Below the pieces are notes generated by a model. It worked only from the letters and a program-made list of their open reading frames with translations. It made no database searches and was not told the DNA's origin. From Ardenticatena sp. (lineage in GTDB: Bacteria > Chloroflexota > Anaerolineae > Ardenticatenales > Ardenticatenaceae), in assembly GCA_015487975.1 (NCBI GenBank), contig WFOS01000003.1, positions 1-64,000 on the forward strand: a stretch of DNA of 64,000 nt. Direction: 5' to 3'. Positions within the stretch are counted from its first letter, which is position 1; each line of letters opens with the position of its first letter. The position numbers and the translations under genes were made by a program. Positions 1-64,000 of the stretch are shown here, one piece after another.

Positions 1-129
1 ACGTATGGCATTGACCGCCTTCAGTACTTGCTCTTCCAGTTCCTGTAGAGTGGACCCCGGGTGCTCCTTCGACCATTCCAACACCGCTTGTGCTTCTGCC
101 ATTATCCGCTTCACTGCTTCTTGCTTCAT
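1..129 (-). CDS. Truncated hypothetical protein, possibly N-terminus of an ISKra4-like transposase
   Basis: A minus-strand reading frame starts at 129 behind a strong ribosome-binding site (GGAGGTGAGG) and runs off the left edge after 43 codons. The visible part is helical and charged, with the pattern WSKEHPGSTLQELEEQVLKA. A tryptophan, then an 'EHP' turn and a glutamate-rich helix, resembles the N-terminal helical segment of some ISKra4-family transposases. This is a resemblance only, since no catalytic residue is in view. It points away from the cassette to its right and may belong to a separate mobile element or to the preceding cassette. A small hypothetical protein is equally possible. 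Confidence 0.5.
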   Translation of the reverse strand, partial: MKQEAVKRIMAEAQAVLEWSKEHPGSTLQELEEQVLKAVNAIR

Positions 130-227
130 CTCCTCACCTCCCTGTGTTTGTTTGCCCTCCTCCCTTCATTTTTTACCATTACCACTCATCTGGGACACAC
201 CCGCCATAAGGGACTGTGATGAAAAAC

Positions 228-280
228 TTGACGCGGGAAATTCGATGATATTAGTATAGGAGTGGTGTTTTCTCACTCCT
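228..280 (+). promoter_or_regulatory. Candidate promoter with inverted repeat at the start site
   Basis: TTGACG (228-233) and TAGTAT (252-257) are separated by 18 bp and face right, toward the attC-like site and the two-gene module. Immediately downstream, AGGAGTG (258-264) and CACTCCT (274-280) form a 7-bp inverted repeat covering the expected transcription start. It could be an operator or a short 5' hairpin. The rest of 130-421 holds no convincing gene. Confidence 0.45.
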
Positions 281-292
281 TTGTGAAAGGTG

Positions 293-362
293 GCCTAACA
301 CCCGCTGCAGCCAACCCTCCTTCGCTAATACTCCGGCGAGCGGCTGAGATTTTTCGTTAGGC
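293..362 (+). other. Integron attC-like recombination site (upstream)
   Basis: The outer boxes GCCTAAC (293-299, R'') and GTTAGGC (356-362, R') are perfect inverted complements and fit the RYYYAAC/GTTRRRY consensus. The inner arms are CTGCAGCC (305-312) and GGCTGAG (342-348). They pair fully except for one extra G at 307, which matches the extrahelical base typical of the L'' arm of real attC sites. Short unpaired spacers separate the inner and outer boxes, and a 29-nt terminal region lies between the arms. The 70-bp length is normal for attC. R' lies 60 bp before the first start codon of the next gene, which is the usual cassette spacing. Confidence 0.75.
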
Positions 363-421
363 GGACGAAGCGCAACAGCCACACAGGAGAGTATCAAGAC
401 AGAAGAAGTGCAGGTAGGCAT

Positions 422-3400
422 ATGCTCTCGAAACTCATTCAACGGCAAGTACCTATTGGTAGCAAAGTCATATTCTGGCTAAAGAACGGGCGTGAGATCT
501 CTGGTGAGCTAATCGAGCTAGGCAGGGATCATATCACGCTGGAGAATGAAAACGGCGTCGCCACGATTCTGGTAGAGATGATCGGGGCTTGGGAGGTTGT
601 GACAAGTGAAATGGCAGATAGACCCGACAAGACTGAATCCGGCCTCCCTGTGACAGACACAAGTAGTGAGGCAGTCACACAAGCAGATGTCACGATATCG
701 GCATCTTCCATACCAGCAGAAAGCCTCCAGCCAGTACTCAAAAAATTGATTGAAATTGAAGCCCGTCTCGAAGCTCAATTGCAAACCGCCCGGATTGAGT
801 TGGAAGAACCAGATTTCTTCCTGCCGATTTCCAGAATGTCAAAACGAACTCATAAGAAGATCGAGGAAGCGTGGAATAGAGTTGTCAATCGGTACCAGTA
901 CGCCAAGAAGATAAATGAACTAAGCAAGAAATTTGGTCGCATTCAGTCAATTGTGGCCGAATTGGAGTCATTGGCCGAGATTTTGCCCAATTCGGCAACC
1001 GTCAAAAGACATCTGGCCTACTGCTACTTTTTGGCGGGAAGAGAGAAAGAAGCCTTCAATTGTTACAAGATGACCGCCACAATTTCACGAGAAGCGGCAG
1101 ATTGGTATAACCTCGCTGTCATCGCGTTACGCAGTGGTCAGAATCCTATCGCCGTCTACGCTCTAGAACAATGGTTTTTACAAAGGCCCATTACTGAGAG
1201 ACCAAATGCTTGGTATGTGTATGTTAACTTGCTAAGATGCAACGGCAACTACTCACTTTTGCGGAGTTTGTGCGAGAACATAGGCCGTGACCAAACCGAG
1301 CAAGAACTCGTTCTTCTATTGGAGACTGGCATTTTTCTTCTCAAATCTATTAAAAAAGATGCCATAGCAACTGACATAACCAGAAGATGGCTAGAAGAAC
1401 AGGTCTCACAGCATCTTGTATTAGAGGCCGTTAAGAATCTGGAAGGACAACCTGACGAGGCTTATCGTCAAGTTGTGGAGGAATTCCAGGAAAGCAAGGA
1501 CAGCCAAAAAACCCAGGCAACCGAAAGAAAGGCGCCTCAAATGCCGCAAGGCTATATTTATACATACAAACGGGATCGTAACTTTGGTTTCTTGCGAGAT
1601 TTGGGTGGAAACAGTTACTTTTTCCATCGCAGCGCAATCATAGATCCTACTTTGTTTGATGAACTTAATCGTTTGGAGATAGGGGGGGAAATTCCGGTTA
1701 CCTTTGAACCGGCTCAGGGACCCAAAGGCCCACTTGCATTGAGAGTAGCGTTATTTCGGACCAATAAGGATCTTTTCGAGATTGCTAACCAATGTGCGCA
1801 GAATGGAGACTATAGTCAAGCAATTGGTTACATCAGGCAACTACTAGAAAGAGAACCGGAATATCCAGAAGCGCGAGAACTTTATGATAAATGGCGCGAG
1901 TATGCCCGCCTTAGTGGTGTGCCGCGAGGGTCGAATCCTTATGCCCGGGCAAAACGGGTCCAGTTGATTGAAAAAGACTTGGATAGAGCCGCGCAACTCT
2001 TCCGCCAAGCGATTAGAGAAGGGGATAATGTCGAGAGCGCCATCAAAGATTTGGCTGCTTTGTATGTTCAGCAGGGCAAACCTGAAGAAGCCATCAGATT
2101 GCTGGAGCAACAGCGTAAGAGAATTCGAGATCAGCAGTCTGTAGATAATATGCTGATCGGTTTCTACCAGAATGCCGGCCAATATGAACAGGCAATCGCG
2201 CTTTTGCGCAAGAAGCTAGGTCAGACGCCCAGGGAGAAAAAGACTAGCGTTTTATGGCAAATAGGGAACTGTTACCTGCGATGCGAGAATTATACTCAGG
2301 CCCGAGAGACATTTGAGCAAGTGCTCGAGTTGCATCCTGATAATCTGGCTGCACGGCGCAACATTGCTATTTGCCATTTCAAACAACAGCGGTATGATGA
2401 CGCCGAGAGGATTCTGAAAGAAATTCTTGATGCTTCGCCTGATGCGAAGGCTGCTGAACTGCTTGAAGCGATTACACAAGCCAGAACGACTGGCGAATCC
2501 ACTCAATTGGAAGAGATTATTATCGAAACTACACTTTCGGAATTCTCCAGTGAAATCAGCGACTTCACACAGTTCTTCTTGGATCGATGTGATTTTCCAG
2601 GGGTTTCACCTGAACGAATAGAGAGAGACGAGAATGGTATAGCAAGGTATAGAGGCTCTGAGAGAGATGCTAAATTTGACCTCAAGAGATTAGAGGAAGT
2701 TGCCACTCAACTAGGCACGCGGCGATCCCGTGACCGTGCCGAGTATTATCTATCCGCGGCGAAGATAATATCTATCGTTGAAGGGCAGAGTTCCAACTTG
2801 TTCTACCGGTATCTTTGCCGCAGTTTTGCATCCAGTGGCGATGCAACTGTAGCTGAAGGTAAGCCGCTAGATGCTGCCCGTGAACTTTATTGCGAAGCTC
2901 TCAGCGTTTATGACAGAGATAGAGGCAAAAGAAAAGATGAACAAGATGCTGTCAATGCACTTGTTCGATTTCTATTCTCGACATTGGGGCAGGCTCAAGT
3001 CCCCCTTACTCCGAGCATTCCCTCTATTGACGAAACTGTTGAGCGCGTTCTTGGCAGTCATCCTCAGCGAGACCGCGTATTTAGCGCGATAACGTATTTG
3101 ACATTTCGTAGTCGTTATGCTGCAAATCGGGTGCTGAAACGCCTATTCGTTGGGACTACCTTGCAGGTGATGGCACTAGACTATCTCCGCAGCCAAGGCA
3201 TCTCAGTGCCTGACAAGATCGAAGGATTGGATGGGTTTATTGAACTCTGGAATGAAGTGCGGCGGTTAAAGCTAGATGAATGGCGTGCTATATTAAGCGA
3301 ATTTCGCTTTCTGGCCAGGATGGAGTTAACTACTGCATCCCTAGAGGACGGCATAGAACGGCTTAAATCGGTTAACCATCGCCTGTTTTTTGGCTTAGAC

Positions 3401-5203
3401 CAGGACCGTGCCAGGCAGTTGCAAAATATCCTCGAGACTGCACTCGAACTGGTCAAGCAGGCCTCTTTTGAAGAACGTGAGCGATTATGTATTCAAATAG
3501 GGAATGGCTGTAATGAGTTACTACGAGAAATCGAATCCAGCCCCACGCGCTTGTCCGTCGAAGGGCTGTATCCGGTGGTCAAGGCTCTTCAAAACAAAGT
3601 GAGCAGATATTTAGAAGAGTTGTATGAGATCTCTACTCCCCAGCTTGAGATTAGGCTTCCTAAAGAATCTTATATCCCAGACAGTAACCAGCACATCGAT
3701 GTTCAGATTGTGGTTGCGAACAAAACGGGATGCAGTCCTGCGGAATCCCTGGAGTTGATTGTCCAGGAAAGCGAAGATGGTTTGTTCGCTGTTAATGCAT
3801 CAGAAATAAAACTCGATAGATCTTTGCGAGGGAGCGATCAGCACATTTTGGAAGTGCCTATTCGGATTACGCAGAGTGCTCTGGATGCACAAACATTCTC
3901 TTTACCAGTATATGCTCAATATCGTACCAGAGCGGGAGAGATTGAACAGACACCTGTGCACAATTTTTCCATTCGTCTCTACTCCGAAGAAGAGTTCGAG
4001 GAAATAGAAAACCCATATGCTGCTTATGCGGAGGGAGGCATTGTTGGGGATCCCACAATGTTCTACGGGCGTGATGAACTCATTGAGAACATCATCCGAG
4101 CCATTCAAAGAGCCGGAACACAGAGCAAGAGCATTGTTATTTTCGGTCAAAAGCGAGCTGGTAAATCTTCTATCTTATATCATCTTAAACGGAAAATGGA
4201 GGCCAGTGGGAATTTATTAGTGATAGATATAGGAAATATTGGCTCGATTCTGGACGAACACTCTCAAATCCCGTTTGAATACCAGATCCTCTGGAGCATT
4301 TTGAGAAAACTTCGGGACGCCATTGAGGACGTGGTTGAAGAGCGGGGCTTGCCACCCTTGAACTTGATCTTTCCCCAGGATCGCGAGTTCTACGAACATC
4401 CTAGCCCCTTAGTCAAATTTAGAGATGTGTTTGATGAATACAAACGTCGAACTGCTCGAACAGAAGGCTGGAAGCATATCCAGGTCGTCCTGCTCATAGA
4501 TGAATTCTCGTACATATACAGCCAAATTGTCAGCGGAAAGATATCGGAATCGTTTATGAAAAACTGGAAAGCTTTGCTGCAAGAGAACTACTTCAGCGTT
4601 GTATTGGCTGGTCAAGATGTGATGCCCAAGTTTAAGCAGCGTTTTCCCAACGAATTTGGCACCACCCAAGATGAACGAGTCAGTTACCTCAAACGGGAAG
4701 ACGCCATAAGATTGACAGATGAACCCATTCGCATTGGAGGGCGGAATGGGGAAAGTCGCTATCGGGAACGGGCAATAGAACGCATCCTCGAGTTAACTGC
4801 CGGTAGTCCTTTTTACATCCAGATTGTTTGTGATCGGTTAGTCAAATATATGAACCGTAAACGTGCGAGCCTGATCACAGAGGCAGATGTCGAACAAGTC
4901 AAGACCGAACTGGTGCGAGGCGTCAATGCGTTGGGATTGGATAAGTTTGACAACCTTATCAATTCCGGTGACACATCCGAGGATGCTATTAGTGATGAAG
5001 ATGCTTTGAAAGTCCTCAAGGCCATTGCTATCAATAGCCAGACTGGACCCTGCAATCGTAATAGCATCTCCTGCGAAACAGAAAAACCGATAGACGTAAT
5101 TCTGGAAGATCTGGTAAACCGGGAAGTGGTTGAACGAGAACGAGGCAGGTACTATCGAATCCGTGTAGGTTTATTCAGAGATTGGCTCACAATTCATCAA
5201 TAA
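422..5203 (+). CDS. Large LSM/TPR/cold-shock-like protein with C-terminal P-loop NTPase
   Basis: This 1593-residue protein is not a named family that I recognise, but its parts are readable. Residues about 10-58 resemble an Sm/LSM fold (GSKVIFWLKNGREISGELIE). A charged coiled-coil stretch follows, then TPR-like repeats (about 165-245). About 376-445 resembles a cold-shock domain, with FGFLRD and YFFHRSAI in place of the RNP motifs. A second TPR array covers about 455-690. After a long helical region, a beta-rich segment (about 1060-1180) leads into a P-loop NTPase introduced by FYGRDE. Its Walker A is GQKRAGKSS (about 1241) and Walker B VVLLIDEF (about 1355), and the protein ends in a winged-helix-like tail. 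The architecture suggests RNA sensing coupled to an NTPase switch. It lies 15 bp upstream of the HEPN gene, inside the attC-flanked segment. Confidence 0.8.
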   Translation: MLSKLIQRQVPIGSKVIFWLKNGREISGELIELGRDHITLENENGVATILVEMIGAWEVVTSEMADRPDKTESGLPVTDTSSEAVTQADVTISASSIPAESLQPVLKKLIEIEARLEAQLQTARIELEEPDFFLPISRMSKRTHKKIEEAWNRVVNRYQYAKKINELSKKFGRIQSIVAELESLAEILPNSATVKRHLAYCYFLAGREKEAFNCYKMTATISREAADWYNLAVIALRSGQNPIAVYALEQWFLQRPITERPNAWYVYVNLLRCNGNYSLLRSLCENIGRDQTEQELVLLLETGIFLLKSIKKDAIATDITRRWLEEQVSQHLVLEAVKNLEGQPDEAYRQVVEEFQESKDSQKTQATERKAPQMPQGYIYTYKRDRNFGFLRDLGGNSYFFHRSAIIDPTLFDELNRLEIGGEIPVTFEPAQGPKGPLALRVALFRTNKDLFEIANQCAQNGDYSQAIGYIRQLLEREPEYPEARELYDKWREYARLSGVPRGSNPYARAKRVQLIEKDLDRAAQLFRQAIREGDNVESAIKDLAALYVQQGKPEEAIRLLEQQRKRIRDQQSVDNMLIGFYQNAGQYEQAIALLRKKLGQTPREKKTSVLWQIGNCYLRCENYTQARETFEQVLELHPDNLAARRNIAICHFKQQRYDDAERILKEILDASPDAKAAELLEAITQARTTGESTQLEEIIIETTLSEFSSEISDFTQFFLDRCDFPGVSPERIERDENGIARYRGSERDAKFDLKRLEEVATQLGTRRSRDRAEYYLSAAKIISIVEGQSSNLFYRYLCRSFASSGDATVAEGKPLDAARELYCEALSVYDRDRGKRKDEQDAVNALVRFLFSTLGQAQVPLTPSIPSIDETVERVLGSHPQRDRVFSAITYLTFRSRYAANRVLKRLFVGTTLQVMALDYLRSQGISVPDKIEGLDGFIELWNEVRRLKLDEWRAILSEFRFLARMELTTASLEDGIERLKSVNHRLFFGLDQDRARQLQNILETALELVKQASFEERERLCIQIGNGCNELLREIESSPTRLSVEGLYPVVKALQNKVSRYLEELYEISTPQLEIRLPKESYIPDSNQHIDVQIVVANKTGCSPAESLELIVQESEDGLFAVNASEIKLDRSLRGSDQHILEVPIRITQSALDAQTFSLPVYAQYRTRAGEIEQTPVHNFSIRLYSEEEFEEIENPYAAYAEGGIVGDPTMFYGRDELIENIIRAIQRAGTQSKSIVIFGQKRAGKSSILYHLKRKMEASGNLLVIDIGNIGSILDEHSQIPFEYQILWSILRKLRDAIEDVVEERGLPPLNLIFPQDREFYEHPSPLVKFRDVFDEYKRRTARTEGWKHIQVVLLIDEFSYIYSQIVSGKISESFMKNWKALLQENYFSVVLAGQDVMPKFKQRFPNEFGTTQDERVSYLKREDAIRLTDEPIRIGGRNGESRYRERAIERILELTAGSPFYIQIVCDRLVKYMNRKRASLITEADVEQVKTELVRGVNALGLDKFDNLINSGDTSEDAISDEDALKVLKAIAINSQTGPCNRNSISCETEKPIDVILEDLVNREVVERERGRYYRIRVGLFRDWLTIHQ

Positions 5204-5218
5204 AGTGGAAAGGTCAAG

Positions 5219-6730
5219 ATGAATCGAGATTTTGCGAATCCTTTTGCTGATTATGGCACCATAGTGCACGGGGAGCGATTTATAGGCCGAAAGAATGGCC
5301 TCCAAGTCATCGAGAGCAGGGTGATTCGACCACGAGATCCGGGTAATCTGGCAATTATCGGTGATTCTCGTATTGGAAAGAGTAGTCTGGTTTACAAAGC
5401 AGTTATTGATCGTAGAGACGAACTGCTCGCAAAGCGGCTCCTTCCTATATGGTTCACTTTATCGAATTATGATCATGCGCCTGTGTTTTTCCGCTCTCTT
5501 GTAGCCCGCTGCATTGACGAGCTGAAAGAACTAGGTTGGTTCTCACTCAACATTCAACAAGCGGCCGAACGAGCTTTGCAAGATGCGCTTTCGTGGAGCG
5601 AAGGCTATTGGCGCATTCAGCGCTTCTTTGAGAAAGTGCGCAAAGAGGGAATTAGAGTCCTCATAATTCTTGACGAATTTGATCACGCGCGACATCTTTT
5701 TCGAGAAGACATCTCAGCTTTTCAAGGTTTGCGTGAGCTTTCTTACCGGCCAGAATGGCGCGTTTCCTATATCGTCACCTCTCGCCGCACTATTCGTGAT
5801 ATTGAATTGCAAACTCAATCTATTTCAACCCTAGATGGCATCTTTTATAAGTATTACCTTAGCATGTTTGACGTAGACGGCATTGAAGAGTATTTTGACC
5901 GCTTGACATCTATCGGCATACCAGATAATGACTCTTTGAGGGAGAAGATAACGTTCTATTGTGGTGGACATCCCTATTTATTGGAATTGCTTGGTTATGA
6001 AGTGGTTGAATTTTTCCGGGAGGAGCAAGTTGTAGACATTGATAAGGCCGCTCGTCGTTCAATGCCCGCCTTTTTAAGCCAGTATGACCGTATGAGGGAG
6101 TTGCTGCGTGAAGAAGGAAAACTTGACAAGATAATTCAGGTTTTATTTGGTCCTGTTGTCGATGTAAAATGGACCGATGTAGAAAACTTGCTCAAGTATG
6201 GATTTATCAAGCAGGATGAGCAAGGCACTTATACAGCGTTCTCAGAGCACTTTCAGACTTATCTGGAAATTGTAGAACGACAATTTGATTGGGATTTGTG
6301 GCCCGTGTGGCGACAGACAGAAAAGGCGTTGCGTCAGCTAATAACGCGGATGATGAGAAAAAAGTATGGAGATAATTGGATCGAGGCATTGGAGAAAGCG
6401 AAATCTCATTTGAAGAGAACCATCTTTGACCGCTGTCGAGAAGCACAGGCAAAAGAAGAAAGGGTCTATGGTAATCGGGCCTCAAGCAACTTGATTGACT
6501 TCACATACCCACAGGATTTATTTACCATCATCTTCGCTGAGTGGGATGTTTTCAAAGAGATTTTCGGCCAGGACAAGAATTACTGGGGGCAACGCTCACA
6601 ACTACTAGCAAAGATCAGGAATCCCTATGCTCATAACAGAGACGAGGTTGTTTACGATTATGAGCGACAGATTGCCGAGGGTTACTGTCGAGAGATCCTT
6701 GCTGTTATAAAGCAAACAGACGCAATATGA
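5219..6730 (+). CDS. P-loop NTPase with C-terminal Swt1-like HEPN domain
   Basis: The protein has 503 residues and starts behind GGAAAGG. An AAA/STAND-like ATPase occupies about 1-330. It begins with a GRKNGL element, as many STAND ATPases do; Walker A is GDSRIGKSS (48-56) and Walker B VLIILDEF (147-154). The C-terminal 130 residues look like a HEPN domain of the Swt1 type, ending in a helix with RNPYAH (467-472), the R-x4-H motif that forms the RNase active site in HEPN toxins. HEPN domains are known RNA-cleaving effectors in toxin-antitoxin, abortive-infection and CRISPR systems. Paired with the upstream LSM/CSD NTPase it is the probable effector. An attC-like site follows 36 bp after the stop codon. 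RNase activity is inferred. Confidence 0.82.
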   Translation: MNRDFANPFADYGTIVHGERFIGRKNGLQVIESRVIRPRDPGNLAIIGDSRIGKSSLVYKAVIDRRDELLAKRLLPIWFTLSNYDHAPVFFRSLVARCIDELKELGWFSLNIQQAAERALQDALSWSEGYWRIQRFFEKVRKEGIRVLIILDEFDHARHLFREDISAFQGLRELSYRPEWRVSYIVTSRRTIRDIELQTQSISTLDGIFYKYYLSMFDVDGIEEYFDRLTSIGIPDNDSLREKITFYCGGHPYLLELLGYEVVEFFREEQVVDIDKAARRSMPAFLSQYDRMRELLREEGKLDKIIQVLFGPVVDVKWTDVENLLKYGFIKQDEQGTYTAFSEHFQTYLEIVERQFDWDLWPVWRQTEKALRQLITRMMRKKYGDNWIEALEKAKSHLKRTIFDRCREAQAKEERVYGNRASSNLIDFTYPQDLFTIIFAEWDVFKEIFGQDKNYWGQRSQLLAKIRNPYAHNRDEVVYDYERQIAEGYCREILAVIKQTDAI

Positions 6731-6766
6731 GTGTTCTGGTGTGGTTTGTGTGATCCAAAAGCGTCC

Positions 6767-6838
<72 letters not shown>

Positions 6839-6865
6839 GTTGTGGGAGGAAAACACAAATACCTG

Positions 6866-6895
6866 TTGGACACGATTTTGCAATTCGAATACAAT
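6866..6895 (+). promoter_or_regulatory. Candidate promoter for miaB
   Basis: TTGGAC (6866-6871) and TACAAT (6890-6895) are separated by 18 bp, facing miaB. The -10 matches the consensus at five of six positions; the -35 is weaker. It lies just outside the attC-like site, so miaB would keep its own promoter whatever sits in the cassette. Confidence 0.45.
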
Positions 6896-6911
6896 ACCTC
6901 GACCACATCGG

Positions 6912-6930
6912 CGGGCGCGAGCCCGTTTTT
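6912..6930 (+). terminator. Short hairpin plus T-tract in the miaB leader
   Basis: CGGGC (6912-6916), a GCGA tetraloop and GCCCG (6921-6925) are followed by TTTTT. A 5-bp stem is short for a full terminator. It begins only about 16 bp after the candidate -10 of miaB and ends 30 bp before the start codon. It may attenuate miaB or stop transcription arriving from the cassette. Confidence 0.35.
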
Positions 6931-6960
6931 CACGTTGAATGCGCAAGAAGGTGGTGCGCC

Positions 6961-8343
6961 ATGGGAAAGAAATATCACATTTGGACGATTGGATGTCAGA
7001 TGAATGTTGCCGATTCCCAGCGGTTGGGGTCGGAATTGGAGAAACGTGGCTATGAGTGGACGGATGCCGTCGAGGAAGCCGATGTCATCGTGCTGAATAC
7101 CTGTGTGGTACGCGAACAGGCCGAGCAGAAAATCTATGGTCGCCTGGGGTCGCTGAAACCACTCAAAATGCGCGGCGAGGGTGGTCCCATCATCGGCTTG
7201 ATGGGGTGTCTGGTGGGGGTGAAAAATCCCGCCCCGCTGCGGAAAGCGTGGCCATGGGTGGATGTCTTCATGCCACCAAGCGAGCCGGGCCCGTTGTTGG
7301 CGTACCTCGACGGCCGCGAGTGGGATTACGATGCCTACTACGAGCAGGTCAAGCAGCGCCAAGCCATCAATGCTATGCAGGATGGCGAGATTGTCTTGCC
7401 GGCGCATGTGCGCGGCAAACAGGTGACGGCCCACGTCCCCATCATCTACGGGTGCGATCACGTCTGTTCGTTCTGCATCATCCCCTATCGCCGCGGGCGT
7501 GAACGCAGTCGCCGTATTGGCGACATTGTGCAGGAAGTGCGCAGCCTGGTGGAGCAGGGCGTGAAGGAAGTGACGCTGTTGGGGCAAATTGTGGACCGCT
7601 ATGGCTACGACGTGCCCGATGGGCCCCGTTTGCCTGATTTGTTGCGTGTTCTGCACGATATCGAAGGGTTGGAGCGCATTCGCTTCCTCACGTCGCATCC
7701 CAACTACATGACCGATGAGTTGCTGCGCACCGTCGCTGAATTGCCCAAAGTGATGGAGCATATCGAAGTGCCAGTGCAGGCGGGCAACGATGAGGTCTTG
7801 CGCCGTATGCGCCGTGGCTACACAGTGGACGATTACCGCCACCTCATTGACCGTATCCGCGAACTCGTGCCTGGGGCAAGCATTATCACCGACATTATCG
7901 TTGGTTTCCCGGGTGAAACCGAAGCGCAATTCATGGATACCTACAACTTGCTGGCGGAATTGAAGTTGGACAAGGCGCATATCGCCTGTTTCAGCCCACG
8001 GCCGCACACCGCCGCAGCTCGTTGGGAAGATGATGTGCCGTGGCCAGAAAAAGAACGTCGCCGTAAATTGCTGGACGACCTGATGCACGACATCATGGCG
8101 GAAATCAACAGCGCCTACCTGGACCAGACGGTTGAGGTGCTGGTTGAAGATTTGCACAAGGGCAAGTGGCGTGGGCGTACACGCACCAACAAACTGGTCT
8201 TCTTCGAAGATGAGCGCGATCGTCGTGGTGATGTGGCGCAGGTGCGTATCACCTGGACGGGGCCATACAGCATGCAGGGTGTGCCTGCCGACGCACCCCC
8301 CAAAATGCCCGTGCTCGATATGGAGAACATCATCGCGCCATGA
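6961..8343 (+). CDS. miaB: tRNA-2-methylthio-N6-dimethylallyladenosine synthase
   Basis: A cytoplasmic radical-SAM methylthiotransferase of 460 residues that converts i6A37 to ms2i6A37 in tRNAs reading UNN codons. The N-terminal UPF0004 domain has its three cluster cysteines (C12 in GCQMN, C48, C83). The radical-SAM motif CxxxCxxC is at C165/C169/C172, followed by the family's RRGRERSR signature. A TRAM-like RNA-binding tail ends the protein. The start at 6961 gives the normal family N-terminus (MGKKYHIWTIGCQMN) behind an AGAAGGTGGTG site. It is a housekeeping gene and marks the right boundary of the foreign segment. Confidence 0.95.
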   Translation: MGKKYHIWTIGCQMNVADSQRLGSELEKRGYEWTDAVEEADVIVLNTCVVREQAEQKIYGRLGSLKPLKMRGEGGPIIGLMGCLVGVKNPAPLRKAWPWVDVFMPPSEPGPLLAYLDGREWDYDAYYEQVKQRQAINAMQDGEIVLPAHVRGKQVTAHVPIIYGCDHVCSFCIIPYRRGRERSRRIGDIVQEVRSLVEQGVKEVTLLGQIVDRYGYDVPDGPRLPDLLRVLHDIEGLERIRFLTSHPNYMTDELLRTVAELPKVMEHIEVPVQAGNDEVLRRMRRGYTVDDYRHLIDRIRELVPGASIITDIIVGFPGETEAQFMDTYNLLAELKLDKAHIACFSPRPHTAAARWEDDVPWPEKERRRKLLDDLMHDIMAEINSAYLDQTVEVLVEDLHKGKWRGRTRTNKLVFFEDERDRRGDVAQVRITWTGPYSMQGVPADAPPKMPVLDMENIIAP

Positions 8344-8366
8344 TGATACCGAACACGTATTCACCC

Positions 8367-8394
8367 GCCGCGTAGCAACGCTACGCGGCTTTTT
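8367..8394 (+). terminator. Rho-independent terminator after miaB
   Basis: GCCGCGTAGC (8367-8376) pairs perfectly with GCTACGCGGC (8380-8389) over a 3-nt loop and is followed by TTTTT. It ends the miaB transcript. Confidence 0.9.
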
Positions 8395-8608
8395 CGTTGC
8401 TCCTCGCGCTTCGTGTTCAGGCATGGTTGCGCGAACGGTTGGTAGGCTACAAAGTAGCCAAATCGGTGGTCTGCGTGGATGAATGGCCCAAAACGGGGGC
8501 GGACAAAGTGGGCGGGCAGGTGCTCGTGCGCATATTTGGCGCATCCTCGCTCGGTATGGTACGACACATGGTGTGCTATGAACAACCAACAGCCGAAGGA
8601 GGGATCGC

Positions 8609-9370
8609 ATGAACACGCAGCGAGTTGCCATCGTCACAGGCGCAGCGAGCGGCATTGGGCTGGCAATTGCCGAAGCCCTGGCCCGCGAAGGCCACCAGGT
8701 GGTGATAACCGACATCGATGCCGAGGCGGGGCAGGCGGTGGCGAAACGGGTGCACGGGCTGTTCGTCCATGCCAATCTGGTGGAGCGAGCCGCCTGTCGG
8801 CGTGTGGTAGACGAAACGCTGGCAGCCTATGGCCGCGTGGATATTCTCGTCAACAACGCTGGGTTCCAGCACATCGATCCTATCGAAGCATTCCCAGAAG
8901 AGACCTGGGAAACCATGCTTGCCGTGATGCTCACTGCCCCCTTCCTGCTGACCAAATATGTCTGGCCGTCCATGAAAGCCAATGGATGGGGACGTATCGT
9001 CAACATAGCCTCGATTCATGGATTGGTCGCCTCGCCCTTCAAAAGCGCGTACATCTCCGCCAAGCATGGCTTGATTGGGCTGACACGCACTGCCGCACTG
9101 GAAGGTGGCGCGTATGGGATTACCGTGAATGCCATTTGCCCCGCTTATGTGCGTACGCCGCTTGTCGAAAACCAGATTGCCGACCAGGCACGCACGCGCG
9201 GTATCAGCGTGGAGGAAGTCGTCCAGCAGGTCATGCTTGAACCTGCTGCTATCAAGCGGCTGATTGAGCCATCCGAAGTCGCCGACTTGGTGCTCTACCT
9301 GTGCAGTGAACGCGCTGGCGCCATCACTGGTTCGGCCATCACCATTGATTTGGGGTGGACGGCGCGTTGA
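8609..9370 (+). CDS. 3-hydroxybutyrate dehydrogenase-like SDR oxidoreductase
   Basis: A short-chain dehydrogenase of 253 residues, the usual length. The Rossmann motif is TGAASGIG (10-17), NNAG is at 82-85, and the catalytic triad reads S135, Y148, K152. The features [14 protein letters not shown] and [18 protein letters not shown] are those of D-3-hydroxybutyrate dehydrogenases, which interconvert 3-hydroxybutyrate and acetoacetate with NAD in polyhydroxybutyrate breakdown. The GGAGGG ribosome site fits the start. No other polymer-metabolism gene lies nearby, so the substrate is inferred from sequence type only. The 218 bp that follow contain no clear gene. Confidence 0.85.
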
Positions 9371-9588
9371 TTTCCGACACGACTGGCGAAAGGAAGGAGT
9401 GACAAACCTGGGTGGCATCACATGCCGTTGGGGTTTGGGTTGGCGTATGTGTTCATGGTCATTTACGTTCCCTACGGCACCCTTGGGGCATGGCAGCGGT
9501 GCAGCCATCGGCGGCGAGAGGGGCTGGAACGATTGCGGCAGTTGGTGATGAAAGCCAAGATGCCTGAGCGCCAGCCCCCTCTTGAAGG

Positions 9589-12372
9589 TTATCCTGCGTT
9601 GAATGTCGTAGACTCATCTTCTGGGAATGTGTGGCGTCCCTGCGCCAGCCACTCTTCGGCTTCTTGTGCGGTGAGTGGTCGTCCAAAGAAATACCCTTGC
9701 CCATATTCACACCCCATAGCACGCAGCAGGGTCATTTGCTCGACGGTTTCGACCCCTTCGACAACGACGTGGATATCGAGCGCGTGTGCCATAGCCACAA
9801 TGGCGCGCACCAGTGTTTGTGTCGATGGCGAATGCGGTGTGGTTTGGACGAACGAGCGGTCGATTTTGAGGCCGCTGATATTGAAGCGGTGCAGATAACT
9901 GAGCGAAGAATAGCCCGTTCCAAAGTCATCGATGTAGAACGAAACGCCCAACCGCTCCAAAGCGGCGATTTCTTCCATGGCTTCCTGTGTCCGTTCCAGC
10001 AGCACACGCTCTGTAATTTCGATGTGCAACTCTTCGGGGCGTATGCCATGGGTACGGAGAAGCGTGCGAATAGTGCGGGCGAAGCCTGGTGTTTGAAACT
10101 CTTGCCCCGAAAAGTTGACCGCAATCCAGATGGGGGGGCTGGATGGATAACGCTGATGCCATTGTGCCAGCACTTTCAGCGCCGATGAAAGCACGTAGCG
10201 GTCGATTTCGCTTACCAATCCCATCTCTTCGGCAATCGGAATGAAGCGGGCAGGGGGGATGAAGCCGTACTCTTCGTGATGCCAGCGCACCAGCACTTCA
10301 AACCCAACCAGTCGGCCTGTCGAGAGCCGCACAATGGGTTGGAAATAGACTTTGAACGCCTGATGGGCAAGTGCTTCTCGCAGGGCCGTTTCCAGTTGCA
10401 GGCGCATGGTTGCGTTGCGGAGCAATGTTTCATCGAATACGGCAAAACGCCCTCCGCCTTGCTCTTTGGCGCGATAGAGCGCCAGGTCGGCATTGCGCAA
10501 GACTTCTTCGGGGCTGTTGTGCGTGGCAGGAGCAATGCCCATGCTCAATGTGAAGTGGAACGTATGTCCCTGATAGGTGAAAGGCTGCTGAAACGCGCGA
10601 ATGAGCACAGACCCCAGATGCATGGCACGCTGTACCGCGTCGCTCCCTGTAATCAGCACGACAAACTCATCGCCGCCAAAGCGCGCCAGCATCATATCCC
10701 ACTGAATGTATTGCGAGAGCCGCTGGGCCACCAATTTCAGCAATTCATCGCCAACTGTGTGCCCCATGGTATCGTTGATGAGCTTGAAGCGGTCGAGGTC
10801 CATGAAAACAACCGCATACGAGTAGAGCGGATTTTGTTGCGCTCGCTCGAATTCTTCGTGCAGGCGTTGCATGAATTTGGTACGGTTCGGCAGGCGGGTC
10901 AGGGGATCGTGTTCGGCTTCGAACCGCAATGCTTCTTCGATACGTTTGCGGTCGGTAATGTCGGTTTGCGAACCGGCTAGGCGATAGGCTTGGCCTTCAG
11001 GCGTCCGTAAGGCTTGGGCACGGCACCACATCCAGCGGTAGGTACCGCTCTTGTGACGAATACGATACTCGCATTCCATGTACTCCGTTTTGCCAGCGAG
11101 ATGCTCCGTAATGGTGGCTTTCAAGTGTTGACGGTCGTCGGGGTGAACGCGCCAGAACCACTCGTTGGGCGAATCGCCAATTTCGGTCTCGTTGTACCCG
11201 AGCATGGTTTTCCAGCGTGGTGCGTAGAAAATGGTGTTGGTGCGCAAGTCCCAATCGAACAAACCAGCCGAAGCCCCCCGTGCTGCTAGCACATACCGTT
11301 CTTCACTTTCGCGCAACCGTTCGAGAATCCGATGTTGCTGAGTAACGTCGTGGAACAGAACAATACGGGCAAATAAATTCCCTTCTGGGGCGTAAATCAG
11401 GCTGGTTTGCACTTCGAAGATGTGTGTTTCTTCTTCATCCTTCAATTGGAGTTCCAATGACACTTCTTCATCGCCAAGCACATGTGTGAGATGCTCGTGC
11501 GATGCAGGCCAGACGATGGTAAACGGAAGCCCCAATGCTGTGGCCCGATCGGTGTGCAAAATCCGTTCGGCGCTGGCGTTGAGTTCGCGGATGATATGCT
11601 TGTGGTCCAGTACGAGCAGAGCGTCGGGCATGTATTCGAGAATATGGTTGTACACAACGGGCGTCAGACGACGGCCGCGCGCGGAGAGTGAAAGTGCAAA
11701 AAAGCCAAGCGTAAAAATGCCCAGGAAGATGGGGGCAAAGTCGATCGGCTTGTCAATGTAAACGGCGTCTATGAACGCAAGCAGCGCGGGGAGAAACATG
11801 GCTGCCAGCAACGAGGAGATTTGCCAGTTGTAAAAGGAACGGGTCGTGAAAAAATAGCGCCCAAGGAGATACATGCTATAGAAAACGGTGGTGAATGCAT
11901 AGATAATGAATACCCAAAAGAGCGGCCCTCGCTCTATCACGAGAATCTTGTAGGTATCGTACACTTCCTGACGGGGAGAGTGCCAGAAGAGATTGTGCAC
12001 ATCGTTGGTCCATGCCATTACCAGAAAAAAGACACTGATTCCCAGAAAGAAGAGATATGATGTTGGTGACCGATTCTCTTCAAGACCAATGAACGAATAC
12101 GCCCAGAGCAGCCACGTGGCGGGCACGAAGACAACGGCCGCATACATGATTTTGAGTGCGAGCAATTGCCCTTCGAAATTGGCAATGGTAATCGTCAACA
12201 AATTGCCGACCATCCAGATGGCCAGCTCAACCAGCAGAATGGTGCTCACGCGGCCATTCCAACGGTCGCGATAGCGGAGCCATAGCCATGTGGCTGCGAT
12301 CAGGTCCAGCAAAATGATGGCAGTGAGAAAGGGTGTGAAGGGGGGCTGCTGGTACATCATTTTCAGACTCAT
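9589..12372 (-). CDS. Membrane diguanylate cyclase/phosphodiesterase (7TM-PAS-PAS-GGDEF-EAL)
   Basis: About 927 residues from the ATG at 12372, which has GAGGG upstream; an in-frame ATG lies at 12393. The N-terminal 220 residues hold seven or so hydrophobic segments, like histidine-kinase-type 7TM sensor regions. Two PAS domains follow; the second has the PAC-like YRWMWCRAQ segment. The GGDEF motif (about 566-570) is intact, as is the surrounding DLDRFKLIND. The EAL domain has EVL (about 692) in the signature position and keeps DDFGTGYSSL (about 815). Both catalytic halves may therefore work, making and degrading cyclic di-GMP at the inner membrane in response to an unknown signal. It is a single gene, not part of an operon. 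Confidence 0.92.
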   Translation of the reverse strand: MSLKMMYQQPPFTPFLTAIILLDLIAATWLWLRYRDRWNGRVSTILLVELAIWMVGNLLTITIANFEGQLLALKIMYAAVVFVPATWLLWAYSFIGLEENRSPTSYLFFLGISVFFLVMAWTNDVHNLFWHSPRQEVYDTYKILVIERGPLFWVFIIYAFTTVFYSMYLLGRYFFTTRSFYNWQISSLLAAMFLPALLAFIDAVYIDKPIDFAPIFLGIFTLGFFALSLSARGRRLTPVVYNHILEYMPDALLVLDHKHIIRELNASAERILHTDRATALGLPFTIVWPASHEHLTHVLGDEEVSLELQLKDEEETHIFEVQTSLIYAPEGNLFARIVLFHDVTQQHRILERLRESEERYVLAARGASAGLFDWDLRTNTIFYAPRWKTMLGYNETEIGDSPNEWFWRVHPDDRQHLKATITEHLAGKTEYMECEYRIRHKSGTYRWMWCRAQALRTPEGQAYRLAGSQTDITDRKRIEEALRFEAEHDPLTRLPNRTKFMQRLHEEFERAQQNPLYSYAVVFMDLDRFKLINDTMGHTVGDELLKLVAQRLSQYIQWDMMLARFGGDEFVVLITGSDAVQRAMHLGSVLIRAFQQPFTYQGHTFHFTLSMGIAPATHNSPEEVLRNADLALYRAKEQGGGRFAVFDETLLRNATMRLQLETALREALAHQAFKVYFQPIVRLSTGRLVGFEVLVRWHHEEYGFIPPARFIPIAEEMGLVSEIDRYVLSSALKVLAQWHQRYPSSPPIWIAVNFSGQEFQTPGFARTIRTLLRTHGIRPEELHIEITERVLLERTQEAMEEIAALERLGVSFYIDDFGTGYSSLSYLHRFNISGLKIDRSFVQTTPHSPSTQTLVRAIVAMAHALDIHVVVEGVETVEQMTLLRAMGCEYGQGYFFGRPLTAQEAEEWLAQGRHTFPEDESTTFNAG

Positions 12373-12460
12373 GGAGTTCCCTCGGGCTCGCATACTTTCC
12401 TGTATGGTAAAGGAAATAAAGAGAAAGGCAATAGTCCAAAAGGGCAAAGAAAACAAACAG

Positions 12461-12486
12461 AAAAGCCGCCCACACGGGCGGCTTTT
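12461..12486 (-). terminator. Perfectly palindromic terminator
   Basis: AAAAGCCGCCC (12461-12471), loop ACAC and GGGCGGCTTTT (12476-12486). On the minus strand it follows the CsbD-like gene, whose stop is 15 bp upstream, and separates it from the GGDEF/EAL gene. Confidence 0.85.
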
Positions 12487-12500
12487 GCCTCGCATCCGAC

Positions 12501-12794
12501 TTACCATTCGTCACGTCGCGAGAGGACGAACGCAAGAATGAGGAGTGCTCCCAATGCGAGGGCCACTGCTGTCCAGATGCCTGGGCTTTTGACATCATCG
12601 AGGGTAGCGAGAAAGTCGTCAACCTGTCGCTCGGCCTGTTCACGTGTCAGCCCATATCGCTCCTGGACAATACCGACAAGACGATCCCAGCGCCCGGCAA
12701 TGACATCCAGGTCATCGTTGGTCAGGCGTCCCCAGCGCTCACGTACGCGCCCACGAATTTGTCGCCAGCGTCCTTGCAGTTGTGTGCGGTTCAT
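12501..12794 (-). CDS. CsbD-like stress protein with C-terminal membrane helix
   Basis: 97 residues from the ATG at 12794, which follows a GGGAGGTG ribosome site. The first 65 residues have the CsbD pattern: a WRQIRGRVRERWGRLTNDDLD start, then a second repeat with GRWDRLVGIVQERYG. CsbD proteins are small, abundant, stress-induced proteins of unknown mechanism. Unlike classical CsbD it ends in a hydrophobic helix (WTAVALALGALLILAFVLS) and a basic tail, so it is probably anchored in the membrane. It is monocistronic, with its own terminator. Confidence 0.85.
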   Translation of the reverse strand: MNRTQLQGRWRQIRGRVRERWGRLTNDDLDVIAGRWDRLVGIVQERYGLTREQAERQVDDFLATLDDVKSPGIWTAVALALGALLILAFVLSRRDEW

Positions 12795-12872
12795 TGCGCA
12801 CCTCCCTGGTCCTTTCAACGACGTCTCTACGTACTCGATGATACTTCACGCTCTGCGAGAACCATAATCATC

Positions 12873-12901
12873 TGGACAAGAATGGGCAAGGTGTGTAGAA
12901 T
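12873..12901 (+). promoter_or_regulatory. Promoter of tRNA-Leu
   Basis: TGGACA (12873-12878) and TAGAAT (12896-12901) with a 17-bp spacer, matching the consensus at five of six positions each. It ends 11 bp before the tRNA. Confidence 0.7.
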
Positions 12902-12912
12902 GCACGCGCAGT

Positions 12913-12996
12913 GGGCCGGTGGCGGAACGGTAGACGCAGGGGACTTAAAATCCCCTGGGCATTTTGCCCGTGTGGGTTCGAATCCCACCCGGCCCA
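12913..12996 (+). tRNA. tRNA-Leu (anticodon TAA)
   Basis: A class II tRNA of 84 nt. The acceptor stem is GGGCCGG/CCGGCCC (12913-12919 with 12989-12995) and the discriminator base is A. The anticodon stem GGGGA/TCCCC encloses CTTAAAA, with anticodon TAA at 12946-12948. The long variable arm (GGGC-ATTTT-GCCC) is typical of leucine tRNAs. CCA is not encoded. The CRISPR array begins 94 bp downstream. Confidence 0.97.
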
Positions 12997-13090
12997 TTTC
13001 CATCTTCCACCTCCACGGTATCATGAGCGAGCGACCATCTCTGTAAGAGGCGAATACCCGGAGATGGATGCTCATCTCCTCTACCACCCT

Positions 13091-13618
13091 CGGTTCACCC
13101 CCACGTGCGTGGGGACAACGGGAACCGTCACTTCCAGCATGTGGGCATAGATCGGTTCACCCCCACGTGCGTGGGGACAACGCTGGTGCAGGTGGTCTTG
13201 GATGAGTTGGCTAACGGTTCACCCCCACGTGCGTGGGGACAACCCCTACCCGCTCCATAGTAGCCGCGTCGTAAACAGGTTCACCCCCACGTGCGTGGGG
13301 ACAACGTGGATGAGAAACGCGGTGGATGTTGAACGTGTCCGGTTCACCCCCACGTGCGTGGGGACAACATCAGCAGCCAGCAAATCGGCCAGCGATGGGG
13401 GCGGTTCACCCCCACGTGCGTGGGGACAACTTCGTGTCGGCCTCTCCATGTGTTCCTGCCCGCGCGGTTCACCCCCACGTGCGTGGGGACAACCAACAAG
13501 ATCCGCGATCGTGTGCGGCGCAGCCTGCGGTTCACCCCCACGTGCGTGGGGACAACCCAAAGGAACTGCTTTGCGCATGATACGCTCTCCGGTTCACCCC
13601 CACGTGCGTGGGGACAAC
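13091..13618 (-). CRISPR. Type I-E CRISPR array, 9 repeats and 8 spacers
   Basis: Nine 29-bp repeats start at 13091, 13153, 13215, 13277, 13340, 13402, 13465, 13528 and 13590, with spacers of 33-34 bp. On the minus strand the repeat runs from GTTGTCCCCACG to CGTGGGGGTGAACCG, the I-E form with a 6-7 bp hairpin. This strand agrees with the cas operon, so the leader end is on the right and the newest spacer is 13557-13589. The repeats are identical except that the one at 13277 has a different outermost base. The oldest, leftmost repeat shows no decay. Spacer targets cannot be judged from this window. Confidence 0.98.
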
Positions 13619-13649
13619 ACTAAATATTGGGTTGTTATACGGAAAACCA
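13619..13649 (-). promoter_or_regulatory. Very short CRISPR leader
   Basis: Only 31 bp separate the first repeat from the cas2 stop codon. The stretch is A+T-rich and on the minus strand contains GTATAAC, a possible -10 element. Any further leader signals must lie within the 3' end of cas2. Confidence 0.5.
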
Positions 13650-13994
13650 CTACATCTTGTGTTCGTTGGGCAGGTCGGAGACGGGCTGAGCGCTTTCGCG
13701 CGGTGGCGGCGTCCCTTCTACAAGAGGAATGGCGATCAGTTGCAAGCCCTCGACTTCGACGAGGCGGCGACGTGTCGTGCCATGCATACGCATCCGAAAG
13801 CGTTGCTCGGTATTCGTACTCCAAATCTGGATGACACCGCCACTCCCATGGGATTCGATGCATTTGTTCCACAGACGGTCGCGGACGCGTGCGCTCACAT
13901 GACCGACGAAAACACCAGGGTGTGGTTCGAGTAACCATCGTGTCAATTCGCCCCGTACGCTTGCAGGGACTGCTTCCAAGATGATGACAACCAT
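13650..13994 (-). CDS. cas2: CRISPR-associated endoribonuclease/adaptation protein Cas2 (type I-E)
   Basis: 114 residues with the subtype I-E Cas2 pattern: an N-terminal beta strand MVVIILEAVPASVRGELTRW, then GVFVGHVSARVRDRLW, and a longer C-terminal tail than other Cas2 types. Cas2 bridges two Cas1 dimers in the complex that inserts new spacers at the leader end. The gene is 15 bp downstream of cas1 and is the last of the operon, next to the array. Confidence 0.95.
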   Translation of the reverse strand: MVVIILEAVPASVRGELTRWLLEPHPGVFVGHVSARVRDRLWNKCIESHGSGGVIQIWSTNTEQRFRMRMHGTTRRRLVEVEGLQLIAIPLVEGTPPPRESAQPVSDLPNEHKM

Positions 13995-14009
13995 TGTACC
14001 ACTCCTCCT

Positions 14010-14927
14010 TTACTTGATGCACGACTTGTCGTCGGGTTCCCACCATGGCGATGGCCGTGCGCTGTCGGTGTCATAGTCGGCTGGTTGGTGAGAAGGGAGG
14101 TGTTCGATGTCCAAGAGATGGTCGATGTCGGGCAGAATGCGTTGCAACAATTTGGTTTCTCGAAATCGCTCGCGGCATTTCCGACGCACGCGACTCTCGA
14201 CACGCTCGGTCGACTCTGCTACGACTTCGAAGGCTGTTGGAATGGTGAGCTCGGTTTTGTATAAGTCGGCAATGTCGTATACGAAAGAAAGTTGTTTGCC
14301 GGTATGAATGAAACCCAATGCCGGCGAATAGCCACCCGCCAAAATAGCTGCGTGGCAAAGTCCATTGAGAAGTGCATTGGCGGCCGACAATGCACGGTTG
14401 ATTGGATCGCCTGCGCGCCAATTGTGACGCTCATAGCGCCGTCCCGACCAGGGCACGCCATACTTCTGGCTTGCGGCATAATAGACCGACCGTACCCGGT
14501 TTCCTTCACGCCCGCGAATTTGTTGCAATGTCCACGACGGGTCTAGTGGTTCACCAAACCGCATAGCATACATTCGTCGCACCACTTCGAGGCGCTTCTG
14601 GGGATCGCTGACCAGTGCTGCTTGATGGAGCAGCCGATAGGCATGTCGTGTTTCTCCCATGCCTTGGGCATAGAAGCGAGTTGCCTCTTCTCCTACCCAA
14701 AGGATCGTACACCCATGCTCGGCTAAAATGCGCACTGCCGCATGTGTGATTCGTGTCCCAGGCCCAAGTAGCAACACGGCCAGCGCTGCGACAGGAATCA
14801 TAACGCGTCCTTCGTCTTCACGAATGTATTCGATGGCCTGTTGGCGCCGTTGAATGATGGCATGCTCTACATAAAGATAGGTGAGACTATCACGCAACAG
14901 GGGGAGGTCATGTAGGTTTTTGGGCAT
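14010..14927 (-). CDS. cas1: CRISPR integrase Cas1 (type I-E)
   Basis: 305 residues from the ATG at 14927, the length of E. coli Cas1. The metal-binding residues fall at E141 (GREGNRVR), H208 (GFIHTG) and D218/D221 (YDIADLYKTE), the same numbers as in the E. coli enzyme. It forms the Cas1-Cas2 integrase. A strong intercistronic hairpin separates it from cas6e, so the adaptation genes may be expressed at a different level from the interference genes. Confidence 0.97.
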   Translation of the reverse strand: MPKNLHDLPLLRDSLTYLYVEHAIIQRRQQAIEYIREDEGRVMIPVAALAVLLLGPGTRITHAAVRILAEHGCTILWVGEEATRFYAQGMGETRHAYRLLHQAALVSDPQKRLEVVRRMYAMRFGEPLDPSWTLQQIRGREGNRVRSVYYAASQKYGVPWSGRRYERHNWRAGDPINRALSAANALLNGLCHAAILAGGYSPALGFIHTGKQLSFVYDIADLYKTELTIPTAFEVVAESTERVESRVRRKCRERFRETKLLQRILPDIDHLLDIEHLPSHQPADYDTDSARPSPWWEPDDKSCIK

Positions 14928-14952
14928 CTCTATCCCTCTCTTTCGAACCGTC

Positions 14953-14985
14953 ACGGGCGCTCGCGCAGCATGCACGAGCGCCCGT
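14953..14985 (-). promoter_or_regulatory. Intercistronic hairpin between cas6e and cas1
   Basis: ACGGGCGCTCG (14953-14963) pairs perfectly with CGAGCGCCCGT (14975-14985) over an 11-nt loop, in the 65-bp gap of the cas operon. No T-tract follows, so it is more likely an mRNA-stability or partial-termination element than a full terminator. Confidence 0.6.
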
Positions 14986-14992
14986 CAGACAA

Positions 14993-15661
14993 TCACGCAG
15001 GTGCCAGTGAAAGTAGACCAAATCCGACACTTTTTCCGCTACCGATACCTCGTTGTACGGTCTGCCGAAAGGTCTCAGGCTCTTCGACTCGCAATACCCC
15101 GTCGAAACGCACGCCATAGAAGGTCATTTTGTGCGTCCGTTCGCCCTGGCGTCGGTAGCTGATGAACTTCTGACCAGAGCCAATTCGAACTGCTAGCAGC
15201 CGGGCGCCCCCAGCGTGCAATTTGCGCGCTAGCCAACGGTGTTGGTCTTCCTCACGGTACAATTCTACCCGCATGCCATGTTTGCGCCCCTCTGCCTTGA
15301 TTTTCTTGGTTGGATTCGCAAACAATCGAAAGACCAGCCGCTGACCAGGGTGAAACACCAATTCGATTTTCTTGACCTGCGGGTTTTCGGCGACATCGAA
15401 CGGCAATTCCCATGTTGATAACAAGTAACGCCCACGATCGGTATCGTCGAGAAAAGCCCAATCAGGCTTCGTGTGTGATTGCACCAAAACCACGGGCAAT
15501 CCGGTGCGCGGTTGCACATCGACACGAAAGAGAACACGCTCTCCGGGGGGCAAAGGTGTCGGAAAAGCGTGCCAGAGTGTGCAGTGCATCTGGTATGGGC
15601 GAGCAATCTCGCTTTGAACTTGTCGCGAGCGAGGGTTGAGAAAAAGCCTCGAAAGATACAT
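14993..15661 (-). CDS. cas6e: CRISPR pre-crRNA endoribonuclease Cas6e (CasE)
   Basis: 222 residues from the ATG at 15661, which overlaps the cas5e stop codon by one base. Typical features are the N-terminal MYLSRLFLNPRSRQV and the conserved histidine region YQMHCTLWHAFP. The C-terminal glycine-rich loop is GIGSGKSVGFG. Cas6e cuts the pre-crRNA at the base of the repeat hairpin and stays bound as part of Cascade. The repeat hairpin in the adjacent array is its expected substrate. Confidence 0.95.
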   Translation of the reverse strand: MYLSRLFLNPRSRQVQSEIARPYQMHCTLWHAFPTPLPPGERVLFRVDVQPRTGLPVVLVQSHTKPDWAFLDDTDRGRYLLSTWELPFDVAENPQVKKIELVFHPGQRLVFRLFANPTKKIKAEGRKHGMRVELYREEDQHRWLARKLHAGGARLLAVRIGSGQKFISYRRQGERTHKMTFYGVRFDGVLRVEEPETFRQTVQRGIGSGKSVGFGLLSLAPA

Positions 15662-16320
15662 CACGCTCCCTCCTCCACTCCATCGGCTGGTATTGGGCAT
15701 GATGTGAACCGTACGTAGCGAGGGGCAAAACGCCGCTCGGCAAACGAAATGGGTTGGTCGGGGCGTACGACAGGTCCATTGGGGTCCTCGATAACCAGTC
15801 GGAGCGTGGGACCGCTATGACGAGTCGTGAGCAACGGATACGTGCACAAGGCATCTTCCAACGGCTCGCCCGCTCGCAGCCCATCGGCCAACCAGATGGG
15901 TGCTCCGGGGACGAACGCCTTGCGCCCCAAGAAGAGCGGCCAGGCGGGATTGCGCAAGGCTGCATGGAGATGACGCAACTGTTCGAGGTCGTTGCCTTCC
16001 AGCCCTACTAAGAAGGCAGCGTCGGCTAAGTAGTAGCGGCGCGAAACCTCTGTTGCTTTGATCCCACCACTCGCTTTGTATACGTCTTGTGCTGTGTGAT
16101 AATCCACCTCGACACGCCCTTCGCGGTCCACCCGTACACCCATGCGTAGAGCAGCCAGATCGGTGATGGGAGCATGGCGGGGCCGCCCCAAAGCAGCGGC
16201 GAGCAGCCCCACCACGCCCGACTTGGAAGGCTCGCGGCCTGTGTCACGCACAGTGAAGCGGCTCGAAACACCCCATGATTGCATGGGGCCCATCAGGCGA
16301 AGCAAAAGTGTGTGGGGCAT
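15661..16320 (-). CDS. cas5: Cascade subunit Cas5e (CasD)
   Basis: 219 residues from the ATG at 16320, with GGAGG 7 nt upstream; another in-frame ATG two codons earlier is too close to that site. The start MPHTLLLRLMGPMQSWG and the SKSGVVGLLAAALG segment are diagnostic of subtype I-E Cas5. It binds the 5' handle of the crRNA. The gene is separated by 2 bp from cas7 and overlaps cas6e by one base, so the Cascade genes are translationally linked. Confidence 0.95.
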   Translation of the reverse strand: MPHTLLLRLMGPMQSWGVSSRFTVRDTGREPSKSGVVGLLAAALGRPRHAPITDLAALRMGVRVDREGRVEVDYHTAQDVYKASGGIKATEVSRRYYLADAAFLVGLEGNDLEQLRHLHAALRNPAWPLFLGRKAFVPGAPIWLADGLRAGEPLEDALCTYPLLTTRHSGPTLRLVIEDPNGPVVRPDQPISFAERRFAPRYVRFTSCPIPADGVEEGA

Positions 16321-16322
16321 CC

Positions 16323-17474
16323 TCATGCCTCCTTGGTTGCCAGTTTGCCGACGACAGATTGTACCCACTGCTCCACATTGTCTTGGACGGTATCTTGTAA
16401 ATGCACAAGTACGCCGTTGGTTTCCGGCACTGTGAGGGCAAAGGGGTGAATACCCTGGTTCCCGTACACATGAATGAGGCGCCCCCAATAGGCATCGAGG
16501 GCTGCGATGGAAGGCCGCACCAGGCCGCCATCACGATCTGGGCGTACAGGTCGCTCGAAAGCATTGGCCAGCGACCAAGCCATACCATCCGTGCGCACCA
16601 CAGCCAGGACGAAATCCGGTGGGTTGAGCGCGGCGAAGGCATTTTGCTTACCCGTCGGGATGGCACGTAATGCAGCCAGCAAGAAGCCTTTCAGCGTGCG
16701 ATGTGCCAAACCCACGTCGCCCCCAAGATTCTTGACCAGTTGCTGCCAATGGAGGCGGGCATAGCGATAATACGTAGCACTGTTGAAAGGTGTCATGCCC
16801 ATATGGCCGGAACCGCTTTCCTCATCGGTGAGCAGATCATCGACGGCTGTGAAGAAATCGAAATCCATCTCCACACGGTGTGTGGAAATGGCATGCGCTA
16901 CCTGACAGGCCGCATCCAAATTGAGGTCGGGCTTGTCGGCCAACATGCGGCCAAAGAGGGCAATGTCGGGTGCGCTCGTGCGGCCTTTGGTCGTCTTCAG
17001 CCACTGTTTCACCAAGGTGGCGTATGGTTCGGCTTTTGCATCAGGGGATTGACCGTCGGTGGGGGCAGCTTCCAAGGCTGCGTCCCACGCATCCAGTAAC
17101 GCACGGGCGATCTCGGCATATTCGTCGTCACTCAAATAGAGCAGCACGCTTGTGCGATCGGGGGCATTTTTGTCCATTTTCCCGACGAAAGCGGCGGCGA
17201 ATGCACGCGCGACCCGTTCGGTCTCGTCTGGCGCCTTGCCACTTGCCATCAACTTTTCGCTCAGACGGCGCGTCATCCAGCGGGTACGCAGGGCAGGCGG
17301 CACACCGGTTGTTTGTGCAAAGATGGGTTCGCGGCGAATCGCTCGTTTGATGGCCTGTGATGAAATGCGGGCGCGGCGCACACCGCCGAATTCGGCATCT
17401 TTGGGGTTGCCAGTATCGTCGCGGTTCAGGTTGGAAGGGGCAAAGTTCTGAATGATGTGCAGTTCGATGAACAT
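16323..17474 (-). CDS. cas7: Cascade backbone subunit Cas7e (CasC/Cse4)
   Basis: 383 residues. The N-terminus MFIELHIIQNFAPSNLNRDDTGNPKDAEFGG... and the following RRARISSQAIKRAIR are the hallmark of Cse4/CasC. Six copies normally polymerise along the crRNA and form the backbone of Cascade. It starts 42 bp after cse2, a gap that contains a GGAGAAC ribosome site and no terminator. Confidence 0.96.
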   Translation of the reverse strand: MFIELHIIQNFAPSNLNRDDTGNPKDAEFGGVRRARISSQAIKRAIRREPIFAQTTGVPPALRTRWMTRRLSEKLMASGKAPDETERVARAFAAAFVGKMDKNAPDRTSVLLYLSDDEYAEIARALLDAWDAALEAAPTDGQSPDAKAEPYATLVKQWLKTTKGRTSAPDIALFGRMLADKPDLNLDAACQVAHAISTHRVEMDFDFFTAVDDLLTDEESGSGHMGMTPFNSATYYRYARLHWQQLVKNLGGDVGLAHRTLKGFLLAALRAIPTGKQNAFAALNPPDFVLAVVRTDGMAWSLANAFERPVRPDRDGGLVRPSIAALDAYWGRLIHVYGNQGIHPFALTVPETNGVLVHLQDTVQDNVEQWVQSVVGKLATKEA

Positions 17475-17516
17475 GGCGTGTTCTCCTTTCCAAAATTGTT
17501 GTCTTTTTGTCGATGA

Positions 17517-18002
17517 CTATCGACGCCAAAAGGCGCGTGCCCATTCACGGCGAATACGTTCACCATACTGGGGATGCGACCAATGGCGCAATGCATAGAA
17601 CAACGCATCCCAATTGATGGCAACGTCTTTCGACCGGAGGAACCCAATCGCTTGTCGCAGATACTCTGGCAAATCGTCTACGTGGGCAGCGAGGAGTGCC
17701 ACGAAACGGCGTTCCACTGCGTCGCGGCTGTGCGCATCGGCCGCTGTAGCGAAGTGATCCCCCATGTTCCCGTGGCTGATCTGCTTGGGATGCCAAGCAA
17801 AAAGCGCTGCCAGTGTGTAATAGGTTGCTTCCTCATCGGGATGAGCCTGGCGGGGCAGGTGCGGCACGACGTACGGAAACATCCCTGGCACCGTACCAGG
17901 GGGCCGTCCCAGCCCGCGCCTCAGGGCGGCTAACGCCGCACGGTCGTCCGCCAGAGTAAGCAAATGTTCGACGAACGGGTGTGGGGCGCGTTCTGTTGTC
18001 AT
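17517..18002 (-). CDS. casB: Cascade small subunit Cse2 (CasB)
   Basis: 161 residues, close to the family norm. Recognisable Cse2 features are FVEHLLTLADDRAALAALRR, the proline-rich PYVVPHL segment, and a C-terminal helical part with RRFVALLAAHVDDLPEYLRQ. Two copies stabilise the R-loop in Cascade. Its ATG overlaps the stop of cse1 by 4 bp (ATGA), indicating coupled translation. Confidence 0.92.
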   Translation of the reverse strand: MTTERAPHPFVEHLLTLADDRAALAALRRGLGRPPGTVPGMFPYVVPHLPRQAHPDEEATYYTLAALFAWHPKQISHGNMGDHFATAADAHSRDAVERRFVALLAAHVDDLPEYLRQAIGFLRSKDVAINWDALFYALRHWSHPQYGERIRREWARAFWRR

Positions 18003-19573
18003 TTCTCCCTCCTTTTATTGCGTTTGGCTTGCTTCTTCACGCACTTTGGATCATGTGGATTGAAGACACAGAACAGAGCGCCTTCCAATTGTCGTTCGGC
18101 GCGGGCAATTGCTTTGAGCGCTCGGGGAGTATCGCCGAGTGAAGCAGCCACGCGCTGGAATGTCTCCCGAGCAGCATGCTTCACACACCGGCGCCATTGA
18201 TCCTCTGCCTGCCTGGGCTTGTTGGGCAACGCTATCAACAAATCCAGGAATGCAACTTCCAAGTCTACCCAATACGTGTGCAATCCTCCCCAATGACTTA
18301 TCAGGTTTCGCACATCTTCACGGTCGGGTTGACGCCCACCAGGGTCGTCGGCGCTAGGTGAAAGCACCAACTCAGCCAGACGGTGCAAGGCTTTCCCTAG
18401 AACGCTGTGTGCTTCTTCGGCCAATGTCAATGCAGCCACCAGTTGCGCGACGAGAGTGGCATCGGTGAGGTACTCAGCTGGGAGCGGGAAGTGTTCTTCA
18501 CGATAAAACTCGATTTTCGCTTGATCGTTCGCCATCCCAAGTGCCATGAACCGATACCGGCGGTGGCGCGGCAACACGCCCATCAAGACCAAATATGCCA
18601 ACCACTCGAGCGAGCGCGGGGGGCGTTGCGCCCGTGTGTGAAGTTGCAAGAGTGCTGCACTGTCGCGCCACAATGCGCGTCTCTCTTGAAATCGCAGCGC
18701 GATGGAGCCTCGCTTCGTATCGAGTCGGTAATGTTTGTAAGGGTCCAGAACGGTTGCGTTCAAAGAAAGCCCTGGTGCCAGGTCTACCTGTTTCACGACC
18801 CAACCATCCTTGCTCAACCACGGTCTCAAGCGGATCGCACGTGTCGGCCACGTGAGGTAATCGGCAATGCCCAAAGGCACATCACGCCGTGGTGCCAGCG
18901 GGTCGTTCGCCTCCCAAAATGGGCGATCGTTTTCCGGTGCTGCTGTGGCAAGTTCCAAGCGATCGATTGGCAAATAGTTGAGCATCGATGTTTCGAAGAG
19001 CGTATTCCCTTCAGCCAGAAAGACGATGCCACGTGCCCAAGGAGCGTCCTTGCTCTGCTTTGGGGCCATCCCCATTCCCCCTGCAGGCGCACAACACAAC
19101 GTGACCAGTAACGCCCGTGCTGCTTCGACAGGCGTGAGTACCACCTCCTGCATCTCGTGATGATGATCGAACAGCGTGGCATTGTTCCCCGAGGCCATGT
19201 GCGGTACGAAATGAGCCACCGATTTCGTGCGTGTGCCGCTCCCCTTCCATTGCAGAAAAGGATAGTGAGGATGGAAGAGATCGAAGCGTGTGTGCCATGT
19301 TACGAAGTATGACTCTATGGCATCCGAGGGGAAGCGCCCCAATTCCCAGATCTCCACCCACCGCTCGAGCGTGGGCGTCCCGAAAATCCGATAGAGGAGT
19401 GCCAAGAGCAAGCGGTAGATAGCGGCTGTTTCCAACGGTGAGTTTCCGCAAATCCCCCGCAGTTCGGAAGCACGCAGGAGGGTCTCGCGGAGCCCGAGCA
19501 TGGTCGATCTCCCATCTGCCTGCACGGCGGGAATCCATGGCTCGTGGATGAGATCGTACGATGGTGTTGTCAT
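17999..19573 (-). CDS. casA: Cascade large subunit Cse1 (Cas8e/CasA)
   Basis: 524 residues from the ATG at 19573. The start MTTPSYDLIHEPWIPAV is the standard Cse1 opening, followed by LRETLLRASELRGICGNSPL, as in the family. The subunit recognises the PAM and recruits Cas3. It ends in a lysine/arginine-rich tail. The start codon overlaps the stop of cas3 by 4 bp and the stop overlaps cse2 by 4 bp. Confidence 0.95.
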   Translation of the reverse strand: MTTPSYDLIHEPWIPAVQADGRSTMLGLRETLLRASELRGICGNSPLETAAIYRLLLALLYRIFGTPTLERWVEIWELGRFPSDAIESYFVTWHTRFDLFHPHYPFLQWKGSGTRTKSVAHFVPHMASGNNATLFDHHHEMQEVVLTPVEAARALLVTLCCAPAGGMGMAPKQSKDAPWARGIVFLAEGNTLFETSMLNYLPIDRLELATAAPENDRPFWEANDPLAPRRDVPLGIADYLTWPTRAIRLRPWLSKDGWVVKQVDLAPGLSLNATVLDPYKHYRLDTKRGSIALRFQERRALWRDSAALLQLHTRAQRPPRSLEWLAYLVLMGVLPRHRRYRFMALGMANDQAKIEFYREEHFPLPAEYLTDATLVAQLVAALTLAEEAHSVLGKALHRLAELVLSPSADDPGGRQPDREDVRNLISHWGGLHTYWVDLEVAFLDLLIALPNKPRQAEDQWRRCVKHAARETFQRVAASLGDTPRALKAIARAERQLEGALFCVFNPHDPKCVKKQAKRNKRREK

Positions 19574-22500
19574 GCTTCCTCCTTTCGCTCGATTCGCAAA
19601 CCAAATTCGGCATCCAATTGCAGGATCCACGGTCCAACTTGTGCACGACCCGCCACGAATTCGATTGGCACAATGCCACGCAACGCTGCTACTCGCGACC
19701 AAGCGGCCGGTGGTTTCGGTAACGTCTCTTCATAGACAAGGCCATGGTGTTGTACCTGCACAACATAGCGACGCCAGCGTTGTGCTGTTGCACGTGAGGG
19801 CGTGGTATCGAACATCACTTCTTCTTCGCCATCGGGTGTAAGCGTGGAGCGTCCATCGGGCTGACGATGAACACCCAAAATGGTGATGCGAGGCTCCATC
19901 AAGCGCGTGAGTGCTTTCAAGTCGGGATGGATAGGCGCTTCTGTATCGTCATCATGACCTTCGAACGACATATCTGTGATAATCGCCCGTTGCACATCGG
20001 GGATGAGCCGGCGGCTCGCTTCTGCAGTGGCACGCAATACCATTTTTTGCCATGCAGCCCACGCTTCGGACAGCCCACGCACGAGTGTAGGTGGGATCTC
20101 TCTGTCATACAGGGATCGCAACAAGGCATCAGCCGCTGGGTCGCTGTTCCAATCGGTGTAAACGACTTCGATGAGTGTCTCGGTGTCAGTCGGCAGGTGG
20201 AGCGTGTCACGATTTTGCAAAGCCAAATAGGTACGCCAGAGTACGTATGGTGCATAGATGAAGCGACTGCGCCCAAAATGAGGTTCTTCGATCGTGCCCA
20301 TAGGGCGCAATAGCCAGAGGTGCGGGGTCGTCAATCCCGCTGGACGATGGTCGCGTGGGTGGCGGTGCAAACGCCCCGCCCGTTGAATGAGCAAATCGAT
20401 CGGTGCAAGTTCCGTTACGATCATGTCGAAATCGAGGTCGAGGCTCTGCTCGATGACTTGTGTCGCCACGACCACGAAGCGATGAGGGCGTTCACCTTCC
20501 TTTCCAAAGCGTTGTAGCACCTGTTGTTCTCTCTCTTCCCGCCAGGCGAAGGGCATTCGAGCATGGAAGAGCAAGCATTCGTCCGAAGAGAAGTGCTGGC
20601 GCACAGCGGCGTACATTTCTTGTGCACGGCTCACTGTGTTGCACACGATTGCCACGCACCCCCCATTGGCAAGCTGTTCAGTGAGCCACTCGGCGAGGGC
20701 TGCGGGATCGTCATCCAGCCAATCGAGAGCAACAGTACGTTCGGATGGTGGCGGAAGTGCACGCGATTCGACGCCTGCTGGTGTAGCCAGCGTTACACGC
20801 GGGTAAGGTGCTTCGTCGTGTGGCACGGTCTCTTCACCCCATGCTTGCACCAACTTCTCACGAGTTGCCCGTGGCAATGTCGCCGAAAGCACGATGACCG
20901 ACGTGCCGATAGCCCGTAACCAAGCCAACAAACGATGAAAGAGGTGCTCCATGTACGTGTCGTAGGCATGCACTTCGTCGAAAACGACGACTTTCTGTGC
21001 CAATCCGAACAGGCGCAAGAAGTGATGGCGCGCGTCTAGAACCCCCAACAAGGCTTGATCGACGGTCCCAACACCAAACGGTGCCAGCAAAGCACGCTTA
21101 CGGGGCAAAAACCATGTTTCGGCACTGGCTTGGTCGTCTCCATCTCGTCCCCCGATGCTACGTGGGTATTGCATGAGCGGGTGGTCGTCCGCATGACTGT
21201 GAACCAAAAGCAGACGATGGCTTGCATCGGGGTAACGTTCTTGCAGAAAAGCAAGCACCCGAGCATACATCGCATTGCTCGTCGCTTGAGTCGGCATCGC
21301 GATGTAAAATCCGCATCCAGCACGGCGTTGCAACCAGGCGTCGGCCAGATACAACGCCAACTCTGTCTTGCCCTGGCCTGTTGGGGCTTCTACGATGAGG
21401 AGCGTTGGATGCTCGCATTGGCTCGCGAGCTCGATGCTTGTGGACTGCATCGGATTCGGTGGAAAGGAGAAAATCTGCTCGAAGGTCTGTTCTTCACCTG
21501 ACGTAGGCTGACTATGCAACCAGCCTGTGGCTTTCAAGACTTGCTCGGCACGCTCTCGTGCCAGTGGTGCGTACTCATCTGCTGTGAAGACACGCTCCTC
21601 ATATGGAAACGCTTCTTCCATGGAACCGAGCCAATCGGCCACGGTAATGAAGCCAGCCAATACCGTCAGGATGCGGTTCTGGATGGTGGGATCGCTTGGC
21701 AACTTCACCTTTCGAGGTGGGGCATACCGTTCGACCAACGCATGGAGTAGGTTTTGTCGGGTCTCTTCCCAGATGGGAGCATACCCAAGATCCGCGCGTT
21801 TCGTATCTTCCAGGTCGGCAACCATACGCGGTGTAGGCCAGACACCATGATGGGCCCCTACCGTGAATGCGAATCGCAAAGCACTCCAACGATGCCATGC
21901 CAGGTATTCGTGCAACCATCGTTTCAAAATCCATGTGCTGATGGTGCCATGCGGTGTTGTCCCCCGTTTGTTTTCCGATGGAAAGTCGTATCCTAAATCG
22001 CACAGCGCTTGACGGCGTGTTGCTACTTTGGTTTGAAAGGCAGGGCTTGCTTTCCCAATATCGTGTGCCGCGGCGAGGAAAACGAAGAGGCGGCGGGTGT
22101 CATCTTCACCGAGCCCCAAATCGCGCGCCAATTCGGCACGAGTGGTCGGCGTCAAGGCATGTGTCCATAGCATTTCTGCGCAGGCACCTGTATCGAGGAG
22201 ATGGTAGAGTAAGGGATGGAATGTCTCGTCGGTGCGGTGGGCTTTGGCCCATATGTGCAAGTGTGGAGGACGTTGGCGTGGGTCGGGGAAGTAAAGATTC
22301 ATGAGCCGCCGTGCTTCTCGACGCAAGGCACGTTGCAATGCTGGCGGCGCGAGCGCTTCTACGTCTGCGCCCCACGAGCGAACCCAAGGCAGAATGTCTT
22401 GAATGTGGGTGATGTGCGCTCTCCATCGCAACCATCCCTCTCGATCGGGGTCTTCACTCGTTGCTTGTGAGGGATGCCAGATCGTCTCTTCGACGCGCTC

Positions 22501-23265
22501 ACGCACACGTGGGCTGAAACGAAGCACGACCTCGGTGGTGTCGTTTCCGAGCATAATGTTCCAGGCATGTTGCAGGACGTGCAAACCAGCGAAATCTGGT
22601 GGGATAGTGTATTCTTCACGAGTGAGGGAGATTTCCTGAATACGATCCAATTTGTACGCCCGAAGTGCGTTCGGACGACTACTATGCCCAATGAGATAGA
22701 GGGCAGAGCCGATCAGCGATGGCTCGATGAGATAGGTCGCAAACGTCGTTTCGAAAGGTGCTGGCGAGTTGAGTGGTTTGTAAACCAGGCGCACCTTGCG
22801 ACGATAGATGTACCCCCGCACTACCTCCCGAAAGAGGGAGCGCCGTCGAGCATCCTCAGGTCGTTGCGCAAGCCATCGAGCGGCTTCGACGATATTCGCA
22901 TCGAGACCAGCATCTTGTCGCAAGGCATTGGCCAGTTTGAGCAGCGCACTTTCGGCTGGTTCGTTGCGCCGATCCATCTGCTTGCTGAGCAAGCGCGCAC
23001 CGAGATAGAGCGCAATGGCTTCCTCGGGTGTGAGCTCGAGAGGGCGTAGGCGCGTCTGCTCCCATTCGAGCGGCAACCAGAAACGGCCATCTTTGTAGAC
23101 GCGCCCTTCCATCTCCAATTCACGCAAATAGTTGTTCACGGTGCGGCGTGAGATGTTGAGGTGATCGGCTATCTCGCGTTCGGTGAGGCCGTTTGGGTGT
23201 CGACGCACCAAACTCCAAACGCTCTCGATACGCTGCCGTTTCGTCGATTCGCTTACACGTCCCAT
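19570..23265 (-). CDS. cas3: Cas3 helicase-nuclease fused to an N-terminal HTH-WYL regulator
   Basis: 1231 residues from the ATG at 23265 (GGAAGGG upstream; a TTG start at 23283 is possible). Residues about 5-65 form a DeoR-like winged HTH (LTEREIADHLNISRRTVNNY). About 145-215 match a WYL domain with a modified core (YLIEPSLIGSALYLIGH), and a WCX-like extension reaches about 325. Only then does Cas3 begin: HD nuclease with HPLLYHLLD and AAAHDIGK (HD at about 401), GAHHG, Walker A EAPTGQGKT (about 626), DEVH (about 763), LSATLP, and the motif VI region IQRAGRLHRH. WYL proteins bind nucleic-acid ligands and often control defence loci. The fusion suggests a nuclease that also regulates its own operon, of which it is the first gene. 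The reading frame is continuous, so this is not an annotation artefact. Confidence 0.93.
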   Translation of the reverse strand: MGRVSESTKRQRIESVWSLVRRHPNGLTEREIADHLNISRRTVNNYLRELEMEGRVYKDGRFWLPLEWEQTRLRPLELTPEEAIALYLGARLLSKQMDRRNEPAESALLKLANALRQDAGLDANIVEAARWLAQRPEDARRRSLFREVVRGYIYRRKVRLVYKPLNSPAPFETTFATYLIEPSLIGSALYLIGHSSRPNALRAYKLDRIQEISLTREEYTIPPDFAGLHVLQHAWNIMLGNDTTEVVLRFSPRVRERVEETIWHPSQATSEDPDREGWLRWRAHITHIQDILPWVRSWGADVEALAPPALQRALRREARRLMNLYFPDPRQRPPHLHIWAKAHRTDETFHPLLYHLLDTGACAEMLWTHALTPTTRAELARDLGLGEDDTRRLFVFLAAAHDIGKASPAFQTKVATRRQALCDLGYDFPSENKRGTTPHGTISTWILKRWLHEYLAWHRWSALRFAFTVGAHHGVWPTPRMVADLEDTKRADLGYAPIWEETRQNLLHALVERYAPPRKVKLPSDPTIQNRILTVLAGFITVADWLGSMEEAFPYEERVFTADEYAPLARERAEQVLKATGWLHSQPTSGEEQTFEQIFSFPPNPMQSTSIELASQCEHPTLLIVEAPTGQGKTELALYLADAWLQRRAGCGFYIAMPTQATSNAMYARVLAFLQERYPDASHRLLLVHSHADDHPLMQYPRSIGGRDGDDQASAETWFLPRKRALLAPFGVGTVDQALLGVLDARHHFLRLFGLAQKVVVFDEVHAYDTYMEHLFHRLLAWLRAIGTSVIVLSATLPRATREKLVQAWGEETVPHDEAPYPRVTLATPAGVESRALPPPSERTVALDWLDDDPAALAEWLTEQLANGGCVAIVCNTVSRAQEMYAAVRQHFSSDECLLFHARMPFAWREEREQQVLQRFGKEGERPHRFVVVATQVIEQSLDLDFDMIVTELAPIDLLIQRAGRLHRHPRDHRPAGLTTPHLWLLRPMGTIEEPHFGRSRFIYAPYVLWRTYLALQNRDTLHLPTDTETLIEVVYTDWNSDPAADALLRSLYDREIPPTLVRGLSEAWAAWQKMVLRATAEASRRLIPDVQRAIITDMSFEGHDDDTEAPIHPDLKALTRLMEPRITILGVHRQPDGRSTLTPDGEEEVMFDTTPSRATAQRWRRYVVQVQHHGLVYEETLPKPPAAWSRVAALRGIVPIEFVAGRAQVGPWILQLDAEFGLRIERKEEA

Positions 23266-23301
23266 AGGGCACCCTTCCGCCAAAAGTATTGCCTTTTTTT
23301 C

Positions 23302-23331
23302 ATCTTACGGGGCAGTTGGAAAATTATCAAC
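23302..23331 (-). promoter_or_regulatory. Candidate cas operon promoter with GTTG...CAAC repeat
   Basis: On the minus strand, TTGATA (23325-23330) and TAAGAT (23302-23307) are separated by 17 bp, 36 bp ahead of the cas3 start. The -35 overlaps the stop codon of the upstream HTH gene. On the plus strand GTTGGAAAATTATCAAC (23315-23331) is an imperfect palindrome covering the -35, similar to a larger one upstream of the HTH gene. Confidence 0.55.
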
Positions 23332-23551
23332 GCTTTTTGGGGACGGATGCTTCCTTTCCGAACCAAAGGCGGCCTTCTTTGACGGCTTTGCCTTGGCGGG
23401 CCAACTCCCGCAAGTAATTGTTCGCTGTGCGACGTTGCCAGCCTAATTCCTGTGCAATTTCACCTTCACGTAGCCCGAACGGGTGTCGTCGCAGCAGCCA
23501 ATACAGACGTTGGAGCCGTTGCGTCTTTTCACCTTTTCGTAAACGCGCCAT
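23327..23551 (-). CDS. Small HTH protein, paralogue of the Cas3 N-terminus
   Basis: 74 residues from the ATG at 23551, with AGGAGGA upstream. A winged HTH fills the whole protein: LQRLYWLLRRHPFGLREGEIAQ, then ELGWQRRTANNYLRELARQG and the wing KAVKEGRLWFGKE. The same layout, including WxLxRRHPxGLxExEIA, xRxxNNYLRELxxxG and the final GRxWxxxE, appears at the N-terminus of the adjacent Cas3 fusion, so the two are probably duplicates. It has no WYL or other sensor domain. It lies directly upstream of the cas promoter on the same strand and is a likely transcriptional regulator of the CRISPR locus; this role is inferred from position and similarity. Confidence 0.8.
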   Translation of the reverse strand: MARLRKGEKTQRLQRLYWLLRRHPFGLREGEIAQELGWQRRTANNYLRELARQGKAVKEGRLWFGKEASVPKKR

Positions 23552-23597
23552 CGGGTCCTCCTGAGTAGTCGTTTTCACTTCTCAGGGTACCAGCGCG

Positions 23598-23618
23598 TTG
23601 GCAAAAATTTTTCCAACT
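23598..23618. promoter_or_regulatory. Palindromic operator-like site upstream of the HTH gene
   Basis: GTTGG (23598-23602) and CCAAC (23614-23618) flank an A5T5-like core, giving a 21-bp near-palindrome 47 bp upstream of the HTH start codon. It shares its GTTGGAAAA-like half and CAAC arm with the site at 23315-23331. It may bind the HTH protein or the Cas3 N-terminus. Apart from this site, the promoter at 23735 and the hairpin at 23822, the 331-bp gap between 23551 and 23883 holds nothing recognisable. Confidence 0.4.
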
Positions 23619-23734
23619 CCGAGACCTTGTTGCTTTCATGGCGTGTCATGGTCGAGGAATTGGAGGAGACGCAGATCTATCCAATGAGGGGCGGGTTCCA
23701 GCAATCTCTCAATGCAATTGTGTTTTCCCCACAT

Positions 23735-23763
23735 TGCTCGTCCTCGTTCACTCTCCTATAATC
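23735..23763 (+). promoter_or_regulatory. Promoter of the homocysteine methyltransferase/MTHFR gene
   Basis: TTGCTC (23735-23740) and a perfect TATAAT (23758-23763) with a 17-bp spacer. Transcription would start near 23770, leaving a leader of about 110 nt. Confidence 0.7.
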
Positions 23764-23821
23764 ATTCGAAAAGATGTGCAATGATGCCACCTCATTTGAC
23801 AAGTGTCACTACCCAACAACC

Positions 23822-23860
23822 TGCCCACGGACTACACTATCGATTGCTGTTCCGTGGGCA
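23822..23860 (+). promoter_or_regulatory. Strong 5'-UTR hairpin upstream of the methyltransferase
   Basis: TGCCCACGGA (23822-23831) pairs perfectly with TCCGTGGGCA (23851-23860) over a 19-nt loop, and the ribosome site GGAGGGA follows 13 nt later. An upstream TGACA-AG-TGTCA inverted repeat is at 23798-23809. It fits no SAM, SAH or THF riboswitch consensus that I can recall, so it is left unnamed. Confidence 0.45.
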
Positions 23861-23882
23861 ATGAAGCCACACGGAGGGAACC

Positions 23883-25766
23883 ATGACACACCCTTTCCTT
23901 GTCCGACTTGCTCAGGGCCCTTTGTTGACCGATGGTGCCATGGGCACACAACTGTATAGCCGAGGCTACTCGTTCAAACAAGGGTTCGATAGTGCCAACA
24001 TCGAACGCCCGCAGGTCGTGCGCGATATTCACGAAGCGTATCTGCTGGCTGGCGCCGATGTGCTCGAAACCAACACGTTTGGCGCCAACCGCCTCAAATT
24101 GGCCGAACACGGTCTGCACGATCGCGTCGCCGAGATCAACCGGGCGGCCGTGCAGATTGCCCATGCTGCCCGTGAAGCGCTGCGCCAACCAGCCTTCATT
24201 CTCGGTGCAGTCGGCCCACTTGGGCGCATGTTGGCGCCGCTCGGTTCGCTAGCCCCGCAAGAAGCGCGTGCCATCTTCCGCGAGCAAATCCAGGCACTGG
24301 TCGAAGCGGGTGTCGATGGCATCATCCTCGAAACGTTTAGCAGCCTGGCAGAAATCCAGGAAGCCCTGCGAGCTGCCAAAGAAGTCGCTCCTGATATCCC
24401 CGTGGTTGCGCAAATGACGTTTGGTCGTGATGGCGTCACCAAATTGGGGCACGCCCCTGCCGACGTTGCTGCTGCTTTGCTTGCCAACGGAGCCGACGTT
24501 GTCGGCGCGAACTGTGGGATTGGGCCGCGGAGTGTCTTGGCCGCCATTCGTGCCATGCAGGCCGAGTACCCGCACGTCACGTATTCCGCCATTCCCAACG
24601 CTGGCTGGCCGGAGCAGCTCGATGGGCGCATTCTTTACCCCGCCACACCTGAGTATTTCGCGAACTTCGCCCGCGAAGCCGCTGACATGGGCGTACGCCT
24701 GATTGGCGGCTGTTGTGGCACGACCCCCGACCATATCCGCGCCATGCGTGCCGCCCTCGATTCATGGCAGGCTGGTGAACCGCTGCCGGCCCGCCAGCGC
24801 GAACCGGTCGCGCTGCATGTGCGTGATATTGCCACGCATCCCGCGCCAACCGCACTGGCACGCGCCTTCGTCGAGGGACATTTCGTAACCACTGTCGAGC
24901 TGGAACCGCCACGCGGCGTCGATCTGACGAACCTGCTCAACACGGCTGCCATGCTCAAAGGTGCCGGCGCAACCGTCCTCAACGTCGCCGATAGTCCGCT
25001 GGCACGTATGCGTATGAGCCCCTGGGCAGTGGCCAGCCTCATTCAAAGTCGTGTGGGGATCGAAACCGTGTTGCACTTTCCCACACGAGGCCGCAATTTG
25101 CTCCGCGTGCAGGGCGACTTGTTGGCGGCACATGCACTGGGCGTGCGCAATGTCTTCGTAGTCATGGGCGACCCCACCGCCATTGGTGATTATCCAGACG
25201 CGACCGATAGCTACGATATCGTTCCTACCGGCTTGATGAAACTCATCAAGGAAGGTTTCAACCAGGGGCGGGATTTTGGTGGCAATCACCTTGGGGCCTC
25301 GACGCACTTCCTGGTTGGGTGCGCATTGAACTTTGGTGCCACCAACCTGGATCGCGAGGTCAAATTGCTGCGTAAGAAGATTGCCAGTGGAGCCGATTTT
25401 TGCCTCACGATGCCTTTCTACGACCCGGATGTCCCACGCCGCTTCATCGAAGCCTACGGTGGCCCGATCGAAATCCCGGTGTTGATGGGGATTTTGCCCC
25501 TTTACAATGAGCGCCATGCCGCTTTCCTGCACAACGAAGTACCTGGCATTACCATCCCAGAGCAGGTGCGCGAACGCATGGCACGTGCCGACAACAAACC
25601 GCAAGAAGGTGTGCGCATCGCGCTCGAACTGATCGACGCCGTGCGCGATTTGGTGGATGGTATTTACATCATGCCACCTTTCCGCAAGTACGAAATTGCT
25701 GCCCAAATCATCCGGGCCGTCTATCGTGGTATGCACATCGAAGAGCAAGAAGGAGGTGCGCCATGA
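23883..25766 (+). CDS. Bifunctional homocysteine S-methyltransferase / methylenetetrahydrofolate reductase
   Basis: 627 residues in two domains. The N-terminal half (about 1-300) is a homocysteine S-methyltransferase with LLTDGAMGTQLYSRG and the zinc cysteines C211 (GANCG) and C277-C278 (GGCCGTTP). The C-terminal half (about 325-627) is a MetF-like reductase starting with VTTVELEPPRG and containing NVADSPLARMRMSP and LLRKKIASGADFCLTMPFYD. The fusion is of the YitJ type: it makes 5-methyl-THF and may transfer methyl groups to homocysteine for methionine synthesis. The cobalamin module of MetH is absent. It overlaps the next gene by 4 bp. Confidence 0.94.
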   Translation: MTHPFLVRLAQGPLLTDGAMGTQLYSRGYSFKQGFDSANIERPQVVRDIHEAYLLAGADVLETNTFGANRLKLAEHGLHDRVAEINRAAVQIAHAAREALRQPAFILGAVGPLGRMLAPLGSLAPQEARAIFREQIQALVEAGVDGIILETFSSLAEIQEALRAAKEVAPDIPVVAQMTFGRDGVTKLGHAPADVAAALLANGADVVGANCGIGPRSVLAAIRAMQAEYPHVTYSAIPNAGWPEQLDGRILYPATPEYFANFAREAADMGVRLIGGCCGTTPDHIRAMRAALDSWQAGEPLPARQREPVALHVRDIATHPAPTALARAFVEGHFVTTVELEPPRGVDLTNLLNTAAMLKGAGATVLNVADSPLARMRMSPWAVASLIQSRVGIETVLHFPTRGRNLLRVQGDLLAAHALGVRNVFVVMGDPTAIGDYPDATDSYDIVPTGLMKLIKEGFNQGRDFGGNHLGASTHFLVGCALNFGATNLDREVKLLRKKIASGADFCLTMPFYDPDVPRRFIEAYGGPIEIPVLMGILPLYNERHAAFLHNEVPGITIPEQVRERMARADNKPQEGVRIALELIDAVRDLVDGIYIMPPFRKYEIAAQIIRAVYRGMHIEEQEGGAP

Positions 25767-26218
25767 GTACGGTGCCGCAGACCGTGCGCGACATCATGAC
25801 ACCAGATCCCATTACGGTAACGCCCGATACGTCGCTGGCCACAGCATTGCAATTGATGATCGAACATGGTATTCGCCGTCTGCCAGTGTTGACGAAGCGG
25901 GGAGAACTGGTTGGGATCGTCAGCGATCGAGACCTGCGCCTGGCTGCTGATTCCCCCTTGCTCCAGGTCATGCCCGAAGACGTTCGGCGCCATTTCGAGG
26001 AGCACCGCGTGAGTGAAATCATGCGTACGGTGCTCATCACCATCGAGGCCGATGCGCCGATTGTCGAAGCAGCCAAGTTGATGCGTGTGGCTCGCGTCGG
26101 GGGGCTTCCCGTTGTGGATGAAGACGGTGCGTTGGTCGGCATTCTCACACGATCAGACCTCATCGACCATTTGATTCGTCTGCTTGAACCGGTGGCATCA
26201 GACGAAGGGGAAACATAG
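25763..26218 (+). CDS. Two-CBS-domain protein
   Basis: 151 residues consisting of a CBS pair (about 6-60 and 80-140). Each half has the standard core, for example VRDIMTPDPITVTPDTSL and GIRRLPVLTKRGELVGIVSD. CBS pairs bind adenosyl nucleotides and report energy or SAM status. The ATG overlaps the stop of the methyltransferase (ATGA) behind GGAGGTG, so expression is linked to methionine/folate metabolism, where SAM could be the ligand. The target is unknown. Confidence 0.9.
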   Translation: MSTVPQTVRDIMTPDPITVTPDTSLATALQLMIEHGIRRLPVLTKRGELVGIVSDRDLRLAADSPLLQVMPEDVRRHFEEHRVSEIMRTVLITIEADAPIVEAAKLMRVARVGGLPVVDEDGALVGILTRSDLIDHLIRLLEPVASDEGET

Positions 26219-26253
26219 GGCAATGAAGCCCTATCAAGCAAAGGAGGCTTGCC

Positions 26254-26709
26254 ATGACTGTGCGAAATGTGTTGTCGACCAAAGGGTTTGGTGTCGTAAC
26301 CGTTCACCCCGATACTAGCGTGCTCGATGCTGTGCGAACGCTCGCTGAGCATAACATTGGTGCCGTCGTTGTGGTGGATGAACGTGAGCATGTCGTTGGA
26401 ATTTTCACAGAGCGTGATCTTGTGCGCCAGTGTGCCGCACGTGGCGCAGAAGCATTGCAGTTGCCGGTGCGTGAGGCAATGACCCCCGACCCCGTTACTG
26501 CGCTGCCGCAAGATGATTTGCGCATCATTGCGCATCTGATGGTCGAGCGCCATTTCCGCCATATTCCAGTGGTCGAAGATGATCATCTCATTGGTATTCT
26601 CTCGATTCGTGATGTGTTACAAGCCCAACGTGATCAGTATTTGGGTGAATTGGATACGCTCCAACGTCGCTTGATGGAGCGTTTCGAATGGCGTCGTCGT
26701 GATTCGTAA
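26254..26709 (+). CDS. Two-CBS-domain protein (second copy)
   Basis: 151 residues, again only a CBS pair, with VVTVHPDTSVLDAVRTLAEHNIG and MVERHFRHIPVVEDDHLIGILSI. The first CBS keeps the GIFTERD segment common in standalone CBS regulators. It lies 35 bp after the first CBS gene with its own AAGGAGG site. The two copies are clearly diverged, so this is not a recent duplication. Its partner is unknown. Confidence 0.9.
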   Translation: MTVRNVLSTKGFGVVTVHPDTSVLDAVRTLAEHNIGAVVVVDEREHVVGIFTERDLVRQCAARGAEALQLPVREAMTPDPVTALPQDDLRIIAHLMVERHFRHIPVVEDDHLIGILSIRDVLQAQRDQYLGELDTLQRRLMERFEWRRRDS

Positions 26710-26742
26710 CCCGATGATATGTGCACCAACGGAGGAGACATG

Positions 26743-28146
26743 ATGAGTACTCGACAGATTCGCGTGGCCATTATCGGTTCCGGTCCATCTGCCTTTTACG
26801 CGGCAGGACACTTGCTTTTGCAGAGTGAGCCGGAAGTGTGGGTTGACATGTACGAGCATCTCCCCACTCCTTTTGGGTTGGTGCGCTATGGTGTGGCGCC
26901 CGACCACCAGAAAATCAAAAATGTTACCAGAGTGTTCAGCAAAACCGCACAACATCCCCGCTTCCGCTTTTTCGGCAATGTCACATACGGAAAAGAGATG
27001 ACATTGGCCGACTTGAAACGCTTCTACCACGCCATCGTTTTTGCCACAGGGGCTTCGGTAGATCGCAAGATGGGGATTCCTGGTGAAGACTTGCCGCGCA
27101 GTTATGCTGCGACTGAGTTTGTTGCATGGTACAATGGCCACCCTGACTACGCGCATCTCTCGTTCGACCTGGAACAGGAACGTATTGCTGTTGTGGGGGT
27201 GGGGAATGTGGCGGTGGACGTAAGCCGCATTTTGCTCAAAGACCCCGATGAGCTGGCCAAAACCGATATTGCGGATTATGCCCTCGAAGCCCTGCGCAAA
27301 AGCAAAGTGCGCGAAGTCTATCTGCTGGGGCGCCGTGGACCAGCGCAGGCCAAATTCACCTACCCCGAGATTCGTGAACTCACGTCGTTGCCCAATATCG
27401 ATGTGATTGTACCACCCGAGGAAGCCGAACTCGACCCGCTGAGCCGCAAACAGCTGGAAGAAAATCCCGACAAGGATGTCGAAGCGAAGGTGGAATTGAT
27501 CCAGCAATTGGCGCAGAAGTCGCCCGAGGGGAAGCCTCGCCGCCTGGTTTTGCGTTTCCTGGTTTCGCCCACGGAACTGCTAGGGAATGAAGGAAGAGGC
27601 GTGCAGACGGTGAAACTCGTGCATAACGAACTCTACGCCACTGATGCCGGTACGCTGCGCCCGCGCCCAACCGACCGCTACGAGGATTTGCCCGCCACGG
27701 AAGTCTACCGGGCGATTGGTTATCGGGGTGTGCCATTGCCGGATGTGCCGTTCCATGAGCGGTGGGGCGTCATTCTCAATGCCGACGGACGAGTGCTCGA
27801 CCCGAAAACCAATCAGCCGCTCTACGGTCTCTATTGCACGGGTTGGATCAAGCGTGGTGCGCAGGGGGTGATTGGTACCAATAAGCCTGATGCCGTGGCC
27901 ACCAGTGAACATCTCATCGAGGATGCCCGCGCTGGGCGCCTGCCTCTCCCCGAAACGACCGACCCCACGGTGATCGAGCAGTTCGTGCGCGAACGCCAAC
28001 CCAACGTTGTCTCGTGGGAAGATTGGTTGATTCTGGACCGCCTGGAAGTGGAGCGGGGGAAAGCTCAAGGACGCCCGCGTGTAAAGTTCACCAGTGTGGA
28101 AGAAATGCTCGAAGCCATTCGTCGGGAGAAGATGGCAGCAGGGTAG
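26743..28146 (+). CDS. Ferredoxin-NADP+ reductase, FprA/adrenodoxin-reductase type
   Basis: 467 residues from the ATG at 26743, behind GGAGG; an ATG one codon earlier is too close. The FAD motif VAIIGSGPSAFYAAGHLL lies at the N-terminus, followed by PTPFGLVRYGVAPDHQKIKNV, the signature of this family. The NADP-binding part contains VVGVGNVAVDVSR. The second FAD segment includes CTGWIKRGAQGVIGTNK. The enzyme moves electrons between NADP(H) and ferredoxin in the cytoplasm. It has its own ribosome site 33 bp after the CBS gene and converges with the CoA-ligase gene. Confidence 0.93.
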   Translation: MSTRQIRVAIIGSGPSAFYAAGHLLLQSEPEVWVDMYEHLPTPFGLVRYGVAPDHQKIKNVTRVFSKTAQHPRFRFFGNVTYGKEMTLADLKRFYHAIVFATGASVDRKMGIPGEDLPRSYAATEFVAWYNGHPDYAHLSFDLEQERIAVVGVGNVAVDVSRILLKDPDELAKTDIADYALEALRKSKVREVYLLGRRGPAQAKFTYPEIRELTSLPNIDVIVPPEEAELDPLSRKQLEENPDKDVEAKVELIQQLAQKSPEGKPRRLVLRFLVSPTELLGNEGRGVQTVKLVHNELYATDAGTLRPRPTDRYEDLPATEVYRAIGYRGVPLPDVPFHERWGVILNADGRVLDPKTNQPLYGLYCTGWIKRGAQGVIGTNKPDAVATSEHLIEDARAGRLPLPETTDPTVIEQFVRERQPNVVSWEDWLILDRLEVERGKAQGRPRVKFTSVEEMLEAIRREKMAAG

Positions 28147-28174
28147 ACCTGCCGAGGAGTGTGACAACGACAAT

Positions 28175-28195
28175 GGGGCGGTGTGCAACCGCCCC
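28175..28195. terminator. Hairpin between convergent genes
   Basis: GGGGCGGT (28175-28182) pairs with ACCGCCCC (28188-28195) between the convergent reductase and CoA-ligase genes. There is no T-tract, so terminator function is likely only by position. Confidence 0.5.
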
Positions 28196-28213
28196 GTCGT
28201 ATGTTGGAAAGGG

Positions 28214-29770
28214 TTATGCGCGGCGTGCGCGTTCTTGTTCGACGAGCACGCGCCGCAAAATCTTCCCCGATGCCGACTTCGGAATGCTCTCCACGAATTC
28301 GACTTCGCGCACTTTCTTGTACGGCGCTACATGTTCCGCCACATAGGCCATCAATTCGTTGGCATCGACGTCCGCTTTTTTCACCACGAAGGCTTTGGGA
28401 ATTTCCCCGGCTTCCTCATCTGGCACGGGAATGACAGCCGCATCAGCCACTGCCGGGTGTGAAAGCAACACGGCTTCGAGTTCGGCAGGTGCAACCTGAT
28501 ACCCCTTGTATTTGATGAGCTCTTTGACGCGGTCGACGATGTAGAAGTAGCCATCTTCGTCGGCATAGCCCACATCGCCTGTGTGAAGCCAGCCGTCAGC
28601 GTCCACGGTGGCGGCGGTCGCGTCCGGTCGATTGAGATACCCCTTCATCACCTGCGGACCACGGATCCAGATTTCGCCACGCTCGCCAACACCAACATCT
28701 TGCCCGGTAGCCGGGTCCACGATACGCGCTTCGGTGTTGGGCACGAGCACACCCACCGCAGCCGGTTTGATGCGATCGTCCGGCGTGATGTGGGTCGCTG
28801 GGCTCGCTTCGGTCATTCCGTAGGCTTGCTTGACTTTGCACCCCAGGCGTTCACTCACCGCAACGGCCAGGTCTTCGCCTAGCGGCGCAGCCCCACTCAT
28901 AATCATGCGCAACGCCGAAAGGTCGTATTGATCGACAATCGGGTGTTTTGCCAGCGCCAGAACCACAGGCGGAACCAGGTGCGCACGGGTGACGCCATGT
29001 TTCTGCATCAGTTCGAGAAATTGCACGAGATCGAACCGTGGCATCGAGACGACGGTCGCGCCATTGTTGAGTGCACTATTCAGAATGACGATCATGCCAT
29101 AGATGTGGAAGAAGGGCAGAATACCAATCAAGACATCATCTGGGGTGAGTGGTTCCAGTGGCGCAATCTGGCTGATGTTGGCAACGAGGTTGTAATGCGT
29201 CAACATGACGCCTTTGGGCAATCCCGTCGTCCCGCTGGAATAGGGCAGCACGGCCACATCTTCGCGCGGGTCGATTTCTACTGTTGGCGCAGGCCCCTCG
29301 CTTTGCAGAAGCGCTGCAAAGGGGGTTGCGCCTTCGGCTTCACCAAACACGAAGATTTCGCGTACGTTGCTCTGTTGGGCAGCAGCAAGGGCGGTTTCCA
29401 ACAGTTGAGGAATGGTGATGAGGAATGTGGCACCAGCATCGTTCAACTGGTGCGTCAGCTCTTCGACGGTGTAGAGCGGGTTGGCTGTGGTCACTGTTCC
29501 TCCAGCCCGCAAGGTGCCGTGAAACGCAATCGCATACTCGGGTAGGTTGGGGCTGTAAATGGCGAGAACGTCCCCTTTGCGCATGCCACGTTCGGCCAGC
29601 CCGGCTGCAACACGTTCGACGGCCTGCACCAACTGGTTGTAGGTGATGGTGCGCCCTGAGGGGCCATCGATGAGGGCGGGTTTGTCGCCAAAACGTGCGG
29701 CATCGCCCAACACAAAATCAGTGAGTGGAACAACGGGGATAGTGACATCTGGCAGAGGACTGCGGAACAT
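28214..29770 (-). CDS. AMP-dependent acyl/aryl-CoA ligase (4-coumarate-CoA ligase-like)
   Basis: 518 residues from the ATG at 29770 (AAGGAGG upstream), a normal length for the family. The adenylation P-loop-like motif is LPYSSGTTGLPKGV, the second motif YGMTEASPATH, and the C-terminal part has GYADEDGYFYIVDRVKELIKYKGYQVAPAE-type segments ending in PKSASGKILRRVL with the catalytic lysine. The domain order and the IVDRVKELIKYKG segment are closest to 4-coumarate/medium-chain acyl-CoA ligases. It activates a carboxylic acid via an acyl-adenylate to a CoA thioester. The substrate cannot be assigned. It has its own promoter. Confidence 0.88.
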   Translation of the reverse strand: MFRSPLPDVTIPVVPLTDFVLGDAARFGDKPALIDGPSGRTITYNQLVQAVERVAAGLAERGMRKGDVLAIYSPNLPEYAIAFHGTLRAGGTVTTANPLYTVEELTHQLNDAGATFLITIPQLLETALAAAQQSNVREIFVFGEAEGATPFAALLQSEGPAPTVEIDPREDVAVLPYSSGTTGLPKGVMLTHYNLVANISQIAPLEPLTPDDVLIGILPFFHIYGMIVILNSALNNGATVVSMPRFDLVQFLELMQKHGVTRAHLVPPVVLALAKHPIVDQYDLSALRMIMSGAAPLGEDLAVAVSERLGCKVKQAYGMTEASPATHITPDDRIKPAAVGVLVPNTEARIVDPATGQDVGVGERGEIWIRGPQVMKGYLNRPDATAATVDADGWLHTGDVGYADEDGYFYIVDRVKELIKYKGYQVAPAELEAVLLSHPAVADAAVIPVPDEEAGEIPKAFVVKKADVDANELMAYVAEHVAPYKKVREVEFVESIPKSASGKILRRVLVEQERARRA

Positions 29771-29809
29771 GAAACAAGCCTCCTTGCTTGGTTGATGTGG
29801 GCAGGTGGT

Positions 29810-29838
29810 ATTGTACGATAGGCCAGGCGATGCGACAA
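29810..29838 (-). promoter_or_regulatory. Candidate promoter of the CoA ligase
   Basis: On the minus strand, TTGTCG (29833-29838) and TACAAT (29810-29815) are 17 bp apart, 39 bp before the start codon. Confidence 0.5.
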
Positions 29839-29854
29839 GGCTCAATAGGCATGT

Positions 29855-32362
29855 TTATGTGTCGCCGATTTGTTCGATGAGCCAGCGGCGCACGGCTCTG
29901 CCATCTTCCAGTGTGAGGGCGTGTGCGGCCAGATCTTCGGCTTCGGCAAGGGAGATGCGCCCCAGTATGTGCTTGACACGCGGAATAGCGGTGGGGTTCA
30001 TGCTCAGTTCGCGTATGCCCAACCCCACCAATAGGACCGCGCCCAGCGGGTCGCCTGCTAGCTCACCACAGACACCCACCCACACACGCTGTTGATGCGC
30101 GGCGTTCGAGGTGTGCGCAATGGCGCGGAGCACGGCCGGGTGGAAGGGGTCTGCCAGTGGGGCAACCTGCGGATTGGTGCGGTCGGCAGCGAACAGGTAT
30201 TGCGTCAGGTCGTTGGTGCCGATGCTGAAAAAGTCCACCAATGCCGCCAGATGGTCTGCCATCCAGACCGCCGATGGTGTTTCCACCATGATACCCACCT
30301 TTGGCGTCCCCACGGCGTGCCCGGCGGCTTGGGCCTCATGGCGTGCTTCGTCTAGGAGTGCGAGTGCCTGGCGGAGTTCGTCAGGTGTGCTCACCATGGG
30401 GAACATCAGGTGAACAGGATGTGTGGCAGCGACACGTACAATCGCCCGTACTTGTGTTTTGAAGATGTCAGGATGTGCCAGCGAAAAGCGTATTCCGCGT
30501 TGCCCCAGGAATGGGTTGGCTTCGCGGGGGATGGGCACGAATGGCAACGGTTTGTCGCCCCCCACGTCCAGCGTGCGAATGATGATAGGGCGGCCTTGTA
30601 GCGCTTCGGCAATGGCGCGGTATGCCTCGATTTGTTCCTCTTCGGTTGGCGCTTCGCGTCGTCCCATGAAGAGCAGTTCGGTACGCAATAACCCCACGCC
30701 TTCAGCCCCAAACCGCAGGGCGCTTTCGGCATCGGCGAGGCGGCGCACGTTGGCGGCAACTTCGATGCGCACGCCATCGCGGGTGGCACCTTGCCGTTGT
30801 GCGGCGCGACGGGCTTCGGCTTCAGCGGCAAGCCAGGCGGTGCGACGGGTTTCGAGTGCATGTCGAGTCTCAGGGTCGGGGTCGATCCAGACCATGCCGC
30901 GCTCACCATCCAGCGCCAGGTGTGTCCCTTCGGGAATGTCCAGAATGGAAGCGCCAACACCAGCAACAGCCGGAATGCCCAGGCTGCGAATGAGAATTGC
31001 TGCGTGCGCGGTTGCCCCGCCAAGTGCCAGGCAAACACCCTGCACTTGTTCCGAGGAGAGCCGCGCCACATCCGAAGGGAGCAGGTCGGCGGCGACGAGG
31101 ATGCTGCCCGCGGGGATGTCGGTATGCAGGGAACGGTTCGTCAGGTGGGCGAGCACCTGTGCCCCCACGTCTTCCACATCGGCGCGGCGGGCTTGCAGAT
31201 AGGGTGTTTCCAGCGTGGCATATTGCGCCGAAACTTCACGCACGGCACGGTGCCAGGCGTATTCGGCAGTGCGTTGTTCGTTGAAAATGAGATGGCGCGC
31301 ACGTTCGAGCAGAGCAGGGTCGTCGAGAAAGAGTTTGTGTGCTTCGAAAATGGATGTTTCTTCGATGTCGGCGTGCAGCGCCGTTTGGGCTTCGAGTTCG
31401 TCGAGGTCTGTGCGGGTCGCGGCAATCGCCTGTTGCAAGCGTGCCCATTCCATGTCGGGCGCATCGGCTGGCACGGGTGGGGGGGTAGGCGGAAGAGGGG
31501 CGCGCTGAAAATGCACCACTGGCCCGATAGCAATCCCCGGTGAAACGGGAATGCCGCGCAGCACGGAACCGCTTTCGCTGGTCACGGGCGCCTCTTCCGT
31601 GGTGGGGGCTGCTCTTGGTGGCGTGGTTGGTTCATCGAAGGCGCGTTCCACCAGGTCGCGCACGGCGGCAAGCGCGGCTTGGGCGTCTGCCCCTGTGGCA
31701 CGAATGCCGATTTCGTCTCCCTGGCGCACGTCAAGCAGGGCAAGCTGGTTGATGCTCTTCGCGCTGACAGGACCTTTTTGGCGGGTGATGTTGCGCACTT
31801 GCACGTCGGCGTCGAACGAGGCGACTGTGGCAACCAGCCGCGCGGCAGGGCGGGCATGCAGCCCTGCCTGATTGCGTACCACCAGGCGTACTTCATCGGC
31901 AGTTGGCGTGGCCAGAGGGTCTGGTGTGGGCGTGGGGGCGTGTTCACCAAGATGGGTTTGCTTGGCAAGCAGCGCCTGACGCGCTTCTTCGACAACGCGA
32001 TGCAGTGGAGCGCCAGTCGATGCCGTCGCAACAGCGGCCAGCGTCCCTTCGACCAACGGTGCGGCAACCAACCGCACACGGGCTCGTTCTTCTTCACTGA
32101 GAAAATCAAGCGCACTTTCGGCACTGAGAATCGCGCTCCCCAGGTCCATGAGTACCACCACGCCATCTGGCGACCAGACGGTGCGGATGGCGTGCAAAAT
32201 GGCTTCGGGGTTCGTGCCGATGGGGTGGCGCGGGTCGCCAGTACCGGCGGCGATGGCCATCGGCACCGGTGTCTGGCTCATTTGTTGTGCCAGCTCGCGC
32301 ACGCCTTCAGCGAGTTTGGGGCTGTGTGAAACAATGACGATCCCAACCATCACGTGGCTCAC
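29855..32362 (-). CDS. dhaM: Dihydroxyacetone kinase phosphotransfer protein DhaM with HPr and complete Enzyme I
   Basis: 835 residues from a GTG at 32362 that overlaps the glpC stop by 4 bp. Three modules are in order. The EIIA-man-like DhaM domain (1-130) has the phosphorylated histidine in VSHS (H13). HPr (155-245) has GLHARPAARL (H169). A full-length Enzyme I (265-835) has GGATAHAAILIRS (H453), a PEP-binding domain with FMGRREAPTEEEQ and SIGTNDLTQY, and the catalytic VCGELAGDP near the end. The EI part in E. coli DhaM is truncated; here it is complete. The chain can therefore take phosphate from PEP and pass it all the way to DhaL without general PTS proteins. Confidence 0.93.
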   Translation of the reverse strand: MSHVMVGIVIVSHSPKLAEGVRELAQQMSQTPVPMAIAAGTGDPRHPIGTNPEAILHAIRTVWSPDGVVVLMDLGSAILSAESALDFLSEEERARVRLVAAPLVEGTLAAVATASTGAPLHRVVEEARQALLAKQTHLGEHAPTPTPDPLATPTADEVRLVVRNQAGLHARPAARLVATVASFDADVQVRNITRQKGPVSAKSINQLALLDVRQGDEIGIRATGADAQAALAAVRDLVERAFDEPTTPPRAAPTTEEAPVTSESGSVLRGIPVSPGIAIGPVVHFQRAPLPPTPPPVPADAPDMEWARLQQAIAATRTDLDELEAQTALHADIEETSIFEAHKLFLDDPALLERARHLIFNEQRTAEYAWHRAVREVSAQYATLETPYLQARRADVEDVGAQVLAHLTNRSLHTDIPAGSILVAADLLPSDVARLSSEQVQGVCLALGGATAHAAILIRSLGIPAVAGVGASILDIPEGTHLALDGERGMVWIDPDPETRHALETRRTAWLAAEAEARRAAQRQGATRDGVRIEVAANVRRLADAESALRFGAEGVGLLRTELLFMGRREAPTEEEQIEAYRAIAEALQGRPIIIRTLDVGGDKPLPFVPIPREANPFLGQRGIRFSLAHPDIFKTQVRAIVRVAATHPVHLMFPMVSTPDELRQALALLDEARHEAQAAGHAVGTPKVGIMVETPSAVWMADHLAALVDFFSIGTNDLTQYLFAADRTNPQVAPLADPFHPAVLRAIAHTSNAAHQQRVWVGVCGELAGDPLGAVLLVGLGIRELSMNPTAIPRVKHILGRISLAEAEDLAAHALTLEDGRAVRRWLIEQIGDT

Positions 32363-33606
32363 AAGGTTTGTTGCTGTAAAACGCCCTCTGGTTCATAGCC
32401 GTAGGCCAGCGCCAGCAATTCCATGGGGTGAACGGATGGTACGCCGCTCCCGTGTGTGATTTGCCAGCGGCATGTTTCGCTGTCGCAAATGGCAATAGGT
32501 CCCCCAGTGGCACGCACCAGGTCGAACAAGGGTTGCCCCACTTGCATGGCAATCTCGTATTTTTCGGCCTTGAAGCCATATGTGCCGGCAATGCCGCAAC
32601 AGGCGGCATGGCTTTCCACGATGTCCAGCCCGGGAATGAGCCGTAGCAGTTCCAGCGATGGACGCCCAACGCGATGGGCGCGGTACTGGCAAGGCGGGTG
32701 ATAGACGGCGCGCAGATCGATGGAGCGAAACTCGGTGTTGAGTTCGCCGCGCGTATGCAGGTTCAGCAGAAACTCGCTCAGATCGAATGTCCGTTCGGCG
32801 ACAAGGCGGCTTTCTTCGTCGAACGCATCCAATAGTTCGGGTGCTTCTTCTTTGAGTGTGAGCGTGCAGCTGGTGGATGTGCCCACAATGGGAATGCCCT
32901 GGCGGGCGTATTCGACGAGCGAGTTGACATTGCGGCGGTGGTAGTTGCGTGCGGCGTCGAATTCACCATTGGAAAGCAGTGGCAGGCCACAGCAATGTTG
33001 CGGCGGGATGATGACGTCGAAGCCGTTGGCTTCCAGCACGCGCACGGCGGCACGCCCCACACGTGGTTCGTAATACTCGGTCGAACACCCGTGGAAGTAA
33101 ACGACTTTGCCTTTGGGGGCATTGGCAGGCTGATGAGCACGATACCATGCGGTGAACCGTTCGCGGCTGAACGTGGGCAGCGGGGCGTGGCGGGCAATGC
33201 CCAACGTCATTTCGGCGGCGAGCCGCCCCAGCGGGTTTTGCAGCAGGGCGTTCGCCAGCGGGGCGATGGGGTGTCCCACTTTGCCCAGCAATTCCGAGCG
33301 TGCCAGCAGGTTGTTGCGCAGTCGTGTGCGCCAGCCGAACGCGCCTTTGCGCACCATTTCGGCGCGTGCGCGAGCGTTGATTTCGGCGATGCGTACCCCC
33401 GTGGGGCAGACCATGTTGCAGACACGGCAGCCGCTGCAATAGTCCACCGACCAATCGGTCAGTGGTTGGTTGGGTTGGCGGAACCGGGCGGCCTGTGGTC
33501 CTTCATACTTGGGGCCGGGGAATTTGTCGGTGACCGCTGCAACCGGGCATTCGGTGACGCAGATGTTGCATTTGATGCAGTTGTCGAGTGTCTGTTCGAC
33601 GAACAT
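32359..33606 (-). CDS. glpC: Anaerobic glycerol-3-phosphate dehydrogenase subunit C
   Basis: 415 residues from the ATG at 33606, with upstream GlpB 7 bp away. Two [4Fe-4S] cysteine clusters lie near the N-terminus (CIKCNICVTECP and CSGCRVCNMVCP). Two CCG domains follow, with FHGCSTEYYEPRVG, PQHCCGLPL and HAACCGIAGTYG. GlpC anchors the GlpAB dehydrogenase and passes electrons to the quinone pool at the inner membrane. The C-terminus overlaps the dhaM start by 4 bp, linking respiratory and fermentative branches of glycerol use. Confidence 0.94.
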   Translation of the reverse strand: MFVEQTLDNCIKCNICVTECPVAAVTDKFPGPKYEGPQAARFRQPNQPLTDWSVDYCSGCRVCNMVCPTGVRIAEINARARAEMVRKGAFGWRTRLRNNLLARSELLGKVGHPIAPLANALLQNPLGRLAAEMTLGIARHAPLPTFSRERFTAWYRAHQPANAPKGKVVYFHGCSTEYYEPRVGRAAVRVLEANGFDVIIPPQHCCGLPLLSNGEFDAARNYHRRNVNSLVEYARQGIPIVGTSTSCTLTLKEEAPELLDAFDEESRLVAERTFDLSEFLLNLHTRGELNTEFRSIDLRAVYHPPCQYRAHRVGRPSLELLRLIPGLDIVESHAACCGIAGTYGFKAEKYEIAMQVGQPLFDLVRATGGPIAICDSETCRWQITHGSGVPSVHPMELLALAYGYEPEGVLQQQTL

Positions 33607-33613
33607 GGCAGCC

Positions 33614-34909
33614 TCAAGCAGATGTCGAGTGGTTGGTGGTTGGAAGGGCATCTTGCACGGCGAAACCGGTGGCAATGGCGATGCCTTCGAACGATCGTTC
33701 GCGCAATGGTTCGCAGCCGTCGAGTGTGGTGCCGATGACGTGGACGTTGGTATAGCGCGGTGTCTCGCCATCAAGCGGGCGGAATGAGCTGTTCACACGG
33801 ATACCGGCGCGGAAGATGGGATGCCCGCGTTCGTCGAGCACATCGCGATACAGCCATGCCATGCGGTCGGTGGGGGCATTGACGGGCAAGCCAAAGACGA
33901 CTTCGCGCACCTCGCCGGTGTAGGTAGTGGTGATGCCCCCGCCCAGAATGCCCCCGGTGGCAAGCACGAACGTGTCGGCGTGGTGGGGAACACGCCGTGC
34001 CGCGGCTTCCGTCCAGATGGTGGTGACGCGGTCCCCCTTGGTGTCGGCGGCAACCACCTGCATGCCGGTGCGAATGTCCCCCCCGGCGCGTTCGATAGCG
34101 CGTGTGAGGATGCGGTGCAGGCGCATCCCCGGCACTGAAGGGGGCACAGTTGGAATCTCGAAGATGGGGCGGTCGAAGGCTTTTTCCAATTCGGCTTTGA
34201 TGGCGAGCGCGTTGTCGAATCCGAGCACGGCAGGTATGCCGACGCGCTCAGCTTTGCCGAGTTTGGGTTTGACGGCAGCAATGAATTCGGCGCGGAAGGT
34301 GGCTTGCTCGAAGAGCCGTGCCAGCACCAGCGTGTTGATGGCTTTCTGGCGGCGCAAAGTGGGGGTCTCCACTAGTGTGCCCCGTGCCAGATGGCCTTGC
34401 TTGATGAGATTGGCGGCAATCAGTTCGGGGTAAAAATCGTTCAGCCGCTCGAAGCCGACGATGAGCATGGGTTCGCGGTCGTGGCGGCTGAGGTCGCCGG
34501 CCATCATGGTTTCGGGTGCCAGGCAGGTGGGGCGAAAGGCCCCCACGGCCGAGGGCAGCAGCCACTGGCTATCGAGTGAACCGTGCAGGGGATAGCCAGC
34601 ATCGTGGCAGAGCGTCGCAAATGCGTCGAGGGCGGCTTCCAAGCGTTCGATACCCACGAGTGCGTAGGGATGCTCGGGCATGTTGGCGATGAGGGTGGCA
34701 AGCGTCTCGCGCGGCAGGCTCACGGGGGGCGTGTTGCCGATGGGGAAGTACCCCAGCACGTCGATGCAGCCGCTATGCCAGTGGGTTGCGCCCCAGCCTT
34801 TGGTGATGAGACGCACACGATGCCCACGTGCCGCCAGTTGCCAGGCGGCAGTGAGGCCACTCAATCCTGCTCCGATGACGATGACGTCGGGATAGGTGTT
34901 CATACGCAT
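33614..34909 (-). CDS. glpB: Anaerobic glycerol-3-phosphate dehydrogenase subunit B
   Basis: About 431 residues from the ATG at 34909; the ATG at 34903 and a GTG at 34942 are alternatives. A Rossmann FAD/FMN motif VIVIGAGLSGLTAAWQLAARG is at the N-terminus, followed by GWGATHWHSGCIDVLGY, characteristic of GlpB. Later GGILGGGI and the C-terminal FEGIAIATGFAVQDAL complete the fold. GlpB is the FMN subunit that relays electrons from GlpA to GlpC. The gene is between glpA and glpC with short gaps. Confidence 0.92.
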   Translation of the reverse strand: MRMNTYPDVIVIGAGLSGLTAAWQLAARGHRVRLITKGWGATHWHSGCIDVLGYFPIGNTPPVSLPRETLATLIANMPEHPYALVGIERLEAALDAFATLCHDAGYPLHGSLDSQWLLPSAVGAFRPTCLAPETMMAGDLSRHDREPMLIVGFERLNDFYPELIAANLIKQGHLARGTLVETPTLRRQKAINTLVLARLFEQATFRAEFIAAVKPKLGKAERVGIPAVLGFDNALAIKAELEKAFDRPIFEIPTVPPSVPGMRLHRILTRAIERAGGDIRTGMQVVAADTKGDRVTTIWTEAAARRVPHHADTFVLATGGILGGGITTTYTGEVREVVFGLPVNAPTDRMAWLYRDVLDERGHPIFRAGIRVNSSFRPLDGETPRYTNVHVIGTTLDGCEPLRERSFEGIAIATGFAVQDALPTTNHSTSA

Positions 34910-34934
34910 TCGTGCATCCTGGTTGCTTGAACGT

Positions 34935-36554
34935 TTAGACACGGCCTTGTGGCGCTTCGCCGGTTGGCGGGTCGTACATCACGGGTGCCAGGCGTGTGGC
35001 TTTGGGGCCTGGCAGATGATCGACATTGAGCACACTCAGGTAGATGAATTCATCCAGGCGCTCTTGGCGCAGTTGTTGCCCCCACAAAATTGGCAGCAAG
35101 CCTTTCCAGCGTTCTTGCAGGAAATCGCGCAGGGCAGCGTTGGCTTCTTCCACGTCGGGCTGGCGCAGGCGATGCAGAAGCCCGACGGCACGGAAGGTGC
35201 AGAAGCCCCCCTGGCAGGGCCCCATCCCCAGGCGGACCATGCGGCGGATGTCGTCGATGGCTTTGGCGTCGCCTTCGAGAATGGCGCGTTCCACGTCTTC
35301 GCGCGTGGCGAGCTCGCATTCGCAGATGAGATCGCCATAGGCTTGACGGCGCTCGACGTCGGCGAAGCGTGCCCCCAACCAATGATACCCGCCATGTTGC
35401 TCGGCGCCGGGCAGCGGTTCCAGATGGGTGCGGCATTCGCGCTGAACGCCAAATTTTTCACAGACGCGATCGACTGTCACCTGCGCCATCTGGCGGTAGG
35501 TTGTCCATTTGCCGCCTGTCATGGTGATGATGCCGCTCACCCCGTCGCGCGTTTCGTGGTCGAGCAGGGTGTAAGCACGGGTGATATCGCGGGTATCCAC
35601 GGCTTTGGTTTCCTGGTAGAGCGGGCGCACACCAGCCCAGGCCCGCAAAATACGCATTTCTTTGACACCGGGCACCAGTTTTTCGCCTTCGTCGAGCATG
35701 AGTTCGACTTCCCATGGCTCGATAGCGAAGTGTTCGGGGTCGCTCACTTTGACGTCGGTGGTGCCGATGACGGCGACGGTGTGGATGGGGACGATGATGT
35801 CGCCGTCGGAAGGCATTTTGCACCGGTTGACAACCGTGTTGAGAACGCGGTGATTGATGGCGACCATGACGCCTTTGCCGGGGGTGATGGTGACGTCCAG
35901 CCCTGCCATGGCAGCGATTTTCCCTGCCCACGCCCCGGCAGCGTTGACCACCATGTCGGCGTAGATGCGCACTTCCTCATCGTGTACGAGGTCGTAGCAG
36001 ACCGCACCGATGACGCGCTGACCATCCATCATCAGGTCGCGTACTTCGTGGTAGGTCCAGATACGTGCGCCGTATGCTCGCGCCGATTCGGCATTGAGGC
36101 GGGTGGCCAGAAACGAATCGGCGGCGGCATCGGGGACACGGAAGCAGCGAGAGATTTTGGGGTTCAAGAGGGGTTCTTCGCGCAACATTTGGGCAACACT
36201 GATTTCTTCCACAGGAATACCGGCGTTGCGGCAGCCTTCCATGAATGTGTCGCCAAAGTCGGGATCATCCCACGGCGTGACGACGAAAAAGCCGCCGGTG
36301 TCTTCTAGGCAGTGGGGCATGATACGCCGCAAGATGCGGTTTTCTTCGATGCATTCCACCGCGGCTTTGGGGTCTTTGACGGCGTAGCGGCCACCGCTGT
36401 GCAGCAAGCCGTGGTAGCGCCCGGTTGTGCCGTGCGTCAGGTCGCGCTTTTCGACCAGAATGGCGTCGAAGCCACGCATGGCGAGGTCGCGGATGATGCC
36501 TGCGCCGGTAGCCCCCCCGCCAATGACCAGAACTTCGGTTTGGATTGTGCGCAT
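34935..36554 (-). CDS. glpA: Anaerobic glycerol-3-phosphate dehydrogenase subunit A
   Basis: 539 residues from the ATG at 36554, behind GAGGGACGC. The FAD motif is VLVIGGGATGAGIIRDLAMRG and the substrate region includes HSGGRYAVKDP. The C-terminal BFD-like [2Fe-2S] domain has the cysteines CECE and CQGGFC, which separates GlpA from the aerobic GlpD. It oxidises glycerol 3-phosphate to dihydroxyacetone phosphate. A 140-bp gap with two hairpins separates it from glpK. Confidence 0.95.
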   Translation of the reverse strand: MRTIQTEVLVIGGGATGAGIIRDLAMRGFDAILVEKRDLTHGTTGRYHGLLHSGGRYAVKDPKAAVECIEENRILRRIMPHCLEDTGGFFVVTPWDDPDFGDTFMEGCRNAGIPVEEISVAQMLREEPLLNPKISRCFRVPDAAADSFLATRLNAESARAYGARIWTYHEVRDLMMDGQRVIGAVCYDLVHDEEVRIYADMVVNAAGAWAGKIAAMAGLDVTITPGKGVMVAINHRVLNTVVNRCKMPSDGDIIVPIHTVAVIGTTDVKVSDPEHFAIEPWEVELMLDEGEKLVPGVKEMRILRAWAGVRPLYQETKAVDTRDITRAYTLLDHETRDGVSGIITMTGGKWTTYRQMAQVTVDRVCEKFGVQRECRTHLEPLPGAEQHGGYHWLGARFADVERRQAYGDLICECELATREDVERAILEGDAKAIDDIRRMVRLGMGPCQGGFCTFRAVGLLHRLRQPDVEEANAALRDFLQERWKGLLPILWGQQLRQERLDEFIYLSVLNVDHLPGPKATRLAPVMYDPPTGEAPQGRV

Positions 36555-36610
36555 GCGTCCCTCAGGCGTGTTCGTTTGGTCGATTCTACACGTGTGTCGA
36601 TGGGGTCCCC

Positions 36611-36686
36611 TCTCGGCTGCCAGCGACTGGTGGGGTGGCTGACAGCCGAGAACGGGGGAGCGCCTGACAGCGTGCCACGCGCTCCC
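36611..36686 (-). promoter_or_regulatory. Two hairpins in the glpK-glpA intergenic region
   Basis: TCTCGGCTG (36611-36619) pairs with CAGCCGAGA (36643-36651), and GGGAGCGC (36656-36663) pairs with GCGCTCCC (36679-36686). No T-tract follows either. They may reduce readthrough, protect mRNA ends or act as operator sites; the sequence alone does not decide. Confidence 0.5.
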
Positions 36687-36694
36687 ACATGCGA

Positions 36695-38215
36695 TTAGGC
36701 GTCTTGTTCGACCCAGCCAAATGTGCGTTCCACGGCGCGTTTCCAATCGTGGTAGAGTTTTTCGCGTGTGGCTGCGTCCATGGCGGGGGTCCAGGTCTTA
36801 TCCACCTGCCAGTTTTGACGCAAATCGTCCAGGTTCGACCAGAAACCGACCGCCAGACCAGCCGCGTAGGCGGCACCCAGCGAGGTAGTTTCGGCGACTT
36901 GGGGGCGCACCACCGGCACATCGAGGATGTCGGCCTGGAATTGCATGAGCAATTCGTTGTAGACCATACCGCCGTCCACTTTCAGCGCTGCCAGATCGAC
37001 GCCGGAATCGGCTTTCATGGCATCCAGGACTTCACGGGTCTGGTAGGCGGTGGCTTCGAGTGCAGCGCGGCAGATATGCCCCTTGTTCGCGTAGCGGGTC
37101 AGCCCAACGATGACACCCCGGGCGTCGCTGCGCCAGTAGGGGGCAAACAAACCCGAGAAGGCGGGCACGAAGTAGACACCGCCATTGTCTTCGACGGTGC
37201 GAGCGTAATCTTCGATGTGGTGCGAGAAGTCGAAGAAGTCCAGGTTGTCGCGCAACCATTGCACGAGCGCCCCGGTGATGGCGATGGAGCCTTCCAGGGC
37301 GTACACAGCGGGCTCGTCACCAAATTTGTAGCAGACGGTGGTGAGCAAGCCGCTCTTGCTCGGTACGATTTCGGTGCCGGTGTTGAGCAGCATGAAGCAG
37401 CCGGTCCCATAGGTGTTCTTGGCTTCGCCCACGTCGAAGCAGGTTTGCCCCACAGTAGCGGCTTGCTGGTCACCCAGGTCGCCACAAACGGGGATTTCTG
37501 CGCCGAAGGGGCCGTTCGCGGCTGTCATACCGTAGAGACTCGGATCGCTCGATGGGCGAATCTCGGGCAGCATCTGGCGCGGGATCCCCAGAATGCGCAA
37601 CAGTTCATCGTCCCAGTCGAGTGTTTCCAGGTTCATGAGCATGGTTCGGCTGGCATTGGTGACGTCGGTGATGTGCTTACCGCCGTTGGGGCCACCGGTC
37701 AGGTTCCAGATGATCCAGGTATCGATGTTGCCGAAGAGCGCATTGCCACGTTCGGCGGCTTCGCGGACGCCTTCCACATTGTCCAGAATCCACTTGATTT
37801 TGGGGCCGGAGAAGTAGGTGGCAATAGGCAAGCCCGTTTTGCGACGGAAGAGGTCGCCCAATCCATCGCGTTCCAATTGGGTGCAGATGCGGTCGGTGCG
37901 TGTGTCTTGCCAGACGATGGCGTTGTAGTAGGGCTTGCCGGTCGTCTTGTCCCACACGACGGTTGTTTCGCGTTGGTTGGTGACGCCAATGGCCGCAAGT
38001 TGCGAGGCGTCGAGTCCCGCTTTTTGCATGGCGCCTTCGATGACGTCTTGCGTGCGTGCCCAAATTTCCAGTGGGTCATGTTCGACCCAACCGGCCTGGG
38101 GGTAGATTTGCTCGTGTTCGAGCTGGTGTTTCGCCACTTCACGGCCACTGTGGTCGAACACCATGAAGCGGGTGCTGGTGGTTCCCTGGTCGATAGCGCC
38201 TACATACTTGCTCAT
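36695..38215 (-). CDS. glpK: Glycerol kinase
   Basis: 506 residues, the typical length. The N-terminal FGGY motif [18 protein letters not shown] binds ATP phosphates. [17 protein letters not shown] and the substrate motif [12 protein letters not shown] are standard for GlpK, as are [11 protein letters not shown] and [16 protein letters not shown]. The enzyme phosphorylates glycerol in the cytoplasm to glycerol 3-phosphate, the substrate of GlpABC and of PlsY. Its start follows dhaL by 49 bp with an AAAGGAGG site. Confidence 0.96.
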
Positions 38216-38264
38216 GCTGACCTCCTTTGGTCTGCAAACTGGTGGAAAGGGTTGATATCAGTCG

Positions 38265-38903
38265 TCATTCGTCTGCCTTGAGCGTATCGCGAAGTGCGGC
38301 CAGAATCAGGTAGGACGATGTCGCACCGGGGTCCTGGTGGCCGGCACTGCGATCACCCAGGTAGCTGGCGCGGCCTTTGCGTGCGACGAGCGGGATGGTG
38401 GATTTCATCCCTTCTTCGGCGGCGGCAACCATGCGGTCGAGTGCGTCATCGAAGTGGTGCCCGGCGGTCAGCGCGTTGCCCAGCGTGCGGATGGCGGGCG
38501 CGAGTGTGTCGACCATGGTTTTGTCGCCGACTTCGGCCTTACCGCGTTGCATCACGCCGTCCAGTCCGGCGGCCAGCATGGTGTGGACGTCTTCGGGCGA
38601 GAGTTCTTCCTTGCCGGCCACAGCCATGCCCATGCGCATGAAGAAGGTGCCGTAGAGCGGTCCCCCGGCGCCCCCCACACTTGAAAGCAGCGCCATGCCC
38701 GTTGTTTTGAGGATGGTGCCGATGTCTTTGTCTTCCACAGTGGGCAGTTGGCTCATCACACGCTGAAAACCACGGTCCATGTTGATGCCGTGGTCGGCAT
38801 CCCCGATGGCAGCGTCGAGTTCGGTGAGGTACGTTTTGTTTTCGGCCAGCACAGTGGCAATGTTGCGCAACCATGCGAGCACGTCGGTTTTGGTCAACGT
38901 CAT
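38265..38903 (-). CDS. dhaL: Dihydroxyacetone kinase ADP-binding subunit DhaL
   Basis: 212 residues from the ATG at 38903 (AAAAGGAG upstream), normal for DhaL. The Mg-ADP-binding aspartates are in ELDAAIGDADHGINMDRG (D30, D35, D37). The GGAGGPLYGTFFMRMG loop and the C-terminal ARKGRASYLGDRSAGHQDPGA-type segment are typical. The bound ADP is phosphorylated by DhaM and passes phosphate to dihydroxyacetone held by DhaK. It follows dhaK by 14 bp. Confidence 0.95.
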   Translation of the reverse strand: MTLTKTDVLAWLRNIATVLAENKTYLTELDAAIGDADHGINMDRGFQRVMSQLPTVEDKDIGTILKTTGMALLSSVGGAGGPLYGTFFMRMGMAVAGKEELSPEDVHTMLAAGLDGVMQRGKAEVGDKTMVDTLAPAIRTLGNALTAGHHFDDALDRMVAAAEEGMKSTIPLVARKGRASYLGDRSAGHQDPGATSSYLILAALRDTLKADE

Positions 38904-38917
38904 GGTCGGGCTCCTTT

Positions 38918-40024
38918 TCACGCAAGTGGTTGGCTCAATGCTGCTGTGCTCCCAGCGCCCCAGCGCAGTGCGGGTGTATTGACGGGGGCATCCCACAAGC
39001 GGATCATCTCGTCGTCCATGCGCAACAGCGTAATCGAGACGCCTTGCATTTCCAGCGACGTGATATACGCGCCCACCAGATTGCGCACGATGCGCAGCCC
39101 CTTCTTTTCGCAAATTTCGTGCAGTTTGCGATAGACGATGTAGAGTTCGGAAACGGGGGTGCCGCCCATACTGTTGACGAAGGCGAGCACATTGTCGCCC
39201 GGCTGGAAAGGTGGATCGGTCAATTCGACTTCGATCCAGGTGCCCTTTTCCATGTCGAATTCGCGCACCGTGCGGGTGTAGGCCTCATCTTCGATGATGG
39301 CGAGCGCGAGCATTTCGGTAATTTCGTCGGCACTTTTGAGTGGCATACGTTCGCGTCCTGGTTCGCCATGGATCCCGATGCCGATTTCCATTTCGTCGTC
39401 GCCCAGCTCGAACGTGGGTGAGCCTTTGGCGGGCACCGTACACGAGGTGAGTGCCATGCCCATGCTGCGCCCATTGATGTTGACGCGGCGGCAGAGGTCG
39501 GCCAGGGCTTTCAGGTCGCGCCCTTCTTCGGCAGCCGCGCCGACGATTTTTTCGGCGAGCACGGTTGTCCCGACGCCGCGGCGCCCGGCCGTGTAGAGGC
39601 TATCTTTCACGGCGACATCGTCGTCGATGAGGATGTTTTGCACGGGAATACCTTCGGATGCGGCCAGTTCTGCCGCCATTTCGAAGTTCATCACGTCGCC
39701 CGTGTAGTTTTTGACGATGTAGAGCACCCCTGCACCACTGTTGACGGTGCGGGCGGCTTCGAGCATTTGGTCGGGTGTGGGGGATGTGAAGACTTCGCCG
39801 GGGCAGGCGGCATCGAGCATGCCGACGCCTACGAACCCGCCGTGCATCGGTTCGTGGCCGCTTCCACCGCCGGAGATGACGGCGACTTTGTTTGCCACGG
39901 GGGCATTGGCGCGATAGACGAACGTGGGGTCGAAGTGGACACGGATGAGATCACTGTGTGCCAGTGCCATGCCTTCCAGGCTTTCGCGCACCACATTTTC
40001 GACCTTGTTGATGAGTTTTTTCAT
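38918..40024 (-). CDS. dhaK: Dihydroxyacetone kinase substrate-binding subunit DhaK
   Basis: 368 residues from the ATG at 40024, which follows AGGAGG. The substrate-binding histidine sits in GIGIHGEPG (H219), and the catalytic pair H57 (SGGGSGHEP) and D110 (NYTGDVMNF) match E. coli positions shifted by one. DhaK binds dihydroxyacetone covalently as a hemiaminal and accepts phosphate from DhaL-ADP. With DhaL and the EI-containing DhaM it forms the PEP-dependent DHA kinase. The gene follows glpF. Confidence 0.95.
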
Positions 40025-40119
40025 GGGGGCCTCCTGTACGGGTATATGAATTGATGATGCTCGCGCACGCCCCTTCAGACAGGAATGTGGAAGGGGCGTG
40101 CTTTGGGAAGGGGGAAGGA

Positions 40120-40833
40120 TTATGGCCAGAAAATAGTGTAGAACAGTGCACCAATCACCCCGCCGACAATGGGGGCAACCACGGGAATCCAACCATATTC
40201 CCAATCGGAATCGCCTTTGCCGGGGATGGGCAAGAGTTGGTGGGCAATGCGCGGTCCCAGGTCGCGGGCGGGGTTGATGGCGTAGCCAGTTGGCCCGCCG
40301 AGCGAGAGCCCGATGCTCCACACCAGGAAGCCGACCAAGAGTGGGCCCAGTCCGCTGCTGAGATTGTTGTGCGTATCCAAAATCCAGAGTACGCCACCGA
40401 CGAGTACAGCGGTTCCGATGACTTCTGTCAAGAAGTTGGCGGCGGTGTTGCGGATGGCAGGCCCAGTCGAGAAGACGGCCAGTTTGGCGCCGGGGTCTTC
40501 GGTGGCTTCCCAGTGGGGGAGATACGCCAGCCAGACGATGACCGCGCCGATGAAGGCACCGACGGTTTGCGCGATGATGTAGCCTGGGACTTGCGCCCAA
40601 CTGAATTTGCCAATCGCCGCAAGGCCAACTGTTACCGCTGGGTTGATGTGTGCGCCGCTAATCCACCCTACCGCATAGACGGCCACGGCGACTGCCAACC
40701 CCCAGCCTGTGGTGATCACGATCCAGCCAGAATTTTGCCCCTTGGATTTGTTGAGTACCACGTTGGCAACGACCCCATCCCCGAGAATGATGAGAATCAT
40801 GGTGCCAATCAATTCGGCCAGATAGACGTTCAT
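40120..40833 (-). CDS. glpF: Glycerol facilitator (aquaglyceroporin)
   Basis: 237 residues from the ATG at 40833 with GGAGG upstream. Six membrane segments and both pore motifs are present: [10 protein letters not shown] (NPA at 64-66) and [13 protein letters not shown]. The aspartate after the second NPAR marks glycerol facilitators rather than water-only aquaporins. It brings glycerol into the cell by facilitated diffusion. It is the first gene of the glycerol operon, with the control region 40834-41107 just upstream. Confidence 0.94.
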
Positions 40834-41054
40834 GAGAACCCTCCTCCATACATTCGTGGTTGGTTGGTGGCACGACAAGCATCGTGGCATGTGTGTGCAG
40901 CCAACGACGTCGTTGGCTGAATGGCGGCATCACCCCCTTTCGCATTTGGTGGCAGGGCGTAGAGTGGTTGTTGATGCGGCAATACAATGAGGACGACCAG
41001 TACATACACGAGTGTACGCTATCAGGCGGAAAATAGCGAGTATTTTCGTTTGAT

Positions 41055-41103
41055 TGTTTCACATTGAAACAGTTTTGTGGAAGGGTTGTTTCAATGTGAA
41101 ACA
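41055..41103. promoter_or_regulatory. Paired operator-like sites upstream of the glycerol operon
   Basis: TGTTTCACATTGAAACA (41055-41071) and TGTTTCAATGTGAAACA (41087-41103) are 17-bp near-palindromes and exact reverse complements of each other, spaced 32 bp (about three helical turns). They lie 222-270 bp upstream of glpF. TGTTTCA-N3-TGAAACA is the type of site bound by AcoR/DhaR-family activators as I recall it. DhaR, encoded next door, is the probable ligand. A possible minus-strand -10 (TACACT, 41011-41016) lacks a good -35, as expected of an activator-dependent promoter. Confidence 0.75.
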
Positions 41104-41107
41104 GGTG

Positions 41108-43090
41108 TTACGATCGCGATGGTGTGCGAAATTGGTTCGGATCGATGCCGTACTGTTTCATCCGCCGCCAGAGCGTGGTACGGCTGATACCAAGTTGCAC
41201 CGCCATGCGTGAGACGTTGCCGCGGCAGGCCCAACCGGCACGGACAATGGCTTCGCGTTCCAAGTCGGCGAGCGAAGTGGGCGGAAACGGGCTGGTTACC
41301 GGTTCGGCTGGATGGTGTGGTGTTGCGTGGTGCAGGTACGAAGGGACATCTTGCGGGCGGATGAGAGAACGGTCGTTGGTGAGAATGATACGTTCCAGAA
41401 CCGATTCGAGTTCGCGGATGTTGCCCGGCCAGTCGTAGCGGCAGAGGATCGCCATGGCGTCGGGGGCGATATGGACGCGGCGCTGGGTGTGCCGCCCGAT
41501 GCGACTGGCCGTGCGTTCGATCAGCGTTTCCAGGTCTTCACGTCGTTCGCGCAAGGGGGGCACAGTGATGCGAAAGGCGTTGAAGCGATAGAGCAGGTCG
41601 GCGTGGAAGTGACCGGCACGTACCAACTCGTCCAGGTCGGCAGTGGTGGAAGCGATGATGCGAACGTCCACAGGGATGGCGCGTGTGCCAGCAAGCCGCA
41701 TCACCATACCGCTGTCGATCACATGGAGCAGGGCGCTTTGCATTTCCAGCGAAAGGTATTCGATGTCCGTCAGCAGAAGTGTCCCCCCATCGGCCAGTTC
41801 GAATTTGCTGGGGCGGCTATTGTCGGTGCTCTGGTCGATCCCCAGGAACTCGGGCACCATCAACTCGTGGGGGATGGTGCGGCAATGAACGGTGATGAAT
41901 GCCCCATTGGCGCGGGGACTGCTGTTGTGGATGGCGGCTGCCAGTGAGCTTTTGCCTGTGCCGCTTTCACCATGCAGAAGCACCGGCGCACGACCGCGGG
42001 CTGCCTGACGTGCCAACCGTATGACCCGACGCGAGGCTGGTGAAAAGGCGGGAATATCGTCGAGGGTGATGGTGGTGGGCATGTTGACGATGCGGTGCAC
42101 CAGGTTGCGTACACGCTTCACTGGGCGAATGGTCGCCAGGTAGCCCAGGCAGTATGGCCCGTGATGGATGGGGTGGAAACAAAGCATGACATCGAAACTG
42201 CGTTGTCCAACCCATAACGTCACTTCCGCATCGAGCAAGGTACGCTTTTCCTGTTGTGCTTGCTGCACCAGTGGTGGCAGTTGCACCACATCGGACAAAG
42301 GGCGACCACGGGCGTGCTCGGGGGAAATCCCCAGCAGGTCGCCTGCGCGTTCGTTCATGTGTGTGATATGCCCTTGGGGATTCCACGAAATGACACCATC
42401 GGAAATGGCGCGGAACACACTTTGCAGCTCGGTCAGGTGGCGGTTGGCCGTGGCGAGATAGTAATCGGTGTGCAGCTGATTGTGAATCGCCCTGGTGGTG
42501 GCCATGACAGTGGCCAGCGTGTGGGCGTTGTAGCGATCGAGCGGCCCGATCATGGCAAATGTGCCCAACACATGGCCGCTCACATCGTGAATGGGCGCTG
42601 CTGCGGTGGTGAGCGTATGGAAGGCTTGCAAGTAATGCCCGGCTCCGACCACTTCGATCGGCATGGCATCGAGTAGCGCGAGCGCAATGGCGTTCGTGCC
42701 GGCTGCCCCCTCGCTCCAATAGGCGCCGGGGCGCACCTGGTAGGCGGACATGGCACGTTTTGCGTCTGGATCCCCCAACACTTCCAGCACACAGCCGGTG
42801 CTGTCGGTCAACACCAGCACAAAGCCTGCCCCTTCACTGAATTGGAGCACATCTTCCAGGCAGGGGCGGGCGGTTGCCAGCATGTCAAACAGGTTCAATC
42901 GCACGTGTTCCAGCATCTCTTCGCGAGCCTGTGGAAGGCGAGGGGGGCGAAAAGGCGCGAGACGCAAGGAACACCGTTGCCACGAGCGGTAAATGGGCTG
43001 GGGGACATGCGCTCGGTGGGCTTCATCGAGCGCCCCCGTAGTGACGAATTGCCGCCAACAGGTTTTCAAACGTGAGGCGTCGGGTGGCAT
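41108..43090 (-). CDS. dhaR: DhaR/AcoR-like transcriptional activator (GAF-PAS-AAA+-Fis)
   Basis: 660 residues. An N-terminal GAF-like sensor has PGAYWSEGAAGTNAIALAL, a motif found in AcoR/DhaR. A PAS domain follows (FRAISDGVISWNPQGHITHM). The AAA+ domain has Walker A LLHGESGTGKSSLA and GGTLLLTDIEYL in place of the usual Walker B, ending YDWPGNIRELESVLER. A Fis-type HTH closes the protein (RMAVQLGISRTTLWRRMKQYG). The GAFTGA loop needed for contact with sigma-54 is missing: the region after HCRTIPHELMVPEFLG has no such sequence. It therefore probably works with a sigma-70-type holoenzyme. It sits upstream of glpF on the same strand, with two operator-like sites between. Confidence 0.9.
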   Translation of the reverse strand: MPPDASRLKTCWRQFVTTGALDEAHRAHVPQPIYRSWQRCSLRLAPFRPPRLPQAREEMLEHVRLNLFDMLATARPCLEDVLQFSEGAGFVLVLTDSTGCVLEVLGDPDAKRAMSAYQVRPGAYWSEGAAGTNAIALALLDAMPIEVVGAGHYLQAFHTLTTAAAPIHDVSGHVLGTFAMIGPLDRYNAHTLATVMATTRAIHNQLHTDYYLATANRHLTELQSVFRAISDGVISWNPQGHITHMNERAGDLLGISPEHARGRPLSDVVQLPPLVQQAQQEKRTLLDAEVTLWVGQRSFDVMLCFHPIHHGPYCLGYLATIRPVKRVRNLVHRIVNMPTTITLDDIPAFSPASRRVIRLARQAARGRAPVLLHGESGTGKSSLAAAIHNSSPRANGAFITVHCRTIPHELMVPEFLGIDQSTDNSRPSKFELADGGTLLLTDIEYLSLEMQSALLHVIDSGMVMRLAGTRAIPVDVRIIASTTADLDELVRAGHFHADLLYRFNAFRITVPPLRERREDLETLIERTASRIGRHTQRRVHIAPDAMAILCRYDWPGNIRELESVLERIILTNDRSLIRPQDVPSYLHHATPHHPAEPVTSPFPPTSLADLEREAIVRAGWACRGNVSRMAVQLGISRTTLWRRMKQYGIDPNQFRTPSRS

Positions 43091-43124
43091 ATGCCTGTCC
43101 TTGTGTGGTGAGTGGGGATGGCGA

Positions 43125-43152
43125 AACGCCCGTGAGTCAACTCACGGGCGTT
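43125..43152 (-). terminator. Terminator overlapping the plsY stop codon
   Basis: AACGCCCGTGAGT pairs perfectly with ACTCACGGGCGTT around a 2-nt centre. The plsY TGA (43137-43139) lies at the top of the stem, so the hairpin includes the last plsY codons. It separates plsY from dhaR, whose start is 35 bp away. On the minus strand only three T residues follow. Confidence 0.7.
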
Positions 43153-43757
43153 TTGTTGCGTTCTCCGATGCGGCGTTCTGTGCCGTTCAAAATCCGCTTG
43201 ATATTCGGGCGAAGCGCCCACGTGACGACGAGCGCCTGACCAATCGCATAGAGCCAGTACTCACGAGCGAACAAGAGCGCCGTCACCAATCCTGTCCACG
43301 AAACGACGAGCGAAGCAAGCGAGGCCATGCGCCAGAGATAGAGCGAAAGCAGCCCCAAGAGCCCCGCCGGAACGAACATGGTGGCTGAAAGGGTCGCCAT
43401 GACTCCGAGATTCGGCATTGTCCCTGCACCACCTTTGAATTTGAGGAACACCGACCAGTTGTGCCCGATAACAGCAAACAGGCCAGCCAATTGTGCTGCC
43501 ATTTCGTTGTCGGTGATGAGTGTACGCACGAGAAGAACCGCCACGATCCCCTTGATTGCGTCGGTGATGGCTGTCAAAATGCCCGCTTTGGGGCCAGCGG
43601 CACGGTACACGTTCGTGCCACCTGTGCGGCCACTGCCAACTGTACGGGGATCGACACCGAAAATGTAGCGACCAATCAGCACACCATTCGGGATTGAACC
43701 AACAAGATAGCCAATGAGTATGGCGATGATGAGTGTCACAGGCAACTCCCCCTTCAC
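43137..43757 (-). CDS. plsY: Acyl-phosphate:glycerol-3-phosphate acyltransferase PlsY
   Basis: 206 residues from a GTG at 43757. The multi-pass membrane protein has the family motifs GYLVGSIPNGVLIGR, GSGRTGGTNVYRAAGPKAG and the glycine/lysine loop FLKFKGGAGT. It transfers the acyl group of acyl-phosphate to sn-glycerol 3-phosphate, the first step of phospholipid synthesis in the inner membrane. Its neighbourhood with the glycerol regulon is sensible because both share glycerol 3-phosphate, but it is a separate unit with its own terminator. Confidence 0.94.
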   Translation of the reverse strand: MKGELPVTLIIAILIGYLVGSIPNGVLIGRYIFGVDPRTVGSGRTGGTNVYRAAGPKAGILTAITDAIKGIVAVLLVRTLITDNEMAAQLAGLFAVIGHNWSVFLKFKGGAGTMPNLGVMATLSATMFVPAGLLGLLSLYLWRMASLASLVVSWTGLVTALLFAREYWLYAIGQALVVTWALRPNIKRILNGTERRIGERNKTPVS

Positions 43758-43878
43758 AACGTTGTGATACCGTCTGCCATTGACAAAAACCCGTTCGCCT
43801 GGGAAGGGTTACGCGACTGTTGGATTGGGCGCATGTGTGGGTGTTCGATGGCGATTGTACAAGTCGCCCCAGAACGTG

Positions 43879-44484
43879 TCAACGCTCGTCTGGTGTTGTC
43901 TGACGTGCCAGCCAGAGCATGCCCAGCGTGAGAATGGTCGTCATGAGCACTTGTTCCCACTGCAAGATGCGCAAATCGACACCGGCTGGCACGGTGGGCG
44001 CAATACCGCGCCAGTAGTCCAGGTAATCATTCAGCCCAAACCAGGCGGCTGCCAGAAGCACCTGCTCTGGCCGTGGGCGATAGAACAGCAACAAACTCAC
44101 CCCCATGAGCACCATCGCACTGTGGGTAAAGGTCATCGTGATACTTTCCAGCGTGAACCAACCTGGCCCACGCCACCAAAGGATCCAAAAGAGCACGGTC
44201 CACAAACCATACTTCACGTTGCTAAACACTGCCCAGGTCGCAGCCATTTGCGCCCCCCACTGCGTCGGGCGGCGGCGAATCCACGGCAGGGCAATCGCAA
44301 ACCCCAGAACCGAGAGGGGCGAATCGACCAGCCATGGCCAGAGATGCGGTGGGACAATGCGCATTTGTGGCCCGTACCAGTAGATTGTGCCAATGAGGAA
44401 GCCCAGCACGTTGATGACGACCAGTGCCGTTTCGATGCGTCGATCACTCAGCAGCCGTCGGGCGAAGGTAAAGATGGCTGACAT
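43879..44484 (-). CDS. DUF1405 membrane protein
   Basis: 201 residues from the ATG at 44484. Six or more hydrophobic segments and the arrangement IYWYGPQMRIVPPHLWPWLVDSPL, FSNVKYGLWTVLFWILWW and WFGLNDYLDYWRG are typical of the DUF1405 (YpjA-like) family. It is an integral membrane protein of unknown function. The gene stands alone between plsY (same strand) and the divergent molybdopterin hydroxylase gene. Confidence 0.85.
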   Translation of the reverse strand: MSAIFTFARRLLSDRRIETALVVINVLGFLIGTIYWYGPQMRIVPPHLWPWLVDSPLSVLGFAIALPWIRRRPTQWGAQMAATWAVFSNVKYGLWTVLFWILWWRGPGWFTLESITMTFTHSAMVLMGVSLLLFYRPRPEQVLLAAAWFGLNDYLDYWRGIAPTVPAGVDLRILQWEQVLMTTILTLGMLWLARQTTPDER

Positions 44485-44581
44485 GGCGCAATGCTCCCTG
44501 TGTGGTATGGTGACGCAAAGATAGCACGCCCTGCCATTTGGACAAGATGCTGCCTGTACTGTGGCTCTGTTGCAGGGGATA

Positions 44582-44610
44582 TTTTCTTCCTCGCCACCTT
44601 GCTTTATAAT
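44582..44610 (+). promoter_or_regulatory. Candidate promoter of the molybdopterin hydroxylase operon
   Basis: A perfect TATAAT (44605-44610) with a weak TTTTCT at 17 bp (44582-44587), 51 bp before the start codon. Confidence 0.5.
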
Positions 44611-44661
44611 GAGCCTCGCTAACTGTATGACGAACCGGACAACTTTGCATGGAGGCAACCC

Positions 44662-46923
44662 ATGGCAGTCATCGGTCAGCGAATTCCTCTGCGTGATGGT
44701 GAATCGAAAGCCGCCGGGCGTGTGCAATATGCTGGCGACATTGCATTGCCCGGTCTGTTGCATGCGCGGCTCGTGCTCAGTCCTTACCCGCATGCAACTG
44801 TGCGGGCGATTGACACCCGCGAAGCATTGGCATTTCCCGGCGTAGTGGCTGTTTTCACCGCGGCAGATTTGCCCGACATTGTGCCTTCGTCGCGCCACCG
44901 CCTCATGCTGGCGCGTGAGCGTGTCATGTTTGCCGGCCAACCGGTGGCGCTCGTTGTGGCACGCGATGAAGCCACCGCTCAGGATGCTGCCGACCTGGTG
45001 TTTGTGGACTACGAACCACTGCCCGCAGTTGTAGATGCCGAAACGGCCATGGCTCCTGATGCGCCGCTGGTGTGGCCGGATGGCGTACCCGGCCGCAACG
45101 ATGAAACGGCCGCGGCGCACGGCGCCGACGTTGGCGGCGACGAAGAAAGCACAACGCGCAGCAACATCAGCAACCGCGTGCATTTTTCGCGTGGCGATGC
45201 TGCCCAGGCGTTGGCCGAGGCCGATGTCGTTGTCGAACGCACGTACACCACGTCGCGTGTCCACCAAAATTATCTCGAACCGCAAACGGTTGTTGTACGC
45301 CCCGAACCGCATGGCGTTACCATCTGGACCAGTACACAAGCGCCCTTCTTCGTGCAAAGTGAAGTCGCCGATGTGCTCGGCCTGACCGAAAGCGACGTGC
45401 GCGTGATGGCCACACCGGTTGGGGGCGGTTTTGGCGGAAAATTCTTGCTCTTCGAGCCGCTGGTGGCGCTCGTGGCGCACCGCTTACAGCAGCCCGTGCG
45501 CCTGAAACTGACACGCATGGAAGAACTGCTCGCGACGAAGCCGGCGCCATCGGCACGCATTCACGTGAAGTTGGGGGCACGCCGCGACGGGACAATCACC
45601 GCTTTGCAAGCGCGTTTGCTCTTCGACAGCGGATGCTATCCTGGCACACCGGTAGGCGTGGCAGCGTTTTTGCTCGGAAGCTACTATCGAATCCCAAACG
45701 TGGACATCGAAGGGCTCGAAGTCCTCACCTTCAAAGCGTCGAACGATGCCTACCGTGCCCCAGGTGCCCCACAAGCCACATTTGCCATCGAAAGTGCCAT
45801 GGACGAACTCGCTCAACGGCTCGGCATGGATGCCATCGACCTACGCCTGCGCCATGCGTCACGTACGGGCGATCCGACCATTCGTGGGCGTCCCTGGCCC
45901 TCTATTGGCTTGCGGGACGTGTTGGAAGCCGTGCAGGCACACCCGCTCTGGCAGCACCGCGAGCAGGTGCGTGCCCAAGGGCGGGGTGTGGGCGTGGCTG
46001 TTGGTGGCTGGCCGGGGGGGATCGAACCAGCAGCCGCCACCTGTCTGTTGCAGCGTGATGGGACGTTGACTATCCATGTCGGCTCGGTTGATTTGACTGG
46101 TTCGACAACCGCCTTTGCCCTGATTGCCGCCGAAGTGTTCGACCTGCCGCCCGACAGCGTCCGTATCGTCACGGGCGATACGCTCACAGCCCCCTATGCC
46201 GGTGCGACCGGGGGGAGCAAAATTACCTACACGGTGGGGGCGGCTGTGTTGCAGGCGGTGGAAGAAGCCAAACAGCAGGTGCTTGCCATCGCCGCCGAAG
46301 AACTAGAAGCCGACCCCGCCGACCTTGAATTGCGCGAAGGGGCGGTGCATGTACGAGGCGCGCCGGGGCGCTCGCTCTCGCTGGCTGAAATCGCTGGCAA
46401 GACCATGCGCTTTGGTGGCCGCTACGCCCCTGTGCTGGGACGTGGGCGCACTGCCATTACCGAGCAAGCGCCAGGCTTTTGCGCTCAGCTTGCCGAAGTG
46501 AGTGTGGACTCCGAAACAGGTATGGTGCGTCTGCATCGTCTCGTGCTCGTGCAGGATGTTGGACGGGCCATCAACCCTCTGCTCATCGAAGGGCAAATGA
46601 TGGGTGGTGCTGTGCAGGGGCTTGGCTGGGCATTGCACGAACAGCTGGCCTACGACGAACAGGGGCAGGTGCTGACCGCTTCCTGGATGGATTACAGCGT
46701 ACCGCGCACCCCTCATGTGGCCGATCGGATTGAGTGCTTGCTGGTCGAAGTGCCGTCCGAACATGGGCCCTTTGGGGCACGTGGTGTGGGTGAACCCCCT
46801 GTCGTCGCAACCGCGGCGGCTGTAGCCAATGCCGTGGCGCATGCAACAGGTGTGCGCGTCGCCGACTTGCCCATGACGCCACAACGTGTTTGGCAAGCCA
46901 TGCAACAGGAGAAAACGCCATGA
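44662..46923 (+). CDS. Xanthine dehydrogenase-family molybdopterin-binding subunit
   Basis: 753 residues, the full length of a large molybdenum hydroxylase subunit. Features are RIPLRDGESKAAGRVQYAGD at the start, PVGGGFGGKFLLFEPLVAL, AYRAPGAPQATFAIE, and the catalytic glutamate segment FGARGVGEPPVVATAAAV. The cofactor-binding and active-site elements are intact, so it is probably functional. The [2Fe-2S] and FAD subunits that normally accompany it are not in the window. Substrate unknown: members of the family oxidise purines, aldehydes or CO, and the CoxL-specific loop is not seen. It overlaps the next gene by 4 bp. Confidence 0.88.
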   Translation: MAVIGQRIPLRDGESKAAGRVQYAGDIALPGLLHARLVLSPYPHATVRAIDTREALAFPGVVAVFTAADLPDIVPSSRHRLMLARERVMFAGQPVALVVARDEATAQDAADLVFVDYEPLPAVVDAETAMAPDAPLVWPDGVPGRNDETAAAHGADVGGDEESTTRSNISNRVHFSRGDAAQALAEADVVVERTYTTSRVHQNYLEPQTVVVRPEPHGVTIWTSTQAPFFVQSEVADVLGLTESDVRVMATPVGGGFGGKFLLFEPLVALVAHRLQQPVRLKLTRMEELLATKPAPSARIHVKLGARRDGTITALQARLLFDSGCYPGTPVGVAAFLLGSYYRIPNVDIEGLEVLTFKASNDAYRAPGAPQATFAIESAMDELAQRLGMDAIDLRLRHASRTGDPTIRGRPWPSIGLRDVLEAVQAHPLWQHREQVRAQGRGVGVAVGGWPGGIEPAAATCLLQRDGTLTIHVGSVDLTGSTTAFALIAAEVFDLPPDSVRIVTGDTLTAPYAGATGGSKITYTVGAAVLQAVEEAKQQVLAIAAEELEADPADLELREGAVHVRGAPGRSLSLAEIAGKTMRFGGRYAPVLGRGRTAITEQAPGFCAQLAEVSVDSETGMVRLHRLVLVQDVGRAINPLLIEGQMMGGAVQGLGWALHEQLAYDEQGQVLTASWMDYSVPRTPHVADRIECLLVEVPSEHGPFGARGVGEPPVVATAAAVANAVAHATGVRVADLPMTPQRVWQAMQQEKTP

Positions 46924-47498
46924 ATCGCGCAACGTGGGCACGCTGGCTTTCCATTCTGTTCGATAGTTCGGTCCTCTCGTTGTGGGTCTTTCCACTGGTT
47001 GGCTGGTATGCAGGCGGATGGCGTGGGCTCATCTGGGCATTGGTCGCGTTGTTGCTGTTGAGTGGCATCCCCCTTGCCTACCTGCTTATTGGACGGCGAC
47101 GTGGTTGGGTGTCGGACTTGGAATTGAGCAATCGGCGAGAACGGCCTCGTTTCATTGCCGTCAGCTTGGCAAGCGATCTGCTGGCATTGGTGGTGTTGGG
47201 TGTTGGCGGCGCGCCGCGCTTGGTCTGGACGTTTGCGCTCATCTATGCTTGTTTGGGTGTGAGCATGTTGCTGATTTCCAGTGTCTGGAAAATCAGCTTG
47301 CACATGGTCAGTGTCGCCGGTTTCGCAACAGTACTCACGTATGTGTTTGGGATTTGGGGCACGTTGCTCTATGGGGCGTTGCTGCCAGTGGCGTGGGCAC
47401 GATTGGAGCGGCGCAAGCATACGCCTGCTCAACTCGTCGCTGGCGCGTTGGCGGGGGTTTTCATCCCCGCAGCCGTCCTCTGGTTCATCAGGCCGTAG
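46920..47498 (+). CDS. PAP2-like membrane phosphatase
   Basis: 192 residues from the ATG at 46920, overlapping the previous stop codon (ATGA). Five to six hydrophobic segments are present. The SNRRERPRF stretch after the second pair, WKISLHMVSVAG, and the late WARLERRKHTPAQLVAGALAG resemble the divergent PAP2 family (phosphatidate-phosphatase-like). The spacing and His-containing motifs fit, but the classical PSGH motif is not present, so a catalytic role is uncertain. Confidence 0.6.
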   Translation: MNRATWARWLSILFDSSVLSLWVFPLVGWYAGGWRGLIWALVALLLLSGIPLAYLLIGRRRGWVSDLELSNRRERPRFIAVSLASDLLALVVLGVGGAPRLVWTFALIYACLGVSMLLISSVWKISLHMVSVAGFATVLTYVFGIWGTLLYGALLPVAWARLERRKHTPAQLVAGALAGVFIPAAVLWFIRP

Positions 47499-47508
47499 GA
47501 GTGCAAGC

Positions 47509-49212
47509 ATGCATGTTGATTACCTGACACTGGCTTGCTTGCGCGACGACCTGGACACGTTTCTGGGCGCCCGTGTGCAGCAAGTTGTCTTTCCAGATGA
47601 ATGGAGTGTCGAATTGGAACTCTACGCGGGACGGCGGGCGTATCTGCTTCTCGCTGCGCATCCACAGGACGCCCGCATGCTATTTGTGCCGCAAAAGTTG
47701 CGGCGTGGTTTGGAGTCCGAGCCCCCGTTGCTCCTGTTGCTGCGCAAGTGGGTGCGTGGGGCGCGGCTGGTGGACGTGCGCCAACCCGATTGGGAGCGCG
47801 TGCTGGAATTGCATTTCGAAGGGGAAGCAGGGGCGTGCATGCTCATTGCCGAAATCATGGGGCGGTACAGCAACATCGTGCTGGTGAATGCCGAAGGACG
47901 TGTGCTCGATGCGCTCAAGCGCATTGGTCCCGACCTGAACCGCTACCGCGTCACATTGCCTGGCAAACCCTACGAACCGCCCCCACCACCGGCGGATAAG
48001 TGCCCCCCACTGGACCTGACGCCCGACAGACTGGTGCGGCTCCTGGCGAATGTACCAGCCGACGAAGCGGTGGCACGCCTGCTGCCCCGCTGGTTGTTGG
48101 GTGTCAGCCCCACCGCCGCGCGTGAAGCCGTTTACCGTGCAAGCGGCACAAGCGATGCCACCCCGCCCGAGATCGACCCGGACGCGCTGCTCGATGCCCT
48201 GGTGACGCTCTACCGCCTGCCGGAAACGGGGGCATGGGCACCACATGTGGCGCTGGATGAAGATGGTACCGTCGTCGCATTCGCCCCCTATGAACTCCGT
48301 CACCAGCCATCTCGCGAACCTGTCGAAGACATAAGTACCGCCATGTGGCGCTATTTCAGCGCCCGCCTCGATACCGACCCCTACGCTGCGGCACGCCAGC
48401 ATGTGCGGAAACGGATCGAAGAGGCGCTAGCGCGTGTCGAACGGTCGCTCGAGCAATTGCGTGAGAACCTGGTACCGGAAGAAGAGATAACGCGCGTGCG
48501 CGAAGCAGGTGAGTTGTTGTTAGCGTATCAGTGGCAAATTCCCCGTGGAGCGCGTGACATCACCCTGCCCGATTACGACGGGCAGCCACGCACCATCACG
48601 CTTGACCCTGCGAAAACGCCCGTCGAAAATGCGCGAGCCTACTTCCAGCGCTACGAGAAAATGCGTCGTGCCGCTGACGAAGTGCCAAAGCGCATTGCGG
48701 CACTTGCAACCGAGCGCGATTTTCTGCACCAATTGCTGGCCGACTTGGAACTTGCCGAAGATCGTGCCGAGATCGACGCGGTGCACGATGCACTTCTCGA
48801 AGCCGGCTTTGAGACGACAACCAGGCGGCGCAAAAGTGTCCCTTCGGGACGGCCATTGCGCTTCAAGGTGGACGGCCTGCCCGTCTACGTCGGGCGCAAT
48901 GCTCGCCAGAACGATGAGGTCACGTTCAAACGCGCCTCGCCTGATGATTTGTGGTTTCACGTGCGTGGTATGCCTGGGGCACATGTCATCCTGAAAAATG
49001 CAGGCCGTCCTGTGCCGCAAGGTGTGATTGAGCGGGTGGCGAGCCTGGCCGCCTGGTATTCGCCAGCACGCAAGGGGGGCGGCACGGTGCTGGTGGATTA
49101 CACCGAACGGCGGTATGTGCGCCGTGTACCAGGGAAACATCCTGGCCTGGTCACCTACCGTAACGAACAGACCGTGTGGGCAACACCACGCCCCCCTGAT
49201 GAAGTTGTGTAA
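47509..49212 (+). CDS. rqcH: Ribosome-associated quality-control protein RqcH (NFACT family)
   Basis: 567 residues from the ATG at 47509, with AGGAG upstream. The NFACT-N domain shows MLIAEIMGRYSNIVLVN. Helix-hairpin and coiled-coil regions occupy the middle (VRKRIEEALARVERSLEQL). The C-terminal NFACT-R part has PVYVGRNARQNDEVTFKRA and DDLWFHVRGMPGAHVILK. Bacterial RqcH binds stalled 50S-nascent-chain complexes and adds alanine tails for degradation; older names are FbpA-like fibronectin-binding protein. It stands 10 bp after the PAP2-like gene. Confidence 0.93.
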   Translation: MHVDYLTLACLRDDLDTFLGARVQQVVFPDEWSVELELYAGRRAYLLLAAHPQDARMLFVPQKLRRGLESEPPLLLLLRKWVRGARLVDVRQPDWERVLELHFEGEAGACMLIAEIMGRYSNIVLVNAEGRVLDALKRIGPDLNRYRVTLPGKPYEPPPPPADKCPPLDLTPDRLVRLLANVPADEAVARLLPRWLLGVSPTAAREAVYRASGTSDATPPEIDPDALLDALVTLYRLPETGAWAPHVALDEDGTVVAFAPYELRHQPSREPVEDISTAMWRYFSARLDTDPYAAARQHVRKRIEEALARVERSLEQLRENLVPEEEITRVREAGELLLAYQWQIPRGARDITLPDYDGQPRTITLDPAKTPVENARAYFQRYEKMRRAADEVPKRIAALATERDFLHQLLADLELAEDRAEIDAVHDALLEAGFETTTRRRKSVPSGRPLRFKVDGLPVYVGRNARQNDEVTFKRASPDDLWFHVRGMPGAHVILKNAGRPVPQGVIERVASLAAWYSPARKGGGTVLVDYTERRYVRRVPGKHPGLVTYRNEQTVWATPRPPDEVV

Positions 49213-49344
49213 GCATTGAAAGCGTCCCTCTCGTCGAACAAAGCGGCACTGCGATCGCGTGTGCCGTTTTGTAATTCAATCTGTAATGTTCGGTCGATAT
49301 CGTAAGCCATGCGACAATCACACATAGCATAGAAGGAGTAACCA

Positions 49345-49752
49345 ATGGGTGTAACCTTGCGTGAACTTCGTGGCATGACCCCGCAGATCGAAACGAAACT
49401 CAAAGCACTAGGGGTCAAAAATAGTGATGACCTGCTTGCCATGGCGAAAACGCCCGCGGCACGTCGTGACTTGGCGGCAAAATTGGGAGTAGATCCGAGT
49501 GTCGTGCTTGAATTGGCGAACCGTGCTGATCTGGCACGTATCCACGGTATTGGCGGTGTCTATTCCGACTTGCTAGAAGCGGCGGGTGTAGATACGGTGA
49601 AGGAACTGGCACGCCGTAACCCGAAAAACTTACATGCAACCATCATCACTCTGAATACCGCAAAACGGCTCGCCGGGCGTGTTCCCTCGCTCAAAATGGT
49701 CACGACATGGGTCGAGCAGGCGAAAACATTGCCCCCTGCTCTCGAATATTGA
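49345..49752 (+). CDS. DUF4332 helix-hairpin-helix protein
   Basis: 135 residues with repeated helix-hairpin-helix elements: LRGMTPQIETKLKALGVKNSDDL, then RIHGIGGVYSDLLEAAGVDTVKEL. These match DUF4332, small proteins of unknown function with DNA-binding-like HhH pairs. The start follows AAGGAG. A strong bidirectional terminator ends it. No partner is apparent. Confidence 0.85.
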   Translation: MGVTLRELRGMTPQIETKLKALGVKNSDDLLAMAKTPAARRDLAAKLGVDPSVVLELANRADLARIHGIGGVYSDLLEAAGVDTVKELARRNPKNLHATIITLNTAKRLAGRVPSLKMVTTWVEQAKTLPPALEY

Positions 49753-49771
49753 ACCTGCCTTGCTCTGATGC

Positions 49772-49803
49772 AAAAAGCGGTCTCTTTATCGAGACCGCTT
49801 TTT
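49772..49803. terminator. Bidirectional terminator
   Basis: AAAAAGCGGTCTC and GAGACCGCTTTTT form a 13-bp perfect stem between the DUF4332 gene (+) and the response-regulator ATPase gene (-), serving both. Confidence 0.9.
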
Positions 49804-49827
49804 ACGTTCGTCATCGCGCTGGCTGTT

Positions 49828-51033
49828 TTACCGCCACAACAGTTGGCGTAGCCCACTCCCCTTGGAGCTTTGTTCGACTGTCTGGGTGATGATTTTATCG
49901 GCCATGCGGCGAATTTGTTGTGCGAACGGATGCTTGGGACGGTCGAGCACGATAGGCACCCCACGGTTGACCGAGAGGGCCACAGGCCGCCCTCCACTTC
50001 CAAATTGAAAGGCAATCGGCTTACCAAGCGAACGCTCGATTTCACGCGGCTGGACGCCGACGTTGGAATCAGCACGGTTGAGGAGCAAATGGACGCTCTC
50101 TGCGTTCATCTCCAGTTTATCAACCAGTTCCAGGAAGCGACTGGCATTCTTGATTGTGCCTACTTCTGGCGTAATTACCAGCATGATATCGTGGGCATTT
50201 TCCAGCGATACGAGCGTACGTTCATCGTAGCTTGATTGACAATCAATCAACACGTAGTCATACGCTGTTGTCAGATAGGTGATAATGGCCTGAACATGGT
50301 CGGGGCGTACCAGTTCCGCTTCTTCGGGGAAGAAGGGGTTGAGCAGAACGCGCACGTTACTTTTTTTGTGCGTAATCAGTGCGGATTCGATGGCTTCAGG
50401 TGAAAACGTGGGGCTTTGAATAATATCAATGATGGAAACTGTCGGTGGAATATTCAAATGAACACCGACCGTGCCAAAATAAAAATCGGCATCCATGATC
50501 GCCACGCTTTGTCCGGATTGCTCGCGCAGCGCAATTGCCAGATTGACCAGCAGTGTTGTCTTACCAACACCCCCTTTGGGGCCAAAGAAGCAAATCACGC
50601 GCCCTTCCTTTTCAACGGCCCTTTCGGGCTCAACCATCCGCATCCCATACACGCGCGAGAGAAGGGCTTTGACACGCAGTAACAGCTCTTCGGGGCTGAA
50701 AGGTTTGGCAAGGTAATCATCCGCACCCGCTTCGAACCCAGCAATTTTGTCGCTGATATCACTCTTGGCGCTGACAATCAGGATAGGAACACGCATAATG
50801 GTGGGGGTCGAACGAATTTGACGTGTCAATATCAGGCCATCGATTCCCTTCAACATAACATCGATGATGACCAGATCGGGCTCGTATTGAATGGCTTTTT
50901 CGTGTGCGTCAGGCCCGCTTTCACTCATGATGACGTTGTAGCCTTCCTGGATCAACGTCCAGCGAATGAGCTTGGCTGAGGCGGGGTCGTCTTCGACGAC
51001 GAGAATAAGGGGCACGGTTCGTTCGGATGCCAT
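49828..51033 (-). CDS. Response-regulator receiver fused to a CpaE/MinD-like ATPase
   Basis: 401 residues from the ATG at 51033 (GAGGAGA upstream). Receiver domain about 8-125: VVEDD, phospho-acceptor D58 in VIIDVMLKG, the conserved K in YLAKPFSPEE. A MinD/ParA-type ATPase follows from about 145, with deviant Walker A GPKGGVGKTT (151-160) and IMDADFYFGTVGVHL. The layout matches CpaE/TadZ, which places Flp-type pili, but the true receiver domain (not degenerate) suggests phospho-control. No pilus genes are in the window. Probably located at a cell pole or membrane. Confidence 0.88.
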   Translation of the reverse strand: MASERTVPLILVVEDDPASAKLIRWTLIQEGYNVIMSESGPDAHEKAIQYEPDLVIIDVMLKGIDGLILTRQIRSTPTIMRVPILIVSAKSDISDKIAGFEAGADDYLAKPFSPEELLLRVKALLSRVYGMRMVEPERAVEKEGRVICFFGPKGGVGKTTLLVNLAIALREQSGQSVAIMDADFYFGTVGVHLNIPPTVSIIDIIQSPTFSPEAIESALITHKKSNVRVLLNPFFPEEAELVRPDHVQAIITYLTTAYDYVLIDCQSSYDERTLVSLENAHDIMLVITPEVGTIKNASRFLELVDKLEMNAESVHLLLNRADSNVGVQPREIERSLGKPIAFQFGSGGRPVALSVNRGVPIVLDRPKHPFAQQIRRMADKIITQTVEQSSKGSGLRQLLWR

Positions 51034-51227
51034 ATTGAAATCTCCTCTCAACGTTTCGCCTTCGCCTTTTGGTATGTCAACGATTGTAGGCGGACTACAA
51101 GGGGCTTCGAATATCATACTAAGATGAAAACATTACAATTTGTATAACAATTGCAAAATAAACGAAGAAGGGGCGGGCTCTTCTCTTCAAATAAACGCAA
51201 TCATATGCCCTTTTCGGCCAAAATGCG

Positions 51228-51256
51228 TTTGGGGAAATGCAGTGCCTGTGTATAAT
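51228..51256 (+). promoter_or_regulatory. Candidate promoter of tex
   Basis: A perfect TATAAT (51251-51256) with TTTGGG (51228-51233) at 17 bp. The start codon lies 35 bp after the -10. Confidence 0.5.
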
Positions 51257-51291
51257 CCGCGCGCTTCTGCTCGCGTATCAACCAACTTACG

Positions 51292-53451
51292 ATGGGTATG
51301 CAGACGATGGACACACTTATTCAGCGTATCGCAGAAGATTTGGGATTGCGTGAATCCCAAGTATCTGGTGCCGTGCGCTTGTTGGACGAAGGCAATACGA
51401 TTCCTTTTATCGCCCGCTACCGCAAAGAAGTCACAGGTCTGTTGGATGAAGAACAGTTGCGTGCGGTAGCGGCGCGGCTTGATTACTTACGCACCCTCGA
51501 ATCGCGGAAACAAACGGTGCTGGCTTCGATTGCCGAACAAGGAAAACTTACCGAAGAACTACGGGCTGCGATCGAAGCAGCGCAAACCTTGCAAGAAGTG
51601 GAAGACCTCTACCTGCCATACAAGCCCAAGCGACGGACACGTGCCACTGTTGCCCGCGAGCGTGGGTTGGAACCACTGGCCGACCGTATCCTGGCGCAAC
51701 CAGACAGCGGTGACCCGCAGGCAGCAGCGGCGGAATACCTGTCTGAAGAAGTGCCCGATATCGAAGCCGCCCTGGCAGGTGCCCGCGATATTGTGGCCGA
51801 AGTTGTGGCTGAGACAGCGACGGTGCGGCAGTTGGTGCGCGAACGTTTGCAGAGAGAAGCCCTGTTGCGTGTCGAATGTACCGATGAATCTGCCGACCCA
51901 CAGCGCAAATACGCGCTCTACTATGACTTTCGGGCACCTGTGCGTGAATTGCAAGCCCATCAGGTGCTGGCGATCAATCGTGGCGAAAAAGAAGGCGTTT
52001 TACGCGTCACCTTCGAACTGGATACCGACCGCCTGGTAGAAGAGATTGCTACATTGAGCGGTTTGCAACCAACATCGCCATTTGCGGGTGAATTTCAGGC
52101 TGCTGTCGAAGATGGCTTCTACCGCCTGATTGCGCCATCGGTCGAACGCGAAGTGCGACGCTTGCTCACCGAAAGCGCTGATACAGCAGCAATTGCCACC
52201 TTCGAGGAAAACCTGCGTAACTTGCTTTTACAACCGCCGCTCAGAGGGGCAACTGTCTTGGGGATCGACCCCGGATATCGTACAGGGTGCAAGGTCGCCG
52301 TATGCGATCCCACAGGCAAAGTCCTGACCACAGGCACGATTTACCCACACGAGCCACAAAAGCAGTGGCAAGAAGCCAAAGCAACGCTGCGTCACTGGAT
52401 TGAAGCCTACCACGTACGAGCGATTGCGATCGGCAATGGAACTGCCAGCCGCGAAACCGAAACATTGGTTGCCGAACTGCTAGGCGAACTCGAAGGCGAG
52501 ACGGCCTATGCCATTGTCAATGAGGCGGGTGCTAGTGTCTATTCGGCGTCACCGTTGGCTCGCCAGGAATTACCCGACCTCGATGTTTCGCTGCGTGGCG
52601 CTGTTTCGATTGCCCGCCGCTTGCAAGACCCCCTCGCCGAACTAGTGAAAATAGACCCCAAGAGCATTGGTGTGGGCCTGTATCAGCATGATGTCGATCA
52701 GAAAGCGCTAGCCGAGGCATTGGATGCCGTGGTCGAATCCGTGGTGAACAGTGTGGGCGTGAATGTCAACACCGCCTCGCCTGCCTTGTTGCAACGAGTG
52801 GCTGGCTTGACAAAACGCACAGCGGCAAACATTGTTGCCCATCGCAATGAACATGGTCCCTTCCGCTCTCGCCAGGCATTGCTTGAAGTAAAGGGGCTAG
52901 GCCCCAAAGCCTTCGAACAGGCGGCGGGGTTTTTGCGCATTCCTGATGGCGAAAACCCACTCGACAACACGGCGATCCACCCCGAAAGCTATCCTGTGGT
53001 TGAAAAATTGCTTGCTGCATATGGCGAAACCGACATCAGTCCGGAAACCTTGCGTCGCTTACCGATTGCCGACTTGAAAGCACGTGTCCCTGAACTGGCA
53101 GCGCAGCTTGGCGTGGGCGAACCAACCTTGCACGACATTTTGGATGCGCTTGCCAAACCAGGGCGCGATCCACGCGACGACCTGCCGCCGCCGATTTTGC
53201 GACGTGATGTGTTGAGCATGGATGATTTGCGCGAGGGAATGGTGTTGCAAGGCACCGTGCGCAATGTTGTGGCGTTTGGGGCATTTGTGGATATTGGCGT
53301 CAAGCAGGATGGTCTGGTGCATATTTCGGAAATGTCCGATCGGTTTGTGCGCAATCCACACGACATTGTGCGCGTGGGGGATGTTGTCAAAGTGCGTGTG
53401 CTGAGTGTGGACAAAGAACGAGGGCGCATTGCGCTCAGTATGCGGCTGTAA
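51292..53451 (+). CDS. tex: Tex-family S1 RNA-binding transcription accessory protein
   Basis: 719 residues (714 if the ATG at 51307 is used; no clear ribosome site favours either). Tex N-terminal region: LLDEGNTIPFIARYRKEVTGLLDEEQL. A YqgF/RuvX-like fold has VLGIDPGYRTGCKVAV (about 325). HhH domains contain VNSVGVNVNTASPALLQRVAG. A C-terminal S1 domain has LREGMVLQGTVRNVVAFGAFVDIG and QDGLVHISEMSDRFV. Tex binds nucleic acid and acts on transcription and RNA turnover. The protein is complete. Confidence 0.95.
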   Translation: MGMQTMDTLIQRIAEDLGLRESQVSGAVRLLDEGNTIPFIARYRKEVTGLLDEEQLRAVAARLDYLRTLESRKQTVLASIAEQGKLTEELRAAIEAAQTLQEVEDLYLPYKPKRRTRATVARERGLEPLADRILAQPDSGDPQAAAAEYLSEEVPDIEAALAGARDIVAEVVAETATVRQLVRERLQREALLRVECTDESADPQRKYALYYDFRAPVRELQAHQVLAINRGEKEGVLRVTFELDTDRLVEEIATLSGLQPTSPFAGEFQAAVEDGFYRLIAPSVEREVRRLLTESADTAAIATFEENLRNLLLQPPLRGATVLGIDPGYRTGCKVAVCDPTGKVLTTGTIYPHEPQKQWQEAKATLRHWIEAYHVRAIAIGNGTASRETETLVAELLGELEGETAYAIVNEAGASVYSASPLARQELPDLDVSLRGAVSIARRLQDPLAELVKIDPKSIGVGLYQHDVDQKALAEALDAVVESVVNSVGVNVNTASPALLQRVAGLTKRTAANIVAHRNEHGPFRSRQALLEVKGLGPKAFEQAAGFLRIPDGENPLDNTAIHPESYPVVEKLLAAYGETDISPETLRRLPIADLKARVPELAAQLGVGEPTLHDILDALAKPGRDPRDDLPPPILRRDVLSMDDLREGMVLQGTVRNVVAFGAFVDIGVKQDGLVHISEMSDRFVRNPHDIVRVGDVVKVRVLSVDKERGRIALSMRL

Positions 53452-53481
53452 CACGCGCAGTCGGATATGTGTCGAGAACAA

Positions 53482-53510
53482 AAAAGTGGCGACCCTGAGT
53501 CGCCACTTTT
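53482..53510. terminator. Bidirectional terminator between tex and the antitoxin-like gene
   Basis: AAAAGTGGCGAC (53482-53493) pairs with GTCGCCACTTTT (53499-53510); 12-bp stem, 5-nt loop, between two convergent genes. Confidence 0.9.
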
Positions 53511-53526
53511 GGGTGTGCGGCTTCTT

Positions 53527-53817
53527 TTATGATGCGGCAGCTTTGGTGTCCGATGCACTCTCTTCTTCTGTTTCGTCTTCTGGTTGTAACTCAGCCAGAC
53601 GATCGTGGAGAGCTTCAATCTGATTTTCCATTTCGGTGAGTGTGTCTTGTAACGTCTGGAACTGGTTGACATCCAGCAGCACGGCAACGGCGCGTCCGTA
53701 CTGAGTAATGACCAGTGGGCGCTGCGTTTCGCGGATTTTTTTGATCACTTCCGCGGCACGCAAACGCAGTTCCGAGATAGGAAGCACATCTTCGACTAAG
53801 TCAATACGCGTTGCCAT
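53527..53817 (-). CDS. Phd/YefM-type antitoxin, no adjacent toxin
   Basis: 96 residues. The first 60 match the Phd/YefM antitoxin fold: LPISELRLRAAEVIKKIRET followed by RPLVITQYGRAVAVLLDVNQFQTL. A longer coiled-coil and acidic tail (MENQIEALHDRLAELQPEDE) replaces the usual toxin-binding peptide. No toxin gene lies on either side: upstream is the unrelated membrane protein operon and downstream the tex terminator. It may neutralise a distant toxin or act as a plain regulator. Confidence 0.82.
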   Translation of the reverse strand: MATRIDLVEDVLPISELRLRAAEVIKKIRETQRPLVITQYGRAVAVLLDVNQFQTLQDTLTEMENQIEALHDRLAELQPEDETEEESASDTKAAAS

Positions 53818-53975
53818 TGCCCATCCTTTCGTCCAGAGCCTGCATCACGTCGCTGTTGGGTATGTGTCGAAATTGTATCATGTGGCATTGCAAGATGTCA
53901 AGCAAAATTTTACCCATTTTTGGGTACAACTTTTGTGCCACCAGTCAAAAAATTGAAAACTTCTGCTCGCACCAA

Positions 53976-54001
53976 AAAAGGCGGCCACGTGGCCGCCTTT
54001 T
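53976..54001 (-). terminator. Terminator of the ECF sigma operon
   Basis: AAAAGGCGGCCAC (53976-53988) and its exact complement GTGGCCGCCTTTT (53989-54001) form a perfect palindrome, followed on the minus strand by further T residues. It lies 14 bp after the stop of the last gene of the operon. Confidence 0.85.
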
Positions 54002-54015
54002 GGAGGAGGGTGTGC

Positions 54016-55179
54016 CTATGATGTTGGCGTGGATGGCTGGTCGTCTTCGCTCTCATCTGACGTATCGTCCGATTGGTCGGTATCCAGGTCTGCAAAGAGT
54101 GAATCGAGCGGGTCGGGTGTGTCAGGCGTGTCAGGTGCTGGTGGCGGAGCATTGTGGCCTGTTGTACCAGGCAAGTAGCCAGATATGGTGCCGCCGGGGT
54201 ATACTCTCTGGCCGCCACGGCTCAAGAGCGCCGCGCCAACCCCAATACTCATGACAATCGCCGAGAGTGTAAAACTGAGCAGGCCGCCCGCGAAGGGGAC
54301 AATATCGGCCAACGTGCGAATGGCTTCGAAGAGCACAACCCCAATGACTGCCGCAGTGGTGAGCCGAACAGGCGAGATATTCAACCCTTGCAGAAGGCGT
54401 TCCCCGATAATTGTGCCAACGACCGTCAAGCCATAGAGCAAGCCCGCTACCAAGACGACAATGAGTGCCAGGGCGACTGGAATGCCGATGATGGTGATAG
54501 CCGACAGAACGATGAGGATGAACAGGGCCAGCATCCCCAGACATCCGACGGCAAAGCTTTCGACTGGTGCTTGCTCTGCTGTTTGCTTGCTATTGCGCAA
54601 CGCTCGTGGCGCCAGAACCGCAATGAGGAAAGCCAGCACTGCCAGAATGAAGATGGTGACAATCGTGCGAATGACCCACCAGGTGGCCGCCAATAACAAG
54701 CTTGCTGGGCTACGCTGACGAATGACGCCCCCTTCGAGGAAGTTGAATGTACCCGGCGTGAAACGAAGCCCCAGGTCAGGAATTTCACTCGCTTCGGCAA
54801 CCTGGCCTTCGACACGCGCCCCTTTGGCACGGTTGAGCGAGCCGCCTGCCAGGGCGACATCACCTGTGACCAAAGCGGTTTCACCCAGTGTAACGTGTCC
54901 ACCAAATACGGCAATGTCGCCGTCCACGGTTCCATCCACAGTTGCCGAACCGCCTGCAATGGCAATATCACCCCGCACTTCGGCTTCTGCTTCGACAACC
55001 AGCGACCCCCCCATAAGAGCAATGTCGCCGCAAAACACTTCCCCACTTTCCACAGTCAGATTTTGCCCCAGTAGAGTAATATCCTCGGTGCGGTCGCATG
55101 TATTGGCCCAGGCTGATGGAGTAGCGCCTGTGATCGCAAGTGCCAGAAGCCCAAGCACGAGCAAGAATGTACGCTTCAT
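54016..55179 (-). CDS. Membrane protein with bactofilin-like beta-helical domain
   Basis: 387 residues. A signal peptide (MKRTFLLVLGLLALAITGATPSAWA-like region) is followed by a repeated glycine-rich beta-helix (for example VRGDIAIAGGSATVDGTVDGDIAVFGG, about 40-120) like bactofilin/polymer-forming domains, but on the outside of the membrane. Four hydrophobic segments occupy about 160-320. An acidic, proline- and serine-rich tail ends the protein. It is the third gene of an operon with an ECF sigma factor and its anti-sigma factor, so it is probably an envelope-stress output or sensor. Function unknown. Confidence 0.75.
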   Translation of the reverse strand: MKRTFLLVLGLLALAITGATPSAWANTCDRTEDITLLGQNLTVESGEVFCGDIALMGGSLVVEAEAEVRGDIAIAGGSATVDGTVDGDIAVFGGHVTLGETALVTGDVALAGGSLNRAKGARVEGQVAEASEIPDLGLRFTPGTFNFLEGGVIRQRSPASLLLAATWWVIRTIVTIFILAVLAFLIAVLAPRALRNSKQTAEQAPVESFAVGCLGMLALFILIVLSAITIIGIPVALALIVVLVAGLLYGLTVVGTIIGERLLQGLNISPVRLTTAAVIGVVLFEAIRTLADIVPFAGGLLSFTLSAIVMSIGVGAALLSRGGQRVYPGGTISGYLPGTTGHNAPPPAPDTPDTPDPLDSLFADLDTDQSDDTSDESEDDQPSTPTS

Positions 55180-55200
55180 CGAATGCCTCCTTTCTTTTCG

Positions 55201-55773
55201 CTACGCCTCGACCAAAACGGGGGCTGTGCGTTGGACTATGCGCAAAATGACCAACCAGGCCAGGCAACAGAGTAGGCTCATGCTGACGGTAAGCCACAAA
55301 AACTGGTCGAACATCACTTGGTTCAGTTGCACGAAGAAGACCAGAAAACCCTGACCAAGCAGTTGTGCGCCTTCCAGCAATGTGCGCCCACTTTCGACAA
55401 GCACATCGGGCGTTGTGAGAAAGGCCAGCCATGTTCCCGAAGCAAGCATCATTGTTGCCAGGAGCAGGCCCGAAAGCGCAAATATGCCGCCTATCAGGGC
55501 AACCAACAGCCACATCCATTCACGACGTTGGTGTGCGGCAATCGCCAGCGATGCCGTGTGTTGGGCAAACCCTGGTGGTGGTGTGGCCATCGGTGCGGCG
55601 TGCAGCAGCGTGTCAAGATGCCGGAGTGCCTGCCACGTTTCCATGCATTCCTGACAGGCACGAATATGCGCTTGTAGCAATTGCCATTGTTCATCCCCCA
55701 ATTCGTGGTCGAGTGCGTGCGACATCATCTTCTGCACCTCTTCACATGTTATTTGTGTTCCAGCCGCATTCAT
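55201..55773 (-). CDS. Zinc-finger anti-sigma factor
   Basis: 190 residues from the ATG at 55773 (GGGGG upstream; another ATG at 55779). The N-terminal domain has the zf-HC2 pattern CEEVQKMMSHALDHEL and HIRACQECM with the H-x3-C-x2-C zinc ligands. Two hydrophobic segments follow (WMWLLVALIGGIFALSG and QFLWLTVSMSLLCCLAWL). It sits 23 bp after the ECF sigma gene and should hold that sigma factor at the membrane. The operon organisation is sigma, anti-sigma, bactofilin-like. Confidence 0.88.
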   Translation of the reverse strand: MNAAGTQITCEEVQKMMSHALDHELGDEQWQLLQAHIRACQECMETWQALRHLDTLLHAAPMATPPPGFAQHTASLAIAAHQRREWMWLLVALIGGIFALSGLLLATMMLASGTWLAFLTTPDVLVESGRTLLEGAQLLGQGFLVFFVQLNQVMFDQFLWLTVSMSLLCCLAWLVILRIVQRTAPVLVEA

Positions 55774-55796
55774 CTGCATTCCCCCAATGCGTCTTC

Positions 55797-56447
55797 CTAA
55801 AAGGATTCGTTTTGATGCTCATTTTGGTGTTGGTGTGGTGTGGCACTCTTGCCATTTGGGCGTGCCTGTGGTGGAAGCAAATCCGGACTTTTTTCGCGCA
55901 TCAGTTTTGCTAGACGATGTCGGGCACGGTGTAGACGACTTTTCAATGCGCTCAGGCTGAGCCCGGTAATTTCGCAAATTTCGTCGTAGGAGTAGCCATA
56001 CCAGTAGTGCAACACCAGCGGCAATCGGTACTCTTCTGGCAACTCCATCAACAAGGCTTGCAGCCGTGCATCGCGGTCGCGCTCGGCGACAATCTCTTCG
56101 GGCCGGGCACGTTGTGAGACAAGTGGTTGCCATGGTGGGAGTTCTTCGATGGACACTTTTTTCAGGCGCCGACGACGTAGGCGATCGATACAGTGGTGCG
56201 AGGCGATTGCCAGTACCCATGAGGAAAATTTGCGCTTTTGATCGTATGTGTGCAGGCGTCGGTAGAGGCGCACGAAGGTTTCCTGGGCAGCATCTTCGGC
56301 TTCGACGGGGTCGCCCAGCATACGATAGCACAGGTTGTACACAGGCGTTGCGTAGGCTTCGACGAGGGCTGTAAACGCAGCCTCGTCGCCATTCAATGCG
56401 GCTCGAACCCACGCTATCTCTTGTTCTGTTGTTGCACGTGTGGCCAT
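55797..56447 (-). CDS. ECF-family RNA polymerase sigma factor
   Basis: 216 residues. Region 2: FTALVEAYATPVYNLCYRML and DAAQETFVRLYRRLHTYDQ. Region 4: LMELPEEYRLPLVLHYWYGYSYDEICEI followed by TGLSLSALKSRLHRARHRL, with a typical HTH. There is no region 1 or 3, as in ECF sigma factors. A C-terminal histidine/glutamine-rich extension follows. First gene of the three-gene operon with its anti-sigma factor. Confidence 0.94.
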   Translation of the reverse strand: MATRATTEQEIAWVRAALNGDEAAFTALVEAYATPVYNLCYRMLGDPVEAEDAAQETFVRLYRRLHTYDQKRKFSSWVLAIASHHCIDRLRRRRLKKVSIEELPPWQPLVSQRARPEEIVAERDRDARLQALLMELPEEYRLPLVLHYWYGYSYDEICEITGLSLSALKSRLHRARHRLAKLMREKSPDLLPPQARPNGKSATPHQHQNEHQNESF

Positions 56448-56553
56448 TGCCCCACCTGTTGTTCATTTCTTGTTCGTACGCTTTGCATACGCAAGGTGGT
56501 GATGGCAGGTTGCAGGGAAACATACAGAAAGGCAAATGCTGAGTGGGTGCAAC

Positions 56554-56581
56554 TTGAAGAAGGCGCTCTTTTGAATATACT
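56554..56581 (+). promoter_or_regulatory. Promoter of tRNA-Arg
   Basis: TTGAAG (56554-56559) and TATACT (56576-56581) with a 16-bp spacer, 13 bp before the tRNA. Confidence 0.55.
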
Positions 56582-56594
56582 TTTGGGCGAATAA

Positions 56595-56666
56595 GCCCCC
56601 GTAGCTCAGTGGATAGAGCACCGGCCTCCGGAGCCGGGTGCGCAGGTTCGAGTCCTGCCGGGGGTA
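56595..56666 (+). tRNA. tRNA-Arg (anticodon CCG)
   Basis: 72 nt. The acceptor stem is GCCCCCG/CGGGGGT with one G-T wobble, the D arm GCTCAGTGGATAGAGC, the anticodon stem CCGGC/GCCGG with anticodon CCG at 56628-56630, and the T arm GCAGG/CCTGC with TTCGAGT. Discriminator A at 56666; CCA not encoded. Confidence 0.97.
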
Positions 56667-56729
56667 CTGTGGCAGGCCACCGTTGCAGGTGGCTTTTTTT
56701 GTTCACCACACCAGAAAGGAGTTTCCCCT

Positions 56730-58301
56730 ATGCGCAAGTATGTTGCTGTTGGCTTTGCTCTGCTTGTGTGGATGAGTATTGTCGCTTGTCGTGCCACCTC
56801 GCTGTCTACGCTTTCTTCCACTTTGCCTTCTCCCACTGTGCGACCTACCCGCACTCTTCCGCAGATAGCACCTGCCGAGCCCGAGGCGCAGGATGCCTTG
56901 CTAACGGCGTGCCCAGTTGAGGAGCAACAGCAGGCGATGCGCGAGCAAGTGTCGCTCGATTGGGAGCGTGTGCCGCTGCAAGCCTGCTACGATCTCTGGC
57001 TGGATCTGCGCTCGATCGAGGATGGTGTCTATGAAGGCAAGGGGGTCATTACGTTCGTCAATCGTAGTGGCGCGCCGCTTGACGATATTGTCGTGCGGCT
57101 CTATCCCAATGCGGATGTGCTTTATGGTGGGACGCTGGAACTGCTTTCGACAGCTGTGGATGGCGTGGTGCAAACGGGGGAGCCGGTTGGGGATGATAAG
57201 ACGGCGTGGCGCATTCCCTTGGAGACACCTCTGGCACCTGCAAGTGTGCATACGTTGCATGTGTCGTTCCGTGGCATGTTGCCGGTTGATTTTTCGCGCG
57301 AAAACATCTATGGCATTTTTCATTTGAGCCGTAAGGAGCCAATCGCCGCGCTCGCCAACTGGTACCCCATGCTGGCTGCCTGGCGCGAGGGGACATGGGA
57401 TGTGCGCCCTGTCTATGCCGAAGGCGATGCGGTGGTGAGCTTGACGTCGTTGTACCGTGTGCAGGTGGAACACCCCCCTGGGTGGCATATTGTGAGCACA
57501 GGCACTGTGCTTGACACAACTGCTACCACCAAAACAGTGGTCAGCGGCCCAGTACGTGATTTCACCATTCTGGCATCCCCAGCCTATCGTCAGCGCGAAT
57601 CTCTTGTGGATGGTGTGCAGGTGCGTCATTGGGGCTTTACCGAGATGACCGAGGAAGATGCCTTGCGTGTGGCAATGGACTCATTGCGGATTTTCGATGC
57701 GCGTTTTGGGGCATACCCCTATGCCGAATTGGATGTCGCCGCAATGCCGATGCAGGGCGCAGCCGGGGTGGAGTATCCGGGACTAGCAATTGCGGCGGCG
57801 CATTTGTACAACTCAACGGAAGGACGGCGCTTTTTACCTGTGGCAGTGGCGCATGAAGTGGCGCATCAGTGGTGGTATGCCGTGGTGGGAAGCGATGTGC
57901 TGGCAGCACCCTGGCAAGATGAGGCCTTGACGACCTTTTCCTCACTCCTTTATTTTGAAGAACGTGACCCCGAAATGTATGCTCGTCTCTTGGATATTTA
58001 CCGCCAGCGGGTTGAAGCATTCGAGGACGAAATGGGGGACGAACCGATTGCCCAACCATTGGCGGCTTTCGAAGGTCGTGGCGAAGCGTATGGGGTCATT
58101 GTCTATCTTGAAGGGGCGCTGTTCTTCCAAGCATTGCGTGAACAGCTAGGCGATGAGGCCTTTTTTGCAGCGTTGCAGGCGTATTACCGCGACTGGCGCT
58201 ATCGCCTGGCACCGCCTGAAGCCTTGTTGCAGGCATTCGAGGCATCGTGTGGCTGTTCGCTGGATGCGTTCTACCGCCAATGGGGCGTATACGCCCGATA
58301 A
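56730..58301 (+). CDS. M1-family zinc metallopeptidase, lipoprotein
   Basis: 523 residues. A lipoprotein signal ends in SIVAC, giving lipidation at C20. The aminopeptidase-N-like N-terminal beta domain is followed by the zinc motif HEVAHQ (H375, E376, H379) and the third ligand E398 after 18 residues, exactly the M1 spacing. GAAGVEYPGLAI replaces the usual GAMEN. The enzyme probably trims peptides outside the cytoplasmic membrane. It follows tRNA-Arg with an AAAGGAG site. Confidence 0.92.
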   Translation: MRKYVAVGFALLVWMSIVACRATSLSTLSSTLPSPTVRPTRTLPQIAPAEPEAQDALLTACPVEEQQQAMREQVSLDWERVPLQACYDLWLDLRSIEDGVYEGKGVITFVNRSGAPLDDIVVRLYPNADVLYGGTLELLSTAVDGVVQTGEPVGDDKTAWRIPLETPLAPASVHTLHVSFRGMLPVDFSRENIYGIFHLSRKEPIAALANWYPMLAAWREGTWDVRPVYAEGDAVVSLTSLYRVQVEHPPGWHIVSTGTVLDTTATTKTVVSGPVRDFTILASPAYRQRESLVDGVQVRHWGFTEMTEEDALRVAMDSLRIFDARFGAYPYAELDVAAMPMQGAAGVEYPGLAIAAAHLYNSTEGRRFLPVAVAHEVAHQWWYAVVGSDVLAAPWQDEALTTFSSLLYFEERDPEMYARLLDIYRQRVEAFEDEMGDEPIAQPLAAFEGRGEAYGVIVYLEGALFFQALREQLGDEAFFAALQAYYRDWRYRLAPPEALLQAFEASCGCSLDAFYRQWGVYAR

Positions 58302-58331
58302 GGAAGGGCGAGCAAAGCCAACGGGGCGCGA

Positions 58332-58979
58332 TCAAAAACGTGCCCCGTTTTCGTCGGATGGGGGGGCTGCTTCTTGTCGTTCGAGCACAGCGCGGATGAT
58401 GTGCCCGCTTCCCAGAAACAACAGCAGGGGGGCAATGGCAACCAATGGTGGAATGAACACATACAAGACGAGCGAAACCAACGCTACAAAGAGCCAGAGC
58501 ATGAGCATAGACCCCAGAGCACGTAAGCCCACAAACAGGCTGTTGCGCCACGCTAGACGGTGGTTTTGGTTGACAATGTAGAAGAGTGGCGCCAGGGGCA
58601 AGATGGCTAGTGCAACGAAGAACGCACCGACAACGAAGCCTTGCATCAGCCGCGCCCATGCGGCTTCACGAATGCCGTAGAAGTGCCAGTTGGCGAGCAG
58701 AATCATGGCCACAGCCAGTACGATGAAAGCCCAGGTGTAGCCGAACAGCCAGTGCTGGCGTGCACCGTTGACCCAATCACGCCACGAGACAGCATAGCCA
58801 TCGACGATGCGCCAGGCCAGCATGGCGTGTCCCATGAGCACCAACGGTACGAGCACCACGGTTATGCTCAGAACGCCCCCAACCACAGCCATCAGCAGAA
58901 TCAAAAACGCTTCGTCCCATACGTCACGCAAGAAACGGGTAAACACAGCCCCGAATAACATACCTTTTTTGCCCCTCAT
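58332..58979 (-). CDS. DUF624/YesL-like membrane protein
   Basis: 215 residues from the ATG at 58979, overlapping the upstream CoA pyrophosphatase stop by 4 bp. Five hydrophobic segments are present. The pattern HAMLAWRIVDGYAVSWRDWVNGARQHW and NQNHRLAWRNSLFVGLRALGSM matches the YesL-like family (DUF624), membrane proteins of unknown function. Last gene of a three-gene minus-strand operon (60921-58332). Confidence 0.7.
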   Translation of the reverse strand: MRGKKGMLFGAVFTRFLRDVWDEAFLILLMAVVGGVLSITVVLVPLVLMGHAMLAWRIVDGYAVSWRDWVNGARQHWLFGYTWAFIVLAVAMILLANWHFYGIREAAWARLMQGFVVGAFFVALAILPLAPLFYIVNQNHRLAWRNSLFVGLRALGSMLMLWLFVALVSLVLYVFIPPLVAIAPLLLFLGSGHIIRAVLERQEAAPPSDENGARF

Positions 58980-59644
58980 GCGTTGGTGGAATTGGTTTTC
59001 AGGCACAATTCGCGGAGCACCATCATCAACTCCGCCAGAATCATCGCGGTGGCCCCCCACACCTTGTAGGGCTCGACGTAGTAGAGCGGCACATGGACGG
59101 GGGCATCGTGCAAGTTCCAACGTTCGATGCCCACATGACGAGGCGAAAGAAAATGCGCCAGTGGCACGAATAGCACGCATTGCACTTCGGCACTTTCAGC
59201 CAACACATGTGGGGCTTCGGTCGCAAGCGCAACTTGGGGGTACACGCAGAAGTTGGAGGGCGGTACGTAAATGGGCGAGAGCGCGCCAATCAATTCCACA
59301 GTGTCGGGGGAAAGCCCAATCTCTTCTTGCGCTTCTCGGAGCGCTGTTTGCGCCAACGTTTCCCCATCTTCGCGCCGCCCACCAGGAAACGAGACTTGCC
59401 CCGCATGATGCGAAAGATGCCCCCGCCGCACAGTGAGCAGCGTATGGGGGTGACCATTCTTCGGAAAAAGCAGCACCAACACGGCGGCAACGCGGCAAGT
59501 TTTGCCTTCCACCAGCAGGCTGTCGGGTGTTGCCCGTGATGAAGGCGCCATCGTCAAATGTGCCTGCAAGCCTGGCAATGGATGATGCAGCCGTGTACGC
59601 AATCGTTCGATAGTTGCCCAATTCAGTGTTGGAAGCGAGGTCAT
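58976..59644 (-). CDS. NUDIX hydrolase, CoA pyrophosphatase type
   Basis: 222 residues. The NUDIX box reads GGRREDGETLAQTALREAQEEIG-like from G89 to G110 with all key residues. The upstream SHHAGQVSFPGG is the CoA-diphosphatase (NudL/CoAse) signature. The enzyme cleaves CoA to 4'-phosphopantetheine and 3',5'-ADP. The start overlaps the stop of the upstream lipoprotein gene by 4 bp. Confidence 0.92.
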   Translation of the reverse strand: MTSLPTLNWATIERLRTRLHHPLPGLQAHLTMAPSSRATPDSLLVEGKTCRVAAVLVLLFPKNGHPHTLLTVRRGHLSHHAGQVSFPGGRREDGETLAQTALREAQEEIGLSPDTVELIGALSPIYVPPSNFCVYPQVALATEAPHVLAESAEVQCVLFVPLAHFLSPRHVGIERWNLHDAPVHVPLYYVEPYKVWGATAMILAELMMVLRELCLKTNSTNA

Positions 59645-60921
59645 GGCGTTTGTTTCTCGGTCTCTGTGATTGGTGCGGCAACACGAATGTAGGTATTGCC
59701 GATGCGATTTTCGACAACTTCCACATTCTCGTGAATCAACCCAATCCAGAAGGCCGGTTCTTCGCGCGGTGGCAGGTCAAGGATGGTCAAGCCACCCCAG
59801 ACCGTGACGGTTTGCCCAGGCATGAGATACTTTTCACCCGTGATGGGATCGATGTACAGTTCCTCATCACGCCCAAGTTGCCAGCGGAAAGGGTATGCCC
59901 GCCCATTGTGCGTGAGATTGCCCTCGAAGTCGAGCCCCAGGCGGAACGAACCATCACTGATGGGTTCATTCTTGTTGTTGTAATTTTCGCGCGTGGTGTA
60001 AATGGTGCCTGGTTCGGGGCCATGGGTACGAACGGGGACATTGCCAATGTTGGTCACGGTAGTGGTGAAAAAGAGCGTCTCGCCTAGCACGATCGAATCG
60101 GTGCTGAAAATCACATCATGGCGTGTAATCGCCACACGAGGCACGCCACCTTGCTCGATGCGCAACGTATCGGTTGCTACCACGCGGTTGCCGACGCGGT
60201 CTTGGGCCTCGACCACCACAGTGTACTCCCCATCGGGTGGCGGTTCAGCGCCTAAATCCACTCCACCATCGTAATCGTGAATGTGGGGACCAGCGGCTTT
60301 GGGCTCGTGAATTTTATCTTCGGGGACGGGATAGGTTTCCCCATCGGGACCGACCAGATAGACTTCGATACGGTCGACATCCTTGGCGAGCCAGTAGGAA
60401 ATCGTCACGCGGTCGTCGATCCCATCGCGGTTTGGGGTGAAAACGCGCGGCGACACATCCAGATTGACGATATCAGGGGGTTGCGTATCGGCGTCGCGGA
60501 TGGTCAACATTGCTTCGGCGCGGGATGGCTCGCCAATGGGCGTACCATCGCGGTCCACAGGAATTGCTTCGATGATGACACGATAGGTGCCATTGGGAAT
60601 CATGCGATCGTTGACAACGCCCGAGAACCAGCCTTCGTATCGTCCTGGCGAGCGCAAGGCGCGTTCGCGCCAGACATAGCGTTCCCCGGCAGCGTCGCCG
60701 TCGGTGCGCTCGAATGTAATCGTCACGAGGGCTGTTTTGCCAATGTGGTAGGTGATAACGGTGACATCCGTATCACCGTCAGCGTTTGGCGTGATGTCAG
60801 CGGGCGCAACGCGTACATCGTACAACACAGGGCGCGTAAACGCGCACGCTGTTCCCCCTACCAGAAGCCACATAACCAACAGACTGAGACCGATGAGTTG
60901 CCACGGTTTCTTCAGAGTCAT
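59641..60921 (-). CDS. Lipoprotein with Ig-like (FlgD-like) domains
   Basis: 426 residues. A lipoprotein signal ends in LLVGGTAC. Two repeats with ITPNADGDTDVTVITYHIG and FTPNRDGIDDRVTISYWL follow: the xPNxDGxxDxxxIxYxL pattern is that of FlgD-like/gliding-motility Ig folds. A DGEYTVVVEAQDRVGN stretch and a BsuPI-like or CARDB-like C-terminal beta domain complete it. Probably a surface-exposed structural or binding protein on the outer face of the membrane. First gene of the operon. Confidence 0.8.
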   Translation of the reverse strand: MTLKKPWQLIGLSLLVMWLLVGGTACAFTRPVLYDVRVAPADITPNADGDTDVTVITYHIGKTALVTITFERTDGDAAGERYVWRERALRSPGRYEGWFSGVVNDRMIPNGTYRVIIEAIPVDRDGTPIGEPSRAEAMLTIRDADTQPPDIVNLDVSPRVFTPNRDGIDDRVTISYWLAKDVDRIEVYLVGPDGETYPVPEDKIHEPKAAGPHIHDYDGGVDLGAEPPPDGEYTVVVEAQDRVGNRVVATDTLRIEQGGVPRVAITRHDVIFSTDSIVLGETLFFTTTVTNIGNVPVRTHGPEPGTIYTTRENYNNKNEPISDGSFRLGLDFEGNLTHNGRAYPFRWQLGRDEELYIDPITGEKYLMPGQTVTVWGGLTILDLPPREEPAFWIGLIHENVEVVENRIGNTYIRVAAPITETEKQTP

Positions 60922-60958
60922 TGCATGCAGACACCTCTTGCTCGAATTGCCATTGCAG

Positions 60959-60986
60959 AGTATAGCACGAGATGAGGATTTGCGAA
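60959..60986 (-). promoter_or_regulatory. Candidate promoter of the lipoprotein operon
   Basis: On the minus strand, TTCGCA (60981-60986) and TATACT (60959-60964) with a 16-bp spacer, 38 bp before the start codon. Confidence 0.45.
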
Positions 60987-61165
60987 CATACTCCCCAAAG
61001 CGGGCCGCGCCAGGCCCGAAAAACCTTGCTTGCTCTACGCTCCCATGCTACACTTGCGCCCGCTTTTTCTGTTTGCATACTTGCATGTGCAAAAGGCAAT
61101 CTTGAATGCGTTCGATGCAAGTGGATTGTTCTAGCAAATCTGATTGTCGAATGAGGACAATGCTC

Positions 61166-61915
61166 ATGACCAAGCGTCTCATTTTCGCTTTGAGCCTGTT
61201 GTTGGTGGGAATTTGGGCTTTCTCCACGCATGTCACGACAGCTGCACCTGTGTTGCAAGCCAACATCGAAGTGACGTCGCCGCGCCCGAATGCCGTTTTG
61301 CGAGGGACTGTGAGCATTCAAGGGACGGCGACGCACCCCGATTTCTGGAAGTACGAAGTTCACTTTGCGCCTGGCCTCAATCCGCCCAACGAGGCATGGT
61401 CGGTCTTGTTGGTGAGTGAACAGCCCGTGGTCAACGGGCAACTGGCCGTCTGGAACACGGCGACGGTGCCTGATGGCACATACAGCCTGCGCTTGCGTGT
61501 CGTGCGGCGCGATGGGAATTACGAGGAAATCATCGTGCGACCTGTCAGTGTGCAGAACAGTGGCCCTGAACCGACGCCCACCCCCGAGGGGACACCGACA
61601 CCCCCACCTACCCTCACCGTGCCAGCGGGGGTTGTGGCAACGCTGACGCCTGTACCGCAAACGCCCATCATCAGCCAGCCTACCATTCAGGCGCCCCCGA
61701 CGGCGACACCTCAGGCCACGCGCGAAGCCGTCGCAGTGGCGCCGACGGCTGCGGCACTTCCCAACCCCCCCCTGGATATCGATGAAGTCACATCCGCATT
61801 CAGTCTCGCGGCAATTCGATCGGCATGCCTGTTTGGGGCAGGCTTGACGCTGACGATTTTCCTCTTCGTGGGGGTGTTGATGGTCATTCGCCGCGTATTG
61901 AGGCAGATGCTCTGA
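61166..61915 (+). CDS. Surface protein with Ig-like domain and C-terminal membrane anchor
   Basis: 249 residues from the ATG at 61166 (GAGG upstream; ATGs at 61160 and 61151 are possible). A signal peptide (TKRLIFALSLLLVGIWAFS) is followed by an Ig-like domain with VTSPRPNAVLRGTVSIQGTA and VPDGTYSLRLRVVRRDGN. A long Pro/Thr-rich linker leads to a C-terminal membrane helix (LFGAGLTLTIFLFVGVLMVI) and a basic end. The stop codon overlaps the pth start by one base, so the two genes are co-translated. Confidence 0.78.
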   Translation: MTKRLIFALSLLLVGIWAFSTHVTTAAPVLQANIEVTSPRPNAVLRGTVSIQGTATHPDFWKYEVHFAPGLNPPNEAWSVLLVSEQPVVNGQLAVWNTATVPDGTYSLRLRVVRRDGNYEEIIVRPVSVQNSGPEPTPTPEGTPTPPPTLTVPAGVVATLTPVPQTPIISQPTIQAPPTATPQATREAVAVAPTAAALPNPPLDIDEVTSAFSLAAIRSACLFGAGLTLTIFLFVGVLMVIRRVLRQML

Positions 61916-62484
61916 TGGATGCGCTGTACCTCATCGTGGGGTTGGGCAACCCTGGCCCGCAGTATGCCCGGAATCGGCATAACGTGGGCTTCCAGGTGCT
62001 CGATCGGCTGGCAGGACGGCATGGGCTGACGTTTTCACGTACGATGCACCGCGCGCTTGTGGCCGAGGGGCGTATCGATGGCCGACGAGTTCTACTCGCC
62101 AAACCGCTCACGTATATGAACAACAGTGGTGAAGCCGTGGGGGCATTGGTGCGCTCTTTCGACATCCCGCTTGAGCAGGTGCTCGTCGTCTATGACGATA
62201 TCGACTTGCCGCCAGGGGCACTCCGTCTACGTCCCAAAGGTGGTTCGGGGGGGCAACGGGGCATGCGCTCGATTATTCACCATCTTGGAACGGAAGCGTT
62301 CCCGCGTTTACGTATCGGTATTGGGCGGCCACCTGAGCGGATGGATGTAGCAGCCTATGTCTTACAGAATTTTTCGCCCGATGAAGAACTCGACATGGAA
62401 GAAGTGCGCGAACGAGCAGTAGATGCCATTGAGACGTGGCTGCGCGAAGGGTTGCAGGCCGCTATGAATCGCTTCAACACTTGA
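61915..62484 (+). CDS. pth: Peptidyl-tRNA hydrolase
   Basis: 189 residues, the usual length. IVGLGNPGPQYARNRHNVGF has the catalytic H22 and N12, followed by LAKPLTYMNNSGEAV and YDDIDLPPGALRLRPKGGSGGQRGM. The enzyme frees tRNA from peptidyl-tRNA that falls off ribosomes. It starts in the stop codon of the upstream membrane protein (TGATG) and is followed by a terminator. Confidence 0.97.
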   Translation: MDALYLIVGLGNPGPQYARNRHNVGFQVLDRLAGRHGLTFSRTMHRALVAEGRIDGRRVLLAKPLTYMNNSGEAVGALVRSFDIPLEQVLVVYDDIDLPPGALRLRPKGGSGGQRGMRSIIHHLGTEAFPRLRIGIGRPPERMDVAAYVLQNFSPDEELDMEEVRERAVDAIETWLREGLQAAMNRFNT

Positions 62485-62509
62485 ACAGCAGGCCAGGTTT
62501 GCCAACACA

Positions 62510-62537
62510 AAAAGCGCCCCATCAGCGGGGCGCTTTT
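62510..62537. terminator. Bidirectional terminator between pth and marR
   Basis: AAAAGCGCCCC (62510-62520) pairs with GGGGCGCTTTT (62527-62537), 11-bp stem. The last base lies next to the stop of the MarR gene. Confidence 0.9.
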
Positions 62538-62538
62538 G

Positions 62539-63024
62539 TTATTCTTGCGGTCGGTCGTATCGTGTCATCAACGGTAGGTGTTGGCGAACCTCGCCAACAT
62601 CGGCAACGGCGTCGGCCAGCACTTCGAGGCCATCCGCAATACGTTCTCGTGTTTCGGGGGGAATATCAGCCAGCATGTGGGCGAGGCGCTTTTGCAGACG
62701 GGTCAGAATAGCCAGATAGACTTTTTCACCTTTGGGCGTCAATGTCAGAACCAGAGTGCGACGGTTTTTGGGGTTGGCCTGGCGGTTGACATACCCACTG
62801 GCAACCAGGCTTTGAATCATCTTGCTCATGGTCGGCATCGAGACATCACGCCAGCGGGCTAAATCGCCCAATGATGAGCCAGGGTGCCGACGCAAGAAAG
62901 CCAGAACACGCAATTGCTGGAGTGTGAGTGCTTCGCCCAATTCCTCACGCGCGGCGGCGTTCAGGCTGCGCGAGAGATACGGCACAACTTCGATGACCCT
63001 GGCGGCCAGTTCCAATTCGTTCAC
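62539..63024 (-). CDS. MarR-family transcriptional regulator
   Basis: 161 residues from a GTG at 63024, with GGGGGGAC upstream. The winged HTH has LTLQQLRVLAFLRRHPGSSL, LARWRDVSMPTMSKMIQSLV and the wing NPKNRRTLVLTLTPKGEKVY, standard for MarR. Long C-terminal helices serve for dimerisation. It has its own promoter and could control itself or the divergent UPF0182 gene. Ligand unknown. Confidence 0.93.
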   Translation of the reverse strand: MNELELAARVIEVVPYLSRSLNAAAREELGEALTLQQLRVLAFLRRHPGSSLGDLARWRDVSMPTMSKMIQSLVASGYVNRQANPKNRRTLVLTLTPKGEKVYLAILTRLQKRLAHMLADIPPETRERIADGLEVLADAVADVGEVRQHLPLMTRYDRPQE

Positions 63025-63058
63025 AGTTCGTCCCCCCTGCGGATAGTTTGTCTGCCTA

Positions 63059-63087
63059 AATGTAGAAGCAAGATGGTACACTGTCAA
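63059..63087 (-). promoter_or_regulatory. Promoter of the MarR gene
   Basis: On the minus strand, a consensus TTGACA (63082-63087) and TACATT (63059-63064) with a 17-bp spacer, 34 bp before the GTG start. Confidence 0.75.
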
Positions 63088-63244
63088 ACAACAGGGATGC
63101 GCTATTGAGCATACAGAGCTTCCTGGCGTTGTCGCACCTGACGTTCGTTCGAGGCGTGATGGGGTGATGATGGCTCGCTCGACGCAGGTTGAACAGAGAT
63201 GGTGTCGGGCATCGCGTGCCCCCTGATGCTCGTTTCCAACATGA

Positions 63245-63307
63245 TATCCACACAAATCCCGCAATATCCCACAGTATCCCACACATATCCCACAAAAAAT
63301 ACCCACA
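63245..63307 (+). repeat. Helically phased TATCCCACA repeat
   Basis: Copies of TATCCCACA or close variants start at 63245 (TATCCACA), 63255 (AATCCCGCA), 63265, 63275, 63286 and 63299 (ATACCCACA). Spacing is 10, 10, 10, 11 and 13 bp, so the copies face the same side of the helix. The array lies in the 439-bp gap between the divergent MarR and UPF0182 genes. Apart from the MarR promoter and a weak TACAAT (63390-63395) before the UPF0182 gene, the rest of this gap shows nothing recognisable. Confidence 0.65.
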
Positions 63308-63463
63308 TTGTGGAAAATATGCCTGGTTTGCGCTGCATCATTCCTCATGCTCGCACATTCCGCCATTTTCACAAGCTCGCTGCCCTTGCTACAATGGAAT
63401 CAGGCAAAACTGCGAAGAATTGCCCATCCTGCTCCCACACAACAGACCGTGGAAGGAACCGCT

Positions 63464-64000
63464 ATGGCCTACCAATTTGACATTGAAACATTCCTTGAAC
63501 GTAGTGGCTTTGGTGGTGATGATGAGCCGCCCGAGGACCATAGCCGCCCGGCTCCTTCGTTCTTCAACCGATGGACGGTTTTGTTGCTCCTGTTCCTGAT
63601 AGCGCTGCTTTCTGCCAACTGGTTGATTACCACGTTGACCGACGGATTTTGGTTTCAGCAGGTGGGGTACACCGAGGTCTGGCGTTCTCTTTTGCTGCTC
63701 AAACTGGGAACGTTCGTGGTATTGCTGCTTGTCAGCGCGGCGTTGCTGGTAGGAAACTGGCTTTTGGCTCGCTGGCTGGTGATTCGTATTCCCGACATTT
63801 TTGGAGAGCGTCGTCTGCTCGAAGAGGAGTGGGTGGCGATACTTCTGACGGGCGTGGGACTCTTCTTTGCGTGGGGGCTGGCACAACTTGGCACCGACAT
63901 GTGGGATACGCTCATTCGGTATTGGCATGCACGCCCCTTCGGCGTTAGCGACCCTATTTTCGACCGCGATATTGGCTTCTATATTTTCACCTTGCCGCTG
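63464..64000 (+). CDS. UPF0182 family membrane protein (cut by the window end)
   Basis: 179 codons visible, running off the right edge; family members are about 900 residues. After a polar acidic N-terminus (FLERSGFGGDDEPPEDHSRP) there are hydrophobic segments (TVLLLLFLIALLSANWLI, GTFVVLLLVSAALLVGNWLL). The segment FGVSDPIFDRDIGFYIFTLP is diagnostic of UPF0182. Large integral membrane proteins of unknown function. The start at 63464 has GGAAGGA upstream. Confidence 0.9.
   Translation, partial: MAYQFDIETFLERSGFGGDDEPPEDHSRPAPSFFNRWTVLLLLFLIALLSANWLITTLTDGFWFQQVGYTEVWRSLLLLKLGTFVVLLLVSAALLVGNWLLARWLVIRIPDIFGERRLLEEEWVAILLTGVGLFFAWGLAQLGTDMWDTLIRYWHARPFGVSDPIFDRDIGFYIFTLPL

Follow-up and report, generated by a model that had tools for sequence, protein, structure and literature searches.

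A two-gene pair of switch NTPases with a HEPN domain in Ardenticatena sp.: a candidate conflict system that looks like a large integron gene cassette

The window analyzed here covers the opening 64 kb of contig C3 in an Ardenticatena sp. assembly of 116 contigs, and it carries near its left end a gene pair, A and B, flanked by two attC-like sites. An open reading frame check of the window returned both genes at the coordinates already assigned to them, 422-5203 and 5219-6730, separated by 15 bp and with AAAGG preceding the ATG of gene B. The G+C content of the pair is 0.45-0.49, versus approximately 0.57 in the surrounding window; the tight linkage and low G+C pointed out in an earlier note on this DNA were thus both evident. 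A scan for promoters and terminators gave nothing above the level of shuffled sequence. The features of the locus are as follows.

293-362, + strand: upstream attC-like site (GCCTAAC...GTTAGGC); fold z -0.78, not significant alone
422-5203, + strand: gene A, 1593 aa; Sm/LSm-like barrel, TPR, cold-shock domain (CSD), TPR, helical region, beta domain and STAND/Orc-like NTPase; proposed sensor/regulator
422-607, + strand: residues 1-62 of A, putative Sm/SH3-like barrel of one helix and five strands
1547-1753, + strand: residues 376-444 of A, cold-shock (OB-fold) domain by profile and AlphaFold/Foldseek
4004-5200, + strand: residues 1195-1593 of A, P-loop NTPase with Walker A, Walker B and a conserved C-terminal tail
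4145, + strand: Walker A of A, GQKRAGKSS, residue 1242, intact
4490, + strand: Walker B of A, LLIDEF, residue 1357, intact
5219-6730, + strand: gene B, 503 aa; STAND/Orc-like NTPase and Swt1-like HEPN; proposed effector
6296-6727, + strand: residues 360-503 of B, HEPN_Swt1 (PF18731), with RNPYAHNR at nt 6617
6767-6838, + strand: downstream attC-like site (GCCCAAC...GTTGGAC); long hairpin with single-base bulges, z -4.2

Pfam recognized the TPR arrays of protein A (TPR_19, 1.9e-29) and an AAA/STAND-like NTPase at its C-terminus, as the earlier note had read them. The cold-shock-like module that it had also proposed was borderline in the window protein alone (5.8e-6; 26.5 bits, just under the cut-off of 27); however, the same domain in one relative cleared the cut-off at 30.7 bits, and a profile built from 16 A homologues retrieved solved cold-shock proteins at 6.6e-10. 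The OB fold was also seen in the AlphaFold model and its Foldseek matches. Judged by the family profile, which is firm, and by the structure model, residues 376-444 are a cold-shock domain. This domain is missing from the Poribacteria branch and from some cyanobacteria, so the design does not depend on it.

The N-terminal 62 residues of A are kept in all homologues that retain that end, even at 18-27% identity. An LSM-like module had been suggested for this region, and the suggestion stood in part: the AlphaFold model has a helix followed by five strands, which is the Sm order, and the family profile matched the EDC3 LSm domain (4e-4) and SmD3 (within 4e-4 to 1e-3). However, Pfam LSM had no match in the window protein, and the best profile match was the SH3-like domain of BirA (1.2e-4). 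We therefore call the region an Sm/SH3-like barrel, in which the Sm assignment is a weak sequence match and RNA binding is putative. In a comparison with the orthologue at L075, each domain of A was under purifying selection (dN/dS 0.04-0.17), the sole exception being the linker at residues 63-98 (dN/dS 1.0).

Protein B has its Walker A motif at residue 48, and the P-loop NTPases of A and B are both intact, so that two switch NTPases are present as the earlier note had claimed. The AlphaFold model of B (pLDDT 89) has as Foldseek neighbours the archaeal ATPases 2qen/2fna, Orc1/Cdc6, a STAND-TPR protein, the NRC4 resistosome and Avs5. The C-terminal region scored 38.9 bits with PF18731 against a curated cut-off of 27.5, and its catalytic motif, R467-x4-H472, fits the R-x4-6-H pattern. 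Among 25 B homologues, R474 is invariant and R467, P469 and H472 nearly so, and the domain has a dN/dS of 0.078. By these sequence criteria B is a member of the HEPN_Swt1 domain family, as had been proposed, and RNase activity is predicted.

A search within the phylum gave five close A homologues, each followed by a B. Our scan of 84,980 species genomes extended this to at least 35 loci with A relatives, a lower bound because two short peptide patterns set the limit for distant relatives. The relatives occur mainly in Chloroflexota, Poribacteria, Latescibacterota, Cyanobacteria and Bacteroidota, and also in single bins labelled Spirochaetota, Bacillota, Gammaproteobacteria, Hydrogenedentes, Eubacterium and Methanoregula, the last being the one archaeal bin. 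Hand counting from the open reading frame tables showed that B comes immediately after A in 31 of the 34 informative loci (L107 ends too early to be informative) and that A and B are fused in one, L101; the exceptions are L103, which has no B, and L104, in which B lies on the other strand. The tree distances of A and B correlate over 26 loci (r 0.84). The A tree mixes phyla, a Chloroflexota bin and a Spirochaeta bin being sisters with support 99, although these two bins share a sequencing-run name and may be mis-binned. No relative of the pair was found in viral contigs, and the only match in plasmids was a distant one to the NTPase alone.

The co-occurrence of the two genes elsewhere, near defence genes, had been proposed as a check on the reading; the genes do co-occur, but most neighbourhoods hold ordinary metabolic or transport genes, and known or candidate defence genes were identified beside only a few loci, among them L093 and L080. 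At L093, in a Spirochaeta bin, a PLD-helicase gene (4697-7432; 3.8e-235) is close to the pair; at L080, in an Oscillatoriaceae bin, the nearby gene encodes NERD and UvrD domains (14657-16537; 2.6e-133). A downstream gene of the histone deacetylase family was considered as a third component and rejected, as this conserved gene was seen in Poribacteria only and was judged to be chromosomal.

Most B proteins retain the R-x4-H motif, and the partner gene is kept at other loci, but its effector is not HEPN throughout. The motif is lost from the B protein of Tengunoibacter (L057/L098), which has gained a tail with RNDRTH, and from that of Thermogemmatispora (L058/L099), which has gained a Ser/Thr kinase (2e-37). 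The Methanoregula-labelled A-B fusion has a Schlafen AlbA_2 domain at its C-terminal end (1.5e-8), and in a Bacteroidales B protein (L089) HEPN is missing, the next ORF being hydrophobic and membrane-like. In L090 and L092 the HEPN motif is lost with no visible replacement. The Walker motifs of B are intact in the window and in nearly all homologues, and are partly eroded in L057/L098 and L058/L099. The effector is thus swapped by lineage, for a kinase, Schlafen/AlbA_2, a membrane-like protein or a HEPN-like tail, while the rest of the pair stays, and this gives independent support for a conflict system.

The integron context was traced from the two flanking sites, which are the only ones that an attC scan found in the 64 kb. 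Because shuffled windows gave 0-3 matches each, little weight attaches to the scan by itself; the case for attC rests on the position of the sites, the hairpin, a sequence match and an integron integrase (IntI). The upstream site shares 79% identity with an attC-like site of the array that adjoins IntI on contig C10, where the integrase is complete (TIGR02249, 483.7 bits; cut-off 265). That contig (G000:C10, L124, 1-4713) carries the integrase at 3715-4713, divergent cassette-like ORFs and the attC-like site at 477-546. Contigs C3 and C10 both start in array-like sequence, and the C3-C10 junction is unassembled. On the minus strand of the window at 1-130, upstream of the first attC-like site, a small truncated ORF (MKQEAVKRIMAEAQ...) is cut by the contig end and is possibly the previous cassette. 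Integrases above the cut-off were also present in three genomes of the same family or class (G002, G004 and G007); the same-genus genome G001 has one that looks broken and falls short of the cut-off.

The nucleotide relative at L075 (85%) is homologous over 364-6800 of the window, from just past the upstream attC-like site into the downstream one, and its contig ends inside attC-like sequence. The gene beside the L075 pair, which we take from its sequence to be UvrC-like, stands in place of miaB. The same-genus genome G001 has no A-B pair and carries miaB at 97% identity, next to a gene that is presumably folD-like. The simplest account is that the A-B pair looks like an integron gene cassette of approximately 6.4 kb, in agreement with the location in a mobile cassette given in the earlier note. 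It resembles the gene cassettes of chromosomal integrons in the attC-like sites at its edges and in the IntI and cassette-like ORFs of the genome. However, integron cassettes usually hold a single gene and are far smaller than 6.4 kb, so that a two-gene cassette of this length is unusually large. The same scan found no attC at the edges of more distant A-B loci, and other vehicles therefore presumably moved the pair elsewhere; the integron accounts for its mobility only at the window locus and perhaps also at L075.

That the pair is not a named system, as had been thought, agrees with our searches. NCBIfam and PADLOC gave only generic TPR, AAA or HEPN similarity for A and B, with PADLOC PDC-M34B matching only the HEPN part of B, and none of the Pfam, NCBIfam and PADLOC models reached covers the pair as a whole. 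A literature search that reached few subscription papers and no supplements found no description of the pair. The nearest domain combination, in which a Swt1-like HEPN occurs together with STAND-ATPase, TPR and S1 domains, is that of proteins reported by Anantharaman et al. 2013 (PMC3710099), namely Npun_F6454, MED222_16016 and Desac_1927. These share with A-B the HEPN family, a STAND NTPase, TPRs and an OB-fold RNA-binding domain; by their description they are fusions, whereas A-B divides its domains between two genes and has a second NTPase as well as an Sm-like barrel. CoCoNuT systems (PMC11090510) likewise combine CSD and HEPN domains with predicted RNA targeting, but they are built on a McrB-type GTPase with coiled coils, which was not found in the A-B pair.

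Avs (AVAST) proteins share with A-B a STAND NTPase switch and TPR modules, in one partner in our case, as well as the structural similarity of Avs5. Avs are single proteins with an N-terminal effector and a C-terminal TPR sensor, whereas A-B comprises two proteins with the effector at the C-terminus of the second.

The closest rival explanation is that A-B is a divergent member of the two-gene system predicted by Kaur et al. 2021 (PMC8195603), which has two nSTAND2 NTPases, one of them inactive and fused to GT4 or HEPN. The two have in common adjacent genes, a STAND NTPase in each, a variable effector on one that is often HEPN, and mobility, and HEPN, the effector in the window, is one of the two effectors that the paper describes. 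The distant relatives L068, L073 and L074 carry nSTAND2 domains, and in L101 the part that corresponds to B reaches 22.6 where the cut-off is 24, with a weak score in L059 too. However, the nSTAND2 profile PF20702 was unmatched by B at E<=1 and by the NTPase of A at E<=10, and the NTP motifs of B are intact in nearly all homologues, whereas in the paper's system the effector-bearing STAND domain is eroded. The accessible text of the paper describes no LSM, TPR or CSD modules such as A possesses, and the effectors seen in A-B are HEPN, kinase, AlbA_2 and a membrane-like ORF, with no GT4. We regard membership as a real but minority possibility, and A-B is apparently a distinct, unnamed family of the same kind as the predicted nSTAND2 two-gene system.

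Taken together, we favour, with some confidence, an abortive-infection-like conflict system built on a two-component NTP switch, with an integron gene cassette as its carrier in this genome. Protein A would be the sensor and regulator, its Sm-like barrel, CSD and TPR arrays binding an RNA, ribonucleoprotein or protein trigger, and the STAND NTPase at its C-terminus would relay the signal. The NTPase of B may then co-assemble with that of A in an NTP-driven manner, so that HEPN domains would pair up as an active dimeric RNase, cutting RNA and leading to growth stop or cell death. That A senses and B executes would follow the logic of STAND systems, and is supported by the linkage, the fusion, the switch motifs and the interchangeable effector; the A-B complex, the RNA trigger, the RNase activity, the cell arrest and a phage or other invader as target are inferred. 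The evidence counted for a conflict system comprises adjacency, fusion, tree correlation, HEPN invariance, dN/dS, effector swapping, the fold of B and the attC/IntI context, together with absence from G001, patchy spread and the defence genes beside two loci. Against it are the few known defence genes nearby, the loss of the HEPN motif in L090 and L092, the absence of the CSD in part of the family and the weak sequence match of the Sm barrel.

The RNA-binding-type domains and the kinase outputs of some members would also suit a host regulator that acts in RNA metabolism or stress signalling, as would the winged-helix, kinase, beta-propeller and GAF modules of the wider paired-NTPase family; however, the patchy spread across phyla, the absence from the same-genus genome, the cassette context and the fast effector change make such a role rather unlikely. 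Less likely still is a toxin-antitoxin or addiction module in which A restrains an RNase toxin B and addiction rather than immunity retains the module in the integron array: tight linkage, co-evolution and the classic place of HEPN toxins in such modules, which integron arrays often hold, speak for it, but A, at 1593 aa, is oversize for an antitoxin and has both an intact NTPase and putative sensor modules, the effector may be a kinase or AlbA_2 domain, and the attC context is found at the window locus only.

The conflict-system reading can be carried further, and here we are tentative. The pair may be an RNA-sensing prokaryotic immune receptor not described before, in which the Sm-barrel/cold-shock/TPR protein would recognize invader RNA or ribonucleoprotein and, by way of a hetero-oligomer of two active STAND NTPases, turn on an interchangeable effector (HEPN RNase, kinase, Schlafen or membrane protein), and which would spread across phyla, with a large integron cassette as vehicle in at least one lineage. 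A-B offers a compact candidate, open to test, for a bacterial counterpart of NLR-type immunity with RNA as the likely trigger; to our knowledge, RNA sensing is little documented for STAND systems. The effector swaps on a constant switch amount to experiments made by nature. The cassette context, for its part, would supply a very large case, with two genes, for the view of chromosomal integrons as stores of defence systems.

The Chloroflexota loci L060-L074 share only the C-terminal NTPase of A, with beta-propellers, HEAT, GAF or membrane regions in place of its other modules, and were not accepted as family members; some of them adjoin an nSTAND2 protein that also carries a kinase or a winged helix. 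At the Dictyobacter locus (L059:6780-13113), a Mutator-family transposase splits gene A at the CSD, and B is still open.
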